64,000 nt of DNA from positions 2,418,001 through 2,482,000 of the forward strand of contig CP042428.1 of assembly GCA_024207135.1 (NCBI GenBank), read 5' to 3'. Origin of the DNA: Arthrobacter sp. C2 (GTDB lineage Bacteria > Actinomycetota > Actinomycetes > Actinomycetales > Micrococcaceae). The first letter of the stretch is position 1. Every line of letters begins with the position of its first letter. The notes beneath the pieces were generated by a model. It had not been told where the DNA came from. It saw nothing but the letters and a program-made list of their open reading frames with translations, and searched no databases. Positions 1 to 64,000 of the stretch are shown one piece after another. A program made the translations under genes and the position numbers.

Positions 1-692
1 CCGGAGATTGTCACGGAACCCTCGGCGGTGTCGAAGCGGAAGGCGAAGGCCGGGGCGATCGGCGGGTGTTTGACCAGGGTCGCGGTCACGGTGACCAGCT
101 CGTCCCGGTAGATCTCGAAGGGCTCGAAACCCTCCGGGGTCGGGTTCGCATTGGGGTGGTAGCCGCTTCCGGCGGGGATCGCGATGTCCGAGGCGATGAA
201 GTGGTCCAGCGGGGAAGGACGCAGCGCGTCGATCACCCGGTCGTTCAAGTCGGTTCCATAGGCCTGCATGAGGTGGCTGAACATGTCCGCGGTGCCCGGG
301 GTCGGGTTTTCCGGATACAGCGGGGTCGGCGGGACCTGGGCACGCGAGGAGGCCGGCGGCAGGGCGCCGCGGTCGCCGGGGCCGATGATGTGGACCGGTG
401 CCTGGCCGGGGGTGATGGTGAAGAGCCCGAAGATCGCCAGCGACGCCAGGTCGATGGTGTGGTCGGAGTGCAGGTGCGTCAGGAAGATCCCGCGCAGGTT
501 CGCGGTGCTGAACCCGGCCTTCATGAGCTGGTTTCCCACGCCGGTCCCGGCGTCCACCAGGTACACGGCGTCACCGACGACCACTGCGGTGGCGATGCCT
601 GCACGCTTGCCGGCGTTTTCGCCGGTCCACCAACGCGGGCCGCCGGCCGTGCCCAGGGTTACGACGCGGGGTTTCAGGGAAGTGCCTTGCAC
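1..692 (-). CDS. Metallo-beta-lactamase-fold hydrolase (3' end outside window)
   Basis: Partial gene; the C-terminus lies beyond the left edge. About 230 residues are visible. The metal-binding signature HxHxDH is present (H73, H75, D77, H78, in THLHSDH), after a beta-rich start with the GTAGGPRWW and VYLVDAGTG segments typical of metallo-beta-lactamase-fold hydrolases. The start is a GTG with AAGGAG eight bases upstream (701-706). The substrate cannot be told from the fold; relatives include lactonases, arylsulfatase-like enzymes and RNase Z-like enzymes. No signal peptide is visible, so it is probably cytoplasmic. The 129-base space upstream should hold its promoter. Confidence 0.85.
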   Translation of the reverse strand, partial: MQGTSLKPRVVTLGTAGGPRWWTGENAGKRAGIATAVVVGDAVYLVDAGTGVGNQLMKAGFSTANLRGIFLTHLHSDHTIDLASLAIFGLFTITPGQAPVHIIGPGDRGALPPASSRAQVPPTPLYPENPTPGTADMFSHLMQAYGTDLNDRVIDALRPSPLDHFIASDIAIPAGSGYHPNANPTPEGFEPFEIYRDELVTVTATLVKHPPIAPAFAFRFDTAEGSVTIS

Positions 693-821
693 GTGTGATG
701 CTCCTTATGCGGAAAGAATGAGATGTCCTTCACACAAGGATGTAGCCTCGCGGCACATACGTAAAACTGTTTTTATCGATTCCAATCCCCGGTTTTGCCT
801 ATACTGGGCCGTTTCCTTCCT

Positions 822-1625
822 TCACCCGATGGAGCGGGCCCCCAATTCGGTCAGGCGCACCGCACGCAACCCGTCATAACGGCTGATCCGCGTCAATGCC
901 TCGGTTCCCCACAAATCCTCAAAGTCATCCATCGCGAATGCGGGATCGACGTAGCGCACATCAACCATTCCGAGCGTCGCCGCGTATTCAAGGAGCAAGG
1001 CCATCAGGTAACGCCTGTCCACGAATCCCTCGAAATCAACGTGGTCATACCCGAGGCTGCCGTACTGGGGATCTTCGACATACAGCTTGAACGCAGCAAA
1101 GTCGTTGCGCGCCACGGTGAAGTGCGAGCCAACGTGGATGGAGGCGTTGAACGCCTGGGTCACCATGGTGAACTCGCTGGTGGAGAGCACTTTCAGGACC
1201 TCCGCCGCCATGAACCTGCGGTTCTTCAACCCGGAGAGCGTGTTGGTCCGTTTCTGCCCCTTGATGGCCTCGATCCGGGACAGCTCGTCGATCACCCCGC
1301 CGCGGACCCACCGGTCCCACAGTCCCAGCAGCACCTCGTCCGGGTCCTTCTTGAGTGCGGCTCGGCCGCGTGCGGTGAGTTCGAGCTTGGTTCCGGCTGC
1401 CAGTCCGCCGGCCTGCAGCAGCAGCGGCCAAGCGAAGGACGCGATGTGCTCATCGGCGTAGAAGTCACCTCCCGGCAAGGCCTCGGCCAGCAGGCGCATG
1501 GTTGCGGCCGACGGCTTCTTGGTCGCTGCGCTGCAACGCACCTGGCCGCCCTCCACCAGCATCAACATGGTATGCAGTTGTTCCCGAGCACGCTCCCGGG
1601 TCTTCAATTCAATTTCGGCAGTCAT
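822..1625 (-). CDS. Unrecognised protein, 267 aa
   Basis: I do not recognise this protein with certainty. It is mostly helical, with a winged-helix-like stretch around residues 65-95 (LELTARGRAAL), followed by a basic patch (RRFMAAEVLKVL). There is no signal peptide or membrane segment, so it is probably cytoplasmic. The start chosen is the ATG preceded by GGAAGAG eight bases upstream; an in-frame ATG 15 codons earlier lacks a site. It is divergent from the 1734 gene, about 110 bases away, so the two may share a control region. The reading frame has the GC-rich third positions expected of a real gene. Confidence 0.6.
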   Translation of the reverse strand: MTAEIELKTRERAREQLHTMLMLVEGGQVRCSAATKKPSAATMRLLAEALPGGDFYADEHIASFAWPLLLQAGGLAAGTKLELTARGRAALKKDPDEVLLGLWDRWVRGGVIDELSRIEAIKGQKRTNTLSGLKNRRFMAAEVLKVLSTSEFTMVTQAFNASIHVGSHFTVARNDFAAFKLYVEDPQYGSLGYDHVDFEGFVDRRYLMALLLEYAATLGMVDVRYVDPAFAMDDFEDLWGTEALTRISRYDGLRAVRLTELGARSIG

Positions 1626-1733
1626 GTCATCCACTCTTCCAATGTTCCATGCCCAGGCCTCCGCGTCCACGCAACCGCCCGCTCCCGTGCGTCGATCCGT
1701 TGTACTGTGGTGAGCAGTTGCCCCCCGTCAAGA

Positions 1734-2993
1734 ATGCGAGCCGTCGTGCCCAAGAAGAAGAAATCCCCAACCAAGGCCAAACAGGGACACCCGGGCCGCG
1801 CCGCGGCAGCCGCGAACATCGTGAGCATCGACGAGTTCCGTGCCCGCAACACCGGTGACGAGGTGGCCGCGGGGTTCATGAAGTGGGTGCGCGCCAACAC
1901 CGAGCTGCTGCAGCTGGGCGATCCGTTGCCGGTGCTGCGCGCCTTCCTGGAAAACCACGGGGCCTCCGCCCGGACCTCGGTCACCACCGTGCTGGAGCCC
2001 TCTGCAACGCAGGTCGCCCTGGGCAAGTACGTCTACGACCACCCGGATGAGGACTTCGACTTCGTCCTGCATGTGGTGGTCGGATACCTGCTCTACCTCG
2101 ACGATTCCGACCTGTGGAGCGGCAGCGACGAATTGTTCGAAGAGGTGCAGGAAGCCCTGCTCGAAGCCCTGGACGATGACTCCGATGAAGAATTCGACGA
2201 CCGCGTCTTCGATGTTCCGGCGCTGACCCGGTCCCAGACCCGCGACTCCCTGCTCGCCCTGCCGCTGGCCACGCACCTGCAGGCATTTATCGCGTGGTTC
2301 GGGAACAAGCGCGATGTGACCTCCACCGGCCTGCTCACGCGCAAGGACATCCAGGGGGCGGCCGCGGCCCTCGGTGTTGCCGCCCAGGGTGTGGGCAGCC
2401 TGCCACAAGGCACCTCCCCCGACCAGGGCGCACCCCTGCAGGTGACCAGTGCCCAGCAGATCCCCCAGCTGGACCTGCTCTGGGACTCCCTGCTCCGCAT
2501 CGGCCTGGTCGAGGTGGGTTCGCGGCATGCCATCATGAATCATCCCTTGGAATCGCTGGAGGGGACGGCCCGCGAGGACATGCTGATGCACCTTCTTCGG
2601 GACGTGGCGCTGAGCCTGTACATGCAGCTCAATGCCACTGCCGCCGCCACGGGGTTTGGCGACGAAGACCCCGAGGACGGGGATGCGAACCTCTTCGACA
2701 ACATGCTCAGCACGATCCTGCTCGATGCGGGAACCGAGGAGGGGATCGAGTCCGGGCAACTTGCGGAGGCCCTTGCGACGCTTGAACGCGCCGAATTGGA
2801 CGAAGGCTCCTTGACCGAACTCTCGGTGGACCTGCTGGTTGCCGAAGGCCTGCTCGAGCGCGACACCCACATCCGGGTTCCCGACGTACTCAAGAAGCTC
2901 GTCGCCTTCGCCGTGGCGGAACCGTCCGGGCTGGAGATCAACTACGAGGACCCCCGGGACGAGGACCTGGCCTACCTGGGCGCAGCGGACTGA
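1734..2993 (+). CDS. Unrecognised acidic protein, 419 aa
   Basis: No firm family. The N-terminus is strongly basic (PKKKKSPTKAK). The rest is acidic and helical, with Asp/Glu-rich clusters near residues 145-165. A GNKRDVTSTGLLTRKDI segment near residue 190 resembles a helix-turn-helix-like motif that I recall from actinobacterial hypothetical proteins (from memory, moderate certainty). There is no signal peptide. The ATG at 1734 is weakly supported; a GTG at 1746 would keep the lysine-rich start and is equally possible. An open frame extends far upstream but reads antisense through the neighbouring gene, so it was not used as the start. It is divergent from the 822-1625 gene. Confidence 0.6.
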   Translation: MRAVVPKKKKSPTKAKQGHPGRAAAAANIVSIDEFRARNTGDEVAAGFMKWVRANTELLQLGDPLPVLRAFLENHGASARTSVTTVLEPSATQVALGKYVYDHPDEDFDFVLHVVVGYLLYLDDSDLWSGSDELFEEVQEALLEALDDDSDEEFDDRVFDVPALTRSQTRDSLLALPLATHLQAFIAWFGNKRDVTSTGLLTRKDIQGAAAALGVAAQGVGSLPQGTSPDQGAPLQVTSAQQIPQLDLLWDSLLRIGLVEVGSRHAIMNHPLESLEGTAREDMLMHLLRDVALSLYMQLNATAAATGFGDEDPEDGDANLFDNMLSTILLDAGTEEGIESGQLAEALATLERAELDEGSLTELSVDLLVAEGLLERDTHIRVPDVLKKLVAFAVAEPSGLEINYEDPRDEDLAYLGAAD

Positions 2994-3026
2994 CCCGCGG
3001 CCCATGCGCACCGCCCGCCTGCCGTA

Positions 3027-4262
3027 TTAGGTATATAGCGAGAGCGGCGCCGTGGTTCCATGCAGGAAGTACGTGCCGACCTCGATCTTCTTGTAATCCA
3101 CCGGATCGTGCAGCGAGTGCGTGCGCACGTTGCGCCAGAACAGATCCAGCCCCACGTGGTTTCCGGTGGAACTGGAACCGGTGACCTCGAAGATCCTGTT
3201 GGCCACCTCGAGGGCCACCTCCGTGGCGACAACCTTGAGCTCGGCGATGGCCACGGCAACGTCCCCGCGCTGCCCGGCATCCAAGGCGCCGGCGCGGCCC
3301 ACCTCGGTGTCGAAGCGGCGGTTGAGTTTTTCGGCCAACGCCGCCACCGCGGCGGCGCGTGCCTTCAGTTCCCCGACCGTCCGCTGGAACACCGGGTCCT
3401 GGGCGTAGGTGTCGGCCGCCGACAGGAACCAGGAGTTTTTGCGCCCGAGCAGGATCTTGCGACCCGCTGCCAAGGCACCCTCGGCGATGCCGAGGTAGAA
3501 GTTCCCGAAGGCCAGCTGCAGCCCAGGGGTCAGCAGCGTGGCAATGGGCTCGGGCGTGACCTCCCCCAGCACGTCTTCGGGTGCCACCGCCACGTCGCGG
3601 TACCTCACCGAGCCGGAGGCCGAGAGCCGCTGGCCCAGCTGGTCCCAGTCGCCGAGCAGCTCCAGGCCCTCGCGGCCTCGTTCAAGCACGAAGGCCAGGA
3701 CCTTTCCGTCGTTTTCGCCGCCGGTCACGGCTGCGTTGACGACGATGACGTCACCGACGCTGGAGCCGGTGGAGAAGCGCTTGAGTCCGTTGAGCCGGTA
3801 GCCCCCGTCCACCGCCACCAGGGACAGGTCGGGGTCGACCGGGTTCACCGAGTCGCCCCAGAGCCAGCCTTCGGATGCGCTGCGGGCAAACCACTGGCCC
3901 TGGTCCGCGGGTGCGGCGTAGAACGCAATGCTGGACTGGTTGGCGTAGTGGTAGGCGAGCAGCTGGGCGATCGATCCGTCAGCCCCGGCGATGATGCGCA
4001 CCGCGGCGAAGGCCGATTCCCAGTGCCCGCCGGCCCCGCCGAATTCGACCGGCACCAGGAGGTTGAGCAATCCGGATTCGCGCAACAGGTCGACCTCGGT
4101 GAAGGGATCCTGGTTGGCGATGTCGCGGGCCAGGGCATCGACGGCCAGGGCGTCTGCAACCGCGCCGGCCACGGACGTCCAGTGCTCCAGTTCGTCGGGT
4201 CCGGCATGCCCGGTCCAGGGCGTGCGGGGAAGTGCGGCGGTCTCAAGCTGGGTGGCGCTCAT
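3027..4262 (-). CDS. Acyl-CoA-dehydrogenase-fold flavin monooxygenase (SfnB/DszC-like)
   Basis: A 411-residue protein with the acyl-CoA dehydrogenase fold: N-terminal helical domain with a FGGAGGHW motif, middle beta domain (KRFSTGSS, GDWDQLGQRLSASGS) and C-terminal helical domain. The C-terminus FWRNVRTHSLHDPVDYK is typical of the DszC/SfnB branch, which uses reduced flavin to oxygenate sulfur or nitrogen compounds rather than dehydrogenating acyl-CoA. A role in scavenging organosulfur compounds is therefore likely, but the substrate is unknown. The start is the ATG with AGGAG eight bases upstream; an earlier ATG ten codons up has no such site. No flavin reductase or sulfur transporter is adjacent. 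It stands alone on this strand. Confidence 0.8.
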   Translation of the reverse strand: MSATQLETAALPRTPWTGHAGPDELEHWTSVAGAVADALAVDALARDIANQDPFTEVDLLRESGLLNLLVPVEFGGAGGHWESAFAAVRIIAGADGSIAQLLAYHYANQSSIAFYAAPADQGQWFARSASEGWLWGDSVNPVDPDLSLVAVDGGYRLNGLKRFSTGSSVGDVIVVNAAVTGGENDGKVLAFVLERGREGLELLGDWDQLGQRLSASGSVRYRDVAVAPEDVLGEVTPEPIATLLTPGLQLAFGNFYLGIAEGALAAGRKILLGRKNSWFLSAADTYAQDPVFQRTVGELKARAAAVAALAEKLNRRFDTEVGRAGALDAGQRGDVAVAIAELKVVATEVALEVANRIFEVTGSSSTGNHVGLDLFWRNVRTHSLHDPVDYKKIEVGTYFLHGTTAPLSLYT

Positions 4263-4551
4263 GTGTGCGGCTCCTGAATCTCGTTGGATCAATGACTCGA
4301 GACTAGGAACATCGAGGGGTCCGGCGCATCGGTCGCTTCACCGCGGGAAGCAGATCGTCACGAGGCTTCACCGGGAGAGGCGGCATGACCGATCGGCGCC
4401 GGACTTGAGTCAATCCGCCGTCATCCGGCGGACATGCGGCGACGCGGTGCGTCATCTGCTGTCACCCGCGCGCTTCACCCCGCAACGTCCCCGACCGGAA
4501 ACGACGGTGGAAAGTTGTTGCCGGCAGCGCGCCCACGGATCGAACGGACGG

Positions 4552-5001
4552 CTAGTTGTCCTGGCCCTCGGGAGCCACCGCGGTGACTAATTCCTGGAGC
4601 TCCGGGACCCGCGACGCGGACTCGAGTGCCGAGAGCAGGACCGCATCGTGCGTCGGGTGCGCCTCGGCCAAGAGCTTCTCCCCCGCAACCGTGAGCTCGG
4701 TGTAAATGCCGCGGCGGTCGTCCGTGCACAGGATGCGGGTCAACAGGGCGCGATCCTCGAGCCGGGTCACCAGGCGGGTGGTGGCACTACTGGACAGGGC
4801 GGCGGCGCGGGCCAGCTGGGCCATGCGCATATGCCAACCGTCCTGCCGGCTCAGGGCATCGAGCACGGTGAATTCCACAACGGACAGCCCGTGCTTGGCC
4901 TGCAGCGCGCGCTCCAGCTCCCCCTCGATGAGGTTGTGCAGTGCGGCAAGCGTGCGCCAGCCCTGCGCGCGGATCTGTACGGCGTCGTCCTTGATCCCCA
5001 T
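4552..5001 (-). CDS. MarR-family transcriptional regulator
   Basis: A 149-residue winged-helix repressor. The recognition helix region (LARAAALSSSATTRLVTRLE) is followed by the wing motif DDRRGIYTEL, the classic MarR signature. It starts at an ATG with GAGGAG eight bases upstream; a longer in-frame reading back to 5067 would run through the operator region. It is divergent from an MFS exporter gene (5159), with two palindromes between them. This is the standard arrangement of a MarR repressor controlling a drug or metabolite exporter and itself. The ligand is unknown. Confidence 0.9.
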   Translation of the reverse strand: MGIKDDAVQIRAQGWRTLAALHNLIEGELERALQAKHGLSVVEFTVLDALSRQDGWHMRMAQLARAAALSSSATTRLVTRLEDRALLTRILCTDDRRGIYTELTVAGEKLLAEAHPTHDAVLLSALESASRVPELQELVTAVAPEGQDN

Positions 5002-5063
5002 ATGTGAGTCTCCTCGTGTGTTCGTCCGCTCAGCATAGCACCTTGCGCCGATATAACGCGTGT

Positions 5064-5099
5064 GCAATCATTGCGTTAGCAGTTAGTTGCATACGCAAC
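5064..5099. promoter_or_regulatory. Two candidate MarR operators in a divergent promoter region
   Basis: Between the MarR and MFS genes lie two inverted repeats, GCAATCATTGC (5064-5074, perfect five-base arms) and GTTGCATACGCAAC (5086-5099, perfect five-base arms, four-base spacer). The centres are about 24 bases apart. Both share TTGC/GCAA half-sites. They are probably where the adjacent MarR protein binds to repress both genes. This is inferred from position and symmetry. Confidence 0.6.
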
Positions 5100-5158
5100 G
5101 ATTGGTGCGAAGAAACCCTTCGCATCTTCTTCCAACCCTCACATACCGAAGGTTCACC

Positions 5159-6349
5159 ATGCCCGTAGCTCTCTATGCCCTCGCCCTCGGCGGCTTTGGA
5201 ATCGGATTGACGGAATTCGTCATCATGGGCCTCCTGCCCGAGGTTGCCGCGGATTTCGGCGTTACCGAAACCGTCGCCGGCTACCTCATATCCGGATACG
5301 CACTCGCCGTGGCCATCGGCGCCATCATCGTCACCGCGGTGCTCAGCCGGCTGGACCGCAAGAAGTCATTGCTGTTCCTGATGCTCCTGTTCATTATCGG
5401 AAACTTGCTCAGCGCCACGGGTCCCACCTATGAAATCGTCATGGTCGGCAGGATCGTGGCGGCCCTCTGCCACGGAGCATTCTTCGGAATCGGCTCTGTC
5501 GTTGCCGCAGACCTGGTCGCCGCCAACAAGCGGGCCGGCGCCATTTCCTTCATGTTTGCGGGCCTGACCATCGCCAACGTCCTGGGCGTGCCCTTCGGCA
5601 CCCTGCTGGGCCAGGCCACCGGGTGGCGTTCCACGTTCTGGGCCATTACGGCCATCGGCGTCGTTGCCCTTGTTGGCATCATGCTCCTGGTTCCCGGAAA
5701 CCTTGCCCGGTCGGGCAACAAGGGAATCTTCGGCGAATTCGACATTTTCCGCAGCCCCCAGGTCTGGCTGTCCATGATCGTGACCATCCTGGGCTACGGC
5801 GGCATGTTCGGCGCCTTCACCTACATCGCCTTCACGCTCACCGGCATCAGCGGCTTTGCCGCCAGCTCGGTCCCGTGGCTGTTGGTCCTCTTCGGCCTGG
5901 GCCTCTTCGTGGGCAACATCCTCGGCGGCAAGGCCGCCGACCGCAATCTGGCCGCCACCTTGATCACCGTGCTTTCGATTCTCACCGTCGTCCTGGCGGC
6001 CTTCGCGCTGACCGCCGGCAACCAGGTCGCCACCATCATCGCGCTGGTGCTCATGGGCGGCATCGGCTTCGCCACCGTCCCTGGCCTGCAAATGCGCATC
6101 ATGAACCATGCCGCCCACGCACCAACCCTCGCCTCGGGGGCCAACATCGCCGCCTTCAACGTGGGCAACGCACTGGGCGCATGGATCGGCGGCCTCACCA
6201 TCGCCGCAGGGCTGGGCTACACCTCGCCATTGTGGGCCGGAGCCGCCATCACCGTTGCCGGACTGGCGGTCATGCTCATCGCCACGCGCGTCCGGGGCGG
6301 CGAATACGCCAAGTCGCGGACTTCCGCGTCCGTGCCAGTCACCGTCTAA
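5159..6349 (+). CDS. MFS exporter, DHA1 / AraJ-like family
   Basis: A 396-residue, twelve-helix major facilitator protein. The N-terminus (ALGGFGIGLTEFVIMGLLPE) and LSRLDRKK loop match the DHA1 family of proton-driven drug and sugar efflux pumps (AraJ, YdhP, CmlA relatives). It sits in the cytoplasmic membrane and probably exports a small organic compound. The start is the ATG with GAAGG a few bases upstream; an in-frame upstream start would overlap the operator region. It is divergent from a MarR regulator and followed 54 bases later by an aldo/keto reductase, likely in one operon. The expected inducer would be a substrate of one of these two proteins. Confidence 0.88.
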   Translation: MPVALYALALGGFGIGLTEFVIMGLLPEVAADFGVTETVAGYLISGYALAVAIGAIIVTAVLSRLDRKKSLLFLMLLFIIGNLLSATGPTYEIVMVGRIVAALCHGAFFGIGSVVAADLVAANKRAGAISFMFAGLTIANVLGVPFGTLLGQATGWRSTFWAITAIGVVALVGIMLLVPGNLARSGNKGIFGEFDIFRSPQVWLSMIVTILGYGGMFGAFTYIAFTLTGISGFAASSVPWLLVLFGLGLFVGNILGGKAADRNLAATLITVLSILTVVLAAFALTAGNQVATIIALVLMGGIGFATVPGLQMRIMNHAAHAPTLASGANIAAFNVGNALGAWIGGLTIAAGLGYTSPLWAGAAITVAGLAVMLIATRVRGGEYAKSRTSASVPVTV

Positions 6350-6403
6350 GGCGACAGGCACGCCACCATCAACACCTTTCCCGTCAATCCAAGGAGTTTT
6401 CCC

Positions 6404-7243
6404 ATGACCACCTCAACGAACACCATCCCGACCATCACCCTCAACGACGGCACCACCATGCCGCAGCTTGGCTACGGCGTCTTCCAGGTCCCGGATGAGC
6501 AGACCACCGAGGCGGTGGCCACGGCTCTTGAAACCGGATACCGCAGCATCGACACCGCAACCATCTACGGCAATGAGTCAGGAGTGGGACGTGCGCTGGC
6601 CGAATCCGGCATCCAGCGCGACGAACTCTTCGTGACCACCAAGCTCTGGTTGGCTGACCTGGGGCGGGCGTCTGCGCGTGACGCCTTGTCCGCAAGCCTG
6701 GAGAAGCTCGGGCTGGACCACGTGGACCTTTACCTGATCCACTGGCCGGGCACCGACACCGATGCCTACCTCGAGTCCTGGCAAGCCCTGGAGGACTTGC
6801 GCGCCGCTGGACTCACCCGGTCCGTTGGCGTCTCGAACTTCCTCCCCGGACAGCTCGAACGCGTCATTGCACTCGGCGGCACGGTTCCGGCTGTAAACCA
6901 GGTGGAGCTGCATCCCTTCCTGCAGAACCGTGAAACCGTGGCCGCCAACCGCGCCCACGGGATCGCCACCGAGGCCTGGAGTCCGCTGGCCCAGGGAGCC
7001 GTGTTGGGCGATCCGGCCGTGCTGGCCGCGGCGCAGGCACACGGGGTCACCCCAGCCCAGGTGGTGCTGCGCTGGCACCTGCAGCGGGGCAACGTGGTGA
7101 TCCCGAAGTCCGTCACCGCCTCGCGCATGACCTCGAACCTTGACGTGTTCGAATTCGACCTTGACGTCGGCCAGGTCGCGGCCCTGGACGCACTCGAGCG
7201 CGACGGGCGCACCGGGCCGTTCCCAGGCTCCTTCAACGGCTAG
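6404..7243 (+). CDS. Aldo/keto reductase (2,5-diketo-D-gluconate reductase type)
   Basis: A 279-residue NADPH-dependent TIM-barrel reductase. The catalytic tetrad is visible: D50, Y55, K80 and H113 (LIHWPG). Length and motifs match the AKR5 group of 2,5-didehydrogluconate and broad aldehyde reductases. The C-terminal IPKSVTASRMTSN is the cofactor-phosphate-binding loop. A good site, AAGGAG, precedes the ATG. It probably shares the transcript and MarR control of the upstream exporter, suggesting detoxification of a reactive carbonyl. This is inference. A stem-loop follows the stop. Confidence 0.92.
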   Translation: MTTSTNTIPTITLNDGTTMPQLGYGVFQVPDEQTTEAVATALETGYRSIDTATIYGNESGVGRALAESGIQRDELFVTTKLWLADLGRASARDALSASLEKLGLDHVDLYLIHWPGTDTDAYLESWQALEDLRAAGLTRSVGVSNFLPGQLERVIALGGTVPAVNQVELHPFLQNRETVAANRAHGIATEAWSPLAQGAVLGDPAVLAAAQAHGVTPAQVVLRWHLQRGNVVIPKSVTASRMTSNLDVFEFDLDVGQVAALDALERDGRTGPFPGSFNG

Positions 7244-7262
7244 GAACCCAGCCCGTGGCGCT

Positions 7263-7299
7263 CGGTGGCCGCATCCCAGTTCTCGAGGGATGGCCACCG
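7263..7299 (+). terminator. Hairpin after the aldo/keto reductase
   Basis: Inverted repeat CGGTGGCC/CATCCC (7263-7277) against GGGATGGCCACCG (7287-7299), with one bulged G and a nine-base loop. There is no U-tract, as is common in actinobacteria. Its position 20 bases after the stop suggests it ends the exporter/reductase transcript. Confidence 0.5.
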
Positions 7300-7356
7300 G
7301 GCCTTGGGCCGGCTGCCCGCCTTACGGCCGCGACCCAAATGCGCGATACTCAAGAC

Positions 7357-7680
7357 ATGGAACCGATCTTGCAGGTGATCCCCGGATGCCCGAATTCCGA
7401 ATCCGCCAGGGAACTCTTTGCCGCCGCGCTTGAACTCGAGGGCATCGGGGTTCCGGCCTCCGTGCGTGAAATCCGCACGGAACAAGAAGCGGCCCTCCAC
7501 GATTTCCACGGTTCGCCGAGCTTCGGCCTCAACGGCACCGACCTCTTTGATTCCGGGACGGAACCGGCGGTGTCATGTCGTGTCTACCGCACGCCGACGG
7601 GCTTCGCCGGCCAGCCGGACTTGGAGGACCTGCGCCGTGCCATCCGGGCATCGCAGTCCCCTCCCGCGTCCGCTGCCTAA
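7357..7680 (+). CDS. Thioredoxin-fold protein, 107 aa
   Basis: A short protein starting MEPILQVIPGCPNSESA, a thioredoxin-like beta strand followed by a single-cysteine CPNS site, and containing FHGSPSFGLNGTDLF, the cis-proline strand of the fold. Similar domains are known as thioredoxin-family or glutaredoxin-like hypothetical proteins, some near mercury or metal resistance genes. The second active-site cysteine is missing, so a classical dithiol oxidoreductase role is unlikely. The start could also be the ATG six codons earlier (7339). No ribosome binding site is evident; GATACT lies nine bases before the ATG, so the message may be leaderless. Confidence 0.7.
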   Translation: MEPILQVIPGCPNSESARELFAAALELEGIGVPASVREIRTEQEAALHDFHGSPSFGLNGTDLFDSGTEPAVSCRVYRTPTGFAGQPDLEDLRRAIRASQSPPASAA

Positions 7681-7713
7681 CCTATCCATGACGTTCCCCG
7701 CGCCACACACAGA

Positions 7714-7755
7714 AGCCACCCGCATTCACGTTGGGACGCGTGAAGACGGGTGGCT
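7714..7755. terminator. Bidirectional terminator between convergent genes
   Basis: Nine-base arms AGCCACCCG (7714-7722) and CGGGTGGCT (7747-7755) enclose a second stem, TTCACG/CGTGAA, with an eight-base loop. ACTTTT follows on the plus strand. It sits between the convergent thioredoxin-fold gene and the MHS transporter gene, so it can serve both. Confidence 0.8.
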
Positions 7756-7790
7756 ACTTTTCCGGCAATGATCCCGGCGAAACGGTGAAA

Positions 7791-9251
7791 CTAGGCGTCG
7801 ACGAGATCCTTCTTGTCGTCGCCCTGGTCCTTGGTATCCGGAACCTCGGCGTCCGGGTTCTTGCCGGTCCAGGCGTGGCCCTGTTCGTCATCCAGGTGCG
7901 TGGTCTTCTTGTTCTTCAGCGCGAAGATGTAGACCAGCAGCGAAATGCCGATGGCAATCGTGACATAGGTGAAGAACAGATCAATGCGATCGGCCTTCTG
8001 CAGTGCGGCGCCAATCAGCGGGACGGTTCCGCCGAAGAGCGAGTTCGCAATGGCGTAGCCCAGGCCCACGCCGAGGGCGCGGATGGAGGCCGGGAACAGT
8101 TCCGACTTCACCAGAGCGTTGATCGAGGTGTAACCACCAACGATGACCAGACCGCCCATCATCAGCGCGAAGGCCAATACCGGGTTCTGCGTCTTGGCCA
8201 ACAGCGACAGCAGCGGCCAGGTGAACAAGACGCCGGTGATGCCGAACCAGAGCAGCAGCGGCTTGCGCCCGACCTTGTCGGAGATGATGCCGTAGACCGG
8301 CTGCAGCAGCATGAAGATGAACAGCGCCCAGAAGTTGATGACCGAGGTCTGGGTCTTTTCGATGCCGGAGGTATCGTTCATGAACTTCAGGATGAAGTTG
8401 GTGTAGGTGTAGAAGGCCACGGTGCCACCCAGGGTGATGCCGATGCACGTCAGCAACGGCTTCCAGTACTGGGTGAAGAGCAGCTTCATGGTGCCCGGCT
8501 GGGCCTCGCCTGCCACGGCAGGCCTCTTGGCCGCTGCAACCTGCTCCGCGGAGAGAGTTTCCTCCATGGAGCGGCGCAGCCACAGCACCACCAGGGCGGC
8601 CACGCCGCCGATGGCGAACGGGATGCGCCAGCCCCACGCGCTGAGCGTCTCGTGGCTCATGGTGTTTTGCAGGATCACGAGCACCAGCAAGGCCAGCATC
8701 TGGCCGCCGATCAGGGTCACGTACTGGAAGGAGGAGAAGAAACCGCGGCGCTTGGAGGTCGCGGCCTCGGACATGTAGGTGGCGCTGGTGCCGTACTCCC
8801 CGCCCACCGAGAAGCCCTGCAACAGGCGCACGAAGACCAGCAGGATCATGGCCCACATGCCGATAGCTTCCTGGGTCGGCAGGATCGCGATGGCGAACGA
8901 GCCGGCGCTCATCAGCGTCACCGACAGGGTCAGCGCGGCCTTGCGGCCGTGGCGGTCGGCGTAGCGGCCGAAGAACCAGGCACCCACCGGGCGCATCAAA
9001 AACGAGGTGGCAAACACGGCCATGGCCTCGAGGCCGGCCTGCAGCTCGTTGGTCGAGTTGAAGAAGTGCGACTGGAAGTACGCGGCGAACACCGTGTAGA
9101 CGTAGAGGTCGAACCACTCCACGAGGTTTCCGGCCGAGCCCTTGAGGATGTTGCTCACGGCCTTGCGGGTAGCGGCCGCCTCAACCGGGTCCTTGTCGCG
9201 GGCGCCGCGGCGCGGCGCCTTCTTCATGTTGTCCAGGGCGGCTTGGCCCAT
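7791..9251 (-). CDS. MFS transporter, metabolite:H+ symporter (MHS) family
   Basis: A 486-residue, twelve-helix permease. NLVEWFDLYVYTVFAAYF in helix 1, RPVGAWFFGRYADRHGRK in the loop between helices 2 and 3, and QGFSVGGEYG in helix 4 are diagnostic of the MHS family (KgtP, ProP, ShiA, CitA). These take up organic acids, osmolytes or aromatic acids with protons. The substrate is not readable from the sequence; the best guess is a carboxylate. The start is an ATG with GAGGAGG seven bases upstream, 11 codons inside a longer frame. The C-terminal tail is charged and cytoplasmic. It is a single-gene unit with a strong terminator. Confidence 0.9.
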   Translation of the reverse strand: MGQAALDNMKKAPRRGARDKDPVEAAATRKAVSNILKGSAGNLVEWFDLYVYTVFAAYFQSHFFNSTNELQAGLEAMAVFATSFLMRPVGAWFFGRYADRHGRKAALTLSVTLMSAGSFAIAILPTQEAIGMWAMILLVFVRLLQGFSVGGEYGTSATYMSEAATSKRRGFFSSFQYVTLIGGQMLALLVLVILQNTMSHETLSAWGWRIPFAIGGVAALVVLWLRRSMEETLSAEQVAAAKRPAVAGEAQPGTMKLLFTQYWKPLLTCIGITLGGTVAFYTYTNFILKFMNDTSGIEKTQTSVINFWALFIFMLLQPVYGIISDKVGRKPLLLWFGITGVLFTWPLLSLLAKTQNPVLAFALMMGGLVIVGGYTSINALVKSELFPASIRALGVGLGYAIANSLFGGTVPLIGAALQKADRIDLFFTYVTIAIGISLLVYIFALKNKKTTHLDDEQGHAWTGKNPDAEVPDTKDQGDDKKDLVDA

Positions 9252-9540
9252 GGGTGTTCCTCCTCTTGCGTTGGCGGCCCCCACAATGCATCGAGGGCCT
9301 CAACCAAGGTAGTCGCGCCACCGGCGGCATCCAACGCGGGAGCCCATTCCTAACGCTTCCTTAGGACTCGTCCGCGGGTCCCGGGGACGGCCCAGTGCGG
9401 CCGGGGTTCCCGCGGCACCGACGACGGAACGGCGGGAACCGCGAGGAAATGGTAATCTCCAAGACGGACACGCCACGCACAAGACGGCCGTGAACAGCAA
9501 CTTTTTTACGACACAATCCGCAAAGCTAAGGAACCGGTCC

Positions 9541-10209
9541 ATGGACGTACTCATCGTTGAGGATGACGACTCCATGGCCGCGGCGCTCACCGCGGCGGTG
9601 TCCTCCACCGGGCACGGCGCCGCGCGGGTGGCCCGCGGCACCGACGCGTTGCTGCGCCACCGGGACTTCGACGTGATCCTGCTGGACCTGGGGCTTCCCG
9701 ACATGGACGGGCTCGAGGTGCTGCGCAAGCTGCGCCAGGTCACCGACGTCCCCATCCTGATCCTCACCGCCCGCGACGACGAACGCTCCGTGGTCCTCGG
9801 GCTGCGCTCGGGCGCCGACGACTACCTGATCAAGCCGGTCAAGCTCGTGGAACTGCTCGCCCGCATCGAGGCCGTCACCCGGCGCGCGATGCCCGCCTCC
9901 GGGCGCAAGGACTCCCTGATCCGCCTCGGGGACCTGGCACTGGACACGGACCGGCGCGTGGTCCAGGTCAAGGGCACGGAACTTGCGCTGACCCCGACCG
10001 AGTTCGACCTGCTGGCCCTGCTGGCGAAGAACGCCGGATCGGTGGTGACCCGCGAACAAATCCTGGACGCGCTGTGGGGGGATGCATTCCTGGCCTCCTC
10101 GCGCTCGCTGGATGTCCACCTGACCGGCCTGCGCTCCAAGCTCGCGCTGCCCGGATTCATCGTCAACGTCCGCGGCGTCGGGTACCGGGTCGAAGCCGAC
10201 CCGCGGTGA
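9541..10209 (+). CDS. OmpR-family response regulator
   Basis: A 222-residue two-domain regulator. Receiver domain: acidic pocket E7-D9, phospho-acceptor D49 (ILLDLGLPD), T76 and K98. The C-terminal winged helix starts near residue 125 (RLGDLALDTDRR, ALTPTEFDLLALL, VRGVGYRVE). It starts at an ATG with AAGGA eight bases upstream; an upstream in-frame GTG at 9490 is less likely. It overlaps the downstream kinase gene by four bases, so the two are translationally coupled. Layout resembles the TctD/TctE family that senses carboxylates. The target genes are unknown, possibly the cluster itself. Confidence 0.93.
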   Translation: MDVLIVEDDDSMAAALTAAVSSTGHGAARVARGTDALLRHRDFDVILLDLGLPDMDGLEVLRKLRQVTDVPILILTARDDERSVVLGLRSGADDYLIKPVKLVELLARIEAVTRRAMPASGRKDSLIRLGDLALDTDRRVVQVKGTELALTPTEFDLLALLAKNAGSVVTREQILDALWGDAFLASSRSLDVHLTGLRSKLALPGFIVNVRGVGYRVEADPR

Positions 10210-11639
10210 AGCTTCGCGTCCTGGGCGTGCTCAGCGTGCTGGCGCTGCTGCTGGTGCTGATCGTCTCCAACGTGATCCTCTCCTCTGCGGGGCGCGAACT
10301 GACCTCCGCGCTGCAGATCAACAGGGCCGCCTCGCTGAACCGGATCGCCCAGGTCGCCTTCGATGCGGCGACCGATGGCGACACCACGGTGCTGCAGCGG
10401 GACATGGACACCTACTCCGGGCTCTACGAGGAGGGACTGGCGGTGCGCCTGCAATCCGGCACGCTGGTCTCCGGCGGGCTGGACCCCGAGCGGCCCGATG
10501 TGCGCGACGCGCTGGCCCGGGCCTCACTGAACCTCTCCGACACCGAGCTGGACCCCGTCACGCCCTTTGGCACCGGCACCGAGGTGATTTCCCGGTCCTT
10601 CGGGTCCGCGAGCCAGGTGCTGGGCGAGGCGGTGATGGAGGTGAACCTCGACGCGGCGCGGGCCAAGCTGCGCGCCCGCTGGCTGGCCACCGGCGTCGCC
10701 GCCATCGCGCTGGCCACGCTGCTGCTGCTGCTTGCCGGACGGGTCACCGGCTGGGTGCTGCGCCCGGTGCAGCGACTGGGAACGGCGGTGCGCGAGCTCA
10801 AGGACACCGGAAAGACCTCCCGGCTCCCGGAGGCCGGTCCCCCGGAGCTGCGCGAGCTTTCCCGTTCCTTTACCGCCATGGCCGCCACGCTCGGGGAGGT
10901 CATCGAGTCCCAGCGCCAGCTCATCGCCGACACCTCCCACCACCTGCGCAACCCGGTCGGCGCGCTGCGCCTGCGCGTGGACCTGCTGCTGCTCAAGCTG
11001 AAGAACAAGGATGAGCGGGAAGCCGGGGCCGGGGTGCTGGCCGAGCTCGAACGCGTCGAGGAGATCCTGGATTCGGTGCTGCGGCTCGCGGTGGCCGAGC
11101 ACCGGGTGATCGAGGATTCGGCAGGCACCGCACCCGGCGAGCTGGAGGCCCTGGTCCCCTCCGGGGTCAATGCCTTCGTGGTCTTGGCCGAGGAGGTCGA
11201 CCGCGCCCGTCCCGCCGCGTTGAAGTCCGGCAACACCATCACCCTGGCCACCGGGCAGGACCCGGGCCTCGAGATCGACTGCAACCGCATCGAGCTGGCC
11301 CAGATGCTCGGCGAACTGCTGAACAACGCCATCAAGTACGCCCCGGGCACCGAGATCACCGCAGAGGTCCTCCAGGTGGGCTCGCGGATCATCCTCGAGA
11401 TCGCCGACGCCGGGCCGGGGCTGGCACCGGCGCAGCTGGCCGCGGCCACCACCCGCTTCTGGCGCGCCCCCGAGCACGCCTCGATCCGCGGCACCGGAAT
11501 GGGCATGACCATCGTGGACAAGCTCGCGACAGCCAACGGCGGGCACCTGGTCCTGGGCAGCAACAAGCCGCACGGGCTGCGTGCCCGGATCGTGTTCGAT
11601 GCCGTGGCTCCCGGCCCGGGACGGGAGGATGGCCGATGA
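10206..11639 (+). CDS. Sensor histidine kinase
   Basis: A 477-residue membrane kinase starting at a GTG that overlaps the regulator's stop. Order: helix 1 (residues 5-24), an extracytoplasmic domain of about 130 residues, helix 2 (about 160-183), HAMP, and HisKA with DTSHHLRNP (phospho-acceptor H245). The ATPase domain follows, with the N box ELLNNAIKYAP, G1 DAGPGLAP, F box FWRAP and G2 GTGMGMTIV. The extracytoplasmic domain is the likely signal site. Its stop overlaps the TAXI lipoprotein gene start (ATGA), so the three proteins are probably made together. Confidence 0.93.
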   Translation: MKLRVLGVLSVLALLLVLIVSNVILSSAGRELTSALQINRAASLNRIAQVAFDAATDGDTTVLQRDMDTYSGLYEEGLAVRLQSGTLVSGGLDPERPDVRDALARASLNLSDTELDPVTPFGTGTEVISRSFGSASQVLGEAVMEVNLDAARAKLRARWLATGVAAIALATLLLLLAGRVTGWVLRPVQRLGTAVRELKDTGKTSRLPEAGPPELRELSRSFTAMAATLGEVIESQRQLIADTSHHLRNPVGALRLRVDLLLLKLKNKDEREAGAGVLAELERVEEILDSVLRLAVAEHRVIEDSAGTAPGELEALVPSGVNAFVVLAEEVDRARPAALKSGNTITLATGQDPGLEIDCNRIELAQMLGELLNNAIKYAPGTEITAEVLQVGSRIILEIADAGPGLAPAQLAAATTRFWRAPEHASIRGTGMGMTIVDKLATANGGHLVLGSNKPHGLRARIVFDAVAPGPGREDGR

Positions 11640-12649
11640 GAAACGAACCCCGCTCCCCCGCAACGCTGTCACGCCGCACGCTGCTGCGCGCCGCGTGCGC
11701 CACCGCTGCCGCAGGCGTCCTGGCCCCGGCGCTGGCATCCTGCACGACCGGTTCGCACGTTGGCCCCATCGTGGTGGCAGGCGGGGAACCCGGCGGCTTC
11801 TACCTGGAATTCGCCACGCTGCTGGCCGATTCCCTTCAACGGCACCGGGTCTCCGAGTCCGCCACGGTGCTGTCCACCGGCGGCAGCCTGGACAACGTGC
11901 GCACGCTGCTGCGCGGCGAGGCGACGCTCGCGGTGGCACTGGCCGATGCCGCGTCCTTGGAGGGCGGGCCGCAAAGCCAGAACCCCGGGCAGATCGCGGC
12001 GCTGGGCAAGGTGTATGAAAACTACGTCCACGCGGTGGTGCGCAAGGACAGCGGCATCTCCTCCCTGGCCGACCTGGCTGGGCGCACCGTGGCCGTGGGC
12101 CGGCCGGGCTCGGGCACCTCGCTGATCACGCCGCGGCTCTTCGAGGTCGCCGGGCTCGTCTCGGCCCCGGCCGCAAGCGCCAAGTCCTCCGGTGCCACCA
12201 CGGTGCGCAGCCTGGGACTCAACGACGGGATCGCCGCGCTCTCCGCGGGCACGGTCGACGCCTTGTTCTGGTCCGGCGGGGTACCGACCGCGGCCATCGC
12301 GAAGGCGCACGCCGAAACCGGGTTCGCGTTGCTGGATCTCTCGGCGCTGCTGCCGGGGCTGCGGGCGAGGTACGGGGCCTTCTACGACAAGGTGCTGGTC
12401 CCGGCCGGAAGCTACGCGGGCATGGAGGCGGTGTGGACCGTCGGGGTCGCGAATCTGTTGCTGTGCCGCGCGGACCTCGATGCCGACACCGCCAAGGCCA
12501 CGGTCAACCTGCTGGTGGGGCACGCCGACGAACTGATCCCGCGCTCCAGCGTCGGGGTGCAGTTCCTCAGCGCCGATTCGCTGATCAACACCGCGGACAT
12601 CCCGCTGCACCCGGCCGCCGCGGACGCCTACCGGGCGCTGCACGGCTAA
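11636..12649 (+). CDS. TAXI-family (TRAP-type) solute-binding lipoprotein
   Basis: A 337-residue secreted binding protein. The N-terminus has a twin-arginine-like SRRTLLR, a hydrophobic run and a lipobox ending LASC (C about residue 36), so it is probably a Tat- or Sec-exported lipoprotein. The mature part shows the TAXI pattern: VVAGGEPGGFYLEFATLLAD, VLSTGGSLDNVRTL and GRTVAVGRPGSGTS, the last being the ligand-closing segment. These proteins normally feed a TRAP transporter, but no TRAP permease gene is in the window. Coupling to a two-component pair suggests it presents a ligand to the kinase's outer domain, as TctC-like proteins may do. That is inference. Confidence 0.85.
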   Translation: MRNEPRSPATLSRRTLLRAACATAAAGVLAPALASCTTGSHVGPIVVAGGEPGGFYLEFATLLADSLQRHRVSESATVLSTGGSLDNVRTLLRGEATLAVALADAASLEGGPQSQNPGQIAALGKVYENYVHAVVRKDSGISSLADLAGRTVAVGRPGSGTSLITPRLFEVAGLVSAPAASAKSSGATTVRSLGLNDGIAALSAGTVDALFWSGGVPTAAIAKAHAETGFALLDLSALLPGLRARYGAFYDKVLVPAGSYAGMEAVWTVGVANLLLCRADLDADTAKATVNLLVGHADELIPRSSVGVQFLSADSLINTADIPLHPAAADAYRALHG

Positions 12650-12723
12650 CCTCCCTGCGACGGCAACGGCTTGGGCCGGCCATATGTGGCGGCTCCGGCC
12701 CGACATGTCCCAGGGACGCGAGC

Positions 12724-12754
12724 GCCGGGGCCCGGAGGTGAACTGGGCCCCGGC
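12724..12754 (+). terminator. Terminator of the two-component/TAXI operon
   Basis: Perfect ten-base arms GCCGGGGCCC (12724-12733) and GGGCCCCGGC (12745-12754), 11-base loop, 75 bases after the TAXI stop. No U-tract follows. Confidence 0.6.
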
Positions 12755-12849
12755 TCCTCCGCGTTGCTCCCCGTTCACCCATCGGAAACCTTCAACCGAT
12801 AGACATTGGTGTACTCACTCCTGCACACTCGCTATTTGTTGGGAAAACC

Positions 12850-15800
12850 ATGTCTAGAACAGGGCGACCATCGCGTCGCTTGACCCGAGCCTCGGCAGCC
12901 ATTGCCGCGCTTGCACTCGCCGGTTCCACGTTCTACGCCTCGAGCGCAGCCGCGGGAATCGTGCCCGATCCAATCACCCATTCGGCCAAGGGCGCCGGAC
13001 TCGAACTGTCCGCCGTCGGCTCCTACGAGACCGGCACCTTCGACAAGTCGGCAGCCGAAATCGTCACCTACCACGCCGCCAGCAAGCGCCTCTTTGTGGT
13101 CAACGCGCAGGCAGGCGCCGTCGACGTCCTGGATATCGCCGACCCGACGAAGCCCACCAAGCTTTACTCGATCTCCGGTTCCGGCATCGCCAACTCCGTG
13201 ACGGTGCGCGCCGACGGACTGGGCGCGATCGCCCTGGAGTCTTCCACCAAGACCGCCAAGGGCTCGCTGCTCTTCTTCGATGCCACCGCGGACCAAGCCA
13301 AGGTGCTCGGCAGCGTCGAGGTCGGCCCCCTGCCTGACATGGTCTCGATTTCGGCGGACGGCAACTACGCAGTGGTCGCCAACGAAGGCGAACCGGCCGA
13401 CGACTTCTCCACGGACCCCGAGGGATCGGTCAGCGTCGTCACCCTGCCGGCCAAGCTCGCGTCCCCGGCACAGTCCGCGGCCAGGACCGCGACCTTCCAC
13501 GAATTCGAGGCGGGCGGCTCCAAGAAGCTGCCGGCCGAGGTGCGCATCTTCGGGAAAACCCCGCACGGGGAAGACAACCCGGTTTCGCGAAACCTGGAAC
13601 CCGAATACATAGCGATCGACGGCAACACCGCCTACGCGGCCCTGCAGGAAGCCAACGCGATCGCGGAGATCGACCTGCCCACCGCCACCGTCACGGCCAT
13701 CCGGGCCCTGGGGTTCAAGGACCACTCGCTGCCCGGCAACGGCCTGGATGCCTCCGACAAGGACGGCAAGATCGACATCCGGACCTTCGAGGGGCTCAAG
13801 GGCGCCTACATGCCCGACGGCATCAACGCCTACACCACCGCCGGCGGCATCACGTACCTGGTCACCGCCAACGAGGGAGATGCCCGTGAATTCGGCGGCT
13901 ACGAGGAGGGCACCCGCGTCAAGGACCTGGGCCAGGACGGACTCGCCCCGGTCTGCGAGGACAGCCCCGCCGCGGGCCTCCTGGCGGACACCGACCTTGG
14001 CCGGCTGAACGTCACCACCGCCTCCGGGCTGAACGCCGACGGCAGCTGCTACGAGGAACTTGTCGCCTTCGGGTCGCGATCCTTCTCCATCTGGGACACC
14101 AACGGCAAGCAGGTCTTCGACTCGGGAGACGACTTCGAGCAGATCACAGCCGAAGCCAACCCCGGATTCTTCAACTCCAACCACTCCGAGTCGAACCTCG
14201 AGGGCCGCAGCGAGGACAAGGGTCCCGAGCCCGAGAACCTGGCCATCGGCACCATCGGCGAATCCACCTACGCCTTCATCGGCCTCGAGCGCGTGGGCGG
14301 TGTCATGGTCTACGACATCACCAAGCCCACGGATTCCACGTTCGTCACCTACGTCAACAACCGCGACTTCTCCGAATCCGTCGAAGACGGCGGAAACCTC
14401 GCTGCGGCCGGAGACCTGGGACCGGAGGGCTTGGCCTTCATCCCGGCCGAGGGCTCGCCCACCGGCGCCCCGATGCTGGCCGTGGGCAACGAGGTCTCGG
14501 GGACCACCACGCTGTTCTCCATCACCGGGGATGCCGTGCCCGCACCGGAACCACAGAAGCCGGCAAGCACCAGCATCCAGGTGCTGGGCATCAACGACTT
14601 CCACGGCCGCATCGAGGCAAACGGCTCCGAGGCCGGCGCCGCGGTCCTGGGCGGGGCCGTCAAGGAACTGAGCGAAGCGACCCCCAACACGCTCTTCGTC
14701 TCGGCGGGCGACAACATCGGCGCCTCGACCTTCACCTCCTTCTCCCAGCAGGACAACCCGGCCATCGATGCGCTCGGCGCGGCGGGCCTGGATGTCTCGG
14801 TGGTGGGCAACCACGAATTCGACGCCGGATTCGACGACCTGCTCAACCGCGTGATCCCGCGCTACGCAACCGCCACCGGCGAAAACGGGGCGGATCTCGC
14901 ACTGGGCGCCAACGTGTACCAGAAGGGCACCAAGACCCCGGCGCTGGGCGAATACGCGATCCGCGAGGTCGACGGCGTGAAGGTCGGATTCATCGGCACC
15001 GTCACCGAATCCACCGCGGCCATGGTCTCCCCCAACGGCATCAAGGACATCGAGTTCGGCGACCAGCTCGAGGCAGCCAACCGCGTTGCCGAGCAGCTGA
15101 CCGACGGCCAGGACGCCAACGGGGAAGCCGACGCAATCGTGCTGCTGACCCACGACGGGTCGGCGGTGGACACCTGCGAGGCCATCGCCACGGAAAAGAC
15201 CACCTACGGCGAGCTGGTCCGCAAGGCCTCGCCGAAGATCGATGCGATCTTCTCGGGGCACACCCACCAGTCCTACGACTGCTCGTTCCCCGTCGAGGGC
15301 TGGGCGGCAGGACTTGAACGCCCCGTCGTCCAGTCCCACCAGTACGGCACGACCCTCGGGGCCCTGGCCCTCGAGGTCGATCCGGAAACCAAGGACGTTC
15401 TCTCCCTCGACGCCGAGCTGCTCGCGCTGACCACGACCGACGAGGCCGGGGAAACCACCGCGAACCACGAGGCCCTGGCCTCGGTGGGCAAGATCGTCGA
15501 GAAGGCCACCGCCGAGGCGGAGGTCGCCGGAGCCGTCCGGGTCGGCGAAATCAGCGCCGACATCACCCGCGGCGGCACCGAGGGCTCGGACCGCGGCGTC
15601 GAATCAAGCCTCGGGAACCTGGTGGCCGACATGCACCTCTGGTCGACCTCCAACGAGTCCTTCGGCGGCGAGAAGGCCGACATCGGGATCATGAACCCCG
15701 GCGGCCTGCGCGCCGACCTGCTCTTCGGCAAGGAAGGCACCGTCAGCTACCAGGACGCGACCAGCGTCCAGCCCTTCGGCAACACCCTGATCACCCAGGA

Positions 15801-16686
15801 CCTCACCGGTGCCCAGCTCAAGGACATCCTCGAGGAGCAGTGGCAGCCCGAGGGATCCTCGCGCCCGAAGCTGCACCTGGGCATCTCCGCGGACCTGGCC
15901 TACAGCTATGACCCGGATGCCGCACGGGGAGAGCACATCAAGTCCATGACGTTCAAGGGCGAGGAAGTCACCGCGGAGCAGGTCTTCCGCGTGGCGGCCA
16001 ACTCCTTCCTGGCCGAGGGCGGGGACAACTTCACCACCTTCGCCCAGGGCGCCAACGCCGCCGACAGCGGCCAGATCGACCTGGTCGCCGCCGTGGAGTA
16101 CTTCAAGGCGCACCCGCTGGTCGACCCCGCCCCGCTGGGCCGCACCGTGGTGGCGGGCACCGAGTGGGCCACGGTCGACCTCGAAGCAGCCACCGTCACG
16201 CAGGGCGAAACCCTCAAGGCCGAGGTCACCGGGCTTGCGGAGGGCATGCGGATCTCCGCGGTCCTGCACTCGGACCCGATCGAAGCGCTCGAGATCCCCG
16301 CGGCCAACGCCGAGGGCGAAACCGCGTTCGAGATCGCGGTTCCGGCCGACTTCGAGACCGGCGCCCACACGCTGCTGGTCTCGACCGTGGGCCACGAGGA
16401 CATCGCCGTCGAGGTCGAGGTTGCGGCCGCGACCGCTCCGGGCGAGGAGCCTGCACCGAGCGAAACTCCCGCAGCGGAGGATCAGGAGCCTTCCAAGGCA
16501 CCTGTCGGACCGCAGGCCAACGACGGCGACGACGAGCCGGAAGCTGCTGCACCCCAGCCGAACGGCGACCTGGCCAACACCGGTGCCACCGTCGGCGTGA
16601 TCGCCGGTGCCGGCGCACTGCTGGCTGCGGCCGGCGGGTTCTTGCTCTGGCGTCGCCACCGCGCAACGGTGGACAGCGCCGAGTAG
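12850..16686 (+). CDS. Secreted choice-of-anchor-I / 5'-nucleotidase fusion with LAxTG wall anchor
   Basis: A 1278-residue surface protein. A Sec signal peptide (cleavage near ASSAAAG, residue about 37) is followed by a beta-propeller of the 'choice-of-anchor I' type (about 40-570; PEPENLAIG, GPEGLAFIP). Next comes a calcineurin-like phosphoesterase domain (about 575-850), with metal ligands in INDFHGR, AGDNIG, GNHEFD and SGHTHQSYD, and then a 5'-nucleotidase C-terminal domain (about 890-1080; NPGGLRADL). A Pro/Glu-rich linker leads to LANTG (about 1241), a hydrophobic helix and RRHR. It should hydrolyse extracellular nucleotides or other phosphodiesters for phosphate or nucleoside salvage. 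The ribosome binding site is weak. It is monocistronic. Confidence 0.92.
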   Translation: MSRTGRPSRRLTRASAAIAALALAGSTFYASSAAAGIVPDPITHSAKGAGLELSAVGSYETGTFDKSAAEIVTYHAASKRLFVVNAQAGAVDVLDIADPTKPTKLYSISGSGIANSVTVRADGLGAIALESSTKTAKGSLLFFDATADQAKVLGSVEVGPLPDMVSISADGNYAVVANEGEPADDFSTDPEGSVSVVTLPAKLASPAQSAARTATFHEFEAGGSKKLPAEVRIFGKTPHGEDNPVSRNLEPEYIAIDGNTAYAALQEANAIAEIDLPTATVTAIRALGFKDHSLPGNGLDASDKDGKIDIRTFEGLKGAYMPDGINAYTTAGGITYLVTANEGDAREFGGYEEGTRVKDLGQDGLAPVCEDSPAAGLLADTDLGRLNVTTASGLNADGSCYEELVAFGSRSFSIWDTNGKQVFDSGDDFEQITAEANPGFFNSNHSESNLEGRSEDKGPEPENLAIGTIGESTYAFIGLERVGGVMVYDITKPTDSTFVTYVNNRDFSESVEDGGNLAAAGDLGPEGLAFIPAEGSPTGAPMLAVGNEVSGTTTLFSITGDAVPAPEPQKPASTSIQVLGINDFHGRIEANGSEAGAAVLGGAVKELSEATPNTLFVSAGDNIGASTFTSFSQQDNPAIDALGAAGLDVSVVGNHEFDAGFDDLLNRVIPRYATATGENGADLALGANVYQKGTKTPALGEYAIREVDGVKVGFIGTVTESTAAMVSPNGIKDIEFGDQLEAANRVAEQLTDGQDANGEADAIVLLTHDGSAVDTCEAIATEKTTYGELVRKASPKIDAIFSGHTHQSYDCSFPVEGWAAGLERPVVQSHQYGTTLGALALEVDPETKDVLSLDAELLALTTTDEAGETTANHEALASVGKIVEKATAEAEVAGAVRVGEISADITRGGTEGSDRGVESSLGNLVADMHLWSTSNESFGGEKADIGIMNPGGLRADLLFGKEGTVSYQDATSVQPFGNTLITQDLTGAQLKDILEEQWQPEGSSRPKLHLGISADLAYSYDPDAARGEHIKSMTFKGEEVTAEQVFRVAANSFLAEGGDNFTTFAQGANAADSGQIDLVAAVEYFKAHPLVDPAPLGRTVVAGTEWATVDLEAATVTQGETLKAEVTGLAEGMRISAVLHSDPIEALEIPAANAEGETAFEIAVPADFETGAHTLLVSTVGHEDIAVEVEVAAATAPGEEPAPSETPAAEDQEPSKAPVGPQANDGDDEPEAAAPQPNGDLANTGATVGVIAGAGALLAAAGGFLLWRRHRATVDSAE

Positions 16687-16707
16687 GCACGCTCCTCCAG
16701 CGCCATT

Positions 16708-16744
16708 CGTCCCGCGTCCCCGCCATCGGTGGGGGCGCGGGACG
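16708..16744 (+). terminator. Terminator after the nucleotidase gene
   Basis: Long imperfect hairpin: CGTCCCGCGTCCCCGCC (16708-16724) against GGTGGGGGCGCGGGACG (16728-16744), with a three-base loop and one or two wobble pairs. It lies 21 bases after the stop. Confidence 0.65.
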
Positions 16745-16852
16745 ATTGCGTTAAGCGGGCGGACCTGCCTGCCCGATCGATGAGTGTGTCCGTGAGGATG
16801 AAGGCCAGGGGCAGCCCCGCTGCGATGGGCAGGCCGCGCTTTGGAACACTTC

Positions 16853-17020
16853 CTAGGTGCGGGACGGGTCCGGCTTTGCGCTCGCGTCCGCGCCGTTCTC
16901 GACGGGCTCCGAACCGCCTTCCTTGGCCTCCCTGATCCGTGGATCCCTGGGCACTTCGCCATGCGGCGGGCGGTCGTAGAACTTCTTGTAGCGTTCGTCC
17001 TCGTGGTGGTTGTTGCCCAT
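16853..17020 (-). CDS. Small hydrophilic protein, 55 aa
   Basis: A short gene with a convincing site (GGGAGG six to seven bases before the ATG). It encodes a charged 55-residue protein starting MGNNHHEDERYKKFYDRPP and ending in an acidic, alanine-rich tail. There is no signal, helix bundle or cysteine. I do not recognise a family; short acidic proteins like this are common in Micrococcaceae as hypothetical proteins. It lies between the nucleotidase terminator and the OmpA-domain gene and is on the same strand as the latter, about 85 bases downstream of it. The two could share a transcript. Confidence 0.6.
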   Translation of the reverse strand: MGNNHHEDERYKKFYDRPPHGEVPRDPRIREAKEGGSEPVENGADASAKPDPSRT

Positions 17021-17105
17021 GGTGTGCCTCCCGGAAGGGTTCGGTTACCTCCACAGTTGCACCGGCGTCGCTTCTTGGCAACAGGTTGTTCGCGGGGCTA
17101 TCGGG

Positions 17106-17675
17106 TCAGTGGGTGTAGATGATTTCCACTCGCCGGTTTGCCGCAAAGGTCGAGGGCTCCTTGGGGTCCTCGCGCACGGCCGGCACGGTGGCGGCCAGTC
17201 CCCTGGCTTTCAGCGTCAGGTCCTTGCGCTCCGCCTTCAGGACGGCTGCAACCGCATTGGCCCGGTCGGTGGAAAGCTTTTTGTTGCCCACCGTGCTCTT
17301 GACCGAGTCGGTGTGGCCGTTCACTTCCACCGTTGCACCCTTTGGGATCTTGTTCGCGAGCGCCCTCAGCCGAGCTCCGGCGGCGGAGGGGATCTTGGAA
17401 CTGTCGGGCGTGAACAAGATGTCGGTGGCCAGGCTGATCGTTGTTTCCCCCGCCGTGGTATCCACCTGTTCGACCGGCTTGACCGAACGGTCGGCGGCCC
17501 AGACGCGGATGCTTCCACGGGTGTCCCAGGAGCTCACCGACCTGTCCAGTTGTTCCCTGGTCGGCTCGGGCAGTTCCCGGGGGCTGTCGTAGGATGCCTG
17601 GGCCGGGAGGGCCTGCAGTCCGAGGGACGCCGCAAGGAGCACGGCGAGCACTGCCCGCGTGCAAGTGCCGCTCAT
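17106..17675 (-). CDS. Secreted OmpA-domain protein
   Basis: A 189-residue exported protein. A signal peptide ends near PAQAS (about residue 28). The C-terminal OmpA/MotB domain shows ISLATDILFTPDSSKI, GATVEVNGHTDS, LSTDRANAVAAVLK and ANRRVEIIY, with the Asp and Arg residues that bind the diaminopimelate side chain of peptidoglycan in known structures. An actinobacterium has no outer membrane, so this domain probably tethers the protein to the cell wall. Its start overlaps the stop of the upstream lipoprotein gene by four bases, so the two are coupled and likely act together. Confidence 0.88.
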   Translation of the reverse strand: MSGTCTRAVLAVLLAASLGLQALPAQASYDSPRELPEPTREQLDRSVSSWDTRGSIRVWAADRSVKPVEQVDTTAGETTISLATDILFTPDSSKIPSAAGARLRALANKIPKGATVEVNGHTDSVKSTVGNKKLSTDRANAVAAVLKAERKDLTLKARGLAATVPAVREDPKEPSTFAANRRVEIIYTH

Positions 17676-18244
17676 CGTTGCACCGGCACGTCGGGGAATT
17701 CGGCCATTGCATCAAGCACGCGCAAGTCAAAAGATTCATTTTCGTCTTCAGGGGCCGCGTAGACGCCCCACCAAATGACCGGTTCATGGTTGGTCGTCTC
17801 GGTGTGCACGCGGTCCGTCGCCCAGGTGTAAACGGATTCGGTCAGCAGCGAATATTCCTTGAGGTTTTCCCGGTCGACCAGCCGCGGATTGAACGTTACG
17901 TTTCCGGTCATGTCGTAGACGGAAACGGCCTCGGAATCGCTGACGGACGCGAAGTCCGGAGTGAGCACCAACTTCAGGACCATCGTTTTCCCCTCGACCG
18001 CCAGGGACTGGACGCCGAAGGTCACCTTGTCGTCCTTGGAGCCTGGAATCTTGTACTCCTGCTGGGCGATCACCGTCCCGGTATCGACCGACACGACGCG
18101 AGCCGGAGCGCCTTCGTCCGCGGCGGCGGCTTCAACCGGTGAATTGGTTTCCGTGGAGACAGGCGCCTGGTTCTGAACGCTGCATCCGGCCAGCAAAGCG
18201 GTGGCCAGAAGGCCTGCGGCAACCAGGGAAAAGACGGGTCTCAT
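17672..18244 (-). CDS. Lipoprotein of unknown function
   Basis: A 190-residue protein with a lipoprotein signal peptide: basic start, hydrophobic run and lipobox LLAGC (C about residue 21). The mature part looks all-beta (KVTFGVQSLAVEGKTMVLKLVLTP) and ends in an acidic stretch. Secreted lipoproteins of this style are often found upstream of OmpA-domain proteins in Arthrobacter relatives, from memory. The four-base overlap with the OmpA gene implies joint synthesis: one part anchored in the membrane by lipid, the other bound to peptidoglycan. Confidence 0.75.
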   Translation of the reverse strand: MRPVFSLVAAGLLATALLAGCSVQNQAPVSTETNSPVEAAAADEGAPARVVSVDTGTVIAQQEYKIPGSKDDKVTFGVQSLAVEGKTMVLKLVLTPDFASVSDSEAVSVYDMTGNVTFNPRLVDRENLKEYSLLTESVYTWATDRVHTETTNHEPVIWWGVYAAPEDENESFDLRVLDAMAEFPDVPVQR

Positions 18245-18369
18245 GACTCTCCAGGTGGTGTATCGGCGAGACGTCGGTTCCCGCCATGGGCTCGGGGATC
18301 AACCCTCAATTGTTCCGGATTCCCATGTCAAAGACCATTTAAGACAGCTTGGGTCCAGTCCCTGGATCT

Positions 18370-19326
18370 TCAACCCGCGGGGATCGCCTGCTTTGGGCAT
18401 TGCGAGGTGAGGATTCGCTTGATCCCTTCATGCTCGGACTTGGTCATCCATAACCTGTGCTTGGCCTTGACCGCGGTCTGCCGTGCGACGTAGGAACAAC
18501 GGAACGGCTTGTTCGGCGGCAACCACGTGGCCGCATCCGAATCGCCCTTGGAAGCATTTGACGGACCATCGACAGCCAAGAGGTTCAGTGGGTCATTGGC
18601 AAAGGCCACTCGCTGCTCTTCGGTCATCATTTGCGCACCCTTTTGCCAGGCATCGGACAGCGCCACGACGTGGTCGATCTGGACCTTGGTACTGGTCCCC
18701 TGCCCGCGTACGAAATCGATGCGTTTTCCGGTGAACGGGTCCGCGAGCACACCGCTGGTGATGACGCAGCCGTTGGTCCCCGGCTTCGCCTCGATCCCTT
18801 TCAGGTCACGACGCAGCATGTCGTTGCGGGCATCGCAGCCGTTGCGGTCCGGATCCTTCCAGCCGCTGCCGAACAAGCTGCGTTCGTAACCGGTCTTCGG
18901 TGCCCGCCCCTTGATCTGGATGCCCGCAAGTTGGCGCAGCGTCGTGCCGGCCTTGGCTTGGGTGGGGTTTGCACTGCCGGACGGTGGTGCCGGTGCCGCA
19001 GAGGCGTCTGCAGGTGCCTGCGATGGCTCGGCCGGCGCCTGGGCCTTTTCGGCCGACGGTTCGGGTTCGGATACGGCAACTGCTGCTGGTGCCTCCGGCG
19101 TGGGTGCCTCCGACCAAACCACCAAGGGTTCCGCGGTTGGAGCCTCTGACCAGATAACCGGCGCAGCACCAGCCGGGGTTTCGATGCCCGCTCCCGTGCA
19201 AGATACCAACACCAAGCCGAGTGCCAAGGCCATCCCCGAAAGAAGGATGGCAGTTCCGGTCCTGTTGCTGGGTTTCGGGTTCCTCCGCGTTGTGGAACCA
19301 GCCGGTGTCGACCCTTCGTCGCTACT
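18370..19326 (-). CDS. HNH/DUF1524-family nuclease lipoprotein
   Basis: Probable 318-residue exported lipoprotein. A short basic start, a hydrophobic segment (TAILLSGMALALGLVLVSC) and a lipobox cysteine are followed by a long Ala/Pro/Glu linker with a near-duplicated VWSEAPT motif. The DUF1524 (GmrSD C-terminal-like) domain then shows VQIDHVVALSDAW, DPLNLLAVDGPSNASKGDSDAATWLPP and CSYVARQTAVKAKH. The His and Asn of DHV...N..N fit an HNH metal site, so it is probably an extracellular or membrane-held DNase. The start is assigned to a GTG that overlaps the stop of the Excalibur gene by five bases; an earlier ATG would overlap it by 86 bases. Confidence 0.8.
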   Translation of the reverse strand, partial: SSDEGSTPAGSTTRRNPKPSNRTGTAILLSGMALALGLVLVSCTGAGIETPAGAAPVIWSEAPTAEPLVVWSEAPTPEAPAAVAVSEPEPSAEKAQAPAEPSQAPADASAAPAPPSGSANPTQAKAGTTLRQLAGIQIKGRAPKTGYERSLFGSGWKDPDRNGCDARNDMLRRDLKGIEAKPGTNGCVITSGVLADPFTGKRIDFVRGQGTSTKVQIDHVVALSDAWQKGAQMMTEEQRVAFANDPLNLLAVDGPSNASKGDSDAATWLPPNKPFRCSYVARQTAVKAKHRLWMTKSEHEGIKRILTSQCPKQAIPAG

Positions 19327-20281
19327 CACAGGCGATGCCGTCGCCGTCGCGGTCCAGTTTGCGGCTGTATCCCGGTTCGCCCCTGTAGATCGGGGCAGCC
19401 CCGGCATTCCTCACCGCGGTGCAGTTCTGGTAATGGGTGCTGGAGGGACTCTTCCGAACCTCTGCCTCGGCGATCTTCTTTTTGCGGGCCTTTTCTGCGG
19501 CCAGGGCTGCCTTGGCCTCAGCTGCTTTCTTGGCCTTTTCGGCTGCCGCCGCTTTCGCCTTCTTGGCGTCGGCCGCTTCCTTGGCCTTCGCCGCTGCCGC
19601 CGCTTTCGCCTTCTTGGCGTCGGCCGCTTCCTTGGCCTTCGCCGCTTCCGCAGCTTCCACCTTCTTGGCCTCGGCTGCTTCCTTGGCCTTCGCAGCTGCC
19701 GCCGCTTCCGCCGTCTTGGCCTGCTCGGCTTCCTTCGCCTCGGCTGCCGCTGCCTCGTCCAACTTCTTCTGGGTTTCGGCTTCGCGGGCTACCGCAAGGT
19801 CGGTCTCGGCACGATCGTGGGTCTCCTGGTCGACCCAGATCAGCGCGCCGGTTGCATCCTCGTCGCAATAATTATTGTCATCGCCCTGGGTCATGACCTG
19901 GTGGTCGAATTCGCAGGACTTGCCGATGAAGCTCGCGAGGTCCGCCTGGAGCGTCTCGGCCACCGCTGGTTCTTCGAGCAAGGCCTCCGGGTTGGCAGTC
20001 CCCTCGGTGCCGCTCAAGGCACCGCCTGCAATCGTCAGGACCAGCGCCGCGCCAGCGACCCCGGCCCCGAACTTGCGATTCGGGATCCTTGCCCATTTGA
20101 TGCCGTTGGCCAGCAAGGCCACGATGCCGAGGATCAGGGCGATGATTCCGGCAAAAATCATCAACCCCGGCAGCGCCCCGGCGATACCCAACAGGAGCAG
20201 GACCGCAACGGCAAGCCCCAACCAAATCCAACGCACGTTCTTCCGCCGTTTCAACGGCACCGATTCATTGCTCCAGCTCAC
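19322..20281 (-). CDS. Membrane protein with alanine/lysine repeats and C-terminal Excalibur domain
   Basis: A 319-residue protein. Two or three helices lie near residues 18-90, then a short globular part with cysteines (GKSCEFDHQV, NNYCDED). A long Ala/Lys/Glu rod (about 165-270) has 17-residue repeats, and the C-terminus is an Excalibur calcium-binding domain (CTAVRNAGAAPIYRGEPGY, DRDGDGIACE). Excalibur domains occur on secreted actinobacterial and firmicute proteins, often with nucleases. The rod could project the domain through the wall. The downstream nuclease lipoprotein starts inside this gene's stop codon, so the two are coupled and probably function together. Confidence 0.85.
   Translation of the reverse strand: MSWSNESVPLKRRKNVRWIWLGLAVAVLLLLGIAGALPGLMIFAGIIALILGIVALLANGIKWARIPNRKFGAGVAGAALVLTIAGGALSGTEGTANPEALLEEPAVAETLQADLASFIGKSCEFDHQVMTQGDDNNYCDEDATGALIWVDQETHDRAETDLAVAREAETQKKLDEAAAAEAKEAEQAKTAEAAAAAKAKEAAEAKKVEAAEAAKAKEAADAKKAKAAAAAKAKEAADAKKAKAAAAEKAKKAAEAKAALAAEKARKKKIAEAEVRKSPSSTHYQNCTAVRNAGAAPIYRGEPGYSRKLDRDGDGIACE
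19548..19700 (-). repeat. Three tandem 51-bp coding repeats
   Basis: Units at 19548-19598 and 19599-19649 are nearly identical; the unit at 19650-19700 is diverged. Each encodes 17 residues of the pattern KAKEAADAKKAKAAAAA in the Excalibur protein. The length is a multiple of three, so copy-number change keeps the frame. This is a coding repeat, not a CRISPR or intergenic element. Confidence 0.85.
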
Positions 20282-20450
20282 GATTTCCCCAAACCTTCAA
20301 CTATTCCAACCAATAGCCAAACCATAGCCACGATTGCGCGGATGGTCATTTCTTACTTCGTGTTGCAGTCCTCCGATTCACCCAAACGTCGGGTGACAGC
20401 GATGAATGCGCTGCGGTGCGCACCGATTGTGACCCTCTGGCGGTGATACG

Positions 20451-20491
20451 CCGAAGGCCGGGACGCGCAAGATGCGTTCCCCGGCCTTCGG
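20451..20491. terminator. Strong hairpin terminator
   Basis: Perfect twelve-base arms CCGAAGGCCGGG (20451-20462) and CCCGGCCTTCGG (20480-20491) with an inner ACGC/GCGT pair. It lies 18 bases past the stop of the secreted-protein gene at 20510 and probably ends that transcript. It may also insulate the Excalibur gene promoter. Confidence 0.75.
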
Positions 20492-20509
20492 TTGGGTTGC
20501 CAGGCGTCG

Positions 20510-21709
20510 TCAGCGGACCACGCGCTCGAATCCGGCGCCGCCGGCACCGGTCCACCGGTACAGCTCCAGGGTTGCGGCTTCCTGCTTGTGCCCGCTGGAA
20601 TAGTCATCGAAGTCCCGCGCAACGTAGAAGTAGCCGTGGCCCACCGGCTCGATGCCGACATCCGCCTTGAACTCCCAGCCAAAGATGCCGGTGGACTCAT
20701 CGGGGATGCCGGCCTGGACCAACGACAGCAGCAGCCCGCTCTCATTGCCCGGCTGCCCGTGGAGCGTCCCTTCGCTCGGGGTTGCGGTGCCGTCCACGAC
20801 GTACAGGGTGCGGTTTGGGTAGCCGGGCTTGGACCCGCGGTAGACCCCGAGGTACCAGTTCTTGCTGGCTTCATCGTAGGCGAGGTTCTGGACACCGAAG
20901 TTGGTGTTTCCGGTGTGTACGAAGAACTTTCCGTCCACCTCGGCCGGTCCCGAGGAGTGCGGGTCCTGCTGGGTCAGCGGTCGTTCGAACTTGCCCCAGC
21001 GGGAGACGTCGTACTGCAGAATGACCTGGTGGTTGTTGTCCTCGCGCTGGTTGTTCCGGTAGATCCCGTAGGCGACCATCAGTTGTTGCTTGCCGTTGGC
21101 GGCGCCGAAGGCCGGCCCGAAGGAAACCCCGTCGATGCCGCTGGAACCATAGCGGTGGTCGGCGGTGTTGGCGGTGTCTCCGTCAAAGATCCCGTTGCCG
21201 TCCAGGTCCGCCGTGAAGTCGTCGACAACTTCCTCCAGATAGACGGCGGTGACGATGCCCGAATTCTCCGCGTCCATGCCGATCTCGGTGATCTTCTCGA
21301 CGTCGAAGATTGCCATGTAGAAGGACTCGGCGGCCTTGTACTCGAGCGAACCGTAGACGCGGCCGTCCTGGGTGTTGAAGTCCAGGTCGCCGAGGTGGCC
21401 GGTGAAGCCCTCGACGGTTCCCACGACGTTGCCGTCCAGGTCGGTCTTCACGAGCATGTTGGTGAACGAGTGGTAGACGAAGCCGCCCTTTTCATCGATG
21501 GCGATGCCCTGGATGTGCCCGGCGTCCCAGGAGCCGGAGTCGATGCTCGTCGGGTACCGGTCGATGGCCTTTTCCGGTGCCGCGTGCACGGGCGGTCCTT
21601 GTGGATCGGGGGTGCCGGCGGCCAGTGCCGCGCTCGGAGCAACGAGCCCGGCGAGCAGGCCGAGAGCCAGGCAGAGTACGGCGGTGATGGGCATGGGCTT
21701 TTGCGGCAT
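20510..21709 (-). CDS. Secreted protein of unknown function, likely beta-propeller
   Basis: A 399-residue exported protein with a clear Sec signal (hydrophobic run to PSAALAA, residue about 32). The mature part has repeated short beta motifs: HIQGIAIDEKGGFVYHSF, GHLGDLDFNTQDGRVYGSL and GVQNLAYDEASKNWYLGVY. These are typical of a six- or seven-bladed propeller, with acidic DLDGNGIFDGD loops that may bind calcium. No catalytic motif is recognised. The start is the ATG with GAAGGA about ten bases upstream; a longer frame reaching 21829 has no site. It is a single-gene unit with a strong terminator. Confidence 0.75.
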   Translation of the reverse strand: MPQKPMPITAVLCLALGLLAGLVAPSAALAAGTPDPQGPPVHAAPEKAIDRYPTSIDSGSWDAGHIQGIAIDEKGGFVYHSFTNMLVKTDLDGNVVGTVEGFTGHLGDLDFNTQDGRVYGSLEYKAAESFYMAIFDVEKITEIGMDAENSGIVTAVYLEEVVDDFTADLDGNGIFDGDTANTADHRYGSSGIDGVSFGPAFGAANGKQQLMVAYGIYRNNQREDNNHQVILQYDVSRWGKFERPLTQQDPHSSGPAEVDGKFFVHTGNTNFGVQNLAYDEASKNWYLGVYRGSKPGYPNRTLYVVDGTATPSEGTLHGQPGNESGLLLSLVQAGIPDESTGIFGWEFKADVGIEPVGHGYFYVARDFDDYSSGHKQEAATLELYRWTGAGGAGFERVVR

Positions 21710-21855
21710 GTCGTGGATGTCCTTCGGTTCGTTGGAGCAAGTGTGGCCGGGGCGCCCCAACACCCATGTGTTTCCCACCCTGACGCACCAGGCCCAACGC
21801 TTCCCCAGCGTTGCGTTAACCGGCGGCAAACTTCAGCCGTCCGTCCCGAAGTGGT

Positions 21856-22803
21856 TCAGCCCGCGGCCCAGGAATCCGTTTCCGCCCCGGCCCAGCGCAG
21901 CACCCGGAGGGCGCGCAGGGTGTTCCAGCGGCTCGGTTCGCCCTCGGGCGCATCGACCTGCAGGTAGACATCCCCGGGCCAGGCAACCCCGGAGGCCCAG
22001 CGCCCGTCCGCACCGCGGCGGGACAGCAGCGCCTCGATGGCCGGTTCCAGCCGCGCGTCGACGGTTCCGCCCGCGTCCCGGAAATAGTCCAGGGCGCGCA
22101 GCACGTCGTAGAACCAGTACGGCGGGAAGGAGAAGTTCAGGTAGCGCCCGTTGGCCACCTCCCCGGTGGAAAGCCTGCGGTGGAGCGAGCGCTTCAGCAG
22201 GTATTCCTCGCCTCGCTTCCGGGCCTCGGCGAGCGCGGCCTGAACCTGGCCCACCGCGCGTTCGTGTTCGAGCAGTCCCTCGAGCACGCAGAGCGTGGTG
22301 TCGAAGGAGGCGACCGTGGATGACTCGGGCGCCTCGCAATTCCATCCGCCATCGAGGAGTTGTTCGGCGAGCAGCCGGGCGGTGATCCGTTCGGCGCCTT
22401 CGCCGAGCACACCGAAGTAGGCGCCCTGGGAGAGCACGCCGCCGTTGATGCAGGGTTCGACCTCGCCGTTGAAGTAGGGCAGGTTGTCCCAGTACTTCCA
22501 GGTGACAGACTTGTGGACCCGATCCACGGCGGTGTGCACGCCGGGAGCTGCGGGGTCGGCACCGAGGCGGCGCAGCAGCGCGAGCGACCAAAACACGGAC
22601 CGGCGGTCCTGGTCCTCGCCGTATTCGTCGTTGTTCCAATAGCCGCGCGCGTCCTGCAGCGCGAGCACCTGTGCACCGTGCCCCTCCAGCGCGACACGGG
22701 CCCGTTCCCGGGCCACCTCCGGCTCGGGCCTGTCCAACAGGTCGCGCATGACCTGCCAGCGGAGCGAGGGATCGGAGTCGAGCAGCCAGGTCGCGATGTC
22801 CAT
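21856..22803 (-). CDS. Terpene-cyclase/prenyltransferase-fold protein
   Basis: A 315-residue soluble protein with the alpha/alpha barrel repeats seen in squalene-hopene cyclases: SVFWSLALLRRLGADP, LLDGGWNCEAPESSTVASFDTTL, RYLNFSFPPYWFYDVLRAL and GADGRWASGVAWPGDVY. It is far shorter than a true squalene cyclase (about 630) and lacks an obvious DXDD acid motif, so cyclisation of squalene is doubtful. Annotation pipelines usually call such proteins 'squalene cyclase'. The start is the ATG just inside the ABC operon boundary. It lies 38 bases after the ABC permease stop and may be co-transcribed. Confidence 0.65.
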   Translation of the reverse strand: MDIATWLLDSDPSLRWQVMRDLLDRPEPEVARERARVALEGHGAQVLALQDARGYWNNDEYGEDQDRRSVFWSLALLRRLGADPAAPGVHTAVDRVHKSVTWKYWDNLPYFNGEVEPCINGGVLSQGAYFGVLGEGAERITARLLAEQLLDGGWNCEAPESSTVASFDTTLCVLEGLLEHERAVGQVQAALAEARKRGEEYLLKRSLHRRLSTGEVANGRYLNFSFPPYWFYDVLRALDYFRDAGGTVDARLEPAIEALLSRRGADGRWASGVAWPGDVYLQVDAPEGEPSRWNTLRALRVLRWAGAETDSWAAG

Positions 22804-22841
22804 TCCCCCATTCTTGCGTGGCGGACTGCCGGGCACCAGTG

Positions 22842-23657
22842 TCAGGAGAGCACGTCCTTGCTGGCGAACCTGCCGTAGGCCAGGGCACCGAAGACCAGCA
22901 GGTACCCGCCCTGCAGCAGTGCGTTCTGCCCGAATTCGGCCCAGCGGATCGGGTCCCGCAGCAGGTCGGCGAAGCCGAGCCAGTGGTGGGTGAACAACCA
23001 CGGATGCAGCCAGTCAAGCTGCGGCAGCTGGCCCAGGATCTGCGCGGCCACGGCGATCACCGCGATGGCGGCCATGGCGCCGACGGGCACGTCGGTCAGC
23101 GTGGAGATGAATAGGCCCACGGCGGCCAGGCCGATCAACGACACCGCCACATACAGCGCGATCAAGCCCACGCGAAGCAGCGCCGCCGGCGCGGAGACGG
23201 TGGTCCCGGACAGCAGCGTCACGGGCCCCACGGGAAAAAGCAAGGACCCGATGCCCAGCCCGCACGCCGCGACCATGACGGTGGCCGAGAGGCAGAAGAG
23301 CGCCGCCACGGTGAACTTGACCAGCAGCAGGCGCGGGCGCGAAACCGGCGCGGTGAGCAGGTAGCGCAGCGTGCCGCTCCCGGCTTCCCCGGCAATGGTG
23401 TCCCCGGCAACCACGGCCACGGTCAGCGGCAGGAAGAGCGGGATGCACACCAGGAGCCCGGTGATGGCGACGAAAAACCCGTTCCCGGCCACCCGGTCCA
23501 GGAATGCTGGGCCGCGCCCGGTGGGCGGTCCCGAGGTCAGGCGCACCGCGACGGCGATGAGCACCGGCACCGCGCCCAGGGCCAGCAGCATCGCCCAGGT
23601 GCGGCGCCGCCGATACAGCAGGACGACTTCGTTGGCCAGCAATCCCCTATTGGACAA
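22842..23657 (-). CDS. ABC-2 type transporter permease
   Basis: A 271-residue membrane protein with about six helices. The first loop motif GDTIAGEAGSGTLRYLLTAPVSRPRLL is the hallmark of ABC-2 permeases of the NatB/YhaP/BcrB type. It pairs with the ATPase encoded immediately upstream; the genes overlap by 11 bases. Together they should form an exporter. The substrate is not evident; candidates include peptides, lipids or ions. The upstream LolA-like protein suggests a cell-envelope cargo. Confidence 0.87.
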   Translation of the reverse strand: MSNRGLLANEVVLLYRRRRTWAMLLALGAVPVLIAVAVRLTSGPPTGRGPAFLDRVAGNGFFVAITGLLVCIPLFLPLTVAVVAGDTIAGEAGSGTLRYLLTAPVSRPRLLLVKFTVAALFCLSATVMVAACGLGIGSLLFPVGPVTLLSGTTVSAPAALLRVGLIALYVAVSLIGLAAVGLFISTLTDVPVGAMAAIAVIAVAAQILGQLPQLDWLHPWLFTHHWLGFADLLRDPIRWAEFGQNALLQGGYLLVFGALAYGRFASKDVLS

Positions 23658-24618
23658 GGTCGAACCCCTCCCCGGTCAGCGCCACGAAGCGTTCCTCCAG
23701 GCTTGCCGGCTGGACCGTAAATCCGCGCACGCGCACCCCGGCCGCCACGAGCCCCTCGACCAGGTGCTCGGGTTCCGGGGCCTCCGGGCCCAGGACCGCA
23801 CCCACGATCCCGTCCTCCCCGCCGGGCACCGGCTCAACCTGGGGATCCAGGCCCAGCCGGGACAGCACCGCCATGGCCACGCCCGTGTCCGGAGTTGCCA
23901 CCTTCACCCCGCGCCGGCCCTGGGCACGCAACTGCTCCAGCGTTCCCTGGGCCACGAGGTTCCCCACGCTCATCACCGCCACGTGGCTGCAGATCTGTTC
24001 GATCTCGGAGAGCAGGTGGCTGGAGACGAACACCGTGGTCCCCTCCGTGGCCAGTGCGCTGATCAGGTGCCTGACCTCGCGGGTTCCCTGCGGGTCCAGG
24101 CCGTTGGTCGGCTCGTCGAGCACCAGCAGCTCGCGTTCGCGCAGCAACGCGTTGGCGATCCCCAGCCGCTGCTTCATGCCCAGCGAGTAGGCGTGCACCG
24201 GAAGCTTCGCGGCCTTGCCGAGCCCGACCTTTTCCAGTGCCGCATCCACGCGGCGGGTCCGGGTGGAGCGGTCGGCGGTGGCATCGGCGCAATCGAGGCG
24301 GGTGAGGTTGGCCCTTCCGCTGAGGAAAAGGTGGAAGGCCGGGCCTTCGACCAGGGCGCCGACCCTCGGCAGCACCTCGCCTGCCGCTGCTGGCATGGGT
24401 TGGGAGAGCAGGGAGATGGTTCCGCTGCTGGGGGTTGCCAGGCCCAGCAGCATGCGGATGGTGGTGGTCTTGCCGGAGCCGTTGGGTCCCAGGAATCCGA
24501 AGACCGAGCCGCGCGGCACGGCCAAATCGAGGTTGTTGACCGCGCGGCGTTTCCCGAAGCTCTTGCCCAGCCCCGCGGTCTGGATGGCGAGGTCGCCGGA
24601 CTCCGGCACCCCGGTCAC
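23647..24618 (-). CDS. ABC transporter ATP-binding protein
   Basis: A 323-residue ATPase. Walker A (GPNGSGKTT), Q-loop region, signature YSLGMKQRLG, Walker B (LLVLDEPTNGLDP) and H-loop (SSHLLSEIEQ) are all intact. The C-terminal ~80-residue extension is typical of NatA/CcmA-like exporters. It begins at a GTG in a GTGA overlap with the stop of the LolA-like gene, and its end overlaps the permease start, so all three are translated as a coupled set. It energises the ABC-2 permease. Confidence 0.93.
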   Translation of the reverse strand: MTGVPESGDLAIQTAGLGKSFGKRRAVNNLDLAVPRGSVFGFLGPNGSGKTTTIRMLLGLATPSSGTISLLSQPMPAAAGEVLPRVGALVEGPAFHLFLSGRANLTRLDCADATADRSTRTRRVDAALEKVGLGKAAKLPVHAYSLGMKQRLGIANALLRERELLVLDEPTNGLDPQGTREVRHLISALATEGTTVFVSSHLLSEIEQICSHVAVMSVGNLVAQGTLEQLRAQGRRGVKVATPDTGVAMAVLSRLGLDPQVEPVPGGEDGIVGAVLGPEAPEPEHLVEGLVAAGVRVRGFTVQPASLEERFVALTGEGFDLVQ

Positions 24619-25859
24619 TTTCCGTTGGCCACGGCCTGCAGCCGGGCCAGAGAGACCAGGCCAAGGACCATGCGCCCGTCGTCGGTGAGCAAGACGTTGA
24701 GCAGCGAGGTGTGCAGCAGCTTGCCGCCCTCCACCGGGGTTGCCAGCTGGTTCAGCATCGCGTTCCCGGCCACCTCCTTGGGGACGTCCTTGGCCGGGAC
24801 CACCACCACGGTGTCCCAACCGGTGCCCCTGATGGAATCGGGGCGTTGCATTGCTTTCTTGTGGCCGGGCTTGTCGGTATCGAATCGGTGCCCCGGTTGC
24901 TTGCCAGGCTTGGCATTGCCGGGCTTGTGGCCCAACTTTTTGCCGGGATTGGCGGCATCGGGATGGTGTCCGGGCTTGTCCTTCAGTGCCCGCGGCGGGA
25001 CCTTGTGTTCGTTCACCTTGGCCCCCGCCGGCGGGGTGAACTCAAAGAGGTTGGCTGCGGGAGTGCCCGGGGTGAAGCTTGTGAATCCCACGGAAACCGC
25101 GGGGTTCGTTTGTCCCACGGCGTCCACCACGACCTGCAGCGGTGCCCCGGTGGCCGCATCGACCCCGATGCTCACCTTCGCAACCAGGGAGTCGTCGCTG
25201 CGCGGGACCAATTCGAGGGTGTAGGCATCGCGGTCGGCAATCCGGGGCCCGTCGGCCACGCTCATGTCGGTGTTTTGACCCATGGCTTCCAGGATCTTGT
25301 CTGCCATGGCTCCGGGTGTCGGCGGCATCGTCGAATGCTTCGAGGAGGCCTTCTTGGGGAAGCCGGGAACCACGATGTGGTCCGCGGTGTTGCTGGAGGA
25401 GTCGTAATGCCACAGCGAGGAACCATTGCGGATGAAATTCTGTTCATCCATGCCGTCAAGCACCTGGATCCGTGCCTTGTCGGGTCCGTCGACGTAGACC
25501 TGGGCCTCGTGGGTGCCGGAGAGTGCCGCGAGCATGTCCAACAGGTGCGCTTCGGGGGGAGCCGAGGTTGAATCGGGCGACGCGGAAGCACCGGGGCCAG
25601 GGCTCGCGTCCGGGGTTGCCATCGTGCCGTTGCTTCCCAGATCCGGCAGCCGGGGAATTCCGAGGTCCAGGGTTGCACTCGTGCTTCCGGAGAAGTCGGT
25701 GACCTTGGAATCGACAATCATCTGCAGGACCTGCTGCGGCGTCTTGGGCTCGAGCTGCACCTGCGCGTCGGCGGCGATCGAGGCCCCGATGGCGAAGGCC
25801 GCAATGACTGCGGGCGCCAGCACGGCAGGTATCCATTTCTTGAGCACAGCGGGTTTCAT
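24615..25859 (-). CDS. Secreted LolA/RseB-like protein with KPG-rich linker
   Basis: A 414-residue exported protein. A basic start and hydrophobic segment end near IAADAQ. Then comes a LolA/RseB-like half-barrel: PKTPQQVLQMIVDSKVTDFSGS, ARIQVLDG, FIRNGSSLWHYDS, and a VSIGVDAATGAPLQVVVDA segment. Near residue 290 a basic linker rich in KPGH/KPGK (about 45 residues) interrupts the fold, followed by a domain ending LTDDGRMVLGLV. Family members bind lipid or sense envelope state. It is first in a coupled three-gene unit with an ABC exporter, suggesting delivery or sensing of a lipid-like substrate. The chosen ATG has only a weak site. Confidence 0.75.
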   Translation of the reverse strand: MKPAVLKKWIPAVLAPAVIAAFAIGASIAADAQVQLEPKTPQQVLQMIVDSKVTDFSGSTSATLDLGIPRLPDLGSNGTMATPDASPGPGASASPDSTSAPPEAHLLDMLAALSGTHEAQVYVDGPDKARIQVLDGMDEQNFIRNGSSLWHYDSSSNTADHIVVPGFPKKASSKHSTMPPTPGAMADKILEAMGQNTDMSVADGPRIADRDAYTLELVPRSDDSLVAKVSIGVDAATGAPLQVVVDAVGQTNPAVSVGFTSFTPGTPAANLFEFTPPAGAKVNEHKVPPRALKDKPGHHPDAANPGKKLGHKPGNAKPGKQPGHRFDTDKPGHKKAMQRPDSIRGTGWDTVVVVPAKDVPKEVAGNAMLNQLATPVEGGKLLHTSLLNVLLTDDGRMVLGLVSLARLQAVANGK

Positions 25860-26019
25860 GATCTGCGATCCGGTTGAAGCGGCCTGGTATCTCCACGGTA
25901 CGCCGCAGCCGCGGGCTTGGCGATGGCCCACGGCCTGCCTCGACATTCAAACACGCTGTGTTCTGGCCCGGAAGCGGGCGGGGCGTGCTGTTGCCGGCCC
26001 CGCCCGCCCGCGGACTCGT

Positions 26020-26505
26020 CTATTCGGCGAGCAAAGCGTCGATCTGTCCCATGGCCAGGCCCATGCCTTCTTCCATGCCCATCTTGACCATTTCTTCGAG
26101 CTGCTCGGCGCTCTCGAACGAAGAAACCGTAGTCATCCTGGTGGTCCCGCCGTTTTGCTCAAGGGTCACCACGCAGCGGGTGCTGCCGAGGAATCCACTG
26201 GGCTCCCCGTCGTCCCCGGCGAACCCGTCCTCGAATTCAAAGCCGCTGGGGCCATCGACCGCGATGATCTTCCACCAGCCACGCGCCTTTTCCCCGTCGG
26301 GCCCGGTCATGTAGTACCGGGATTCCCCGCCGACAAACATCTCGTGGCGCACGAACGTGGCCGGCCAGGTGGGAGGGCCCCACCACCGTTCGAGTTGGCG
26401 CGGGTCCTCCCAGATTTGCCAAACCCGATCGATGTCGGCGGCAAATTCCGCGACGAAGGTCAGCGTGAGGTTTTCCGTATTCTTCTGGGTGCTGATGACA
26501 CTCAT
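26020..26505 (-). CDS. SRPBCC/AHSA1-domain protein
   Basis: A 161-residue START-like protein. TFVAEFAADIDRVWQIWEDP, LERWWGPPTWPATF, YYMTGPDGEKARGWWKI and a C-terminal helix (QLEEMVKMGMEEGMGL) fit the AHSA1 family. These form a ligand-binding cavity but their ligands are rarely known. The gene's start overlaps the stop of the ArsR gene by four bases. This ArsR-SRPBCC pairing is widespread in actinobacteria and usually self-regulated. Confidence 0.9.
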   Translation of the reverse strand: MSVISTQKNTENLTLTFVAEFAADIDRVWQIWEDPRQLERWWGPPTWPATFVRHEMFVGGESRYYMTGPDGEKARGWWKIIAVDGPSGFEFEDGFAGDDGEPSGFLGSTRCVVTLEQNGGTTRMTTVSSFESAEQLEEMVKMGMEEGMGLAMGQIDALLAE

Positions 26506-26852
26506 GGTTCCGTTCCTTCGGGTTGGTTGGAGAGTATCTCCCCAATGCGGTTTGCCCGCTCGCGCCAGATGTCTTCGTAGGCTTCCAGCAGCCGCGCTGC
26601 ACGGCGCAGTGATTCGGGATTTGCCTGCACGATTTGCTCCCGCCCGCGTCGTTGCTTGGCAACCAGCGAGGCCCGCTCGAGCACGGCCACGTGCTTTTGC
26701 ACGGCCGCGAAGCTCATCACATAGCGCTTCGCCAGTTCGGAGACCGATTGTTCCCGGAGCATTGCTTGCTTGATGATGTCGCGCCGGGTTGCATCCGCCA
26801 TGGCATGGAAAATGCGGTCGATCTCGGTTTCGCTCAGTTCATGTACAACCAT
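26502..26852 (-). CDS. ArsR-family transcriptional regulator
   Basis: A 116-residue winged-helix protein. ADATRRDIIKQAMLREQSVSELAKRY and MSFAAVQKHVAVLERASLV form the helix-turn-helix; the wing RRGREQIVQANPESLR follows. It has no CxC metal site, so it is of the non-metal SdpR/aporepressor group that pairs with SRPBCC proteins. No ribosome binding site precedes the ATG and TAACCT lies eight bases upstream, so the message may be leaderless. A palindrome covers the start codon, suggesting autorepression. Confidence 0.9.
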   Translation of the reverse strand: MVVHELSETEIDRIFHAMADATRRDIIKQAMLREQSVSELAKRYVMSFAAVQKHVAVLERASLVAKQRRGREQIVQANPESLRRAARLLEAYEDIWRERANRIGEILSNQPEGTEP

Positions 26853-26860
26853 TTGGTTGT
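26845..26860. promoter_or_regulatory. Palindrome over the ArsR start codon
   Basis: ACAACCA (26845-26851), two-base centre, TGGTTGT (26854-26860): perfect seven-base arms. It overlaps the ATG (26850-26852) and the likely transcription start of arsR, which suits an autorepressor operator. Confidence 0.6.
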
Positions 26861-27189
26861 AGGTTACTCCGCCTGGATACGCGATGCAATGGGTTGTGCC
26901 GCACGACCTTCAAGCCCCCCCGAACACCCCCACCTGCGCCGCTTCACTGGACAAACCCCGAAGTCAGCTTGCCGTGACCCTACGGCCGCGTCACCGAATC
27001 TTGTCCGATTTCCCCGGCCGGCTCCATTGGCAAGCAGTGCATGGATTTCCAATGGAACGCCCCGGAGGAAAACTTCCGGATTTTTCGGCCGCCCTGCGCT
27101 CCAAAATGTCCCAGGCCTGTGTTCTACTGACACTACGGTCATATGGCCGAAGCACTACCGCCTTGGGGGCGGGGAATGGCAGAGGGGAA
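26861..27189. other. Intergenic region upstream of the 27190 ORF
   Basis: About 330 bases with no convincing gene. The left end should hold the arsR promoter. The right part contains two stem-loops (27023-27085, listed separately). Longer open frames here lack sites and recognisable protein. Confidence 0.5.
27023..27085 (+). terminator. Structured leader ending in an intrinsic terminator
   Basis: First stem TCCATTGG (27023-27030) / CCAATGGA (27049-27056), perfect eight bases. Immediately after comes CCGGAGG-AAAA-CTTCCGG (27062-27079), a seven-pair stem with tetraloop, then A and five T's. This is one of the few terminators here with a true U-tract. It lies 105 bases before the small ORF at 27190 and after no plus-strand gene, so it could be an attenuator or end a small RNA. 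Confidence 0.5.
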
Positions 27190-27438
27190 ATGCCTAACCA
27201 ATACGAGATCCTTGAAGAAACCATGCTGCTGGACAGGCCGACACACACGGCAAGCCGGGCCGAGAAGGACTTGATGTTGCGCGAGTTGAGGATTCTGGGC
27301 AGCAACGACCCGGATGAAGTACTCAGCAACGTCAGCCAGATCCTCCGGCGCCCGTTCCAATCGCTGGACTCCATCCGTTCCTGCGATGCCCATAGGGTGA
27401 TTGGGCATTGCCAGCGGGTGCGCCACCGGCAGTACTAG
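27190..27438 (+). CDS. Small protein of unknown function, 82 aa
   Basis: An 82-residue hydrophilic protein starting MPNQYEILEETM, with GAGGGGAA just before the ATG. It is helical, with a basic C-terminus (RVIGHCQRVRHRQY) and one cysteine. There is no signal peptide. I do not recognise it. A structured leader with an intrinsic terminator lies upstream, which hints at attenuation. The downstream aminotransferase gene is convergent. Confidence 0.5.
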   Translation: MPNQYEILEETMLLDRPTHTASRAEKDLMLRELRILGSNDPDEVLSNVSQILRRPFQSLDSIRSCDAHRVIGHCQRVRHRQY

Positions 27439-27502
27439 CGCAGACCCCTGCGGCCCGCCCCGGATTCGGGACGGGCAGCAGGCAAGCGGTTGCGGATCGG
27501 CG

Positions 27503-28600
27503 TTAGGCCTTGGCGATCGCTTCCTTCAGTGCGGCGAGGATCAGTGCGACCGAGGTCGGGTTGGCGTTCGGGCCCATGAGCCCGATGCGCCATACGGTGC
27601 TGGCGTATTTGCCCACGCCGCCGCCGATCTCGATGTTGAATCGCTCCAGCAGGTAGTTACGGACCTTGGCCGAGTCCACCCCCTCCGGGACATACACGGT
27701 GGTCAGCTGCGGAAGGCGGTGGCCCTCGGCGGCGAAGAGCGTCAGGCCCATCTCCTCAAGCCCGTCCTGCAATGCCTGGCCGGCGGCCTGGTGGCGGGCG
27801 GTGACAGCTTCAATGCCTTCGGCCAGGATCCGGTCGATGCCGGCCTCAAGCGAGGCCACCATGCCCACCGGCGCGGTGTGGTGGTAGGTGCGCCCGCCGC
27901 CGGCACCTCCGGTGGCGTATCCGCCGAGCAAGCCAAGGTCGAGGTACCAGGACTGCGGCCTTTGCACGCGGCGTTCGAACGCACGCTCGGAAATGGTGAA
28001 TGGGGCCAGTCCCGGGGCCACCCCGATGCACTTCTGCGTTCCGGCCTAGGCGACATCCACGCCCCATTCGTCCACCTTCACCGGCATCCCGCCGATCGAG
28101 GTGACGGCATCCATGATCAACAGTGCGTCGCCCTTGATGGCGCCAAGCGCGGCCATGTCGGAGATGACACCGGTGCTGGTTTCCGCGTGCACGGCGGCAA
28201 TGACCGTTGGATTCGGGTGCGCATCGGCGACCCGCTGCGCGTCGACCGGGGTGCCATACTCGTGGTCCACGCGGACCACTTCCGCCCCGGCGCGCGAAGC
28301 GACCTCGCACATGCGCTCGCCAAACAGGCCGTTGACGGCGATGACCGCAACGTCGCCGGCCTTCACGGTGTTCACGAACGAGGCCTCCATGCCGGCCGAA
28401 CCGGTGGCGCTGATTGGCAGGGTGCGGGAATTCTCGGTTCCCCACAAGGTGCGCAACCCGTCGCAGGTGCGGTCCATGCGGGCAATGAATGCCGGATCAA
28501 GGTGGCCCAGCAGCGGCAGGCCAAGCGCCGCGGTGGCTTCCGGGTAGGGGTTGCACGGGCCCGGCCCGAAAAGGTGGCGAACTGGAACGATCTGGGTCAT
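27503..28600 (-). pseudogene. Alanine-glyoxylate / serine-pyruvate aminotransferase, interrupted by one amber codon
   Basis: Read through, this is a 365-residue class-V PLP aminotransferase. It has an N-terminal FGPGPCNPYPEA, SATGSAGMEAS, the PLP Asp in LIMDAVTSIGG, the Schiff-base lysine in GTQKCIG, and a complete C-terminal domain. One in-frame TAG (28046-28048) interrupts it at codon 185, four residues before the PLP lysine (K189). Relatives have Tyr there (..VDVxYxGTQK..), so a TAC or TAT to TAG change is enough. No frameshift or other damage is visible, so the lesion is recent or a sequence error. The N-terminal 184 residues alone would lack the catalytic lysine. Confidence 0.85.
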
Positions 28601-28862
28601 TTGATCTCTCTCTTCTCACTGCAATCGCTGGATACCTCGAAGCCAGCCTATGCCGGAAGGTCCCTGCCCGGGCGCATGTGAAGCCTTGGACCAACGAAAC
28701 CAAAGCCCCTGTCGTCCAATCGTCCAAACAACCGGGAGGACCCCTTCACAAACCTGCCTCCGACATGTGCACCAGGTGTTCATCGCGCATCAACCAAGCG
28801 TTCCCCGGGCAGCAGCCGGGGTGCGACAGATTAAGGAATGTTTCACCATCCAAAAGAAATGG
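28601..28862. other. Intergenic region before the YceI promoter
   Basis: Between the divergent aminotransferase and YceI genes. I see no convincing gene. The left end holds the aminotransferase leader; the right end leads into the YceI promoter. Confidence 0.4.
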
Positions 28863-28891
28863 TTGACACGTCAATCATCCTGTGGCATATT
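28863..28891 (+). promoter_or_regulatory. Sigma-70-type promoter of the YceI gene with overlapping palindrome
   Basis: TTGACA (28863-28868), 17-base spacer, CATATT (28886-28891): a near-consensus housekeeping promoter. The -35 element is part of an inverted repeat TTGAC-AC-GTCAA (28863-28874), a possible repressor site. The ATG lies 61 bases after the -10. Confidence 0.7.
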
Positions 28892-28951
28892 TAGATGCAT
28901 ACACATGCAATCCGGTCAGCTGCACCGGCTTCCGAGAGAAGGAATTTCCCC

Positions 28952-29497
28952 ATGAGCTTTGAAATCATCCCCGGCACCTGGAACCTCGACACCTCGCACA
29001 CCGAGGTTGGCTTCACGGTCCGCCACGCAGGCATCTCCAAGGTCCGCGGCGCATTCACCGACGTCACCGGCACCCTGACCGTGGGCGATTCGATCGATTC
29101 CTCCAAGGTCGAAGCAATCGTCAAGACCGAGTCCTTCGACTCGAACGACAACAACCGCGATGCCCACGTCAAGGGCGCGGACTTCTTCAACGTTGAGCAG
29201 TTTCCGGAAATGACCTTCGTGTCCACCGGCGTTGCAGGCTCCCCGGAAGAGTTCGAACTGCGCGGCGAACTGACCATCAAGGAAACCACCAAGCCGGTCA
29301 GCTTCAAGGTCGAGTTCGGCGGAGTGGCCGTTGACCCGTTCGGTGCCACCCGCGCAGGATTCTCCGCCACCACGCAGATCTCCCGCAAGGAATTCGGCAT
29401 CACCTGGAACGCCGCCCTCGAGGCCGGCGGCGTGTTGGTTGGCGACAAGGTCACCATCAACATCGATTCCGCATTCGTGCTCGCTTCGCAGAACTAA
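28952..29497 (+). CDS. YceI-family protein
   Basis: A 181-residue lipocalin-like beta barrel: IIPGTWNLDTSHTEVGFTVRH, VRGAFTDVTGTLTV, HVKGADFFNVEQFPEMTF, and KKEFGITWN-like SRKEFGITWN. YceI proteins bind polyisoprenoid lipids in known structures. There is no signal peptide, so this is the cytoplasmic actinobacterial form. It starts at the ATG after GAAGGAA (about eight bases). An earlier frame-opening ATG lies within the transcribed leader. It is monocistronic, with a strong promoter and terminator. Confidence 0.93.
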   Translation: MSFEIIPGTWNLDTSHTEVGFTVRHAGISKVRGAFTDVTGTLTVGDSIDSSKVEAIVKTESFDSNDNNRDAHVKGADFFNVEQFPEMTFVSTGVAGSPEEFELRGELTIKETTKPVSFKVEFGGVAVDPFGATRAGFSATTQISRKEFGITWNAALEAGGVLVGDKVTINIDSAFVLASQN

Positions 29498-29512
29498 GCT
29501 TCTTCTGCCTTC

Positions 29513-29548
29513 GTGTGGTGCCGTCCGCAGTTGCGGGCGGCACCACAC
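29513..29548 (+). terminator. Terminator of the YceI gene
   Basis: GTGTGGTGCCG then CCGC (29513-29528) pairs with GCGG then CGGCACCACAC (29533-29548), with one mismatch and a four-base loop. It lies 16 bases after the stop. Confidence 0.75.
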
Positions 29549-29599
29549 GCATTTAACCTCCGCATGCGGAAGCGCCTTGAGCACCGCATACCTCTTGCC

Positions 29600-29962
29600 C
29601 TACCGGTTTGCCGGGCGGTACACCGCAATGATGACACCGGTCGTGGTATCCAGCGTTTCGACCCGTTCGAGGTCGGTGGCCGGCAAACCCCGGTCAAAGA
29701 AGCGGCCACCGTTCCCCCGGATCAGCGGATGGATCGGCAAGGTGTACTCGGCGACCAGTCCCTCGGCGATCAGGGAACGCAAGAGATTACCGCTGCCCAT
29801 CACCAGCAGGTCCGGGCCAACCTGGCTCTTGAGCTCCGCGACGCCGTCCGCGGCATCGGGCGGCAGGAGCACGGAGTTCGCCCAGGGCCACGGCTCGGCC
29901 AGCGTCCGGGAAGCGACATGCATGGTCAGGTTGTTCAACACCGCCAGCTTGCGCTTGGCCGG
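29600..29962 (-). pseudogene. 5'-truncated dihydrofolate-reductase-like (RibD C-terminal) gene
   Basis: About 120 residues match the C-terminal two thirds of DHFR-like RibD_C proteins: LNNLTMHVASRTLAEPWPW, GPDLLVMGSGNLLRSLIAEGLVAEYTLPIHPL and GRFFDRG. The first ~60 residues, which carry the first beta strand and cofactor contacts, are absent. The frame stays open to 30142, but that part (MSVRCTATDSGASPC...) is unlike any family member. No start codon with a site fits. The gene has probably lost its 5' end by deletion. A C-terminal VOC-like trace (GLELRDAGDPWFTVL, about 29996-30050 in another frame) may be debris. Confidence 0.6.
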
Positions 29963-30238
29963 CACCTTCCTTCGTCGGCTCCCGGTGCGGACCGGTGCCG
30001 GTTTCCCGGACAGAGGACGGTGAACCAGGGGTCTCCGGCATCCCGGAGTTCGAGGCCACCCCCGCGGCGGCCAAGGGAACGCGACCGGGAAACCACGGCA
30101 CGGGCTTGCTCCGGAGTCGGTGGCGGTGCAACGGACGGACATAACTTTTCGGCTCCTGACCTCCGCTTGCGCCCGCGGGGTGTTGTACGTTGGGATCAGT
30201 CATGCGTTTAACGAGCAGGTCCGGTTTTGGAGGCACCA

Positions 30239-31135
30239 ATGGGTTCATGGAACAAGACGCCCCCGGACCGCTCTGCCCATCGGCGCCCGGGGAACGACCT
30301 GGACCTGTACGACGCCAAGATCGTGACCAAGGTGTCCGGGCGCACCGCGCTGACCCGCAAGCGCCTGGCCAACGGCCGCGAGACCAGGGCCTTCCTTGAC
30401 GCGGCGCTGGACCTCACCACGGAATTGTTCACGCCCGGCCTGTCCGAGCAGCTCCTGGACGCCGACGAGGAAGACGCGCGCCCGGTGATGTCCTACCTCT
30501 CGCGCCGCAAGGTCCTGGCCAAGGCACGAAGCAACTGCGGCGAGAACTTCCCGCTGAGCGAAAACATGATGCGCCACCGCTGGAGCTCGCACGGGGATTT
30601 CCTGGCGGATTTCATTTCCTACGCGCTGGCGGACAAGCACTGGAGCCTGCAGGTGGCACTCTCGCACCATGCCAAGGACTTGCTCACCAGCGACGACGAC
30701 TTTTCCCGCGCCGTGCACCGGGTGGCCTACGAGGACCTCAAGCTGATCATGGAACTTCCGGCCTACCGTTTCCAGTTGCTGGCGGTGGCCACGGCCCAGT
30801 CCGACTCCGCGTCCGCAGTGGCCCTGAACCGCATGTACAAGAATCTCTCGCAGGTGTGGATGACCCTCTACACCCAGGTCTTTGAGCACTACGGATTCAG
30901 GTTCAGGCCCGGGATTGGCATGCAGGAGTTCAACATCCTGCTGCAGGCCATGGCCGAGGGCCTGGGTCTTCGGCTGCTTTCCGAGGTGGACGAGCCGGTG
31001 CTCGACCACGAGACGAAGACATCCCTGCTGGGCACCGCGGCGCTGGCACTGTTCATGGCACTCGTGGATCCCGGCGACGGCCTGTCCCTGGAACGGGCCG
31101 CCGAACTCGGGATACACCAGCGGCGCTCAACCTGA
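30239..31135 (+). CDS. Possible TetR-like regulator, 298 aa
   Basis: A 298-residue helical protein. The segment ENFPLSENMMRHRWSSHGDFLADFISYAL (in two parts, about residues 103-132) resembles a TetR-type helix-turn-helix, and the rest looks like a large helical ligand-binding domain. It has an unusual basic N-terminal extension of about 60 residues and is longer than typical TetR proteins (about 200). The start is the ATG with GGAGG five bases upstream. There is no neighbouring gene on this strand, so its targets are unknown. The family call is a reading of pattern, not a firm match. Confidence 0.5.
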   Translation: MGSWNKTPPDRSAHRRPGNDLDLYDAKIVTKVSGRTALTRKRLANGRETRAFLDAALDLTTELFTPGLSEQLLDADEEDARPVMSYLSRRKVLAKARSNCGENFPLSENMMRHRWSSHGDFLADFISYALADKHWSLQVALSHHAKDLLTSDDDFSRAVHRVAYEDLKLIMELPAYRFQLLAVATAQSDSASAVALNRMYKNLSQVWMTLYTQVFEHYGFRFRPGIGMQEFNILLQAMAEGLGLRLLSEVDEPVLDHETKTSLLGTAALALFMALVDPGDGLSLERAAELGIHQRRST

Positions 31136-31185
31136 CCGTCGGACCAGGGTTCCCCGGCGTCCGGGAACGCTGGTGAAGATTGATG

Positions 31186-31230
31186 GGGGCGGGAGCCGGC
31201 CACCCCCAAGTGGCCAGGCGCTCCCGCCCC
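31186..31230 (+). terminator. Terminator after the TetR-like gene
   Basis: Perfect arms GGGGCGGGAGC (31186-31196) and GCTCCCGCCCC (31220-31230), with an inner GGCCAC/GTGGCC stem. It lies 50 bases after the stop. Confidence 0.75.
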
Positions 31231-31509
31231 GGCTGTGCCATTGACGCATGCGCCGCAACACAGGTGGTTCCTGATCCAGCGGGCATCCGCTACTCCCCGA
31301 TTGGACACGCCAAGCCGAATTCCACGATGGGTTCGGCCTTCCCCCGGATGCGTACGCGCCGTCGGTGGAATGCTTTGCCCCATGAATGGGAACCACAACC
31401 TCAATCCAAGCAAAGAGCCGGCCGGGGTTCTACACGCATCTGGGCCAACCCACGCGGGGGCACCCAGCCGGGTCCCGCGGCGGGACGTGGCCGCGCCGCC
31501 GCAGGTCCG
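31231..31509. other. Intergenic region with no gene seen
   Basis: With the preceding terminator, this makes about 370 bases between convergent genes. Open frames exist on both strands but none has a ribosome site and recognisable protein. Confidence 0.45.
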
Positions 31510-32553
31510 CTACTTCTGCGCCAGCAGGCGTGCCACGCGCGGCTTGACCTCGGTGGCCAGCAGCGTGATCGATTCGAGCAGCTGTTCCTGCGGGATGCCG
31601 CCGATGTCCATCTGCAGGAAGTGGCGCATGTGGCCCAGGTGTCCGTGCAGGTGGGCGATGCGCTCGGCGACCTCGTCCGGGGAGCCGACGTAGTAGGCAC
31701 CCGGGGCGTCGGCCTGCGCCAGGTAGGCCCGCTTGTCCGGTGCCGGCCAGCCGCGCAGCCGGCCCATTTCCACGTTGAGGTTGTGCCAGCCCGGGTAGAA
31801 GCGCTCCAGCGCTTCCTTCTTGGTCGGCGCCACGAAGCCCAGCGCTCCGACTGAGACCTTCAGGGTTTCGGGAGCGTGGCCCGCGGCGGCGCCGGAGCGG
31901 CGGTAGAGCTCGGCCAGCGGGGCAAAGCGGTGCGGTGCCCCGCCGATGATGCCGTAGGACACCGGCAGGCCCAGCTGGCCGGCACGGGCCGAGGAGCTGG
32001 CGTTGCCGCCGGTGGCCAGCCAGATCGGCAGCTTGCCGGAGGCCGGGCGCGGCACCACGGCCAGGTCCTCGAGCGCGGGGCGCACGGTGCCGGACCAGGT
32101 GACGTTCTCGCTGGTCGCGTTGTTGATGGTCATGAGCAGGTCGAGCTTTTCGGCGTAGAGCTCGTCGTATTCCTCCAGGCTGTGACCGAAGAGCGGGAAG
32201 GTTTCCACGGAGGAGCCGCGCCCGGCGGTGATTTCCACCCGACCCCCGCCGGAAATTGCGTCGGCAATGGCGAATTGCTGGAAGATGCGCACCGGGTCGT
32301 CGGTGCCGATGATGCTTGCGGCACTGCCCAGGGTGATCTGCCCGGTGGCTGCCGCCGCGGCGGCGATCATGGCACCGGGCGAGGAGGCGGGCATCGTTGC
32401 GGTGTGGTGCTCGCCGACCCCGAAGTAGTCCAGGCCCTGCGCGTCGGCGTGTTTGATGGCTTCGAAGAGGTTCGCGATGGCCTCGGTCGTGGAACGCAGG
32501 GATCCGTCGGAATTGCGTTGGGTGTCGCCAAAGCTGTAGGCACCGATTTCCAT
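31510..32553 (-). CDS. LLM-class flavin-dependent oxidoreductase
   Basis: A 347-residue luciferase-like TIM-barrel flavoenzyme. GLDYFGVGEHHT near residue 40, ITLGSAASIIGTDDPVRI, FQQFAIADAISGGGRVEITAGRGS, and PIWLATGGNASSSARAGQLGLP fit the LLM superfamily. These enzymes use FMN or F420 from partner reductases to oxidise diverse organics. It lies 39 bases after the NAD(P)-binding reductase gene and is probably co-transcribed with it. Both are divergent from a MarR regulator, implying control by a redox or chemical signal. The substrate is unknown. Confidence 0.9.
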   Translation of the reverse strand: MEIGAYSFGDTQRNSDGSLRSTTEAIANLFEAIKHADAQGLDYFGVGEHHTATMPASSPGAMIAAAAAATGQITLGSAASIIGTDDPVRIFQQFAIADAISGGGRVEITAGRGSSVETFPLFGHSLEEYDELYAEKLDLLMTINNATSENVTWSGTVRPALEDLAVVPRPASGKLPIWLATGGNASSSARAGQLGLPVSYGIIGGAPHRFAPLAELYRRSGAAAGHAPETLKVSVGALGFVAPTKKEALERFYPGWHNLNVEMGRLRGWPAPDKRAYLAQADAPGAYYVGSPDEVAERIAHLHGHLGHMRHFLQMDIGGIPQEQLLESITLLATEVKPRVARLLAQK

Positions 32554-32592
32554 GTGGGTTCGTCTCTTTCGTTGAAGGTTTCGGGAAGCGTG

Positions 32593-33264
32593 TCAGGCGG
32601 CGACGAGGCTGGTGTGCAGCTTCACCGATAGTTCATCGGCGTTGAAGCGGCCGTTGAAGACATCCGTGCCCGGCTCGAAGGCCCTGCCGGATGCAAGATC
32701 CCCGGCGTCCACGGAGTCGAAGCCGAGCGCGTCGATGAAGGCGGAAACCTGTTCCTTGGCCGCCGCGTCGTTGGAGGCAATGGCCAGGGCTCGGCGGTCG
32801 GCGGTGCCGGGCGCCGCGGAGTCTGGTTCCATCTCGTGGTAACCGATGTGGTTGAAGGACTTTACGACCCGCGAGGCCGACAAATGTGCGGCGACGACCT
32901 CGGATGAGGAACGGTCGTCGGCCTCGAAGTCGGCAATGTCTCCGTCGGTGACGGACCAGTAGTTCATGGCGTCAACCACGACCCGGCCGGCGAGCGCGTC
33001 GGCGTTGACGGACTTGTACTTGTGCAGCGGAACGGCCACAACCACCAGGTCGGATCCGGCGGCCTCGGCCGCATCGACGGCCTCGGCGCCCGGGGTCACG
33101 ATCTCGATAATCAAGGCGTTCTCGGCCGCCGGCTTGGAGGTGGCGATCTTCACGCGGTACCCGGCGGCGACGGCCAGGCGTGCGATGGCCGTTCCCACGC
33201 GGCCCGCACCCAGGATGCCGATGGTGCCGCGGGAGGCGGTGAGCTCTTGTTCGCCGATGTCCAT
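32593..33264 (-). CDS. NADPH-dependent F420 reductase-like protein
   Basis: A 223-residue Rossmann protein. The dinucleotide motif GILGAGRVGTAIARLA starts near residue 15. The rest (LVVVAVPLHKYKSV, VVDAMNYWSV, VVKSFNHIGYHEM, ALAIASNDAAAKEQV) matches the NADPH:F420 oxidoreductase-like family. Many actinobacterial members do not use F420. It is first in an operon with the LLM flavin enzyme, so it may supply reduced cofactor to it. It is divergent from MarR, with palindromes in the 92-base gap. Confidence 0.85.
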   Translation of the reverse strand: MDIGEQELTASRGTIGILGAGRVGTAIARLAVAAGYRVKIATSKPAAENALIIEIVTPGAEAVDAAEAAGSDLVVVAVPLHKYKSVNADALAGRVVVDAMNYWSVTDGDIADFEADDRSSSEVVAAHLSASRVVKSFNHIGYHEMEPDSAAPGTADRRALAIASNDAAAKEQVSAFIDALGFDSVDAGDLASGRAFEPGTDVFNGRFNADELSVKLHTSLVAA

Positions 33265-33288
33265 GTGTCCTACTCTCCGAAATATATG

Positions 33289-33324
33289 CTGTTACACAGA
33301 CTATATTCCGAACAGATCATCTGT
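33289..33324. promoter_or_regulatory. Candidate MarR operators between divergent genes
   Basis: CTGT-TAC-ACAG (33289-33299) and ACAGAT-C-ATCTGT (33312-33324) are inverted repeats sharing ACAG/CTGT half-sites, with centres 24 bases apart. They lie between the NAD(P)-reductase and MarR genes. TATGAT (33344-33349), seven bases before the MarR ATG, is a likely -10 element. Confidence 0.6.
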
Positions 33325-33356
33325 GCAACTCCACATATTCGGGTATGATGGGTGCC

Positions 33357-33872
33357 ATGGCTACCACTGCACACGCACCCCTTTCACTGGACAAGCCTTT
33401 GCCGGGATTCATCCCAGGCGATCTCGCGTGGCACCTCGGCATGATCCTGCGTGGCCACCAGACCCACTTTGCGCAGGCCGTGGAGGAAATGCCCTGCTCG
33501 GTGCGCGGATACCAGATGCTCTCCACCGTCGTCCACCACGATCCGGCCAACCAGCAGGCCCTGGGCGCGCACCTGGGCATCGACCGCACGGTGCTGACCT
33601 ACCTCATTGACGATCTGGTCGAGGCCGGGCTCGTCGAACGCGTGCCCGCGCCCACGGACCGCCGGGCCCGGAAAATCGTTGCCACCCGGCAGGGAACAGA
33701 GCTGCTGACCCGGCTCGAATCGCGCGTCGCCGCCGCAGAGCAGACCCTGCTTGCCGGACTCGATGCCGCGGAGAGCACGCAGCTCGCGGGCCTGGTCTCC
33801 AAGCTCTCCATGGCCATTCATCGCGCGCAGCCGGGCGCGAATCCCTGCGAGGCCATGGACCACCTCGGGTAG
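33357..33872 (+). CDS. MarR-family transcriptional regulator
   Basis: A 171-residue MarR protein: QQALGAHLGIDRTVLTYLIDDLVEAGLVERV is the recognition region (in two parts) and PTDRRARKIVATRQG the wing. Start choice: the ATG at 33357 lies seven bases after a TATGAT -10 element, which fits a leaderless message. An ATG at 33345 is inside that element. It is divergent from the NADPH reductase/LLM operon and probably represses it. It has one cysteine in the dimer helix (PCSVRG) and one near the C-terminus, so thiol sensing is possible but unproven. Confidence 0.9.
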   Translation: MATTAHAPLSLDKPLPGFIPGDLAWHLGMILRGHQTHFAQAVEEMPCSVRGYQMLSTVVHHDPANQQALGAHLGIDRTVLTYLIDDLVEAGLVERVPAPTDRRARKIVATRQGTELLTRLESRVAAAEQTLLAGLDAAESTQLAGLVSKLSMAIHRAQPGANPCEAMDHLG

Positions 33873-33957
33873 TCCCCCTGGGCACAGCCGGCTGCCACAC
33901 CCATGGCTCCGGTCACGATGGACGTTCCACGAGGCACCAACGCCATAGACTCGTTCC

Positions 33958-34395
33958 ATGAACGCAGGCGACATTACATTCCACACCCGCAAATGGGTCC
34001 GCCCCGAAGACCTCAACGCCAATGGCACGCTCTTCGGAGGAAGCCTGCTGCGCTGGATTGACGAGGAAGCGGCGATCTACGCCATCGTCCAGCTGGGCAA
34101 CGGCTTTGCCGTCACCAAATACATGTCTGAGATCAACTTTGTCTCCTCCGCGCAGCAGGGCGACCTCATCGAGATGGGCCTGACCGCCACCCACTTCGGG
34201 CGCACCTCGCTGACCATGCGTGCCGAGGTCCGCAACATGATCACCCGCCAGTCCATCCTGACCATCGAGAAGATCGTGTTCGTGAACATGGGCCCGGACG
34301 GAATCCCCGCTCCGCACGGCTACTCGGAGATCACCTATGATCGCGACCGCATCCCCGGCGAGCACCTGAAGATCAAGCAGTCCGACGAAAGCTAG
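33958..34395 (+). CDS. Acyl-CoA thioesterase, hotdog fold (YciA-like)
   Basis: A 145-residue single-hotdog enzyme. VRPEDLNANGTLFGGSLLRWIDEEAAIYA holds the active-site Asn, Gly and Asp of YciA/BACH-type thioesterases; YMSEINFVSSAQQGDLIE and HFGRTSLTMRAEVRN follow. It should hydrolyse acyl-CoA to free acid and CoA in the cytoplasm. It stands between a MarR gene and a convergent membrane-protein pair. There is no obvious site before the ATG (CGTTCC), so start strength is unclear. Confidence 0.9.
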   Translation: MNAGDITFHTRKWVRPEDLNANGTLFGGSLLRWIDEEAAIYAIVQLGNGFAVTKYMSEINFVSSAQQGDLIEMGLTATHFGRTSLTMRAEVRNMITRQSILTIEKIVFVNMGPDGIPAPHGYSEITYDRDRIPGEHLKIKQSDES

Positions 34396-34414
34396 CCTTC
34401 CCCTGGCGGGGTCG

Positions 34415-34615
34415 CTATCCGTCCATCAGGAAGTGCCAGCCGAACCACCAGCAGAACAGCACCAACGTCAGCCGGGCGGCCCGGTTCTCCCACAGCATCC
34501 CCGTGATTCCCGAGAGCGGAACCCAGGAATCGGGCCACCGCCGCGGCAGCAGGAAGAGCACAAGGCCCAGCACCGGAACAAGCAGGTAGCCGGTGATCGC
34601 GATGCCGCGGGTCAT
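34415..34615 (-). CDS. DUF6186-like small membrane protein
   Basis: A 66-residue protein with two hydrophobic helices (GYLLVPVLGLVLFLLP, RLTLVLFCWWFGWHFL) and WENRAAR between them. It matches my memory of the DUF6186 family of actinobacteria. Its ATG overlaps the stop of the upstream membrane-protein gene (ATGA at 34612-34615), so they are coupled. The function is unknown. Confidence 0.75.
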   Translation of the reverse strand: MTRGIAITGYLLVPVLGLVLFLLPRRWPDSWVPLSGITGMLWENRAARLTLVLFCWWFGWHFLMDG

Positions 34616-35253
34616 GGCTCGCCCACCGTTTCCTTGCCGCGGCGCGCACGCAGCACCAGCGCACAGGCAACCATCCAGGTCACCGTCGCCAGCCAGCGGG
34701 TGAACGGCTGCTGGAAGGACGGCTCCACCAAGTCGGTCAGCGGCGGATACGTCCTGGCCCCCTGCGGGTGGTAGTGGTCGCTGAAGAACATTCCCAGCTC
34801 CCAGGCGCACAGGTACAGGACGAGAAGCGACCAGGCCAGGGAAGTCCGTCGCACCGCCTTTCGGCGGGCGTGGTCCGGCGTCAATCGGCGGGCCGACTGC
34901 CGCCACCCCAGTAACACCATCAACGCACCAAGTGCCAGCAGCACGGTCGCCAGCCCGTCACCCAGCGGCAACATGGCCAAGGCCGTGCCCAGCACCACCA
35001 CGGCCATCCACAGCCATGGACCGGTCGCCGTCAACGCCGGCCACTGCCGCAGACCGGACCGTTCGGGCTCCTTGCGCCCCTGACGCTCCGAGAAAAAGAC
35101 GATGGCCGCGAGCGCCAGGTAGGTGGCCCCGTCGACGGGCGCGCCGCGACCCAGGTGAAATCCACCGGCCAGGACGAGGACGGCCAACGACCCGGTGGTG
35201 AGCCTGCTTTGCAAGACGGATCCAACGCTCTCGGCCCGCGAATCCTGTGCCAT
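34612..35253 (-). CDS. Membrane protein of unknown function
   Basis: A 213-residue protein with about five helices: LAVLVLAGGFHLG, YLALAAIVFF, WLWMAVVVLGTALAML, LATVLLALGALMVLLGW and SLLVLYLCAWELGMFF. No enzyme or transporter motif is recognised. The site before the ATG is weak. It is coupled to the DUF6186-like gene, and such pairs are often conserved in Micrococcaceae, from memory. It is divergent from the septum-formation-family lipoprotein. Confidence 0.65.
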   Translation of the reverse strand: MAQDSRAESVGSVLQSRLTTGSLAVLVLAGGFHLGRGAPVDGATYLALAAIVFFSERQGRKEPERSGLRQWPALTATGPWLWMAVVVLGTALAMLPLGDGLATVLLALGALMVLLGWRQSARRLTPDHARRKAVRRTSLAWSLLVLYLCAWELGMFFSDHYHPQGARTYPPLTDLVEPSFQQPFTRWLATVTWMVACALVLRARRGKETVGEP

Positions 35254-35396
35254 GCCCCCATTCCATCACCGCGCTCCTCCACCAAACAGGGACTTTAGGC
35301 CGGGAGCACTCGCGACACGCATGGGCAACTGGCAGACCACGTGCAATCGACGGTTACGATGATCCCAACCATCACCCAGCTGCAGGGGACACCGCA

Positions 35397-35882
35397 ATGA
35401 TTCGATTGACGAAGACGGCCATCTTGTTCGTTGCCGGCGCCCTCGCGCTCAGTGGCTGTGCTCTGCTCGGAGCAAGCGAGGCCCCGCGCGACGAGACCGG
35501 GGCCATCGACAAGAAAGCCGACGCCGATGCCTTCTCCATCCGCGTCGGCGACTGCATCAACGATCCGGGTGAGGGCAACATCGACCGCGTCCCGGTGGTC
35601 CCCTGCGCGGAACCGCACGAACTCGAGGTCTTCCACGAATTCAGCATCCAGACTGCAGATTATCCCGAGACTGCGGAGGCCATGGACGACCTGACGTTTG
35701 AGCAGTGCGACCCCGCATTCAGGTCCTTCGTGGGGCGCTCGTACGAGGAATCCCGCCTGGACTACACCTCGATGCAGCCCACCAAAAGCAGCTGGGCCGA
35801 GGGCGACAGGCTCGTGCATTGCCTGGTCACGGATCCCGACAGCCCCAAGATCACGGGCTCCTTGGCCGGTGCCAACCAATAA
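35397..35882 (+). CDS. Septum-formation-family lipoprotein
   Basis: A 161-residue exported lipoprotein: lipobox LSGC (C about residue 21) after a hydrophobic run. The mature part contains FSIRVGDCIND, VVPCAEPHELEVFHEF, FEQCDPAFRSFVG, YTSMQPTKSSWAEGDRLVHCLV, the four-cysteine pattern of the Septum_form (PF13845) family. It probably sits on the outer face of the membrane. The family name comes from one member linked to septation; a role in division here is not shown. It starts at the ATG with AGGGG about eight bases upstream. Confidence 0.85.
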   Translation: MIRLTKTAILFVAGALALSGCALLGASEAPRDETGAIDKKADADAFSIRVGDCINDPGEGNIDRVPVVPCAEPHELEVFHEFSIQTADYPETAEAMDDLTFEQCDPAFRSFVGRSYEESRLDYTSMQPTKSSWAEGDRLVHCLVTDPDSPKITGSLAGANQ

Positions 35883-35888
35883 TCCCGG

Positions 35889-36299
35889 CTACGACGCCTT
35901 CGTTGCCTGCCGGAAGACTCCCCCGCCCCACTGGACCCCGCTTCGCATGAGCCACAGTTCGCATGGTTTGATGGTGCCCAGCCGGACCTTGTGGCACTGC
36001 GGGACGTAGGTGTCGTCAATGCTTCCGTCTTCCGCGTGCGGCCAGAGCCCGTCGTTGATCCGGAAAACGTTGGCCAGGACCTCGCAGTCGCAGTAGCCGC
36101 CGAGCGCCGGGAATTTCCGTTCCATCGCCGTGGCACGGGGCGCGCGCAGGTCCCGGTACGTGGTGCACCACTTCAGTCCGTTGCACCCGTGGTCGAGCAT
36201 GCGATTGACGTAGCAGGCCAGGCATTCGTAGCGCGGAGGCAGCAGCCTCTTTACGACCTTGAGTGCGTCCTCAAGTTCCGTGACCGTGTATTGCTCCAT
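35889..36299 (-). CDS. DUF2695-family protein
   Basis: A 136-residue cytoplasmic protein rich in cysteine. CLACYVNRMLDHGCNG and a GGYCDCEVLANVF motif near residue 68 identify DUF2695, usually found as a small domain with conserved CDCEV. The extra cysteines could bind metal. It is convergent with the septum-formation gene, with only six bases between the stops. The start is the first ATG; the sequence just upstream (TCCAAGGAGTCCACC) is a good site. Confidence 0.85.
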   Translation of the reverse strand: MEQYTVTELEDALKVVKRLLPPRYECLACYVNRMLDHGCNGLKWCTTYRDLRAPRATAMERKFPALGGYCDCEVLANVFRINDGLWPHAEDGSIDDTYVPQCHKVRLGTIKPCELWLMRSGVQWGGGVFRQATKAS

Positions 36300-36441
36300 G
36301 GTGGACTCCTTGGATCTGTGGAGTCTTCAGCATGGACACTGGATGCTGTCGCCGGGCCGGCATGCGCCCCTGCTGTGCACAAGCGGAACCGATTTGGGCC
36401 AACCACAGCTGTGCGGAGAAGCGGCGCTTTGCCGCAAGGAA

Positions 36442-37650
36442 TCAGGCGTTCGCCTGGAACCGCACGATTCGCTCGATGGCCGCGGTGACGGCCTCGTACC
36501 CGGCGGCGAAGCTCAGGCGCACGTGGGTGTTCCCGTTGACCCGGTCAAAGTCATTGCCCGGCACGATCGCAACGCCCTCGGCTTCGAGCAAAGCGGTGCA
36601 ATACGCTGCAGCATTCGCGTGGGTTCCAAGCTTGTCGCCCAGATCCGCATACAGGTAGAAGGCTCCGTCGGCCGGTGCGCATTCGCCCCATCCCAGGCGT
36701 CCGATCGAATCCAGGACCGTCTTGCGGGTCCGCGCGAACTCGGCCACCCGGGCTTCGCCCTCTGCGTAGGAGGCCTCGGTGAAGGCCTCGAGCGCGGCGT
36801 ATTGGGCCGGCGCCGGAGGGCAGAGCGCCACATTGCCGGCCAACGCATCAACGGTGGGCAGCATGTCGTCGGGCACCAGCGCCCAGCCCAGACGCCAGCC
36901 GGTCATTCCCCAGTACTTGGAAAAGCTCGAAATCACGACCGTGTCGGTGTTCATTTCCCAGGCGCTGACCGAGCGGCGGGCTTCGGTGCCCGGCTCCGGG
37001 AAGTCGATGCCGTGGTAGATCTCGTCGCTGATCAGCCGGACCCCGCGTTCCTTGCACCAACCGGTGAGGGCAGCCAATTCGTCTCCGGAGACCATGGTGC
37101 CCGTCGGGTTCGCCGGCGAGGCCAGCATCAGGCCATCGAGCTGCCCGTGCTGCTGCCAGGCCGCTTCAAGCAGTTCCACGGTGGGCTGGTAGCGGGACTC
37201 CTGCCCAGCATCTAGCTCGATGACATCGATGCCCAATGTGCGCAGGATGTTCGCGTAGGCGGGGTAGCCGGGACGCGCCAACGCGACCTTGTCGCCGGCG
37301 TTGAACGCGGAAAGGAACATCAGCAAGAAGGCGCCGGAACTGCCGGTGGTAACCGCGACGTTGTCCGCCGAAACGTCGATGTTGTACCAACGCTTGTAGT
37401 GCTTGGCGACCGCTTCGCGCAGGTCCCTGATGCCCAGGGCCGGGGTGTAGGTCATCGGGGTGCCGGCGGCGTGGATCTGGGCTGCGCGCTGCGAAACGGC
37501 GCTCGGTGCGCCATCGCCAGGCTCGCCTGCGCACAAGGAGATGACATCCCGGCCCTCGGCCCGCAACTGGGCTACCCGATCCAGGATATTCATGACCTCA
37601 AACGCCGGAACCTTGGCCCGGTCCGCGACCTTCAAATTGCGCTGCACTCT
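36442..37650 (-). CDS. Class I/II aminotransferase (AspC/AlaA-like)
   Basis: A 402-residue PLP enzyme. SLCAGEPGDGAPSAV, VTTGSSGAFLLMF, SPANPTGTMVSGDEL, ISDEIYHGIDF and the PLP lysine in SSFSKYWGMTGWRLGW are intact, as is the C-terminal arginine (VRLSFA). It transfers amino groups between an amino acid (Asp, Ala or aromatic) and a keto acid. The start is uncertain: the GTG at 37650 gives the usual length but has GGAGGA only three bases away; upstream GTG codons at 37677 and 37704 extend it. Confidence 0.88.
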   Translation of the reverse strand, partial: RVQRNLKVADRAKVPAFEVMNILDRVAQLRAEGRDVISLCAGEPGDGAPSAVSQRAAQIHAAGTPMTYTPALGIRDLREAVAKHYKRWYNIDVSADNVAVTTGSSGAFLLMFLSAFNAGDKVALARPGYPAYANILRTLGIDVIELDAGQESRYQPTVELLEAAWQQHGQLDGLMLASPANPTGTMVSGDELAALTGWCKERGVRLISDEIYHGIDFPEPGTEARRSVSAWEMNTDTVVISSFSKYWGMTGWRLGWALVPDDMLPTVDALAGNVALCPPAPAQYAALEAFTEASYAEGEARVAEFARTRKTVLDSIGRLGWGECAPADGAFYLYADLGDKLGTHANAAAYCTALLEAEGVAIVPGNDFDRVNGNTHVRLSFAAGYEAVTAAIERIVRFQANA

Positions 37651-37717
37651 TCCTCCAGTGAACTTGTGCGTTCCTACTCTCCCCAAGGGTGTCACAAACG
37701 GCACCGGGACAGACCGA

Positions 37718-37750
37718 AGGCCTCACCCGCAACACATGCGGGTGAGGCCT
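37718..37750. terminator. Perfect 13-base hairpin terminator
   Basis: AGGCCTCACCCGC (37718-37730), seven-base loop, GCGGGTGAGGCCT (37738-37750). It lies just past the thioredoxin stop (37774) and before the aminotransferase promoter, so it ends the thioredoxin transcript. Confidence 0.8.
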
Positions 37751-37773
37751 ACGAACCTTGGACACGCCGGTGC

Positions 37774-38139
37774 TTACACCTGGGCGCCTGCAGCGATGTC
37801 CTTCTTGACCGCTTCCATGTCCAGTCCCTGCACCTGGCCGATGAGGTCTTCAAGAGCCTCTGCGGGCAGTGCGCCGGGCTGGGAAAACACGAGGATCCCG
37901 TCGCGGAACGCCATCAGTGTGGGGATGGAGGTGATGTTTGCGGCTGCCGCCAGCTGCTGCTCGGCTTCGGTGTCGATCTTGCCGAAGGTGATGTCGGGGT
38001 ACTTCTCGCTGGCTGCTTCGAAGACCGGGGCGAAGTTGAGACACGGACCGCACCATGCGGCCCAAAAGTCGACAAAGACCGTACCGCTGCCCGAGATGGT
38101 GGATTCAAAATTTGCTGCGGTGAGTTCTACGGAAGCCAT
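37774..38139 (-). CDS. trxA: Thioredoxin
   Basis: A 121-residue thioredoxin. The active site WCGPC (C30, C33), the preceding VFVDFWAAW strand and the cis-proline strand ITSIPTLMAF are present. It reduces protein disulfides using thioredoxin reductase. The start is the ATG after GAAGGGAAGAAG; an earlier frame opening to 38265 runs through the promoter. The upstream sequence carries a SigR/SigH-type promoter, so oxidative (disulfide) stress should induce it. It is monocistronic and divergent from a 38-residue cysteine-rich ORF. The symbol is used for the class; this genome may have other thioredoxins. Confidence 0.93.
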   Translation of the reverse strand: MASVELTAANFESTISGSGTVFVDFWAAWCGPCLNFAPVFEAASEKYPDITFGKIDTEAEQQLAAAANITSIPTLMAFRDGILVFSQPGALPAEALEDLIGQVQGLDMEAVKKDIAAGAQV

Positions 38140-38203
38140 GCGTGCTTCTTCCCTTCGAGATGTTGCGTTTGCCGCGGATACCGGGAGCACCCGCAAATGG
38201 CAC

Positions 38204-38229
38204 AACCATACCCGCAGGGGTAATATTCC
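38204..38229 (-). promoter_or_regulatory. SigR/SigH-type promoter of thioredoxin
   Basis: On the minus strand, GGAAT (38229-38225) is followed by an 18-base spacer and GTT (38206-38204). This is the known actinobacterial SigR/SigH consensus GGAAT-N18-GTT, placed about 65 bases before the thioredoxin ATG. Thioredoxin is the classic SigR target. Confidence 0.7.
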
Positions 38230-38267
38230 TATGAGTTCGTAAACGCTTATCTCCCAAGGAGTCAAAC

Positions 38268-38384
38268 ATGTGCAAGAAAATCACCTGCGTAGCCTGCGCC
38301 AAGCCGACCTGGGAAGGCTGCGGCGAGCACATCGAGGATGCACTCGGTGACGTTGCTGTGGCTGATCGCTGCGGCTGCAAATAA
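38268..38384 (+). CDS. Cysteine-rich 38-residue protein
   Basis: A tiny ORF with an excellent site (AAGGAG, six bases before the ATG). It encodes MCKKITCVACAKPTWEGCG... and ends DRCGCK. Six of 38 residues are cysteine, arranged C2, C7, C10, C18, then C35 and C37, with GCGEHIEDAL in the middle. I recall similar 35-45 residue proteins with TWxGCGxHIExAL annotated as hypothetical in many actinobacteria. It could bind zinc or act as a thiol buffer. It is divergent from the SigR-type thioredoxin gene, 38 bases from that promoter. Confidence 0.75.
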   Translation: MCKKITCVACAKPTWEGCGEHIEDALGDVAVADRCGCK

Positions 38385-38437
38385 TCGCTTTTTGACGTGA
38401 GCACCGGCGATTGCTTGGCCCACCGTTTTCTATTGGA

Positions 38438-38986
38438 CTACGACAAGCATTGGAATCCGCCGAGAAGCCCGAGTAGCGCCCCCGTGTACCGGACCGACTG
38501 CGGTGTGCTCGGCATAGAACGCCACTGAGTTCCAGGGTAAACAACGCTGACCTTCACGGAATACTCGGCAGGCGGGGACAGCAAGTTCAAGACCAAGCCA
38601 AGCAGACTGTCGAGAAGTCCCGGAACAACAGTTATCTGTCGCTCGGTTTGGAGTGGCAGAGTCCCTGCTGCCCCTCCCACCTTCTGCATGACAATTTCAT
38701 ATTTCGCACCGGGCGGCAACGACGCACTCGTGTTCCAAGAAACATGTGCCTTATCGGTCCCGAGTAGACCGCCCGCCTGGGTTTGACAGGCAAGTGAGTT
38801 GGGAGCAGGTAAGGTCCCGGCAGAGAAGTGTGCCTGAGCTACCTCTGCGTCCATCCACGCTGCCTCTGTCACTAAGGGTTGCACCAAGGAAGCAACAAGT
38901 CCGGAGGAGACGACAAAGACCGAGCAGATGGTCAAGGCAACTCGCCGCCTTTTCCTATCCCGGTGCGAGGCCATGCGATTCAGCAT
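38438..38986 (-). CDS. Exported protein with SipW-type signal peptide
   Basis: A 182-residue protein. A basic start (MASHRDRKRRR), a hydrophobic run and AAWMDAEVAQAHFSAGTL mark a SipW/TasA/CalY-type signal peptide with its conserved post-cleavage segment. The mature part has a fibronectin-like look (AHVSWNTSASLPPGAKYEIVM, EYSVKVSVVYPG). It overlaps the signal peptidase gene by seven bases. The start could be this ATG or one four codons later. It is last in the four-gene locus and probably a surface or fibre accessory protein. Base composition looks lower in GC than the neighbours (by eye). Confidence 0.75.
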   Translation of the reverse strand: MLNRMASHRDRKRRRVALTICSVFVVSSGLVASLVQPLVTEAAWMDAEVAQAHFSAGTLPAPNSLACQTQAGGLLGTDKAHVSWNTSASLPPGAKYEIVMQKVGGAAGTLPLQTERQITVVPGLLDSLLGLVLNLLSPPAEYSVKVSVVYPGTQWRSMPSTPQSVRYTGALLGLLGGFQCLS

Positions 38987-40179
38987 CCTCGGCTCCTCCG
39001 CTTTTTGGCGAAGACGGCCAAAACGAGACCGAATACTATTGCGCCCACCGCTGCCAGCAAGGGCACTATCGGGTTTGCGCCAGTTGGGGGCAAGGTACCG
39101 ATCGGCCGAGGGGACGAAGCGACTTCGTCTCCTGAGCCCGACGCGTGCACCTGCAGGCGCACCAACTCGTCGCCGGCATCTGCCGGGCCGTCCATCGGCA
39201 GCCACAGATCAAATAGCAACCAGCGCTCCTCTTCCGCGGTCATGGCCGTGAGCTGACGCTTCATTCCGTCGACTGCAACCAGACCAGACGTTTGGACCTC
39301 GATGACGTTACCGCCGCAATTGCCCTTGACCCACCGCTGGTCGCAGGATCGAATATCCGTCTTCAGCCCCATACGTGCGTTCCCAGCACCCAGCAACTCG
39401 ATCTTGACTTCCCCGGATGCTCTCTGCGTAGTTGTAACGCCGACCTGCCATTGCACGGGGTCACCGGGAGCCAGCTGAGCCATGGCCGTTTCATCACCGA
39501 TCGAGATGATTGTCAGTTGCCCGCTGCTGGAGGCGACTTCTGTGACCGTCGGGGCGGCGCCGGCCAAAGCCAGGTCGAGGACAATGGGAGCGATCAACAC
39601 GATCAGCCCAAGCTGCGAGAAATTGTTTGGTGGTTCCCGTCGGGGAATAGGGTCTTCTTGCAAATCGGTGTCGTCCTCCGACGGATCCCGTGGCCAGAAA
39701 GCCCATGTGACCAATGTCGAGGCGCCGATCGTGAGGACGGCCATTACCCACGGATTCGATAACCAAATGACACCGTATGCCAGATTGGGTACCGAAGCGA
39801 GGACAAGCCGAACAGTGTTGACGGTGTAGGGGAATGGGTCTTCGGCCTCGTTGGCGTCGCCCTTCATGGTGATGATCCGCTCGGTACTCAATGGCACCTC
39901 GGCTACGGACGTCACCCGATGCGTGATGGGCAGAGCAGCCGGGCGATCCACCGTCACTACGTCTCCGACTTTAATCTCGGTCGCCGGGATTTCCCGAACC
40001 ACGGATAGGGAACCCGCCGGAATCGTGGGACTCATGGAACCGGTCTTGAACATTATCAGGGTGATGTTGAATATGAAGGCCAAAGCGACAAATGCCAAGC
40101 AGATGACTCCACCCAATGCGGCCAGGTTCAACGCAGCACCACCTATGAACTGCCCGACGCCCTTGACCCGTCTGCCCAC
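38980..40179 (-). CDS. ER-type signal peptidase I fused to an LPxTG-anchored extracellular domain
   Basis: A 399-residue protein from a GTG with AGGA eight bases upstream. N-terminal half (about 1-165): helix, catalytic Ser in TGSMSPTIPAGS, THRVTSV with the His that replaces Lys in SipW/ER-type peptidases, MKGDANEAED, and a second helix. This should cut SipW-type signal peptides. C-terminal half (about 190-399): a helix (LGLIVLIAPIVLDLAL), an outer domain (VQWQVGVTTTQRASGEVKIELLG), then LPPTG, a hydrophobic helix and KKRR. The joining of a peptidase to a sortase substrate is unusual; I know of no standard family with this layout. It is coupled to its neighbours. Confidence 0.85.
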   Translation of the reverse strand: MGRRVKGVGQFIGGAALNLAALGGVICLAFVALAFIFNITLIMFKTGSMSPTIPAGSLSVVREIPATEIKVGDVVTVDRPAALPITHRVTSVAEVPLSTERIITMKGDANEAEDPFPYTVNTVRLVLASVPNLAYGVIWLSNPWVMAVLTIGASTLVTWAFWPRDPSEDDTDLQEDPIPRREPPNNFSQLGLIVLIAPIVLDLALAGAAPTVTEVASSSGQLTIISIGDETAMAQLAPGDPVQWQVGVTTTQRASGEVKIELLGAGNARMGLKTDIRSCDQRWVKGNCGGNVIEVQTSGLVAVDGMKRQLTAMTAEEERWLLFDLWLPMDGPADAGDELVRLQVHASGSGDEVASSPRPIGTLPPTGANPIVPLLAAVGAIVFGLVLAVFAKKRRSRGC

Positions 40180-40180
40180 G

Positions 40181-40786
40181 TCAGGTTCCTGCGGGATCGG
40201 TGGTCGCCTGGAACGTCCACTGTCCGTCGAGCGCGGTGCCTTGGGCCTCGTTAGGTGCATTCGGGGGCAAAGAAACTGCGAAACAGTAGTTGACGGGCGA
40301 TGTCCCTGCCGCTGGCAACGTGGCTTTTGTGGCGGCACCCGACGTCAGCTTCGACTTCAGACCGACCACCGCTGTCCCCTCGGCGAACGCACCTGCGTTG
40401 CATGTCGTGCCCGCGATCTTGGCGACACCATATTCAAGGTACGCACCCAGCCCGTTTTCATTGCCCGAATGGCCCGTTAGTTGGATGGAGCCACCAACAC
40501 TCTCACTTTTAGTCTTAACGGAGTACAACGCGTAGACCGTTGCACCGGGGACCATGGAATTCGCAGTCAGCGTGAAAGCCAATGGTGCTCCGGGCGCGCT
40601 TGGATGATCACTGTAGTCCGTGCCGTTCGTGCTGCCGATGATGGAAAAGGTCCCTGCTTTGAACTCACCCGACGCGTGTTCCTTGTCGGTCCATGCGGCC
40701 AGCGTCGCCGTAACACCGAGGCCAAGGACAAGCCCGCCCGCGAGAACTGCTCGCAGGCGGGTAAAACGGGAGCCTTCTCCCTGCAC
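40181..40786 (-). CDS. TasA/CalY-like fibre protein with SipW-type signal
   Basis: A 201-residue exported protein. RAVLAGGLVLGLGVTATLAAWTDKEHASGEF (in two parts) is a SipW-type signal and cleavage zone. The mature part is beta-rich (SIQLTGHSG, LEYGVAKIAGTTC, FAVSLPP) and has two cysteines. The GTG start at 40786 has GGGAGAG seven bases upstream and gives the same N-terminal length as the paralogue; an ATG five codons earlier has no site. It lies one base before the peptidase gene. It is likely a fibre subunit or minor component. Confidence 0.82.
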   Translation of the reverse strand: MQGEGSRFTRLRAVLAGGLVLGLGVTATLAAWTDKEHASGEFKAGTFSIIGSTNGTDYSDHPSAPGAPLAFTLTANSMVPGATVYALYSVKTKSESVGGSIQLTGHSGNENGLGAYLEYGVAKIAGTTCNAGAFAEGTAVVGLKSKLTSGAATKATLPAAGTSPVNYCFAVSLPPNAPNEAQGTALDGQWTFQATTDPAGT

Positions 40787-40807
40787 TAGATGCTCTCCCA
40801 TTGCTGG

Positions 40808-41407
40808 CTATGACACAGACTGGCCGACGAATTCCCAGGTGGCAGTGGCGGATGTGTCCTGGATAAGGTCTTCAGCAGCTGTGACCTGAACACACAGGAA
40901 TGCATCAGCGCCAGGCTCGCCGGAGACGTCGCTCTTCGTCAGGTCGAAAGTTGCCACGCCGGTGGCCGCACCAAATGCAGTTCCTGGTGGGACGATTACC
41001 GTACCAGTGGCCTCGGGCTTGCAGTCCGTCAAAGATGGCACCTGCACGATGGCGTAGCTGAGCTGGTCAACAGCGGTTCCCGAACCGAGCGCCGAGGCGA
41101 CGTTCACCTTGGCATTGTTGGTGGTTTCCTCATCCAGATGCAATACGAACGGCGCTGCAACTGTGTCTTCCGGGCTCATCGATCCGGGTTCGACTGCAAA
41201 GCTCAACGACGCCGCAGCCCCCGAAGCATGATCGGTGAAATTGATGCCGTCAACGCTGCCTTGCATGTTGAAGTGACCGGTCCCGAAGACCCCTTCGGCA
41301 AATTCGGAATCGTTCCATGCCGCCAAGGTGACGGCGACTCCTACACCGAGCACCAGCCCTCCGGCTAGCACTGCGCGTACCTTGCGGTTCTTTTCCTGCT
41401 GAGCCAT
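40808..41407 (-). CDS. TasA/CalY-like fibre protein with SipW-type signal (paralogue)
   Basis: A 199-residue paralogue of the next gene and first in the locus. VRAVLAGGLVLGVGVAVTLAAWNDSEFAEGVF (in two parts) is the signal and post-cleavage motif. The mature part is acidic and beta-rich (SFAVEPGSMSPED, VATFDLTKSDVSGE), with cysteines in LTDCKPE and AFLCVQV. The site GGGGGAG precedes the ATG closely. By homology to TasA and CalY it should be exported, trimmed by the SipW-type peptidase and assembled on the surface. Its upstream region contains a 10-base inverted repeat. Confidence 0.82.
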   Translation of the reverse strand: MAQQEKNRKVRAVLAGGLVLGVGVAVTLAAWNDSEFAEGVFGTGHFNMQGSVDGINFTDHASGAAASLSFAVEPGSMSPEDTVAAPFVLHLDEETTNNAKVNVASALGSGTAVDQLSYAIVQVPSLTDCKPEATGTVIVPPGTAFGAATGVATFDLTKSDVSGEPGADAFLCVQVTAAEDLIQDTSATATWEFVGQSVS

Positions 41408-41469
41408 TGCTCCCCCTTGCTAGAAATCTGCGGGGCATCCAGAAATCCACACGGGATCTCCATCGCCGA

Positions 41470-41503
41470 AGCGTCAGAAGTTGGTGAATCATTTTCTGAC
41501 GCT
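41470..41503. repeat. Inverted repeat upstream of the fibre locus
   Basis: AGCGTCAGAA (41470-41479) and TTCTGACGCT (41494-41503), perfect ten-base arms, 14-base loop, 63 bases before the start of the first fibre gene. It may be an operator, a 5' leader structure or the end of the convergent-side transcript. Confidence 0.55.
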
Positions 41504-41644
41504 AACAGTGAATTCGCCGCCAAACAGCACGCTCATAGGGATTCGGCCAAGAGATGGCCAATAGCCAAGGATGTATGGAAGGCCCGCCCTAACCTCTGGC
41601 TTGCTGGCTAAGAAAATCCGCCGCGCGCACGACATTTGGCCATG

Positions 41645-42475
41645 TCAGTTGGCTACATATCCATCAAGGCGGCGCAAGTAGTAGTGCATGGGGAAATGCC
41701 GGATGACACGCGGCAGGATGCGCATTGAGACCCTCGCGCAGCGTAGCACCATGCCCATTCGTCGTTGCTGGCGGGGGCCGAACTCGAACCCATACATGGT
41801 GCGCACCTGCTGGGGCAGCAACCCGATGGTCATCAGCCGCACCAGCGGCATCGCCGCTCGGATCCACAGCGGCGCACGCTTGGCTGCCAGCAGCTCATGA
41901 GCCACCGCTCGAATCTGAGGATCAGCCCGCAGCTGATCCGTTGTCGTCGCCCAGTAGTCGGCGAAGTCGGCGCGGGTCGCAGGCCACAGGTGTGCGGGCA
42001 TGCCCAGCTCGGTCCCCAGCTGCGCGTACTCGCGGTACAACGCCTCGGCCGTCTCCTCGTCCAGCGGAGGGAAGACAGCGTGCTGGATCTGCATCGCGGA
42101 GTCGTAGAGCGTGGCGGCAACCCACAACTGGAGCTTCGGATCACGGGCCGAATACGCCGGATGCGATCCATCCTTCGCAGCAGGGGCCCTGACCGGCGCG
42201 TGCGCCGCGTGCACGACCTCCCGCACCCTGGCCCGCTGCGCGTCGGTGCCGTTGCTCAGGGCGTAGATGTAGGTCAGCGTGCCGTTGAGGCGGCCGAGCG
42301 GATTGGCGGCGAAATTCGAGTGCCGAGCCACGCCGTGGCCGACACCTGGCATCGCCAGCTGCATGAGGATGGCGCGTCCGCCACCGAGCAGGTAGACGGC
42401 CTCGGGGGCAAAGCGCGAAAGCACCGACTCGGGACTCGCTGGTGCACCCCGCATATCGGTCGTTCCCGCTGCCAT
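41645..42475 (-). CDS. DUF2236 / MpaB-family oxygenase-like protein
   Basis: A 276-residue protein. VYLLGGGRAILMQLAMPGVGHGVARHSNF, GRLNGTLTYIYALSNGT, LQLWVAATLYDSAM and the C-terminal MYGFEFGPRQQRRMGMVLRC fit DUF2236, a haem-containing latex-clearing/MpaB-like family. Members include rubber oxygenase Lcp. The substrate is unknown. It lies 7 bases after the CMD/AhpD-like gene, so the two are probably one transcript. The start is the ATG, which lies near the stop of that gene, and no long leader exists. Confidence 0.8.
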   Translation of the reverse strand: MAAGTTDMRGAPASPESVLSRFAPEAVYLLGGGRAILMQLAMPGVGHGVARHSNFAANPLGRLNGTLTYIYALSNGTDAQRARVREVVHAAHAPVRAPAAKDGSHPAYSARDPKLQLWVAATLYDSAMQIQHAVFPPLDEETAEALYREYAQLGTELGMPAHLWPATRADFADYWATTTDQLRADPQIRAVAHELLAAKRAPLWIRAAMPLVRLMTIGLLPQQVRTMYGFEFGPRQQRRMGMVLRCARVSMRILPRVIRHFPMHYYLRRLDGYVAN

Positions 42476-42482
42476 GGTGCAG

Positions 42483-42950
42483 CTACTTCTTGCTCGGGCG
42501 CACCGGGTGCTGGGACAGGATGGAGACGCGGTTGAAGGCGTTCATGGCGATCGCCGCCCACTGGATCGCGGAGAACTGCGCGTCGTCCAGCACCAACCGG
42601 GATGCGGCGAGCTCGGCAATCCGGGTCTCGGAATCAGGCAGCTCGGTGGTTGCCTCGGCAACCGAGAGCGCTGCCGATTCGAGGTCGTCGAAAAGCGAGG
42701 TCTCGCGCCAGGTGGAGAGCACCGCGAGGCGCTGGGTGGTCTCGCCGGCTTCAAGGGCCATCCGCGAGTGCATGTCCAGGCAGAACGAGCACCCGTTGAT
42801 CTGGGAGATGCGCACGTTGAGCAGCTCGATGAGCCTGGTGCCCAGCCCCGCGGCCTCGGTGGCTTCCTTCACCTTGAGCGAGAGGCCGTTCAGGGCCTTC
42901 CAGCTGGCGGTGTCGGACTTGTCCAGGAAGAACGGTGCTGCCAACGACAT
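42483..42950 (-). CDS. Carboxymuconolactone decarboxylase / AhpD-like protein
   Basis: A 155-residue helical protein with the CxxC peroxidatic site GCSFCLDMHSRMA, followed by AVLSTWRE and ESAALSVAEATTEL, the AhpD-like core. Such proteins reduce peroxides or act in CMD-type reactions. It is likely co-transcribed with the DUF2236 gene immediately downstream, hinting at an oxidation/protection pair. The start is supported by the MSLAAPFF N-terminus; a site (GAT GAG) is weak. Confidence 0.88.
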   Translation of the reverse strand: MSLAAPFFLDKSDTASWKALNGLSLKVKEATEAAGLGTRLIELLNVRISQINGCSFCLDMHSRMALEAGETTQRLAVLSTWRETSLFDDLESAALSVAEATTELPDSETRIAELAASRLVLDDAQFSAIQWAAIAMNAFNRVSILSQHPVRPSKK

Positions 42951-43004
42951 CTAAAAACTCATCTCATCAATGGCGCATCGCGCCCGTGGTGTGGTGGTTA
43001 CAGC

Positions 43005-44321
43005 CTACTCAGCCGCGGCGAGCTGGCCGCAGGCCCCGTCGATTTCCTTGCCGCGTGTGTCGCGCAGCGTGGTGGGCACTCCGGCGGACTCGAGGCGGTC
43101 AATGAACTCGGCGGTGACGTCGGGCTCCGAGGAGGTCCAGACCGAACCCGGGGTCGGGTTCAGCGGGATCGGGTTTACGTGCACCCAGCCGCGGCCACGG
43201 GCGTTGAGCTTGCGGGCCAGCAGGTCCGCACGCCAGCCGTGGTCGTTCATGTCCTTGATCAGCGCGTACTCGATGGAGACGCGGCGTCCGGTCTTTACGT
43301 AGTAGGCGAAGGCGGCGTCAAGCGCCTCGTCGACCTTCCACTTCGAGTTCACCGGGATCATTTCGTCGCGCAGCTCGTCGTCCGGGGCGTGCAGCGACAG
43401 GGCAAAGGTGACCGGGACGTCCTCTTCAGCAAGCTTCTTGATGGCCGGAACCAGGCCCACGGTGGAGACCGTGATGCCGCGGGCGCTCATGCCCAGGCCC
43501 TCGGGGGCCTCGGCGACCATGCGGTGCACGGCGTTCATGACGCGCTTGTAGTTGGCCAGGGGCTCGCCCATGCCCATGAAGACGATGTTGCCCACGCGCT
43601 CTTCGGGGTGCTTCTGTCCGCCCAGTCCGCCCTCGGCAATCACGCGGTTGGCCTGGACGATCTGGTCCAGGATCTCGGCGGTAGACATGTTGCGGGTCAG
43701 GCCGGCCTGGCCGGTGGCGCAGAACGGGCAGTTCATGCCGCAGCCGCACTGGCTGGAGATGCACAGGGTGATGCGGTTGGAATAGCGCATCAGCACCGAC
43801 TCGACCAACGACCCGTCGAACAGTCGCCAGAGGAACTTGATGGTGCGGCCATCGTCGGTGGCAAGCCGCTTGACCTCGGTCAGCAGCTTGGGGAACATGA
43901 CGTCGGCGATCTCGGCGCGGCGGTCCTTGGGAAGGTCGCTCATCAGCTCGGGATCGGTGGTGTAGTGCTGGAAGTAGTGCACCGAAAGCTGCTTGGCGCG
44001 GAAGCCGGGCAGGCCCAGCTCCTTGAGCTTCTCGGCGCGCTCGGCCAGGGTGAGATCGGCCAGGTGCACCGGAGGCTGGCTGACGCGGGCCTTGGCGGTG
44101 AACTGGAGCTGCGGGCGGCCGTCCTCGCCCATGGCCTGCTTCCATCCTTCGGCGGTGGGGCGCACCTGGGCGCGGCCCTCGGCCTTGGCCCGGGATTCGG
44201 AGATGCGCATTTGCTGGGCGCCCTGCGCCGCGGCCTGGGCAGCGCGGCGTGCCTTTATGTCAGCTGCGGTCGGCGCAGCAGCGGCAGGCTCGGTCACTGG
44301 GGTAATTTCGGGGGAAGTCAT
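43005..44321 (-). CDS. rlmN: 23S rRNA (adenine-C2)-methyltransferase / tRNA methyltransferase RlmN
   Basis: A 438-residue radical SAM enzyme. The iron-sulfur cysteines are in CGCGMNCPFC, the GMGEPLAN motif binds SAM, and the C-terminal GACGQL carries the catalytic methyl-carrying cysteine. It methylates A2503 of 23S rRNA and A37 of some tRNAs. The N-terminal ~60 residues are an Ala-rich extension, common in actinobacteria. The ATG at 44321 has GGGAGA nine bases upstream; an ATG three codons earlier overlaps that site. It is divergent from a MarR gene. Confidence 0.95.
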   Translation of the reverse strand: MTSPEITPVTEPAAAAPTAADIKARRAAQAAAQGAQQMRISESRAKAEGRAQVRPTAEGWKQAMGEDGRPQLQFTAKARVSQPPVHLADLTLAERAEKLKELGLPGFRAKQLSVHYFQHYTTDPELMSDLPKDRRAEIADVMFPKLLTEVKRLATDDGRTIKFLWRLFDGSLVESVLMRYSNRITLCISSQCGCGMNCPFCATGQAGLTRNMSTAEILDQIVQANRVIAEGGLGGQKHPEERVGNIVFMGMGEPLANYKRVMNAVHRMVAEAPEGLGMSARGITVSTVGLVPAIKKLAEEDVPVTFALSLHAPDDELRDEMIPVNSKWKVDEALDAAFAYYVKTGRRVSIEYALIKDMNDHGWRADLLARKLNARGRGWVHVNPIPLNPTPGSVWTSSEPDVTAEFIDRLESAGVPTTLRDTRGKEIDGACGQLAAAE

Positions 44322-44541
44322 CGTTTCCATTCTCCCATGCATGTCCAGAGTGTGGGCGGTGAGATTGGGCACCACCCGGTGCCCGGGAGCGCTGCCCGGC
44401 CCAAGCAGGTCACGACCGGGGCGGCGCTGTGACAGTCCCGCAGTCGCGGAACTTCGTGCGATACCGGACGCGGCCTGACCGGGTCGTATCATGGGGACGT
44501 CGAATCTATCAGCCTGCGCACGGGAAAGGGAGTGGAATCCA

Positions 44542-45108
44542 GTGGACCGCGAAGAACTTCCCACCATCTTCAACCTTGCCTCGAGCGATCCCCGCAGCGA
44601 ATTGATCGACAGGTCGCAGCTCAGCGAGGAAACGCTGCAGCAGATCGATCGGATCATGGCCGAAATGGGTCGGTTGCGGGCCGTGGAACGCAAGATCTCC
44701 CGCGCCTCGCAAAGCTACATGAACCTGAACGAGACCGACATGCGGGCCATCAGGTTCCTGATCTCGGCCAAGCACACCGAGACCGCAGTGACCCCCGGCA
44801 TGCTTGCCAAGCACCTGGGCATCACCACCGCCTCGGTGACCAAGATGGTTGACCGGCTGGAGAAGGCCGGACACGTGGTGCGCGCGGCACATCCCACCGA
44901 CCGCCGGTCCCTGTGCATCACCGTGACCCCCGAGACGCACCTTGCCGCCCGCCAGCAGGTCGGTCGACACCACGCCGCGCGCTTCGGCGCGGCCGCGCGG
45001 CTGAGCCCCGCCGAACGCGAGGTGGTCATCCGGTTCCTCGCCGAAACGGCCATGGACCTCGAGGACAGCATCGGCTCGGTCGGCGAGCGCAAGACCTCCG
45101 AAGACTAG
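44542..45108 (+). CDS. MarR-family transcriptional regulator
   Basis: A 188-residue MarR protein starting at a GTG with GGGAG nine bases upstream; an ATG 17 codons earlier has no site. GMLAKHLGITTASVTKMVDRLEKAGHVV (in two parts) and HPTDRRSLCITVT are the helix-turn-helix and wing. An N-terminal extension of about 50 residues is present. It is convergent with the NAD(P)-binding/DUF2867 gene, overlapping its 3' end by four bases. Its target is unknown. The nearest divergent gene is rlmN, which is not a usual MarR target. Confidence 0.88.
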   Translation: MDREELPTIFNLASSDPRSELIDRSQLSEETLQQIDRIMAEMGRLRAVERKISRASQSYMNLNETDMRAIRFLISAKHTETAVTPGMLAKHLGITTASVTKMVDRLEKAGHVVRAAHPTDRRSLCITVTPETHLAARQQVGRHHAARFGAAARLSPAEREVVIRFLAETAMDLEDSIGSVGERKTSED

Positions 45109-46577
45109 GCATCGTCCGTGGCCTCGAGCCCCTCCGCGGCGGTGGTGATGCGACGGGCCATGGAGGAAAAGATCACCCCGTGGAAGGGCAAGATCGCCAG
45201 CCAGTAGAGCCGGCCCGCCAAGCCCTCGGGGAAGAACACCGCACGCTGCCGGTAGTGGCTTCCCGATTCGGTCGGTTCCACCGAGAGCTCCAGCCAGGCC
45301 CGTCCGGGGACCCGCATTTCCGCACGCAGGCGCAGCAGGCGATCCGGAACCAGCTCCTCCACGCGCCACCAGTCCACCGCGTCCCCCAACGCCAGGGAGG
45401 TGCGGTTGCGCCGCCCGCGGCGCAGGCCCACTCCCCCGGCGAGCTTGTCCATCAATCCGCGCAGCGCCCAGGCGCCAGGCAGCGAGTAGTATCCGGTCTC
45501 ACCGCCGAGTGACGCGATGACCCGGAACAACGCGGCGGGACTCGCGCTGGTTTCCCGCTCCCGGACATCGGTGAAGACTGTGTGCCCGGCCCATTGCGGA
45601 TCCGAGGGCAGCGGCTCGGCGGGAGCTTCCAGGGCGTGGGCGGTCGTCCACGTGGTTTCCACGGTGTCGTCGCGCATCTTGGCCAGCGCCAGCTCGACGG
45701 AGCGCCGGTATCCGGTCAGCCCGCCGGCGGGGCGGTCGATGACCCCATCGATGTCGCGGTTTCGCATCACGCAGTCGTGCTGCAGGGACTCGACCAGCGG
45801 AATGGCCAGCGCGCGCGGGATCGGGGTGACCAGGTTGACCCACTGGGCCGCCAGCCAGGGGGTCAGCACGGGCAGCGCCAGGATGACCGGGCGGCGGATG
45901 CCCGCGGCATCGGCATAGAGGCGCATCATGTCCCCGTAGCTGTGCGCCTCCGGCCCGCCGATGTCGTAGGTGCCGGACACCTCCGGCGGCAGGCCCGCGC
46001 ATGCGCCCAGGTAGTGCAGGGCGTCGCGCACGGCGATGGGCTGGACACGGTTCAGCACCCAGCGCGGGGCCGGCATCACCGGAAGCACGTCGGTGAGGTG
46101 GCGGACCATCTCGAAGCTGGCGGACCCGGAACCGATGATCAGCCCGGCCTGCAGCGTGATGGTGGGAATGCCACTGGATTCCAGGATCCGCCCGACCTCG
46201 ACCCGCGAGGCGAGGTGGCGGCTCAGCTCGCCCTCGGGATGCAGTCCCGAGAGATAGACCAGACGCCCGATGCCCGCGGCCCGTGCCGCTTCCACGATGG
46301 TGTGGGCACAGCGTTCCTCCACGGGGGCAAAATTGCTGGTGCCGCCCATGGAGTGGACCAGGTAGTAGAGGACCTCGGCGCCCTCGCACAGTTGGTCAGC
46401 GGCCTGCGGATCGGTGAGGTCCCCCTCCACGATCTGCACCCGCGTTCCCCAGGGAACATCGCGCAGGGCGTTGCTTCGGCGGGTGAGCACCCGCACGCTG
46501 TGCCCCTGCTCCAGCAGCAGCGGAACCAGTCGCCCGCCGATGTAGCCGGTGGCCCCGGTGACGGCGATGACGCTCAT
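45105..46577 (-). CDS. NAD(P)-binding epimerase-like protein with C-terminal DUF2867
   Basis: A 490-residue protein. The N-terminal extended short-chain dehydrogenase-like domain has VTGATGYIGGRLV (nucleotide binding), VLYYLVHSMGG, LVYLSGLHPEGELS and GGPEAHSYGDMM. The C-terminal ~170 residues match DUF2867 (DVRERETSASPAALFRVI, LRLRAEMRVPGRAWLELS, RQRAVFFPEGLAGRLYW). Such fusions are widely annotated in actinobacteria; a reducing or sensory role for a lipid-like ligand is possible. The ATG overlaps the stop of the TspO-like gene by four bases, so they form one unit divergent from the crt operon. Confidence 0.85.
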   Translation of the reverse strand: MSVIAVTGATGYIGGRLVPLLLEQGHSVRVLTRRSNALRDVPWGTRVQIVEGDLTDPQAADQLCEGAEVLYYLVHSMGGTSNFAPVEERCAHTIVEAARAAGIGRLVYLSGLHPEGELSRHLASRVEVGRILESSGIPTITLQAGLIIGSGSASFEMVRHLTDVLPVMPAPRWVLNRVQPIAVRDALHYLGACAGLPPEVSGTYDIGGPEAHSYGDMMRLYADAAGIRRPVILALPVLTPWLAAQWVNLVTPIPRALAIPLVESLQHDCVMRNRDIDGVIDRPAGGLTGYRRSVELALAKMRDDTVETTWTTAHALEAPAEPLPSDPQWAGHTVFTDVRERETSASPAALFRVIASLGGETGYYSLPGAWALRGLMDKLAGGVGLRRGRRNRTSLALGDAVDWWRVEELVPDRLLRLRAEMRVPGRAWLELSVEPTESGSHYRQRAVFFPEGLAGRLYWLAILPFHGVIFSSMARRITTAAEGLEATDDA

Positions 46578-47386
46578 GCCGCCACCCCCGCAGCGGCGTT
46601 CTCTCGTACCCGACGCCTTGCGGCCGAAACGAGGGCAAAGAGCAGCAGGGCCCCGGCAGCGCAATAGGCGGCGATCGCGACGGTGCCGGATTCCAGTCCG
46701 CCGTCGCTGCGTCCTACGCCGATCCAGGCAATGCCCCACACCATGGCCAGGGCGGCGGCGATCCGGCCCCCGGAAAACGCGACCGTCAGGGCTCCGATGA
46801 GGGCGGCCACCGCCACCATGACGCACGCCAGCGCCACGGTCCAGGTCGCCCCGGCCCCCACACCGAGTGCGGAGAGCCAGGCGGCGATGTTGGCCACGGT
46901 CGCCACGCTGACCCAGCCCAGATACGGCCCGAAGGTCAGGGCCATGATCCAGCGCTCGGCGTGCCTCTCGATCCGGGGCTTCATCAACACGAAGATCCTG
47001 GCCAACACCGCCAGCAGAAGCAGCATCACCACGACGCTGGCACCGAGCCAGCCCAGTTGCACCACGCCGATCCACAGCGCGTTGAGGATCGCGGAGCCGG
47101 CGGCCCACGGTCGGATGCGCCGCTGCGTGGCACTGCGCGCCGCCGCCGGTGTAAGTTGCCAGATCGCGTAGACGACGAGCCCGATGTAGACCACGCTCCA
47201 GATGGAGAAGGCTCCGGTACCCGGGGCCAGCAGTGTCGAATCGGCCCCGAGGCGTCCGTCGGCGGCCTCGGCAATGGGCGTGCCGCCCAGCGCGCCGCTT
47301 CCGATGAAGGCCCCGGCGATGGCGGCGAAAACCGCCGCTGCGCAGATGATCCGGCTCGCGATGGACGCCGGTGGTGTCGATTGCAT
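46574..47386 (-). CDS. TspO/MBR-like tryptophan-rich membrane protein
   Basis: A 270-residue protein with about seven helices. GTGAFSIWSVVYIGLVVYAIWQL, LNALWIGVVQLGW, RWIMALTFGPYLGWVSVATVANIAAWLSAL (in parts) recall tryptophan-rich sensory proteins, but it is longer than TspO (about 160) and belongs to a larger relative. TspO binds porphyrins and cholesterol and regulates carotenoid genes in Rhodobacter. It starts at the ATG with AAGGA about ten bases upstream. It is divergent from the crt operon's MarR gene and coupled to the DUF2867 gene. A link to light or oxygen response is inferred. Confidence 0.75.
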   Translation of the reverse strand: MQSTPPASIASRIICAAAVFAAIAGAFIGSGALGGTPIAEAADGRLGADSTLLAPGTGAFSIWSVVYIGLVVYAIWQLTPAAARSATQRRIRPWAAGSAILNALWIGVVQLGWLGASVVVMLLLLAVLARIFVLMKPRIERHAERWIMALTFGPYLGWVSVATVANIAAWLSALGVGAGATWTVALACVMVAVAALIGALTVAFSGGRIAAALAMVWGIAWIGVGRSDGGLESGTVAIAAYCAAGALLLFALVSAARRRVRENAAAGVAA

Positions 47387-47454
47387 GGATTCGGTTTCCT
47401 TTGCCTCGGGGAAAAATGCACTGAATCGATCTGCCCTACTCGACAAACCCTATC

Positions 47455-47484
47455 TTGTTAACCCATGATGTATCTAGCTAGACT
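47455..47484 (+). promoter_or_regulatory. Promoter of the crt operon with overlapping palindrome
   Basis: TTGTTA (47455-47460), 18-base spacer and TAGACT (47479-47484) form a plausible sigma-70 promoter. The perfect palindrome TCTAGCTAGA (47473-47482) overlaps the -10 element, well placed for repression by the MarR protein encoded at 47509. Confidence 0.6.
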
Positions 47485-47508
47485 AGTAATCAACCATTCG
47501 AGGAATTC

Positions 47509-48009
47509 GTGATCCAGGTTTCCACCGGCGAGACATCCGGCCCGCACGCGGCGTCCGCACTGCTGCATTCGGTGCTGCAGCTCAACGCCGCACTGGAGCA
47601 TGCCCTGTGCCGCCATCTCGGAATCAACGAGACCGATTTCCAGGCCCTGCAGCACCTGATGCTCGGCCATCCCATGACTCCCCGGGATCTGGCGGCGAAG
47701 CTGAACATCTCCAGCGCCGCCACCACCGCCTTGATCGACCGGATGAGTGGGCGCGGGTTCGTGGTGCGATTGGCCCACCCCACCGACCGGCGCAGCCTGT
47801 TGCTCAAGCCCAGCCCCCGGGCCGTGACCCGGACCATGGCCGCCCTGCGGCCGCTCGTCGACGACGCCGAACTCGCCGTCCAAGGGCTGAGCCCCGAGGG
47901 GCAACGCGCAGTGGTGCGCTACCTGGAATACATCCTCTCCGTCATGCAAACCCGGATCGACGCCCTCACCCCTCCGACCGCCACCAAGAAACGGAACGAA
48001 CGATCATGA
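47509..48009 (+). CDS. MarR-family regulator at the head of the carotenoid operon (CrtR-like)
   Basis: A 166-residue MarR protein. MTPRDLAAKLNISSAATTALIDRMSGRGF (in two parts) and HPTDRRSLLLKPS are the helix-turn-helix and wing. It starts at a GTG with GAGGA four bases upstream. Its stop overlaps the crtE start (ATGA). In Corynebacterium the MarR protein CrtR represses the crt operon and is released by GGPP; this one is inside the operon rather than divergent, so it should autoregulate and control crtE onward. A ligand is not shown here. Confidence 0.88.
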   Translation: MIQVSTGETSGPHAASALLHSVLQLNAALEHALCRHLGINETDFQALQHLMLGHPMTPRDLAAKLNISSAATTALIDRMSGRGFVVRLAHPTDRRSLLLKPSPRAVTRTMAALRPLVDDAELAVQGLSPEGQRAVVRYLEYILSVMQTRIDALTPPTATKKRNERS

Positions 48010-49124
48010 GCCTGCCCAGCCAAAGTCACGCGCAGACTTGCAGACCACGACCAGCCCCGGCATCGGACGCACTCCAGCAGCGGGTCCGGCTCCACCTGGC
48101 GGCCGTCATCCAGGAGCATCGGGAAGCCGCAGCCCAGTATTCGAAGGCCACCGAAACACTCTGGACCCGCATCGGGCTGGCCCTGGAAGGAGGCAAGCTC
48201 ACCCGGCCACGGTTGGTGCTGCTGGGCCACGAGGCCTTCGCGTCCCCCGCCGCCGGCGAAACCGAGTCCGCGGAGCGCCTCCAACGCGTCATCCAGCTCG
48301 GCTGCGCCTTCGAGTTGCTCCACGGTTCGCTGCTGATGCACGACGACGTGATAGACCGCGACTTCACCCGCCGCGGGCGCCCCACCCTTTCGGCGTTGTA
48401 CCGCGACGATGCCCTGGCCCGGGGCAAGTCCGCGCAGGACGCCGAACACGCGGGACACTCGGCGGCCATCATTGCCGGGGACCTGCTGCTGGCCGCCGCG
48501 ATCAAGCTCGCCCGGGGCGCCGCGGAATCGCTGCCCGCCGCCAAGGCCATCGAGGATTCCTTCCACCAGGCCATCCACCACGCCGCCGCCGGCGAGTTGG
48601 AAGACCTGCTCTTTTCGTTGGACCCGGTTCCGGCCCAGGTGCACGAGGTGCTGCGCATGGAGAAGCTGAAGACCGCCGCATATTCCTTCCAGGTGCCGCT
48701 GCACACCGGGGCGCTGCTGGCCGGCGCCGATGCCGCCGGGGCTGCGGCCCTGGCCAACATCGGCAGCCAGCTGGGCGTCGCCTACCAGCTCATCGACGAC
48801 ATCCTGGGGACCTTCGGAGATCCCGAACAGACGGGCAAGTCCATCGAGTCGGACCTGCGCGAAGGCAAAAGCACCATCCTCACGGCCATGGCCGCGGCCA
48901 CTCCCGGCTTCACAGCCCACCTGCAGCTTTTCCGTGATCCGGATGCGGATGTCCCGGCCATGCGCTCGGCACTGGAAGCCACCGGCGCCGAGCGCTTCGC
49001 CCGGCAGCTGGCGCATGACCTGTGCGCCGGCGCCACCTCGGCCTCGCGCACGCTCAACCTGCCCGTGGCCGTCAGCTCCGAGCTCGAGGACTTCGCCGAC
49101 CTGATCCTGAACCGGGGTGCCTAG
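48006..49124 (+). CDS. crtE: Geranylgeranyl diphosphate synthase
   Basis: A 372-residue trans-prenyltransferase. The first Asp-rich motif is LMHDDVIDRD and the second is LIDDILGTFGD. It adds isopentenyl units to make C20 GGPP, the precursor for phytoene. The helix before the first motif (LGCAFELLHGSLL) has no large residue that would stop at C15. It starts at the ATG overlapping the MarR stop. The Corynebacterium operon has the same first gene. It ends three bases before crtB. Confidence 0.93.
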   Translation: MSLPSQSHAQTCRPRPAPASDALQQRVRLHLAAVIQEHREAAAQYSKATETLWTRIGLALEGGKLTRPRLVLLGHEAFASPAAGETESAERLQRVIQLGCAFELLHGSLLMHDDVIDRDFTRRGRPTLSALYRDDALARGKSAQDAEHAGHSAAIIAGDLLLAAAIKLARGAAESLPAAKAIEDSFHQAIHHAAAGELEDLLFSLDPVPAQVHEVLRMEKLKTAAYSFQVPLHTGALLAGADAAGAAALANIGSQLGVAYQLIDDILGTFGDPEQTGKSIESDLREGKSTILTAMAAATPGFTAHLQLFRDPDADVPAMRSALEATGAERFARQLAHDLCAGATSASRTLNLPVAVSSELEDFADLILNRGA

Positions 49125-49127
49125 GAC

Positions 49128-50060
49128 ATGAACGCCCACACCATGGCCGGAACCGGCGGGCCCACCGCCCTGCAACGCTATTCGGCCACGGCCAGCAGCA
49201 GCGCCCGGGTGGTCATCACCCGGTATTCCACCTCCTTCTCGTTGGCCTGCCGCCTGCTGGGCAGCCCGGCCCGCGAGGACATCTCCAACATCTACGCACT
49301 GGTGCGCCTGGCCGACGAGGTCGTCGACGGGGTCGCCCGCGAGGCGGGCCTCGAGGCCCGGGAGGTCGCCGCGGCCCTGGAACAACTCGAGGCCGAAACC
49401 GAGGCGGCGCTGGCCAGCGGCTACAGCACCAACATGATCGTGCACGCCTTCGCCTGCACCGCCCGGTCCCGGGGCATCGACACCGAGCTGACCCGCCCGT
49501 TCTTCGCCTCGATGCGCAGTGACCTGCAGGTCGCCAACCACGACGCGGAGACCCTGAAGGGCTACATCTACGGATCGGCGGAAGTCGTGGGCCTCATGTG
49601 CCTGCGGGTGTTCGGCTCCATGCCCGGCGCCCCGGCCGGGCACGAGGCGGAAACCGAGGCCGCCGCCCAGAGCCTGGGTGCGGCCTTCCAGAAGGTCAAT
49701 TTCCTGCGCGACCTGGCCGCCGACACCTCCGAGCTGGGCCGCAGCTACTTCCCGGGGCTGGATCCGCGCAGCTTCTCCGACGAGCACAAAAACGCCCTGG
49801 TGCGGGAGATCCGCGCGGACCTCGACGCCGCAGCCCTGGGCATCGAGCACCTGGCCCCCGGCGCCGCCCGCGCCGTGGCCATGGCCCATGGGCTGTTCAG
49901 CGAACTGAACCACCGAATCGAACGCGCCCCCGCCGCCGAGCTCATGACACGGCGGATCTCGGTGCCGCCCGGACGCAAGGCACTGATCGCGCTGCGCACC
50001 GCCCTGGGCCGACGCCCCACCACCGCCACCGCCGACGCGGCGACCAAAGGACGACCATGA
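49128..50060 (+). CDS. crtB: Phytoene synthase
   Basis: A 310-residue head-to-head synthase that joins two GGPP to phytoene. Asp-rich motifs are VRLADEVVDG and NFLRDLAADTSELGRSYFP. Helical pocket residues (YSTSFSLACRLL, YIYGSAEVVGLMCLRVF) match the squalene/phytoene synthase fold. The short AGG of the crtE stop (TAGGACATG) supplies a weak site, so translation is probably coupled. Its end overlaps the crtI start. Confidence 0.95.
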   Translation: MNAHTMAGTGGPTALQRYSATASSSARVVITRYSTSFSLACRLLGSPAREDISNIYALVRLADEVVDGVAREAGLEAREVAAALEQLEAETEAALASGYSTNMIVHAFACTARSRGIDTELTRPFFASMRSDLQVANHDAETLKGYIYGSAEVVGLMCLRVFGSMPGAPAGHEAETEAAAQSLGAAFQKVNFLRDLAADTSELGRSYFPGLDPRSFSDEHKNALVREIRADLDAAALGIEHLAPGAARAVAMAHGLFSELNHRIERAPAAELMTRRISVPPGRKALIALRTALGRRPTTATADAATKGRP

Positions 50061-51679
50061 AAAACACACCGACAGACTCCGGACGCGCGGTGGTGGTCAT
50101 CGGCGGAGGGTTTTCCGGCCTGGCCACCGCCGGCCTGCTGGCCGCCTCCGGCCACCGGGTGACCCTGCTGGAAAAGCAGGAAGAGCTCGGCGGACGCGCC
50201 GGACGACTGCGGCGCGCGGGATTCAGCTTCGACACCGGCCCCTCCTGGTACCTGATGCCGGAGGTCATCGAGCATTGGTTCGAGCTCATGGGAACCTCCA
50301 CGCAGAACGAGCTGGACCTGGTGGACCTGCCCATCGGCTACCGCACCTGGTTCCAGAGCGACTACACCCCGCTGGACATGCCGTCGGGGGCCGGGGCCCG
50401 GGATGCCTTTGAGTCCCTGCAGCCCGGAGCCGGAGCCGCCTTGGACAGCTACCTGGAAAAAGCCGCCGAGAGCCACGACCTGGCCCTGGAGCACTTCCTC
50501 TACGCCGATCTCTCCTCCGCCGCCTCCGTGCTCGATCCCCGGCTGCTGCCGCTGCTGCCCCGGCTCGCGCCGCTGCTGGCCGGTTCCCTGGAATCCTTCG
50601 TGGCCAAGCGCTTCAGCGATCCGCGGCTGCGCCAAATCCTGGGCTATCCCGCGGTGTTCCTGGGCTCCAGCCCCAAGCGCACCCCGGCGCTCTACCACCT
50701 GATGAGCCACCTGGATTTGACCCAGGGCGTGAAGTACCCGATGGGCGGCTTCGCGCAGCTGGTCGATGCCATGGCCGCGCTCTGCGTCGATGCCGGGGTG
50801 CAGATCGTCACCGGGGCCGAGGTCACCGGCATCGAGGTCTCCGGCACCGGCGCGAACGCCCGGGCCCGGGGCGTGCGCTGGATCCAGGAGGGCACCCCAC
50901 TGCACCTGGAGGCGCAGACCGTGGTGGGAGCCGCGGACCTGCACCACCTGGAGACCGAGCTGCTCCCGGCGGAACATCGCTCCTCCTCCGCGGCCAGTTG
51001 GAAGCGGCGCGATCCGGGGCCCAGCGCCGTACTGCTCTGCCTGGGCATCGCCGGCAAGCTACCGGAGCTCAGCCACCACAATCTGTTGTTCACCGCCGAC
51101 TGGGACGACAACTTCGGGCGCATCCACCGCGGGGAAGACCTCGCGGAGGAAACCAGCCTGTACGTCTGCATGCCCAGCGCGACCGATCCCTCCGTGGCAC
51201 CGGCGGACCACGAGAACCTGTTCATCCTGGTTCCCGCCCCCGCCCTGCCCGCATGGGGCACCGGCGGCCCGGACGGCACCGGCTCGCACCAGGTGGAGGC
51301 CGTGGCGGATGCCGCGCTCGACCAGTTGGCCGCCTGGGCCGGGATCGAGGACCTGCGCGAGCGCGTCGTGGTGCGCCAGAGCTTTGGCCCCGGAGACTTC
51401 GCGCAGAACGTCAATGCCTGGCAGGGAGGGGCCCTGGGGCTGGCCCACACGCTGGGCCAGTCGGCTTTCTTCCGCCCCTCGAACCACAGCTCGAAGGTCA
51501 GCGGACTGCACTACGCCGGCAGCTCGGTGCGTCCGGGCATCGGCATCCCCATGTGCCTGATCAGTGCCGAAATCATTGCCAAGAAAGTCAACGGGTTCAC
51601 GGGCAAGGGGCCCATCGACCCCGGCCACCCGGCGTGGGCGGCCGGGCGCACCGCGGCGGCCCGGGAGGCACGCCCGTGA
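50057..51679 (+). CDS. crtI: Phytoene desaturase
   Basis: A 540-residue FAD enzyme. The N-terminal VVVIGGGFSGLATAGLLA is the FAD-binding motif (G16-G18, G21). The C-terminal GLHYAGSSVRPGIGIPMCLISAE matches the CrtI signature. It should carry out four desaturations from phytoene to lycopene. The start ATG overlaps the crtB stop (ATGA). The overlap of all crt genes suggests tight stoichiometry. Its stop overlaps the GTG start of crtYe. Confidence 0.95.
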   Translation: MKNTPTDSGRAVVVIGGGFSGLATAGLLAASGHRVTLLEKQEELGGRAGRLRRAGFSFDTGPSWYLMPEVIEHWFELMGTSTQNELDLVDLPIGYRTWFQSDYTPLDMPSGAGARDAFESLQPGAGAALDSYLEKAAESHDLALEHFLYADLSSAASVLDPRLLPLLPRLAPLLAGSLESFVAKRFSDPRLRQILGYPAVFLGSSPKRTPALYHLMSHLDLTQGVKYPMGGFAQLVDAMAALCVDAGVQIVTGAEVTGIEVSGTGANARARGVRWIQEGTPLHLEAQTVVGAADLHHLETELLPAEHRSSSAASWKRRDPGPSAVLLCLGIAGKLPELSHHNLLFTADWDDNFGRIHRGEDLAEETSLYVCMPSATDPSVAPADHENLFILVPAPALPAWGTGGPDGTGSHQVEAVADAALDQLAAWAGIEDLRERVVVRQSFGPGDFAQNVNAWQGGALGLAHTLGQSAFFRPSNHSSKVSGLHYAGSSVRPGIGIPMCLISAEIIAKKVNGFTGKGPIDPGHPAWAAGRTAAAREARP

Positions 51680-52035
51680 CCTACCTGCTGATCCTGCTGG
51701 CCTTGATCGCCTGCATGGCCGCCCTGGATGCCAGGTACCGGCTGTTCGTCTTCGCCCGGCCGGCACCCGCCCTCCTGGCACTGGCCGGCGGCACCGCGAT
51801 GTTCCTGCTCTGGGACGTGATCGCCATCGACCTGGGGATCTTCCTGCACCGCGAGTCGGCGCTGATGACCGGGGTGATGCTCGGTCCCCAACTGCCGCTG
51901 GAAGAGGCCTTCTTCCTGCTCTTCCTCTGCTACAACGCGATGGTCCTGTTCACCGGCACCCTGGCCCTGCGGGCACGGCGCGCCGTGGCGGCCCGCATTT
52001 CAACGCCCCTTCCGGCCCCGGAGGAAAACTCATGA
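51676..52035 (+). CDS. crtYe: C50 carotenoid epsilon-cyclase subunit CrtYe
   Basis: A 119-residue membrane protein with about three helices, starting at a GTG inside the crtI stop. The first half shows DARYRLFVFARP and the PLEEAFFLLFLCYNA motif of the heterodimeric lycopene cyclase family (CrtYc/CrtYe). It acts with CrtYf to cyclise the ends of flavuxanthin (C50). The gene order crtYe-crtYf-crtEb is as in Corynebacterium glutamicum, so decaprenoxanthin-type rings are likely; the ring type cannot be read directly. Confidence 0.9.
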   Translation: MTYLLILLALIACMAALDARYRLFVFARPAPALLALAGGTAMFLLWDVIAIDLGIFLHRESALMTGVMLGPQLPLEEAFFLLFLCYNAMVLFTGTLALRARRAVAARISTPLPAPEENS

Positions 52036-52388
52036 GCTTCGCCCATCTGTCCCTCTATTTCATGCTCGGCTCCATGGTGCTCTTCGCCGTGGCGCTGCGC
52101 ATGCGCGGTGTGCGGCTGCGCGACGTCGCCCCCGCGGCCGGGCTCACCCTGGCGGTGCTGCTGGTGCTGACCGCGGTGTTCGACAACGTGATGATCGGCT
52201 CCGGCCTCTTTGACTACAACAGCCAGACCCTGCTGGGCATCCGCGTGGGCCTGGCCCCGCTGGAGGACTTCAGCTACCCGTTCTGCGCGGCGCTGGTGGT
52301 CCCGGCGCTGTGGTGGCTGGCCGGGGGTTCTCCCGCCGGTGCCACGCCGAAGCATTCCTCCCCGGACGACTCCGGAAGGGAAGGCTAG
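52032..52388 (+). CDS. crtYf: C50 carotenoid epsilon-cyclase subunit CrtYf
   Basis: A 118-residue membrane protein with three helices. TAVFDNVMIGSGLFDYNSQTLLGIRVGLAPLEDFSYPFCA (in parts) holds the PLEDF motif and the FDNVMI segment of the second cyclase subunit. It forms the active dimer with CrtYe. The ATG overlaps the crtYe stop. The C-terminus is hydrophilic (PKHSSPDDSGREG). Short size and order match C. glutamicum. Confidence 0.9.
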   Translation: MSFAHLSLYFMLGSMVLFAVALRMRGVRLRDVAPAAGLTLAVLLVLTAVFDNVMIGSGLFDYNSQTLLGIRVGLAPLEDFSYPFCAALVVPALWWLAGGSPAGATPKHSSPDDSGREG

Positions 52389-52390
52389 CG

Positions 52391-53248
52391 ATGCTGCGCG
52401 AACTGCTGGCGACCTCCAGGCCCGTCTCCTGGGTCAACACCGCCTACCCCTTTGCCGCCGCCTACCTGTTGGCCACCGGGCGGATCGACTGGATCGCGGT
52501 GGCGGGAACGCTCTTCTTCCTCATCCCCTACAACCTGGCCATGTACGGGATCAACGACGTCTTCGACCACGAGTCGGACCTGTTGAACCCGCGCAAGGGC
52601 GGGGCGGAGGGTGCGGTGGTGGACCGCAGCCGGCACCGCGGGATCCTGGTGGCCTGCGCGGTGGCCTGCGTGCCGTTCCTGGCGGTGCTGGGAATCGTTG
52701 GTTCCTGGCGGGCGAACCTGGTGCTGCTGCTCTCGATGGCGGCGGTCATCGCCTACAGTGCCCCGGGACTGCGCTTCAAGGAGCGGCCCTTCCTTGACTC
52801 CTTGACCTCCAGCACGCACTTCGTCTCCCCCGCGCTCTATGGCCTGGTGCTGGCCGGGGCGCACTTCGACTTCGCCCTGGTGGCGATCCTGCTGGCCTTC
52901 TTCCTCTGGGGCATGGCCTCGCACGCCTTTGGCGCGGTGCAGGACATCCTGCCGGACCGCGCCGCGTCCCTGGGCTCCATCGGCACGGTGCTCGGGGCCA
53001 GGTGGACGGTCCGCTTCGCCGCGGCCGCCTACCTCGGAGCCGGCGCGCTGCTGCTGGCCACCGACTGGCCCGGTCCGCTGGCCGCGTTGCTGGCGCTGCC
53101 CTACCTGGCCAACGTGCTGCCCTACGCGCGGCTGCGGGACGAGGATTCCGTCGCGGCCAACGCCGGATGGCGGCGCTTCCTGTGGCTGAACTACGCCACC
53201 GGGTTCTTCGTCACCATGCTGCTGGTTTGGCATGTCCTGGGCCGCTAG
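52391..53248 (+). CDS. crtEb: Lycopene elongase (UbiA prenyltransferase)
   Basis: A 285-residue membrane prenyltransferase with about eight helices. The Asp-rich motifs are NDVFDHESDLLNPRKGG and a second DILPDRAASLG. It adds two C5 units from DMAPP to lycopene, giving C50 flavuxanthin. The start is the ATG three bases after the crtYf stop; the site is weak, so coupling is likely. The order in Corynebacterium is the same. It is followed by the photolyase gene after 37 bases. Confidence 0.93.
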   Translation: MLRELLATSRPVSWVNTAYPFAAAYLLATGRIDWIAVAGTLFFLIPYNLAMYGINDVFDHESDLLNPRKGGAEGAVVDRSRHRGILVACAVACVPFLAVLGIVGSWRANLVLLLSMAAVIAYSAPGLRFKERPFLDSLTSSTHFVSPALYGLVLAGAHFDFALVAILLAFFLWGMASHAFGAVQDILPDRAASLGSIGTVLGARWTVRFAAAAYLGAGALLLATDWPGPLAALLALPYLANVLPYARLRDEDSVAANAGWRRFLWLNYATGFFVTMLLVWHVLGR

Positions 53249-53285
53249 GCCCACCCCGCCCCCACTGATCCCGAAGGACCGGACC

Positions 53286-54686
53286 ATGAACGCACCCACC
53301 TCCCTGATGTGGTTTCGCGACGACTTGCGCGTCGCCGACAACCCGGCGCTGTCCGCCGCGATGGCCGCTGGCCCGGCCGTTGCCCTGTTCATCCTCGACG
53401 AGCAGTCCCCCGGGATCCGGCCGCTGGGCGGCGCGGCCAGGTGGTGGCTGCACCACGGGCTGAACGAACTGCGCGATTCCCTGGCGGGGCTCGGCGTGCC
53501 GCTGCTGCTCTACCGCGGGGCCGCGACGAACATCCTCCCGGGGCTGCTGGCCACCGGTTCCTTCACCGCGCTGCACTTCAACCGCCGCTACGGCGGGCCC
53601 GAACGCGCGGTGGACACCGCGGCGAAGGCCTTGGCGGCAGCGGCGGGAATCGAGGTCCACAGCCATGCCGGCACCCTGCTGCACGAGCCGTGGACCGTGG
53701 CGACGCAAGGAGGCACGAACTTCAAGGTGTTCACGCCCTTCTTCAACGCGCTGCAGGCCCTTCCGCTGCGCCGGGCACTGCCGCGGCCCGCCGCACAACA
53801 CGCCCCGGCGATCTCCCTGCCCGCGGAGGAGCTTGCCGCGTGGGACCTGCTGCCGGTGCATCCGGACTGGTCGCACGGGCTGGCTGCCACCTGGGTTCCC
53901 GGCGAGGCAGCCGCCCGCGACCGCCTCGGCACGGTGCTGGAGGACATCGCCGGTCACTACGCGCAGACCCGCGACAGGCCCGACACCGACGGCACCGCAC
54001 GGCTCTCGGCAGCCCTGCGCTGGGGGCACCTCAGCCCGGTCGAGGTCTGGGAGGCACTGGGTTTCACCCTGGCCCGGCACCCCGACCGGGCGGCGGGGGC
54101 GCGGGCCATGATGCGGCAAGTGGCGTGGCGCGACTTCTGCTGGAACCTGCTCTACCACCACCCGGAGCTGGCTACGGCGAACCTGCGTGCGGAGTTCGAC
54201 GCGTTCGACTGGGCCCGGCCCGGCGCCGGGGTCCCGAACGACGAAGCGGAGGACCACTTCGCGGCCTGGTGCGCGGGTTCGACGGGCTTTGGCCTGGTGG
54301 ACGCGGGCATGAGGCAGCTGTGGGAGACCGGGTGGATGCACAACCGGGTCCGCATGGTCACCGCCAGCTTCCTGGTCAAGAACCTGGGCATCCACTGGCG
54401 CTCGGGCGAGGAATGGTTTTGGGACACCCTCGTGGACGCCGATGCCGCCTCGAACCCGGCGAACTGGCAGTGGGTTGCCGGGTGCGGTGCCGACGCCTCC
54501 CCGTTCTTCCGGATCTTCAACCCGCAGCTGCAGGCCAAGAAGTTCGATCCGCGCGGCGCCTATGTGGCCCGCTTCGCACCGCTGTCCCCGGGCGAGCCGA
54601 TCGTGGAGCTGGGGCCGTCGCGCGCCGGGGCCCTGGCGGCGCTGGCGCGCATGAAGGAGTCCGGGGGCACCGGCGTCGAGGGCTGA
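53286..54686 (+). CDS. phr: Deoxyribodipyrimidine photolyase
   Basis: A 466-residue flavoprotein. LMWFRDDLRVADNPAL at the N-terminus starts the antenna domain. The FAD domain has WMHNRVRMVTASFLVKNLGIHW and WQWVAGCGADASPFFRIFNP with the conserved Trp and Asn residues of class I CPD photolyases. It repairs UV pyrimidine dimers using blue light. The ATG has AAGGA eight bases upstream. It lies 37 bases after crtEb, so carotenoid and repair genes may be co-expressed as photoprotection. Confidence 0.93.
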   Translation: MNAPTSLMWFRDDLRVADNPALSAAMAAGPAVALFILDEQSPGIRPLGGAARWWLHHGLNELRDSLAGLGVPLLLYRGAATNILPGLLATGSFTALHFNRRYGGPERAVDTAAKALAAAAGIEVHSHAGTLLHEPWTVATQGGTNFKVFTPFFNALQALPLRRALPRPAAQHAPAISLPAEELAAWDLLPVHPDWSHGLAATWVPGEAAARDRLGTVLEDIAGHYAQTRDRPDTDGTARLSAALRWGHLSPVEVWEALGFTLARHPDRAAGARAMMRQVAWRDFCWNLLYHHPELATANLRAEFDAFDWARPGAGVPNDEAEDHFAAWCAGSTGFGLVDAGMRQLWETGWMHNRVRMVTASFLVKNLGIHWRSGEEWFWDTLVDADAASNPANWQWVAGCGADASPFFRIFNPQLQAKKFDPRGAYVARFAPLSPGEPIVELGPSRAGALAALARMKESGGTGVEG

Positions 54687-54748
54687 CGGCCCCGCCACGC
54701 GGTGCTCCACCGGTGCGTTGCCGGGGCCGGGGGCGTAGCGTGGGAACC

Positions 54749-56293
54749 ATGGAGACCTCACTGCTACACACTGACGTTCTGGTAGTCGGCGCCGGGCCCA
54801 CGGGCCTGATGGCGGGGGCCTGGCTGCAAAAATTCGGGATCGACGCGAAGGTCGTGGACCTGAAATCCGGCCCGACCAAGGAATCGAGGGCGCTGGCGCT
54901 GCAGGCGCGCAGCATGGAGATCTACCGCCAGCTCGGCCTGGCCGAGAAGGTCAAGGCCCGCGCCATCCCCACCGGTGAATTGCGCCCCGGCATCGGCGCC
55001 CGCAGCTTCAAGAGCATCAAGCTCAACCGGCTCGGCTACGCCCAGACGCACTACGCGGGCCTGACCATGCTGGAGCAAAGCGCCAACGAGGAACTGCTCG
55101 CCGAGCACCTCAAGGACGGCGGCCACGAGGTCATGTGGGAGCACGGCTACGAATCCTTCGAGGACACCGGGGACCGGATGCTCATCAAGTGCACCGGCCC
55201 GGAAGGCCCGGTGCATATTTCCGCACGTTACGTGATCGCCGCGGACGGCGCCTCCTCCCCGCTGCGCGAGTCCTTCGGCATCGCCTTCGAGGGCACCACC
55301 GACGACGAGGTCTTCTACGTGCTCGACGCCCAGGGGGTCACCGGCATGGGTTCGGGCATCAACCTGCGCTTCTCCGACGAGAACTTCATGCTCGGATTCC
55401 CCATGGGCAACGACGAGAACGGCGCGGAACGCCGCCGGCTGCTGGGCATCCTGCACGAGCCCAAGGATTCCGGCCGGGAAAAACCCGATGTGGACGAGGA
55501 GCGGGCGCGCGCCAGCCTGCGCCGGGAATTCGGCGTGCGGTACCGCGATGCCGCATGGTTTGCCACCTACCGGGTGCACCACCGGGTCGCCGAGCACTTC
55601 AGCGAGGACCGGGTCTTCCTGGTCGGGGACGCCGCCCACATCCACTCCCCCGTCGGGGCCCAGGGCATGAACACCGGCCTGCAGGACGCACACAACCTGG
55701 TGTGCAAGCTGGCCGACGTGTTCTCCGGCCGCATGCCCGAGACCTACCTCCAGCGCTACGAGGCCGAGCGCCGTCCCGTGGCGCTGCGGCTGGTGTCCAC
55801 CACCGACAAGCTCTTCAGCGCCGCAACCTCCAGCTCGTTGCTGGCCCGCACGGTGCGCACCCGTGCGCTGCCGATCTTCTGGCCGGCGGCGGTGCGCCTG
55901 GTGGGGCGGATCTCCGCCGGGCGCCGCTTCTTCGGATACCTCTCGCAGATCCGCATCCACTACTGGATGGACGACCGGTCCAAGGACCGCGCCACCCTGG
56001 CCACCGGCTTTGCCCGCACCAGGCGCCGCGGCAAGGTGCTGGGCCGCCGCCTGCCCTGGGTGCCCAACCGCTCCGGGGCCGCACCGGACAACTTCGAGGT
56101 GCTCAACGACGCCTGCTGGCAGGTGCACATCTATGGTCCCGCAGGACGGGACCGCGGGGAGGAACTGGCTTCCGAGTTCGGGGTGCCGCTGCATGAATTC
56201 GCGCCCGCCCCCAAGCGCCGGCTGCCCAACGGCTCGGTGGTGCTGGTGCGCCCGGACATGTTCGTCGCACACTTCGAACAGGTCCCGGCCTGA
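54749..56293 (+). CDS. FAD-dependent monooxygenase (PheA/TetX-like)
   Basis: A 514-residue flavin hydroxylase. The dinucleotide motif VLVVGAGPTGLMAGAWL (G14, G16), the ARYVIAADGASSPLRE segment, and GDAAHIHSPVGAQGMNTGLQDAHNL identify the aromatic-hydroxylase type. The C-terminal ~110 residues fit a thioredoxin-like domain seen in PheA and PgaE families. It uses NADPH and oxygen to hydroxylate an organic substrate. It is downstream of the photolyase and could be separate or a late operon member. A role in carotenoid tailoring is not indicated by family. The ribosome site is weak. Confidence 0.85.
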   Translation: METSLLHTDVLVVGAGPTGLMAGAWLQKFGIDAKVVDLKSGPTKESRALALQARSMEIYRQLGLAEKVKARAIPTGELRPGIGARSFKSIKLNRLGYAQTHYAGLTMLEQSANEELLAEHLKDGGHEVMWEHGYESFEDTGDRMLIKCTGPEGPVHISARYVIAADGASSPLRESFGIAFEGTTDDEVFYVLDAQGVTGMGSGINLRFSDENFMLGFPMGNDENGAERRRLLGILHEPKDSGREKPDVDEERARASLRREFGVRYRDAAWFATYRVHHRVAEHFSEDRVFLVGDAAHIHSPVGAQGMNTGLQDAHNLVCKLADVFSGRMPETYLQRYEAERRPVALRLVSTTDKLFSAATSSSLLARTVRTRALPIFWPAAVRLVGRISAGRRFFGYLSQIRIHYWMDDRSKDRATLATGFARTRRRGKVLGRRLPWVPNRSGAAPDNFEVLNDACWQVHIYGPAGRDRGEELASEFGVPLHEFAPAPKRRLPNGSVVLVRPDMFVAHFEQVPA

Positions 56294-56297
56294 TTCC

Positions 56298-57476
56298 TCA
56301 GCCGCTGACCGCCACCACGTCGGCCAGTGCCTTCTCCTTGACGGCGAGCGCCGCGGCGGCGGTCCGGATGAAGACCACCAGCCAGCCAAAGACGATGCCC
56401 ACCACCGCCAGCTCGAACGCCGTGAGGTTGTAGTAGGCCAGCGGCTGCCAGAGCAGCGCCGCGCCCACCAGCCCCAGGAAGCAGGCGAAGGACAGCAGGT
56501 GGAAGACCCAGGGGAACCCCGGGAGCCAGAAGGCCGCCCCCAGGAGCAGCACCACGATGAAGCCCGCCGCGATCCGCACGATGACCGAGTGCACCGGGGC
56601 CGCGACGTTGACCGGAACCAGCCCGATGCCGATGACACAGGCACCCAGGCCCAGCAGGCAGGTGCGCACCACCGCGGGCCGCGGCCGGATGAACCTGGGC
56701 CGCGGCTTGCCCTGGGCACGGGCGAATTCGTCGTGGATGAGGGCCAGCTGCCTGACGTTGCGCACGATGAACGCGGTCAGGGTGCTGAGCACCAGTCCGG
56801 AGATCACCAGGGTGACATTGAAGGTCCAGAACGAGGTGAGCCCCGAGGTCCGGGTTCCCAGCGAGGAAAACATCGACCTCCACCAATAGGGGTTCTCGGC
56901 CGCCAGCATGCTGATGAAAACGCCCGTCACCAGGAAGACGGCCAGCAGTCCGGAGAGGTTCAGGGCGTTGAGCCTGGCCGCTGAGACCAGCGCCGCGTAC
57001 CCGGCGATCCCGGCAAAAATGCCCACCATCAGGCTTCCGGCGAACCTGTCCACGGTCAGCCCCAGGAAGGCGTCCTGGAACACCCGGAAGATGATGATCG
57101 CTGCCATGGCGCAGATGGCGGCATGGATGAGCACGAGCGCAACGGCGTTGATGATCCGGCGGTAGCGGGGAAACTCGAGCAGCCACACCTGGGTCTGCAG
57201 CAGGAAGCGCTGGTATCCCAGGATGGCGCCGGCGGTGGCGGCCAGTGCAGCGAGAACCGCGGCGAAGACGCCCACCGAGCGGAAGCCGGCCAGATCGGGG
57301 CGGTAGCCGACGAATCCGATGAGTCCCGCCACGATGCCCGCCACGGTGCAGCCCAGTCCCAGCCATAGTGCCCAGCTCTCCACTCGAAACTGGATTTCGG
57401 CAGATGGGGCTTGGGTTCTCGGTCCTGATTCGCTGTCCACGCAATCGATTCTGCCATTCTTTGGGCGGCCCTCCAT
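56298..57476 (-). CDS. Multi-helix membrane protein of unknown function
   Basis: A 392-residue protein with about ten hydrophobic helices (IVAGLIGFVGYRPDLAGF, FAAVLAALAATAGAILGYQRF, LALIHDEFAR and others). The FRVESWALWLGLG start looks like a DUF998-type membrane family, but I cannot confirm it. No transporter or enzyme motif is visible. The start is the ATG with GAAGG before it; an earlier ATG (57521) would overlap the promoter of the HTH gene. It is convergent with the flavin monooxygenase, whose stop is five bases away. Confidence 0.6.
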   Translation of the reverse strand: MEGRPKNGRIDCVDSESGPRTQAPSAEIQFRVESWALWLGLGCTVAGIVAGLIGFVGYRPDLAGFRSVGVFAAVLAALAATAGAILGYQRFLLQTQVWLLEFPRYRRIINAVALVLIHAAICAMAAIIIFRVFQDAFLGLTVDRFAGSLMVGIFAGIAGYAALVSAARLNALNLSGLLAVFLVTGVFISMLAAENPYWWRSMFSSLGTRTSGLTSFWTFNVTLVISGLVLSTLTAFIVRNVRQLALIHDEFARAQGKPRPRFIRPRPAVVRTCLLGLGACVIGIGLVPVNVAAPVHSVIVRIAAGFIVVLLLGAAFWLPGFPWVFHLLSFACFLGLVGAALLWQPLAYYNLTAFELAVVGIVFGWLVVFIRTAAAALAVKEKALADVVAVSG

Positions 57477-57530
57477 GGGACCTTCGGCCCGCCGGAGACA
57501 CGTCTGCGCAAAATAATCCACTTCTCACTA

Positions 57531-57559
57531 TTGACACATGCTCAGAAACTGCACATAAT
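57531..57559 (+). promoter_or_regulatory. Near-consensus promoter for a leaderless gene
   Basis: TTGACA (57531-57536), 17-base spacer, CATAAT (57554-57559). The ATG of the next gene lies at 57566, six bases after the -10, so transcription should begin at or next to the start codon, with no leader. Confidence 0.75.
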
Positions 57560-57565
57560 GAGTTT

Positions 57566-57928
57566 ATGAACAAGAAGAAGCGCACCCCGATCGACGAAGC
57601 CCGCCAGCTGCTGGGGGACGTCCCGTCCGACCCGCTGGCAGCAGTCGAACGACTGGGCGAGGTCCGCGAACTGATCGATGCCGCACTGAACGAGGAGATG
57701 GCCAAGGCCGCCCTCGAAGGCGCATCGATCCGTTCGGTGGCCGTCCGCGCCGGACTCTCGCCCAACGCGGTCCCCCCGCGGCTGGCCCGCACCTCGCAGC
57801 TGTCCAGCTACACGGACGCCGGCGGAAAGGTGTCAAGCTCCTCCATCGAGCGGGCCCGCTACGACTCGGAAACCGGGCGCCCCGCGCCCACCGAACCGAT
57901 GACCTTCAAACCCCGGCGCACCAACTAA
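57566..57928 (+). CDS. Small helix-turn-helix protein
   Basis: A 120-residue protein. A basic start (MNKKKRTP) precedes a helical region (LAAVERLGEVRELIDAALNEEMAKAALEG) and ASIRSVAVRAGLSPNAVPPRLARTSQL (about 50-78), which looks like a helix-turn-helix. The C-terminal 40 residues are polar. There is no clear site before the ATG, consistent with a leaderless message from the promoter 6 bases away. It is first in a run with the vWA and phosphatase genes, spaced 30 and 1 bases. It may regulate the module. Confidence 0.7.
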   Translation: MNKKKRTPIDEARQLLGDVPSDPLAAVERLGEVRELIDAALNEEMAKAALEGASIRSVAVRAGLSPNAVPPRLARTSQLSSYTDAGGKVSSSSIERARYDSETGRPAPTEPMTFKPRRTN

Positions 57929-57958
57929 ACGACGCGCCACATCCGAAAGGCACTGATC

Positions 57959-58612
57959 ATGTCAGACAAAGACACCGCCATGCTGGTCTTCCTGCTCGAC
58001 CGTTCCGGATCCATGCACGACATCAAGCACGACATCGAGGGCGGACTGAACGCCTACGTCGCCAAGCAGAAGGCCGAAGCAGGCAGCGCCACCGCGTCCC
58101 TGCACCAATTCGACAACGAGTATGAGGACGTCTACGTGGACCTGCCGCTGGAGGACGTGCCCACCTTCACCCTGGAACCCCGCGGCTCCACGGCCCTGTT
58201 CGATTCGATCGCCACGACCATCACCAACACCCGCAAGCGCATTGCCGCCATGCCCGCCAACCGGCGCCCGGGCATCGTGCACCTGAACATCGCCACCGAC
58301 GGACACGAGAACGCTTCCACCCGATACACCCGCCGGGCCATCCGGGACCTGGTCCAAACCCAGCAGGAGGTCGACCACTGGATCATTTCCTACATGGGCT
58401 GCGACCAGGACGCCGTCGAGATCGGCACCAGCCTGGGCATCGCCCCCGAGCGCTCACTGACCTACACCCGGGAAACCGCCGCCGAAGCCATGGACGCCTA
58501 CAGCCAGATGACCAGCAAGGCCCGCGGCGCCACCCGCCTCGGCGCGGACTGGGACGAGGTCCGCGCCGAGTCGGTCTTCACCGCACGCCAGCGCAAGGCC
58601 ACCGGCAAGTAG
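57959..58612 (+). CDS. von Willebrand factor A domain protein
   Basis: A 217-residue single vWA domain. MIDAS metal site: LLDRSGSM (D14, S16, S18), RGSTALFD and IATDGHENAS. It has no signal peptide, so it is cytoplasmic. Isolated vWA proteins often serve as chaperone or protein-interaction adaptors, here flanked by an HTH protein and a phosphatase. GAAAGG precedes the ATG. The C-terminal region (GADWDEVRAESVFTARQRK) is conserved in relatives that I recall as TerY-like, though TerY partners are absent. Confidence 0.85.
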   Translation: MSDKDTAMLVFLLDRSGSMHDIKHDIEGGLNAYVAKQKAEAGSATASLHQFDNEYEDVYVDLPLEDVPTFTLEPRGSTALFDSIATTITNTRKRIAAMPANRRPGIVHLNIATDGHENASTRYTRRAIRDLVQTQQEVDHWIISYMGCDQDAVEIGTSLGIAPERSLTYTRETAAEAMDAYSQMTSKARGATRLGADWDEVRAESVFTARQRKATGK

Positions 58613-58613
58613 C

Positions 58614-59216
58614 ATGCGCGCCAACTTGGGGTGGGTGACCGCAGACCTTGCCGTCGGCGGGGACCTGGACGTCGACGACGACGTCATGGTGCAGCAAATG
58701 GCCGAGATCCTTGATGCGGGGATCACCCACGTGGTGGATCTGCGCAGTGAGGCCAACGACGCAGAGATCTGGAAACACGTGCAGGTCAATTACCGTTGGC
58801 TGGGGACCGACGACGCCGACGGGCACGTGGTCCCGCCGGAAATCTTCGACGCGGGGGTGCGCTTCGCCCGGCTCGCGGCGCGCGAGGGCGGAAAGCTGCT
58901 GGCCCACTGCCACATGGGGATCAACCGCGGGCCGTCCATGGGCTTCGCGATCCTGCTGGATCGCGGATACCGGCCCATCGAGGCCTTCGACATGATCCGC
59001 GCCGCGCGACCGCAGGCCTTCATCGCCTATGCGCAGGACGCCTTGGCCGCCGACGCCGCCCGGCAAATGCGCCAGGGGGCGCGGCCGGCCCACCGGGAGA
59101 AGCAGTCGCGGTTGCTGCAAGAGCACATCGATGAGGTGCTCACGCCCAGCGCCGTCGGGCGCATCCGCCACCTGATGCGCCAGAGCCGCCGCCGGGACCT
59201 GGGCTTTACGGCCTGA
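58614..59216 (+). CDS. Dual-specificity protein phosphatase
   Basis: A 200-residue phosphatase. The active-site loop CHMGINRGPS (C99, R105, H98) is a CX5R motif, with a general acid near D66/D67 and VDLRSEAND, all typical of dual-specificity phosphatases. It should remove phosphate from Tyr, Ser or Thr, or from another phosphorylated substrate. A C-terminal ~60-residue helical, basic extension (LLQEHIDEVLTP, RHLMRQSRRR) is present. It follows the vWA gene by one base and is translationally coupled. The stop is followed by a bidirectional terminator. Confidence 0.88.
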   Translation: MRANLGWVTADLAVGGDLDVDDDVMVQQMAEILDAGITHVVDLRSEANDAEIWKHVQVNYRWLGTDDADGHVVPPEIFDAGVRFARLAAREGGKLLAHCHMGINRGPSMGFAILLDRGYRPIEAFDMIRAARPQAFIAYAQDALAADAARQMRQGARPAHREKQSRLLQEHIDEVLTPSAVGRIRHLMRQSRRRDLGFTA

Positions 59217-59227
59217 GCCGTCCGGCC

Positions 59228-59261
59228 AACCGGCGAGCGCGAGGTGCCGCGCTCGCCGGTT
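59228..59261. terminator. Bidirectional terminator
   Basis: AACCGGCGAGCGC (59228-59240) pairs with GCGCTCGCCGGTT (59249-59261), perfect 13-base arms, 8-base loop. It lies between the phosphatase stop and the uvrA2 stop, whose codon it overlaps by two bases. Confidence 0.85.
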
Positions 59262-61797
59262 ACGGCGCGTTCGACCCCGCCATCCCCAGGCGCCGGGCCA
59301 GGTAGGGCGCGGTCCTGGACTCCGGGTGGAGCGCCAGCTCCCGGGGGGTCCCGGTGGCCACGATCTTCCCTCCGGCGTCTCCCCCGGCCGGGCCCAGGTC
59401 GATGACCCAGTCGGCGGCGGCCACCACGTCCATGTGGTGCTCCACCACGATCACGGTGTTGCCCGCCTCCACCAGCCGGTGCAGCTGGCCCAGCAGCAAT
59501 TGCACGTCCGCCGGGTGCAGGCCGGTGGTGGGCTCGTCCAACAGGTAGAGCGTGTGCCCGCGCCGGGCACGCTGCAGCTCGGTGGCCAGCTTGATGCGCT
59601 GGGCCTCGCCGCCGGAGAGCTCGGGCGCCGGCTGCCCCAGGGCCAGGTAGCCCAATCCCACGTCGCGCAACGTCTCAAGGGACCGTGCGGCGGCCGGGAT
59701 CCCGGCCAGGAACGCCGCGGCATCATCGACGCTCAGGGCCAGGACCTCGGCGATGTTCTTGCCCGCATAGGTGGCCTCGAGGGTCTCGGGGTTGTAGCGC
59801 GAGCCGTGGCATTCCGGGCACGGCCCGTAGCTTCCGGGCAGGAAGAGCAGCTCCACCTCCAGGTAGCCCTCGCCCAGGCAGGTTTCGCAGCGGCCGCCGG
59901 CGACGTTGAAGGAGAAGCGCCCGGCGCCGTAGCCGCGCCGCTTGGCCAGCGGCGTGTCGGCGAAGGCCTGGCGCACCGCGTCGAACAGGCCGGTGTAGGT
60001 GGCAAGGTTCGAGCGCGGGGTGCGGCCGATGGGCTTTTGGTCCATGGCCACGATCCGCTCGATCCGCTGCGCCCCGCGCACCTCGAGCACCGTGGCGAAG
60101 TCCGTTTCCGCCTCCGGCCCCGGGGCCGCGGGCTCGGGGGTTTCGGCGGATCCGTTGCGCCGGCTGCCGCCCAACCTGTCCGCCAGCCCGTGCGCCAGCG
60201 CCCGGCTGACCAGGGAGGACTTGCCCGATCCGGACACCCCGGTGACGGCGCTGAGCACGCCCAGCGGGAAGCGCGCATCCAGGTCCGCCAGGTTGTGCAG
60301 GGAAATCCCGTCCAGCTCCAGCCAGTGCTCGGCAACCCGCGGCGCCCGTGCCACCGCGGCGTCCGCGCGGGGCTCCAGGAACCGCCGGGTCACCGATTCG
60401 TCCACGCGGCGGAGTCCGGCCACCGGGCCGCTGTAGAGCACCTTGCCGCCGCCGGCACCGGCGCCCGGGCCCACATCGACGATCCAGTCCGCCCGGGCCA
60501 CCACCTCCATGTTGTGTTCCACCACGAAGACGGAGTTCCCGGACGCCTTCAGCGCCTCGAGCACCTCAAGCAGCGGCCGCGCATCGGCCGGATGCAGGCC
60601 GGCCGAGGGCTCGTCGAGTACATAGATGACCCCGAAGAGGCCCGAGCGCAGCTGCGTGGCGATGCGCAGGCGCTGCATCTCCCCGGGAGAGAGCGTCGGG
60701 GTTCCGCGGTCAAGGCTCAGGTAGCCCAGGCCCAGATTCACCAGCACCTCGATGCGTCCCAGCAGGTCGGCGGCGATCGAGGCGGCGACCCCGGCGGCAA
60801 GGTCCCCCGAGGCCTCCTTCCGGGGATCGGCCAGCGGCCGCAGCACCGCGGCCAGGTCGGTCAGCGCGGTGGCGTTGAAGCCGGCAATGTCCAGGGACGC
60901 CACCGTGACCGCCAGCGCTTCGGGGCGGAAGCCGGTGCCATGGCATTGGGGGCAGGGCCCGGAGCGCATGAAGCGCAGCGCCTTGGCCCGCATCGTTTCG
61001 GACTTGGAGTCGGCCACGGTGTGCAGCACGTAGCGCCGCGCGCTCCAGAAGCGGCCCTGGTAGGGTTTGGCGACCCTGTCGCGCTCGGGCGTCACCTGGA
61101 CCACGGGTTGTTCGTCGGTGAACAGGAGCCAGTCGCGCACCTTCTTCGGCAGCTGGCGGAAGGGCACATCCACGTCGTGGCCCAGGTGCGAGGTGATGTC
61201 GCGCAGGTTCTTGCCTTGCCAGGCACCGGGCCACGCGGCAATCGCGCCCTCGCGGATGCTCAAGGTCGGGTCGGGGACCAGCGAATCCTCGGTGACGGTG
61301 TGGGCGACGCCCAGCCCGTGGCATTGCGGGCAGGCGCCCACCGCGGTGTTCGGAGAGAAGGAATCCGAATCCAGGCGCGGCGCCCCGGCCGGATAGTCCC
61401 CGGCACGGGAGAAGAGCATCCGCACCGAGTTCGACAACGTGGTCAGCGTGCCCACGGTGGAGCGGGAGCTGGCGGTGCCGCGGCGCTGCTGCAGCGCCAC
61501 GGCCGGAGGCAGGCCGGAAATGAACTCGACCTTCGGCGTATGGCCCTGGGCGATGAGCCGGCGCGCATAGGGCGCCACGGATTCCAGGAACCGTCGCTGC
61601 GCCTCGGCGAAGATCGTGCCGAAGGCCAGCGAGGACTTCCCGGACCCGGAGACCCCGGTGAAGGCGACGATGGCATCGCGCGGAATGCGCACCTCGACGT
61701 CGCGCAGGTTGTTCTCGTTGGCGCCGCGCACGTGGACGAATCCGTCATGCGTGCCCGGTGCCGGGGTGTATTCGGTGTCCTGGCCAATGCTGTTCAC
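59260..61797 (-). CDS. UvrA2-type excinuclease ABC ATPase
   Basis: An 845-residue protein related to UvrA. The first ABC has [14 protein letters not shown] (Walker A), [13 protein letters not shown] signature and [14 protein letters not shown] Walker B. The second has [29 protein letters not shown] and [13 protein letters not shown]. Zinc motifs [16 protein letters not shown] and [16 protein letters not shown] are intact. It is shorter than UvrA (about 950) and lacks much of the UvrB-binding region, so it is the UvrA2 branch, often linked to drug or DNA-damage tolerance. A GTG start at 61797 is used; 61824 is possible. Confidence 0.9.
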
Positions 61798-61938
61798 CTT
61801 CCCCACCCTAGGGCCAGCGTGCACCGGAGCTCCACCCGCGCCACTTGTCGGTGCAATTCATGGGCCGTGTTGCCGGGCACGGCGCCCCGGTGTCGCATAG
61901 GGTTTTCCCACACACCATTCCCGGCAAGAGGAACAGAC

Positions 61939-62430
61939 ATGGCCAAGCACAGCACACCGGCTTCGAAGACCGAGGACAGCGACGAGGAGCTGCACCGCAA
62001 GTGGAACGAGCTGCTGCAGGAGATGCGCGTGATGCAGACCGGCGCGCAGATCCTCGCCGCTTTCCTGGTGGTCCTGCCCTTCCAGTCCCGCTTCGACACC
62101 CTGGAGGTACCCGATGAACGGTTCTACCTGGTGTTGCTGGTGGCCTCGGCCCTGGTGATCCTGCTGTTGGTCACCCCCGTGGCCGTGCACCGGCACTTCT
62201 TCGGCCAGCAGCTCAAGGCCACCACCGTCCACCTGGGCCACATCATTTCCCGGCTCGTGGTCTTGGGGGTGGGGGTGCTGGTGGCCGGGTGCGTCTGGTT
62301 CGTCGTCCAGGTGCTGCATGGTTGGCAGATGGGCCTGCTTGTGGGCGGGATCCTGATGGCGGCCGCGCTCTTCCTGCTGCTGGTGCTGCCGCGGATCGTT
62401 ACCCCGCGCTCGACGCTCCCGGCGGAATGA
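61939..62430 (+). CDS. DUF6328-like membrane protein
   Basis: A 163-residue protein with four helices: TGAQILAAFLVVLPFQSRFDTL, FYLVLLVASALVILLLVTPVAVHRHFF, IISRLVVLGVGVLVAGCVWFVVQVLHGW and LVGGILMAAALFLLLVLPRI. The NELLQEMRVMQTGAQIL start fits DUF6328 of actinobacteria. The function is unknown. The ATG has AGAGGA six bases upstream. Confidence 0.85.
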   Translation: MAKHSTPASKTEDSDEELHRKWNELLQEMRVMQTGAQILAAFLVVLPFQSRFDTLEVPDERFYLVLLVASALVILLLVTPVAVHRHFFGQQLKATTVHLGHIISRLVVLGVGVLVAGCVWFVVQVLHGWQMGLLVGGILMAAALFLLLVLPRIVTPRSTLPAE

Positions 62431-62582
62431 ACGACCCCGACGCAGGAATCAACCCGCCGTTGTTTGCCATTCGCGAAATCCCCGGGCGTTTCCTTCCCGG
62501 TGCGTGATACGTTGCTGTCACCGCTACATCACATGGATATCCACGGAAGGCTGCGCGGCAGCCGATCATCGAGGAGGCAGTT

Positions 62583-63137
62583 ATGGCAGCAAAAACCAAC
62601 GCAGGATTCACGGTCCCGGGCATGAGCCTGGCCAACGGGCACAAGGTCGCCAATGCGCTGCAGATGCGGATCCACGCATTCAACGACCTGCAGCTGACCC
62701 TCAAGCACGCACACTGGAACGTGGTGGGTCGCGACTTCATCGGCGTCCACGAAATGCTTGACCCGCAGATCGATCTGGTCCGGGCCATGATCGACGCCCT
62801 GGCCGAACGCATGGCCACCATGGGTGTTTCCCCCAACGGCCTGCCCGGCGCCCTGGTCGCGGCACGCGCCTGGGACGACTACGAGATCGGCCGGGCCAGC
62901 ACCACCGAGCACCTTGCAGCCCTGGACCTGGTCTACACCGGGGTCATCACCTCCATGCGCAAGACCATCGAGGAGGTCGGCAAGCTGGACCCGATCACCG
63001 AGGATATCCTCATCGGCCAGACCGGCGAACTGGAGCAGTTCCAGTGGTTCATGCGCTCGCACCTGGAAAACAGCGCCGGGGAGCTGTCCAACAAGGACAC
63101 CCGCACCGAGAAGGGCGCTGCCAAGAAGGCCAAGTAG
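62583..63137 (+). CDS. dps: Dps-family DNA-binding ferritin
   Basis: A 184-residue Dps protein. The ferroxidase ligands H44, H56, D60 and E75 are spaced exactly as in E. coli Dps (12, 4 and 15 residues apart). It forms a dodecamer that oxidises iron with peroxide and protects DNA. The Lys-rich tail (EKGAAKKAK) probably binds DNA. The ATG has GAGGAGG about seven bases upstream. It is monocistronic, with a strong terminator. Confidence 0.95.
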   Translation: MAAKTNAGFTVPGMSLANGHKVANALQMRIHAFNDLQLTLKHAHWNVVGRDFIGVHEMLDPQIDLVRAMIDALAERMATMGVSPNGLPGALVAARAWDDYEIGRASTTEHLAALDLVYTGVITSMRKTIEEVGKLDPITEDILIGQTGELEQFQWFMRSHLENSAGELSNKDTRTEKGAAKKAK

Positions 63138-63157
63138 CGCCGGCCGCACGGCCAGCC

Positions 63158-63189
63158 AGGGGACCCCGGAGCATGCTCCGGGGTCCCCT
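63158..63189 (+). terminator. Perfect palindromic terminator of dps
   Basis: A perfect 32-base palindrome centred on GCATGC (63171-63176), followed by a T-rich run (TTTCCTTGTCTT). It lies 21 bases after the dps stop. Confidence 0.9.
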
Positions 63190-63339
63190 TTCCTTGTCTT
63201 GCAGCGCCGCGACGCCGGCTCCCCGGGCCGCTGGGCCTCGTTTACCCTTGACCGCCGGATACTGCGCTGGCAGTCTCGTATCCAGGGTGCCGGACGAACC
63301 TCGCCCGGCACATGCCGCCAGGGCGGGAGCGAAAAGAAC

Positions 63340-63975
63340 ATGGAAACAAACCGGGAATCCACCAAGACCGCGGACCTGCGCATCGTGCCGGCCAACCAGG
63401 CCGGCAGCGCGGACCTGGAGAAGGTCTTCGGCTCCAGGGGCACCGCGTGGGATTGCCAGTGCCAGTGGTTCCAGAATCCCGGCAAGAGCTTCGACGCACT
63501 CTCCGTGCAGGAGCGCGCACACGACTTGCGCACCCAGACCCGGTGCGGGATTCCGGATGCGCAGACCACCAGCGGGTTGGTCGCCTACCTCGGGGACGAA
63601 CCGGTGGGCTGGTGCGCCGTCGAGCCGCGCACCGCCTACCCGCGGCTGCGCACCTCGCGCGTGGCCTTTGGCGGCCGCGACGAGGAGGACCGGGAAGATG
63701 CGGGCGTGTGGACGGCGGTCTGCTTTGTCACCCGCACGGGGTTCCGGCGCCGCGGGGTCAGCCGCGCCCTGGCTGCGGCGGCCGTGGACTTCGCCCGGTC
63801 CCGCGGGGCCCGCGCCCTGGAGGGCTACCCGTTGCTGTTGCCCGCGGGCAAGGCCCCGATGTGGGGCGAGCTGTATGTGGGTAGCCGCTCGATCTTTGCC
63901 GACGCCGGCTTCAGGGAGGTCGGCCACCCGACCCCGCGCCGCTTCGTGATGCGCATCGATTTCGGGCAGCCATAG
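63340..63975 (+). CDS. GNAT-family acetyltransferase
   Basis: A 211-residue protein. VWTAVCFVTRTGFRRRGVSRALAAAAVDFAR (in parts) contains the acetyl-CoA-binding RRRGVSRAL motif of GNAT enzymes, and YVGSRSIFADAGFREV is the last strand. It acetylates an amine on an unknown small molecule or protein. GGGAG lies about ten bases before the ATG. A cysteine-tryptophan-rich segment (AWDCQCQWFQNP) occurs near residue 36. It ends 25 bases before the window edge. Confidence 0.9.
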   Translation: METNRESTKTADLRIVPANQAGSADLEKVFGSRGTAWDCQCQWFQNPGKSFDALSVQERAHDLRTQTRCGIPDAQTTSGLVAYLGDEPVGWCAVEPRTAYPRLRTSRVAFGGRDEEDREDAGVWTAVCFVTRTGFRRRGVSRALAAAAVDFARSRGARALEGYPLLLPAGKAPMWGELYVGSRSIFADAGFREVGHPTPRRFVMRIDFGQP

Positions 63976-64000
63976 CCGGCCGAATCGCCTTTGCTGCTAC

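What the first reader, a model, noticed from the sequence alone, without database searches (positions are those of the whole stretch)
38980..40179. Signal peptidase fused to a sortase substrate domain
One polypeptide joins an SipW-type peptidase (TGSMSPTIP...THRVTSV) to an outer domain ending in LPPTG, a helix and KKRR. If a sortase acts on LPPTG, the outer domain would be cut from the peptidase and attached to the wall, so one gene would make both an enzyme and a surface protein. I know of no standard annotation for this layout. The coding frame is continuous from 40179 to 38980 with no stop.
Basis: partly seen in the sequence, partly recalled or inferred. Interest (0 to 1): 0.75.

Follow-up and report, generated by a model that had tools for sequence, protein, structure and literature searches.

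The report
Signal peptidase fused to wall-anchor protein
A bacterium makes one chain that joins a specialised signal-cutting enzyme to a surface protein with a cell-wall attachment tail; related bacteria have the same fusion or the same two parts as neighbouring genes, and the chain is probably cut back into two proteins at a signal peptide kept at the join.

Summary
Window 40179-38980 (-) is one 399-residue frame: ER-type/SipW signal peptidase, a beta-sandwich outer domain, LPPTG, a hydrophobic helix and a basic tail. It is not an error: 41 of 80 homologous loci kept from genome contigs carry the fusion in one frame (three named families); 21 loci encode the two parts as adjacent genes, 14 of them overlapping by 4 nt. 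The change between fused and separate happened repeatedly.

LPPTG lies beyond the outer domain, so sortase alone would not detach that domain from the peptidase. The join holds what looks like an internal signal peptide (AxA after a hydrophobic core in 34 of 40 fusions, as in 18 of 21 separate genes). Cleavage there would free the outer domain for attachment by the genome's single class E sortase.

The operon also encodes two SipW-type proteins; one was modelled and resembles TasA and archaeal bundling-pilus subunits. The outer domain is distantly related to them by profile, not by the fold search. Best reading: a TapA-like, wall-anchored base for TasA-like fibres, made as a polyprotein with the fibre-specific peptidase. 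No cleavage, sorting or fibre was tested. A new variant of the sipW-tasA kind.

The parts
40808..41407 (-). SipW-type secreted protein 1 (199 aa; signal ..LAAWNDSEF), likely TasA-like fibre subunit
   Evidence: TIGR04088 34.0 bits, cut-off 19; its family is homologous to that of protein 2 (hhalign 100%)
40181..40801 (-). SipW-type secreted protein 2 (206 aa; signal ..LAAWTDKEH), likely TasA-like fibre subunit
   Evidence: TIGR04088 42.5 bits; AlphaFold model mean pLDDT 89; Foldseek ranks 7ueg bundling pilus (E 1.4e-5) and 8aur TasA fibre (E 1.6e-4) first and second
38980..40179 (-). Fused gene: SipW-type peptidase + internal signal peptide + outer beta domain + LPPTG sorting signal (399 aa)
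39685..40179 (-). SipW/ER-type signal peptidase half, residues 1-165; S48, H87, D108 and D114 invariant in 35 aligned fusions
   Evidence: TIGR02228, alignment A1, Foldseek to human signal peptidase complex chain 7p2q_A, E 6.6e-4
39556..39684 (-). Linker and likely internal signal peptide, residues 166-208: hydrophobic core, then A204-L205-A206 and A206-G207-A208 as possible cut sites
   Evidence: predicted helix 190-204, at low confidence (block means pLDDT about 46-53)
39094..39555 (-). Outer beta-sandwich domain, residues 209-362, with W244, C279 and C288 invariant in A1; no Pfam match
   Evidence: distant profile relation to the SipW-type proteins
39079..39093 (-). LPPTG sorting-type motif, residues 363-367
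38983..39078 (-). C-terminal hydrophobic helix and basic tail (KKRR), residues 368-399
38438..38986 (-). Fourth gene (182 aa), overlaps the fused gene's stop by 7 nt; N-terminus ..TEAAWMDAEV resembles SipW-type signals but gave no TIGR04088 hit
   Evidence: sequence; no family at E<=1 for the frame given as 38438-38995; proteins picked at the same place by a motif rule in 20 loci including the window

Best explanation
The gene is the third of a four-gene sipW-tasA-type operon. It encodes a polyprotein: a SipW-type peptidase with its catalytic residues kept, then a signal peptide retained inside the chain, then a TasA-related wall-anchor domain with a sorting signal. Proposed order: (1) the chain inserts with the peptidase domain outside and the linker inside [inferred from hydrophobicity and, in most relatives, charge]; (2) a signal peptidase (one of two LepB-type enzymes or the SipW half itself) cuts at the internal AxA site and separates the two products [inferred]; (3) the class E sortase joins the outer domain to the wall at LPPTG [inferred]; (4) SipW cuts the two SipW-type neighbours, which polymerise as TasA-like fibres [inferred from homology and one predicted fold]; (5) the wall-anchored domain, with its new N-terminus free, serves as fibre base or nucleator, as is proposed for TapA in Bacillus [inferred]. 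Fusion would give one anchor per peptidase and place both at one site.
For: Same fusion in 41 of 80 kept loci. In 21 loci the outer half is a separate gene next to sipW that begins, by eye, with an ordinary signal peptide, 14 of them with a 4-nt ATGA overlap; the window's own genome has such a separate pair at a second locus. AxA after the hydrophobic core: 34 of 40 fusions (27.2 expected from shuffles, P 0.007), 18 of 21 separate genes (12.2 expected), against 7 of 22 C-terminal helices (9.0 expected) and 4 of 41 TM1 segments (2.2 expected). A motif [LIV][PAS]x[TS]G after the domain in 41 of 41 fusions (L032 left out as a duplicate, window included), 23 LPxTG and 9 LAxTG. Sortase present in 21 of 21 fusion genomes examined, only one in 11. 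Streptomyces SrtE1 can recognise Ala or Pro at this position (PMC5148588, passages). Profile relation of outer domain to subunit 2: hhalign 84%, score 38.7 against at most 15.2 in 40 column shuffles. Subunit 2 model matches bundling-pilus and TasA-fibre structures. Locus L034 adds a further SipW-type protein to the same chain (591 aa), as a polyprotein would allow.
Against: No cleavage, sorting or fibre was observed. The AxA excess over shuffles is modest and rows are related. The helix at the join is modelled at low confidence. In the window and its two nearest relatives the linker is acidic (3, 1 and 3 R/K against 8, 5 and 8 D/E), which weakens the topology argument there. The six best-scoring anchors of this genome (L094-L099) use LAxTG; among the printed tails LPPTG and LPNTG occur only at the two sipW loci. 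The full-length model's Foldseek list shows no TasA or TapA in the 50 rows printed; the outer half draws generic beta-sandwich hits. The profile link to subunit 1 alone is weak (7.8%). Neither profile finds TasA or TapA by sequence in the PDB set. The internal signal lacks the A[AFW]WxD pattern of SipW substrates, so SipW may not cut it.
Confidence: 0.55

Rival explanations
1. The chain is not cut at the join. The sortase attaches the far end to the wall, so the peptidase is tethered between membrane and wall and hands freshly cut subunits to the attached base domain, as a fixed assembly site.
For: Fused and separate states changed repeatedly: at least 10 label changes on the tree without two frame-broken rows, and one fused clade is rejected, which may mean that physical linkage is useful.
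Against: The join keeps a signal-peptide shape and AxA at the rate of the separate genes, which an uncut chain would not need; the stretch between peptidase and domain varies from 30 to 75 residues over 40 fusions, as a spacer without a fixed structural role would.
Confidence: 0.2
2. The C-terminus is only a membrane anchor: the sortase does not use LPPTG, and both parts stay in the membrane.
For: Class E sortases are described as using LAXTG (PMC5148588, passages); the six best-scoring anchors elsewhere in this genome are LAxTG; the motif is at the TIGR01167 cut-off. One fusion (L064) carries LSASG and one (L025) LAVSG.
Against: G367 is invariant and T366 kept in 90% or more of 35 fusions. 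The named nearest relatives carry LAATG and LAPTG with one sortase each, so one sortase per genome meets either form in close relatives; SrtE1 can recognise both.
Confidence: 0.15
3. Two products come from one frame by internal translation start: the outer half is also made alone from a start codon in the linker.
For: In the window a TTG (39663-39661) lies 11 nt after GGAGG, ahead of the hydrophobic core.
Against: The two nearest relatives have no start codon in the linker; a start with a ribosome-site-like motif was seen in 4 of 39 fusions whose linker could be read, the window included, and 13 of 39 had no start codon there at all.
Confidence: 0.07
4. The frame is a sequencing or assembly artefact that joined two genes.
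For: Two-gene homologues exist; two loci (L057, L072) look like fusions with a broken frame.
Against: 41 of 80 kept loci are fused in one frame; within the genus 4 of 15 genomes, the window's included, match P0001 almost end to end.
Confidence: 0.01

Closest known systems
Bacillus subtilis tapA-sipW-tasA operon (SipW, TapA, TasA)
   Same: Dedicated signal peptidase beside its fibre-subunit genes; an accessory protein encoded next to sipW with overlapping stop and start (PMC10151520, passages) thought to anchor TasA and to speed or nucleate fibre assembly (PMC9674648, passages).
   Different: Here the accessory domain is fused to the peptidase in one chain, comes after it, and carries a sortase-type C-terminus; no sequence match to TapA or TasA in the PDB set.
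Clostridium perfringens sipW-bsaABCRSD operon
   Same: SipW is needed for secretion and polymerisation of TasA-like BsaA (PMC7395162, passages).
   Different: The authors predicted no LPXTG-like motif in BsaA and saw no difference after deleting the neighbouring sortase gene (same passages); the passages seen describe no fusion.
Class E sortase substrates of actinobacteria (LAXTG)
   Same: Motif, hydrophobic helix and basic tail; the genome's one sortase is class E, NF033747 242.8 bits against cut-off 160.
   Different: LPPTG rather than LAXTG in the window, and the signal peptide lies inside a longer chain.
Bacterial polyproteins split at an internal signal peptide (Bradyrhizobium fbcH, cytochrome b/c1; recalled, search found no paper)
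   Same: Two proteins made as one chain and separated by signal peptidase at a retained signal peptide.
   Different: Here the chain itself contains a signal peptidase.

Membership tests
ER-type / SipW signal peptidase (TIGR02228) | Score above the curated cut-off | tested here: met
   58.4 bits, cut-off 51.85
ER-type / SipW signal peptidase (TIGR02228) | Catalytic Ser and His with conserved Asp (roles recalled) | tested here: met
   S48, H87, D108, D114 invariant in 35 of 35 aligned fusions
ER-type / SipW signal peptidase (TIGR02228) | Cuts SipW-type signal peptides | not testable with these tools
   Two TIGR04088 proteins lie directly upstream; cutting needs an experiment
Bacillus SipW equivalog (NF046067) | Score above the curated cut-off | tested here: not met
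   38.7 bits, cut-off 190
LPXTG-type sortase substrate | Motif, hydrophobic helix, basic tail at the C-terminus | tested here: met
   LPPTG, helix, KKRR; motif of this kind in 41 of 41 fusions, two of them cut by contig ends soon after it
LPXTG-type sortase substrate | TIGR01167 score above cut-off | tested here: inconclusive
   15.5 bits, flagged over the cut-off of 15.9 only with its frame neighbours; not listed for P0001 at E<=1
LPXTG-type sortase substrate | A sortase in the genome that accepts the motif | tested here: inconclusive
   One class E sortase; motif is LPPTG, class E usually LAXTG
LPXTG-type sortase substrate | Signal peptide ahead of the exported domain | tested here: inconclusive
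   Internal hydrophobic segment with AxA and N-terminal signal-like start in 21 separate homologues; no trained signal-peptide predictor was available and the model is weak there
TasA / camelysin (PF12389, TIGR04088) | Family match of the outer domain | tested here: not met
   0 of 58 outer domains match any Pfam family at E<=0.01; no TIGR04088 hit in P0001
TasA / camelysin (PF12389, TIGR04088) | Distant profile relation of the outer domain to SipW-type proteins | tested here: met
   hhalign 84% to subunit 2's family and 74.6% to both families, above 40 shuffles and the reversed profile; only 7.8% to subunit 1's family alone
TasA / camelysin (PF12389, TIGR04088) | TasA-like fold of the outer domain | tested here: inconclusive
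   Beta-sandwich model, pLDDT mostly over 90, but no TasA or TapA in the 50 hits printed for the full chain
TapA | Sequence relation to TapA (6HQC and 6QAY named in PMC10151520) | tested here: not met
   Profile A2 lists no TapA chain in the PDB sequence set at E<=10

The most novel reading that the evidence does not exclude
A signal peptidase and the wall-attached base of the fibre it serves are made as one chain that the peptidase cuts itself, or that stays uncut as a membrane-to-wall assembly site; in one genome a further SipW-type protein is joined to the same chain. That would be a self-contained secretion and assembly polyprotein.
Probability: 0.25. Interest if true: 0.75.

Novelty: new variant of a known kind. 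Interest (0 to 1): 0.5.

Why it matters
The TasA-like fibre work that I saw is on Bacillus and Clostridium (passages). This operon type, found here in several families of actinobacteria, pairs the same kind of peptidase with a sortase-type anchor and so suggests how such fibres could be fixed to the wall. The repeated change between fused and separate peptidase and anchor gives natural variants in which the need for the internal cut, the role of class E sortase and the fibre base can be tested directly. It also shows that a chain whose only NCBIfam model over its cut-off is 'signal peptidase I' can hide a surface protein.

Tried and rejected
Sequence error: rejected by the recurrence of the fusion. 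Internal translation start: seen with a ribosome-site-like motif in 4 of 39 readable linkers, not in the nearest relatives. One single origin of the fusion: the tree needs 11 changes of the label (4 forced by well-supported branches; 10 changes without L057 and L072), and holding the 41 fused rows together is rejected (p-AU 1.1e-64), on a 167-column tree whose bootstrap had not settled. Naming the outer domain by sequence: no Pfam family for 58 members, no PDB sequence relative. The sortase count (21 of 21 genomes) has no matched control of genomes without the fusion, so it shows presence, not association. Literature: the searches listed no paper whose title or abstract start describes a signal peptidase fused to a sortase substrate; some searches showed 15 of 16, 8 of 11, 5 of 6 and 6 of 8 papers; subscription papers are mostly not held and bioRxiv preprints not at all.

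Rows dropped or relabelled: A1 uses the window and 34 of the 41 fused loci (left out: L019, L020, L051 as near copies, L032 as a duplicate, L035 and L039 as cut by contig ends, L034 as the triple fusion). The outer-domain profile has 64 rows; A2 uses the window and 57 of the 62 references listed. A3 uses 59 of the 108 SipW-type proteins listed there. The tree left out L032, L054 (cut by the contig end) and two second copies (L030, L090), and L073 and L090 were relabelled as separate by hand. In one search one fusion (L039) was skipped for want of the landmark motif, and the C-terminal-helix control used the 22 tails longer than 34 residues. The motif rule missed two cut tails and made false calls on L040, L057 and L072; one search lists the motif row by row and replaces it. 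In one search the window's fourth gene was translated in a wrong frame by my mistake; that comparison was set aside.

Full report
WHAT IS THERE. Window 40179-38980 on the minus strand translates without a stop into 399 residues. Residues 1-165 hold an ER-type/SipW signal peptidase (TIGR02228, 58.4 bits, cut-off 51.85; the Bacillus SipW equivalog is far below its own cut-off). Residues 209-362 form a beta-sandwich in the AlphaFold model, mostly above pLDDT 90, followed by LPPTG and a helix (371-398) that includes KKRR; the whole model has mean pLDDT 82.2 and pTM 0.51. The GTG start lies just after the stop of a 206-aa gene; a 199-aa gene lies before that; both have SipW-type signal peptides (TIGR04088 42.5 and 34.0 bits). 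A fourth gene starts at 38986, overlapping the fused stop by 7 nt (sequence); its N-terminus reads TEAAWMD, but no family was found for its frame.

IT IS NOT AN ERROR. A genome-contig scan found 122 relatives, of which the best 80 were kept. In 41 of these 80 loci the two halves lie in one frame (L031 and L032 are duplicates, L035 and L039 are cut by contig ends). The lineages printed with the tree place fused rows in Micrococcaceae, Microbacteriaceae and Brevibacteriaceae, with Zimmermannella faecalis and some bins unplaced. In the genus, 4 of 15 genomes including the window's own match the protein almost end to end, so the operon is patchy. Across 198 genomes drawn from the order, 44 carry the outer domain at E<=1e-5.

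TWO-GENE VERSIONS. The tree set held 41 fused rows (window included), 23 separate and 16 with no outer domain recognised. In 21 of the 23 separate loci the second gene has a start near the sipW stop; in 14 the genes overlap by 4 nt, in a different frame. The other two (L057, L072) look like fusions with a broken frame and were left unmended. The window's genome has a second sipW locus of the separate kind, with an LPNTG protein, and a third sipW gene; I saw no outer-domain match there. The label fused/other changes at least 11 times on the tree (10 without L057 and L072), 4 changes being forced by well-supported branches, and a single fused clade is rejected. So the join was made, lost or both, several times.

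THE JOIN LOOKS LIKE A SIGNAL PEPTIDE. In separate genes the second protein begins with what reads as an ordinary signal peptide, for example one ending in AWA before the domain (by eye). In the fusions the same kind of segment lies inside the chain, in a stretch of 30 to 75 residues (median 56, 40 fusions). An AxA after the hydrophobic core occurs in 34 of 40 fusions (27.2 expected from shuffles, P 0.007) and 18 of 21 separate genes (12.2 expected, P 0.004); controls gave 7 of 22 C-terminal helices (9.0 expected) and 4 of 41 TM1 segments (2.2 expected). An earlier, narrower count gave 33 of 40 against 25.3 expected. The rows are related, so these P values are too small. The model puts a 15-residue helix there, at low confidence (block means about 46-53). 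The stretch ahead of the core is basic on the whole (269 R/K against 157 D/E over 40 fusions), but acidic in the window and its two nearest relatives. The genome has two LepB-type peptidases over the TIGR02227 cut-off (132.2 and 124.7 bits) as well as the SipW half; which would cut is open. The site lacks the A[AFW]WxD pattern seen after SipW-type signals, which favours LepB.

SORTING. Counted row by row, 41 of 41 fusions carry [LIV][PAS]x[TS]G after the domain: 23 LPxTG, 9 LAxTG, the rest variants; two are cut by contig ends. Of 24 outer domains outside fusions (a second copy in L090 included), 18 carry LAxTG and 5 LPxTG; L057 has no such motif. The window's genome has one sortase, class E by NF033747 (242.8 bits). 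Its six best-scoring anchors read LAKTG, LANTG (three), LAETG and LASTG; a weaker hit, L102, reads LAMTG, and of the other hits flagged over the cut-off L101 and L103 printed no motif in my filter and L105 is doubtful. S. coelicolor SrtE1 is described as using LAXTG, yet the authors state that it can recognise signals with alanine or proline at that position (PMC5148588, passages). All 21 of 21 fusion genomes examined have a sortase, 11 just one; without a control set this shows presence only.

WHAT THE OUTER DOMAIN IS. No Pfam family matches any of 58 members at E<=0.01. Profile comparison links it to the operon's own SipW-type proteins: 84% to the second protein's family (score 38.7; best of 40 column shuffles 15.2; reversed 10.6), 74.6% to the two families together, but only 7.8% to the first alone. 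The second protein's model (mean pLDDT 89) matches the Pyrobaculum bundling pilus 7ueg (E 1.4e-5) and the TasA fibre 8aur (E 1.6e-4) as its two best hits. Against this, the full fusion model finds human signal peptidase 7p2q for the first half and generic beta-sandwiches besides, with no TasA or TapA among the 50 rows printed, and sequence profiles find neither in the PDB set. I therefore call the outer domain TasA-related with moderate confidence, and not a member of a named family.

HOW IT PROBABLY WORKS. In B. subtilis, SipW cuts TasA and TapA; TapA is thought to help anchor TasA to the wall and may give the first donor strand, and each TasA subunit passes its N-terminal strand to the next (PMC9674648, passages). 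tapA and sipW overlap by stop and start (PMC10151520, passages). A base protein fixed to the wall by its C-terminus with a free mature N-terminus would fit that polarity; for the fused form, this needs the internal cut. That is inference. L034 (Zimmermannella faecalis) carries a 591-residue chain in which a further protein with AAWTD, alike to the fourth gene's family (best E 1e-5), follows the LPATG helix; one genome only.

STANDING. Observation confirmed; mechanism corrected; new variant of the sipW-tasA kind. The ten paper searches showed no listing that describes this fusion; only passages of five papers were read, the last of which is not used in the argument.

Noticed in passing
L034:4912-6684 (+): Triple fusion in Zimmermannella faecalis: SipW, outer domain with LPATG and helix, then a further SipW-type protein (AAWTD) in one 591-aa frame.
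   Followed up: partly
L120 (G000:C1:1825500-1831500): Second sipW locus of the window's genome with the two parts as separate genes and an LPNTG anchor; a third sipW locus lies in L121.
   Followed up: partly
L057 and L072: Adjacent frames that look like a fused gene with a broken frame; left as they are.
   Followed up: no
window 39663-39661 (-): TTG in the linker 11 nt after GGAGG, a possible internal start not shared by the two nearest relatives.
   Followed up: yes
window 16570-16662 (+): LANTG sorting signal in a 1314-residue open frame, one of several LAxTG anchors of this genome.
   Followed up: no
L075, L076, L084, L087, L093: In Dietzia, Williamsia, Hoyosella and Rhodococcoides sipW is followed by a long secreted protein (538-597 aa where complete) with a SipW-type-looking signal.
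   Followed up: no
window 41645-42475 (-): Gene upstream of the operon matches MPAB_Lcp_cat (PF09995, E 4.2e-62).
   Followed up: no
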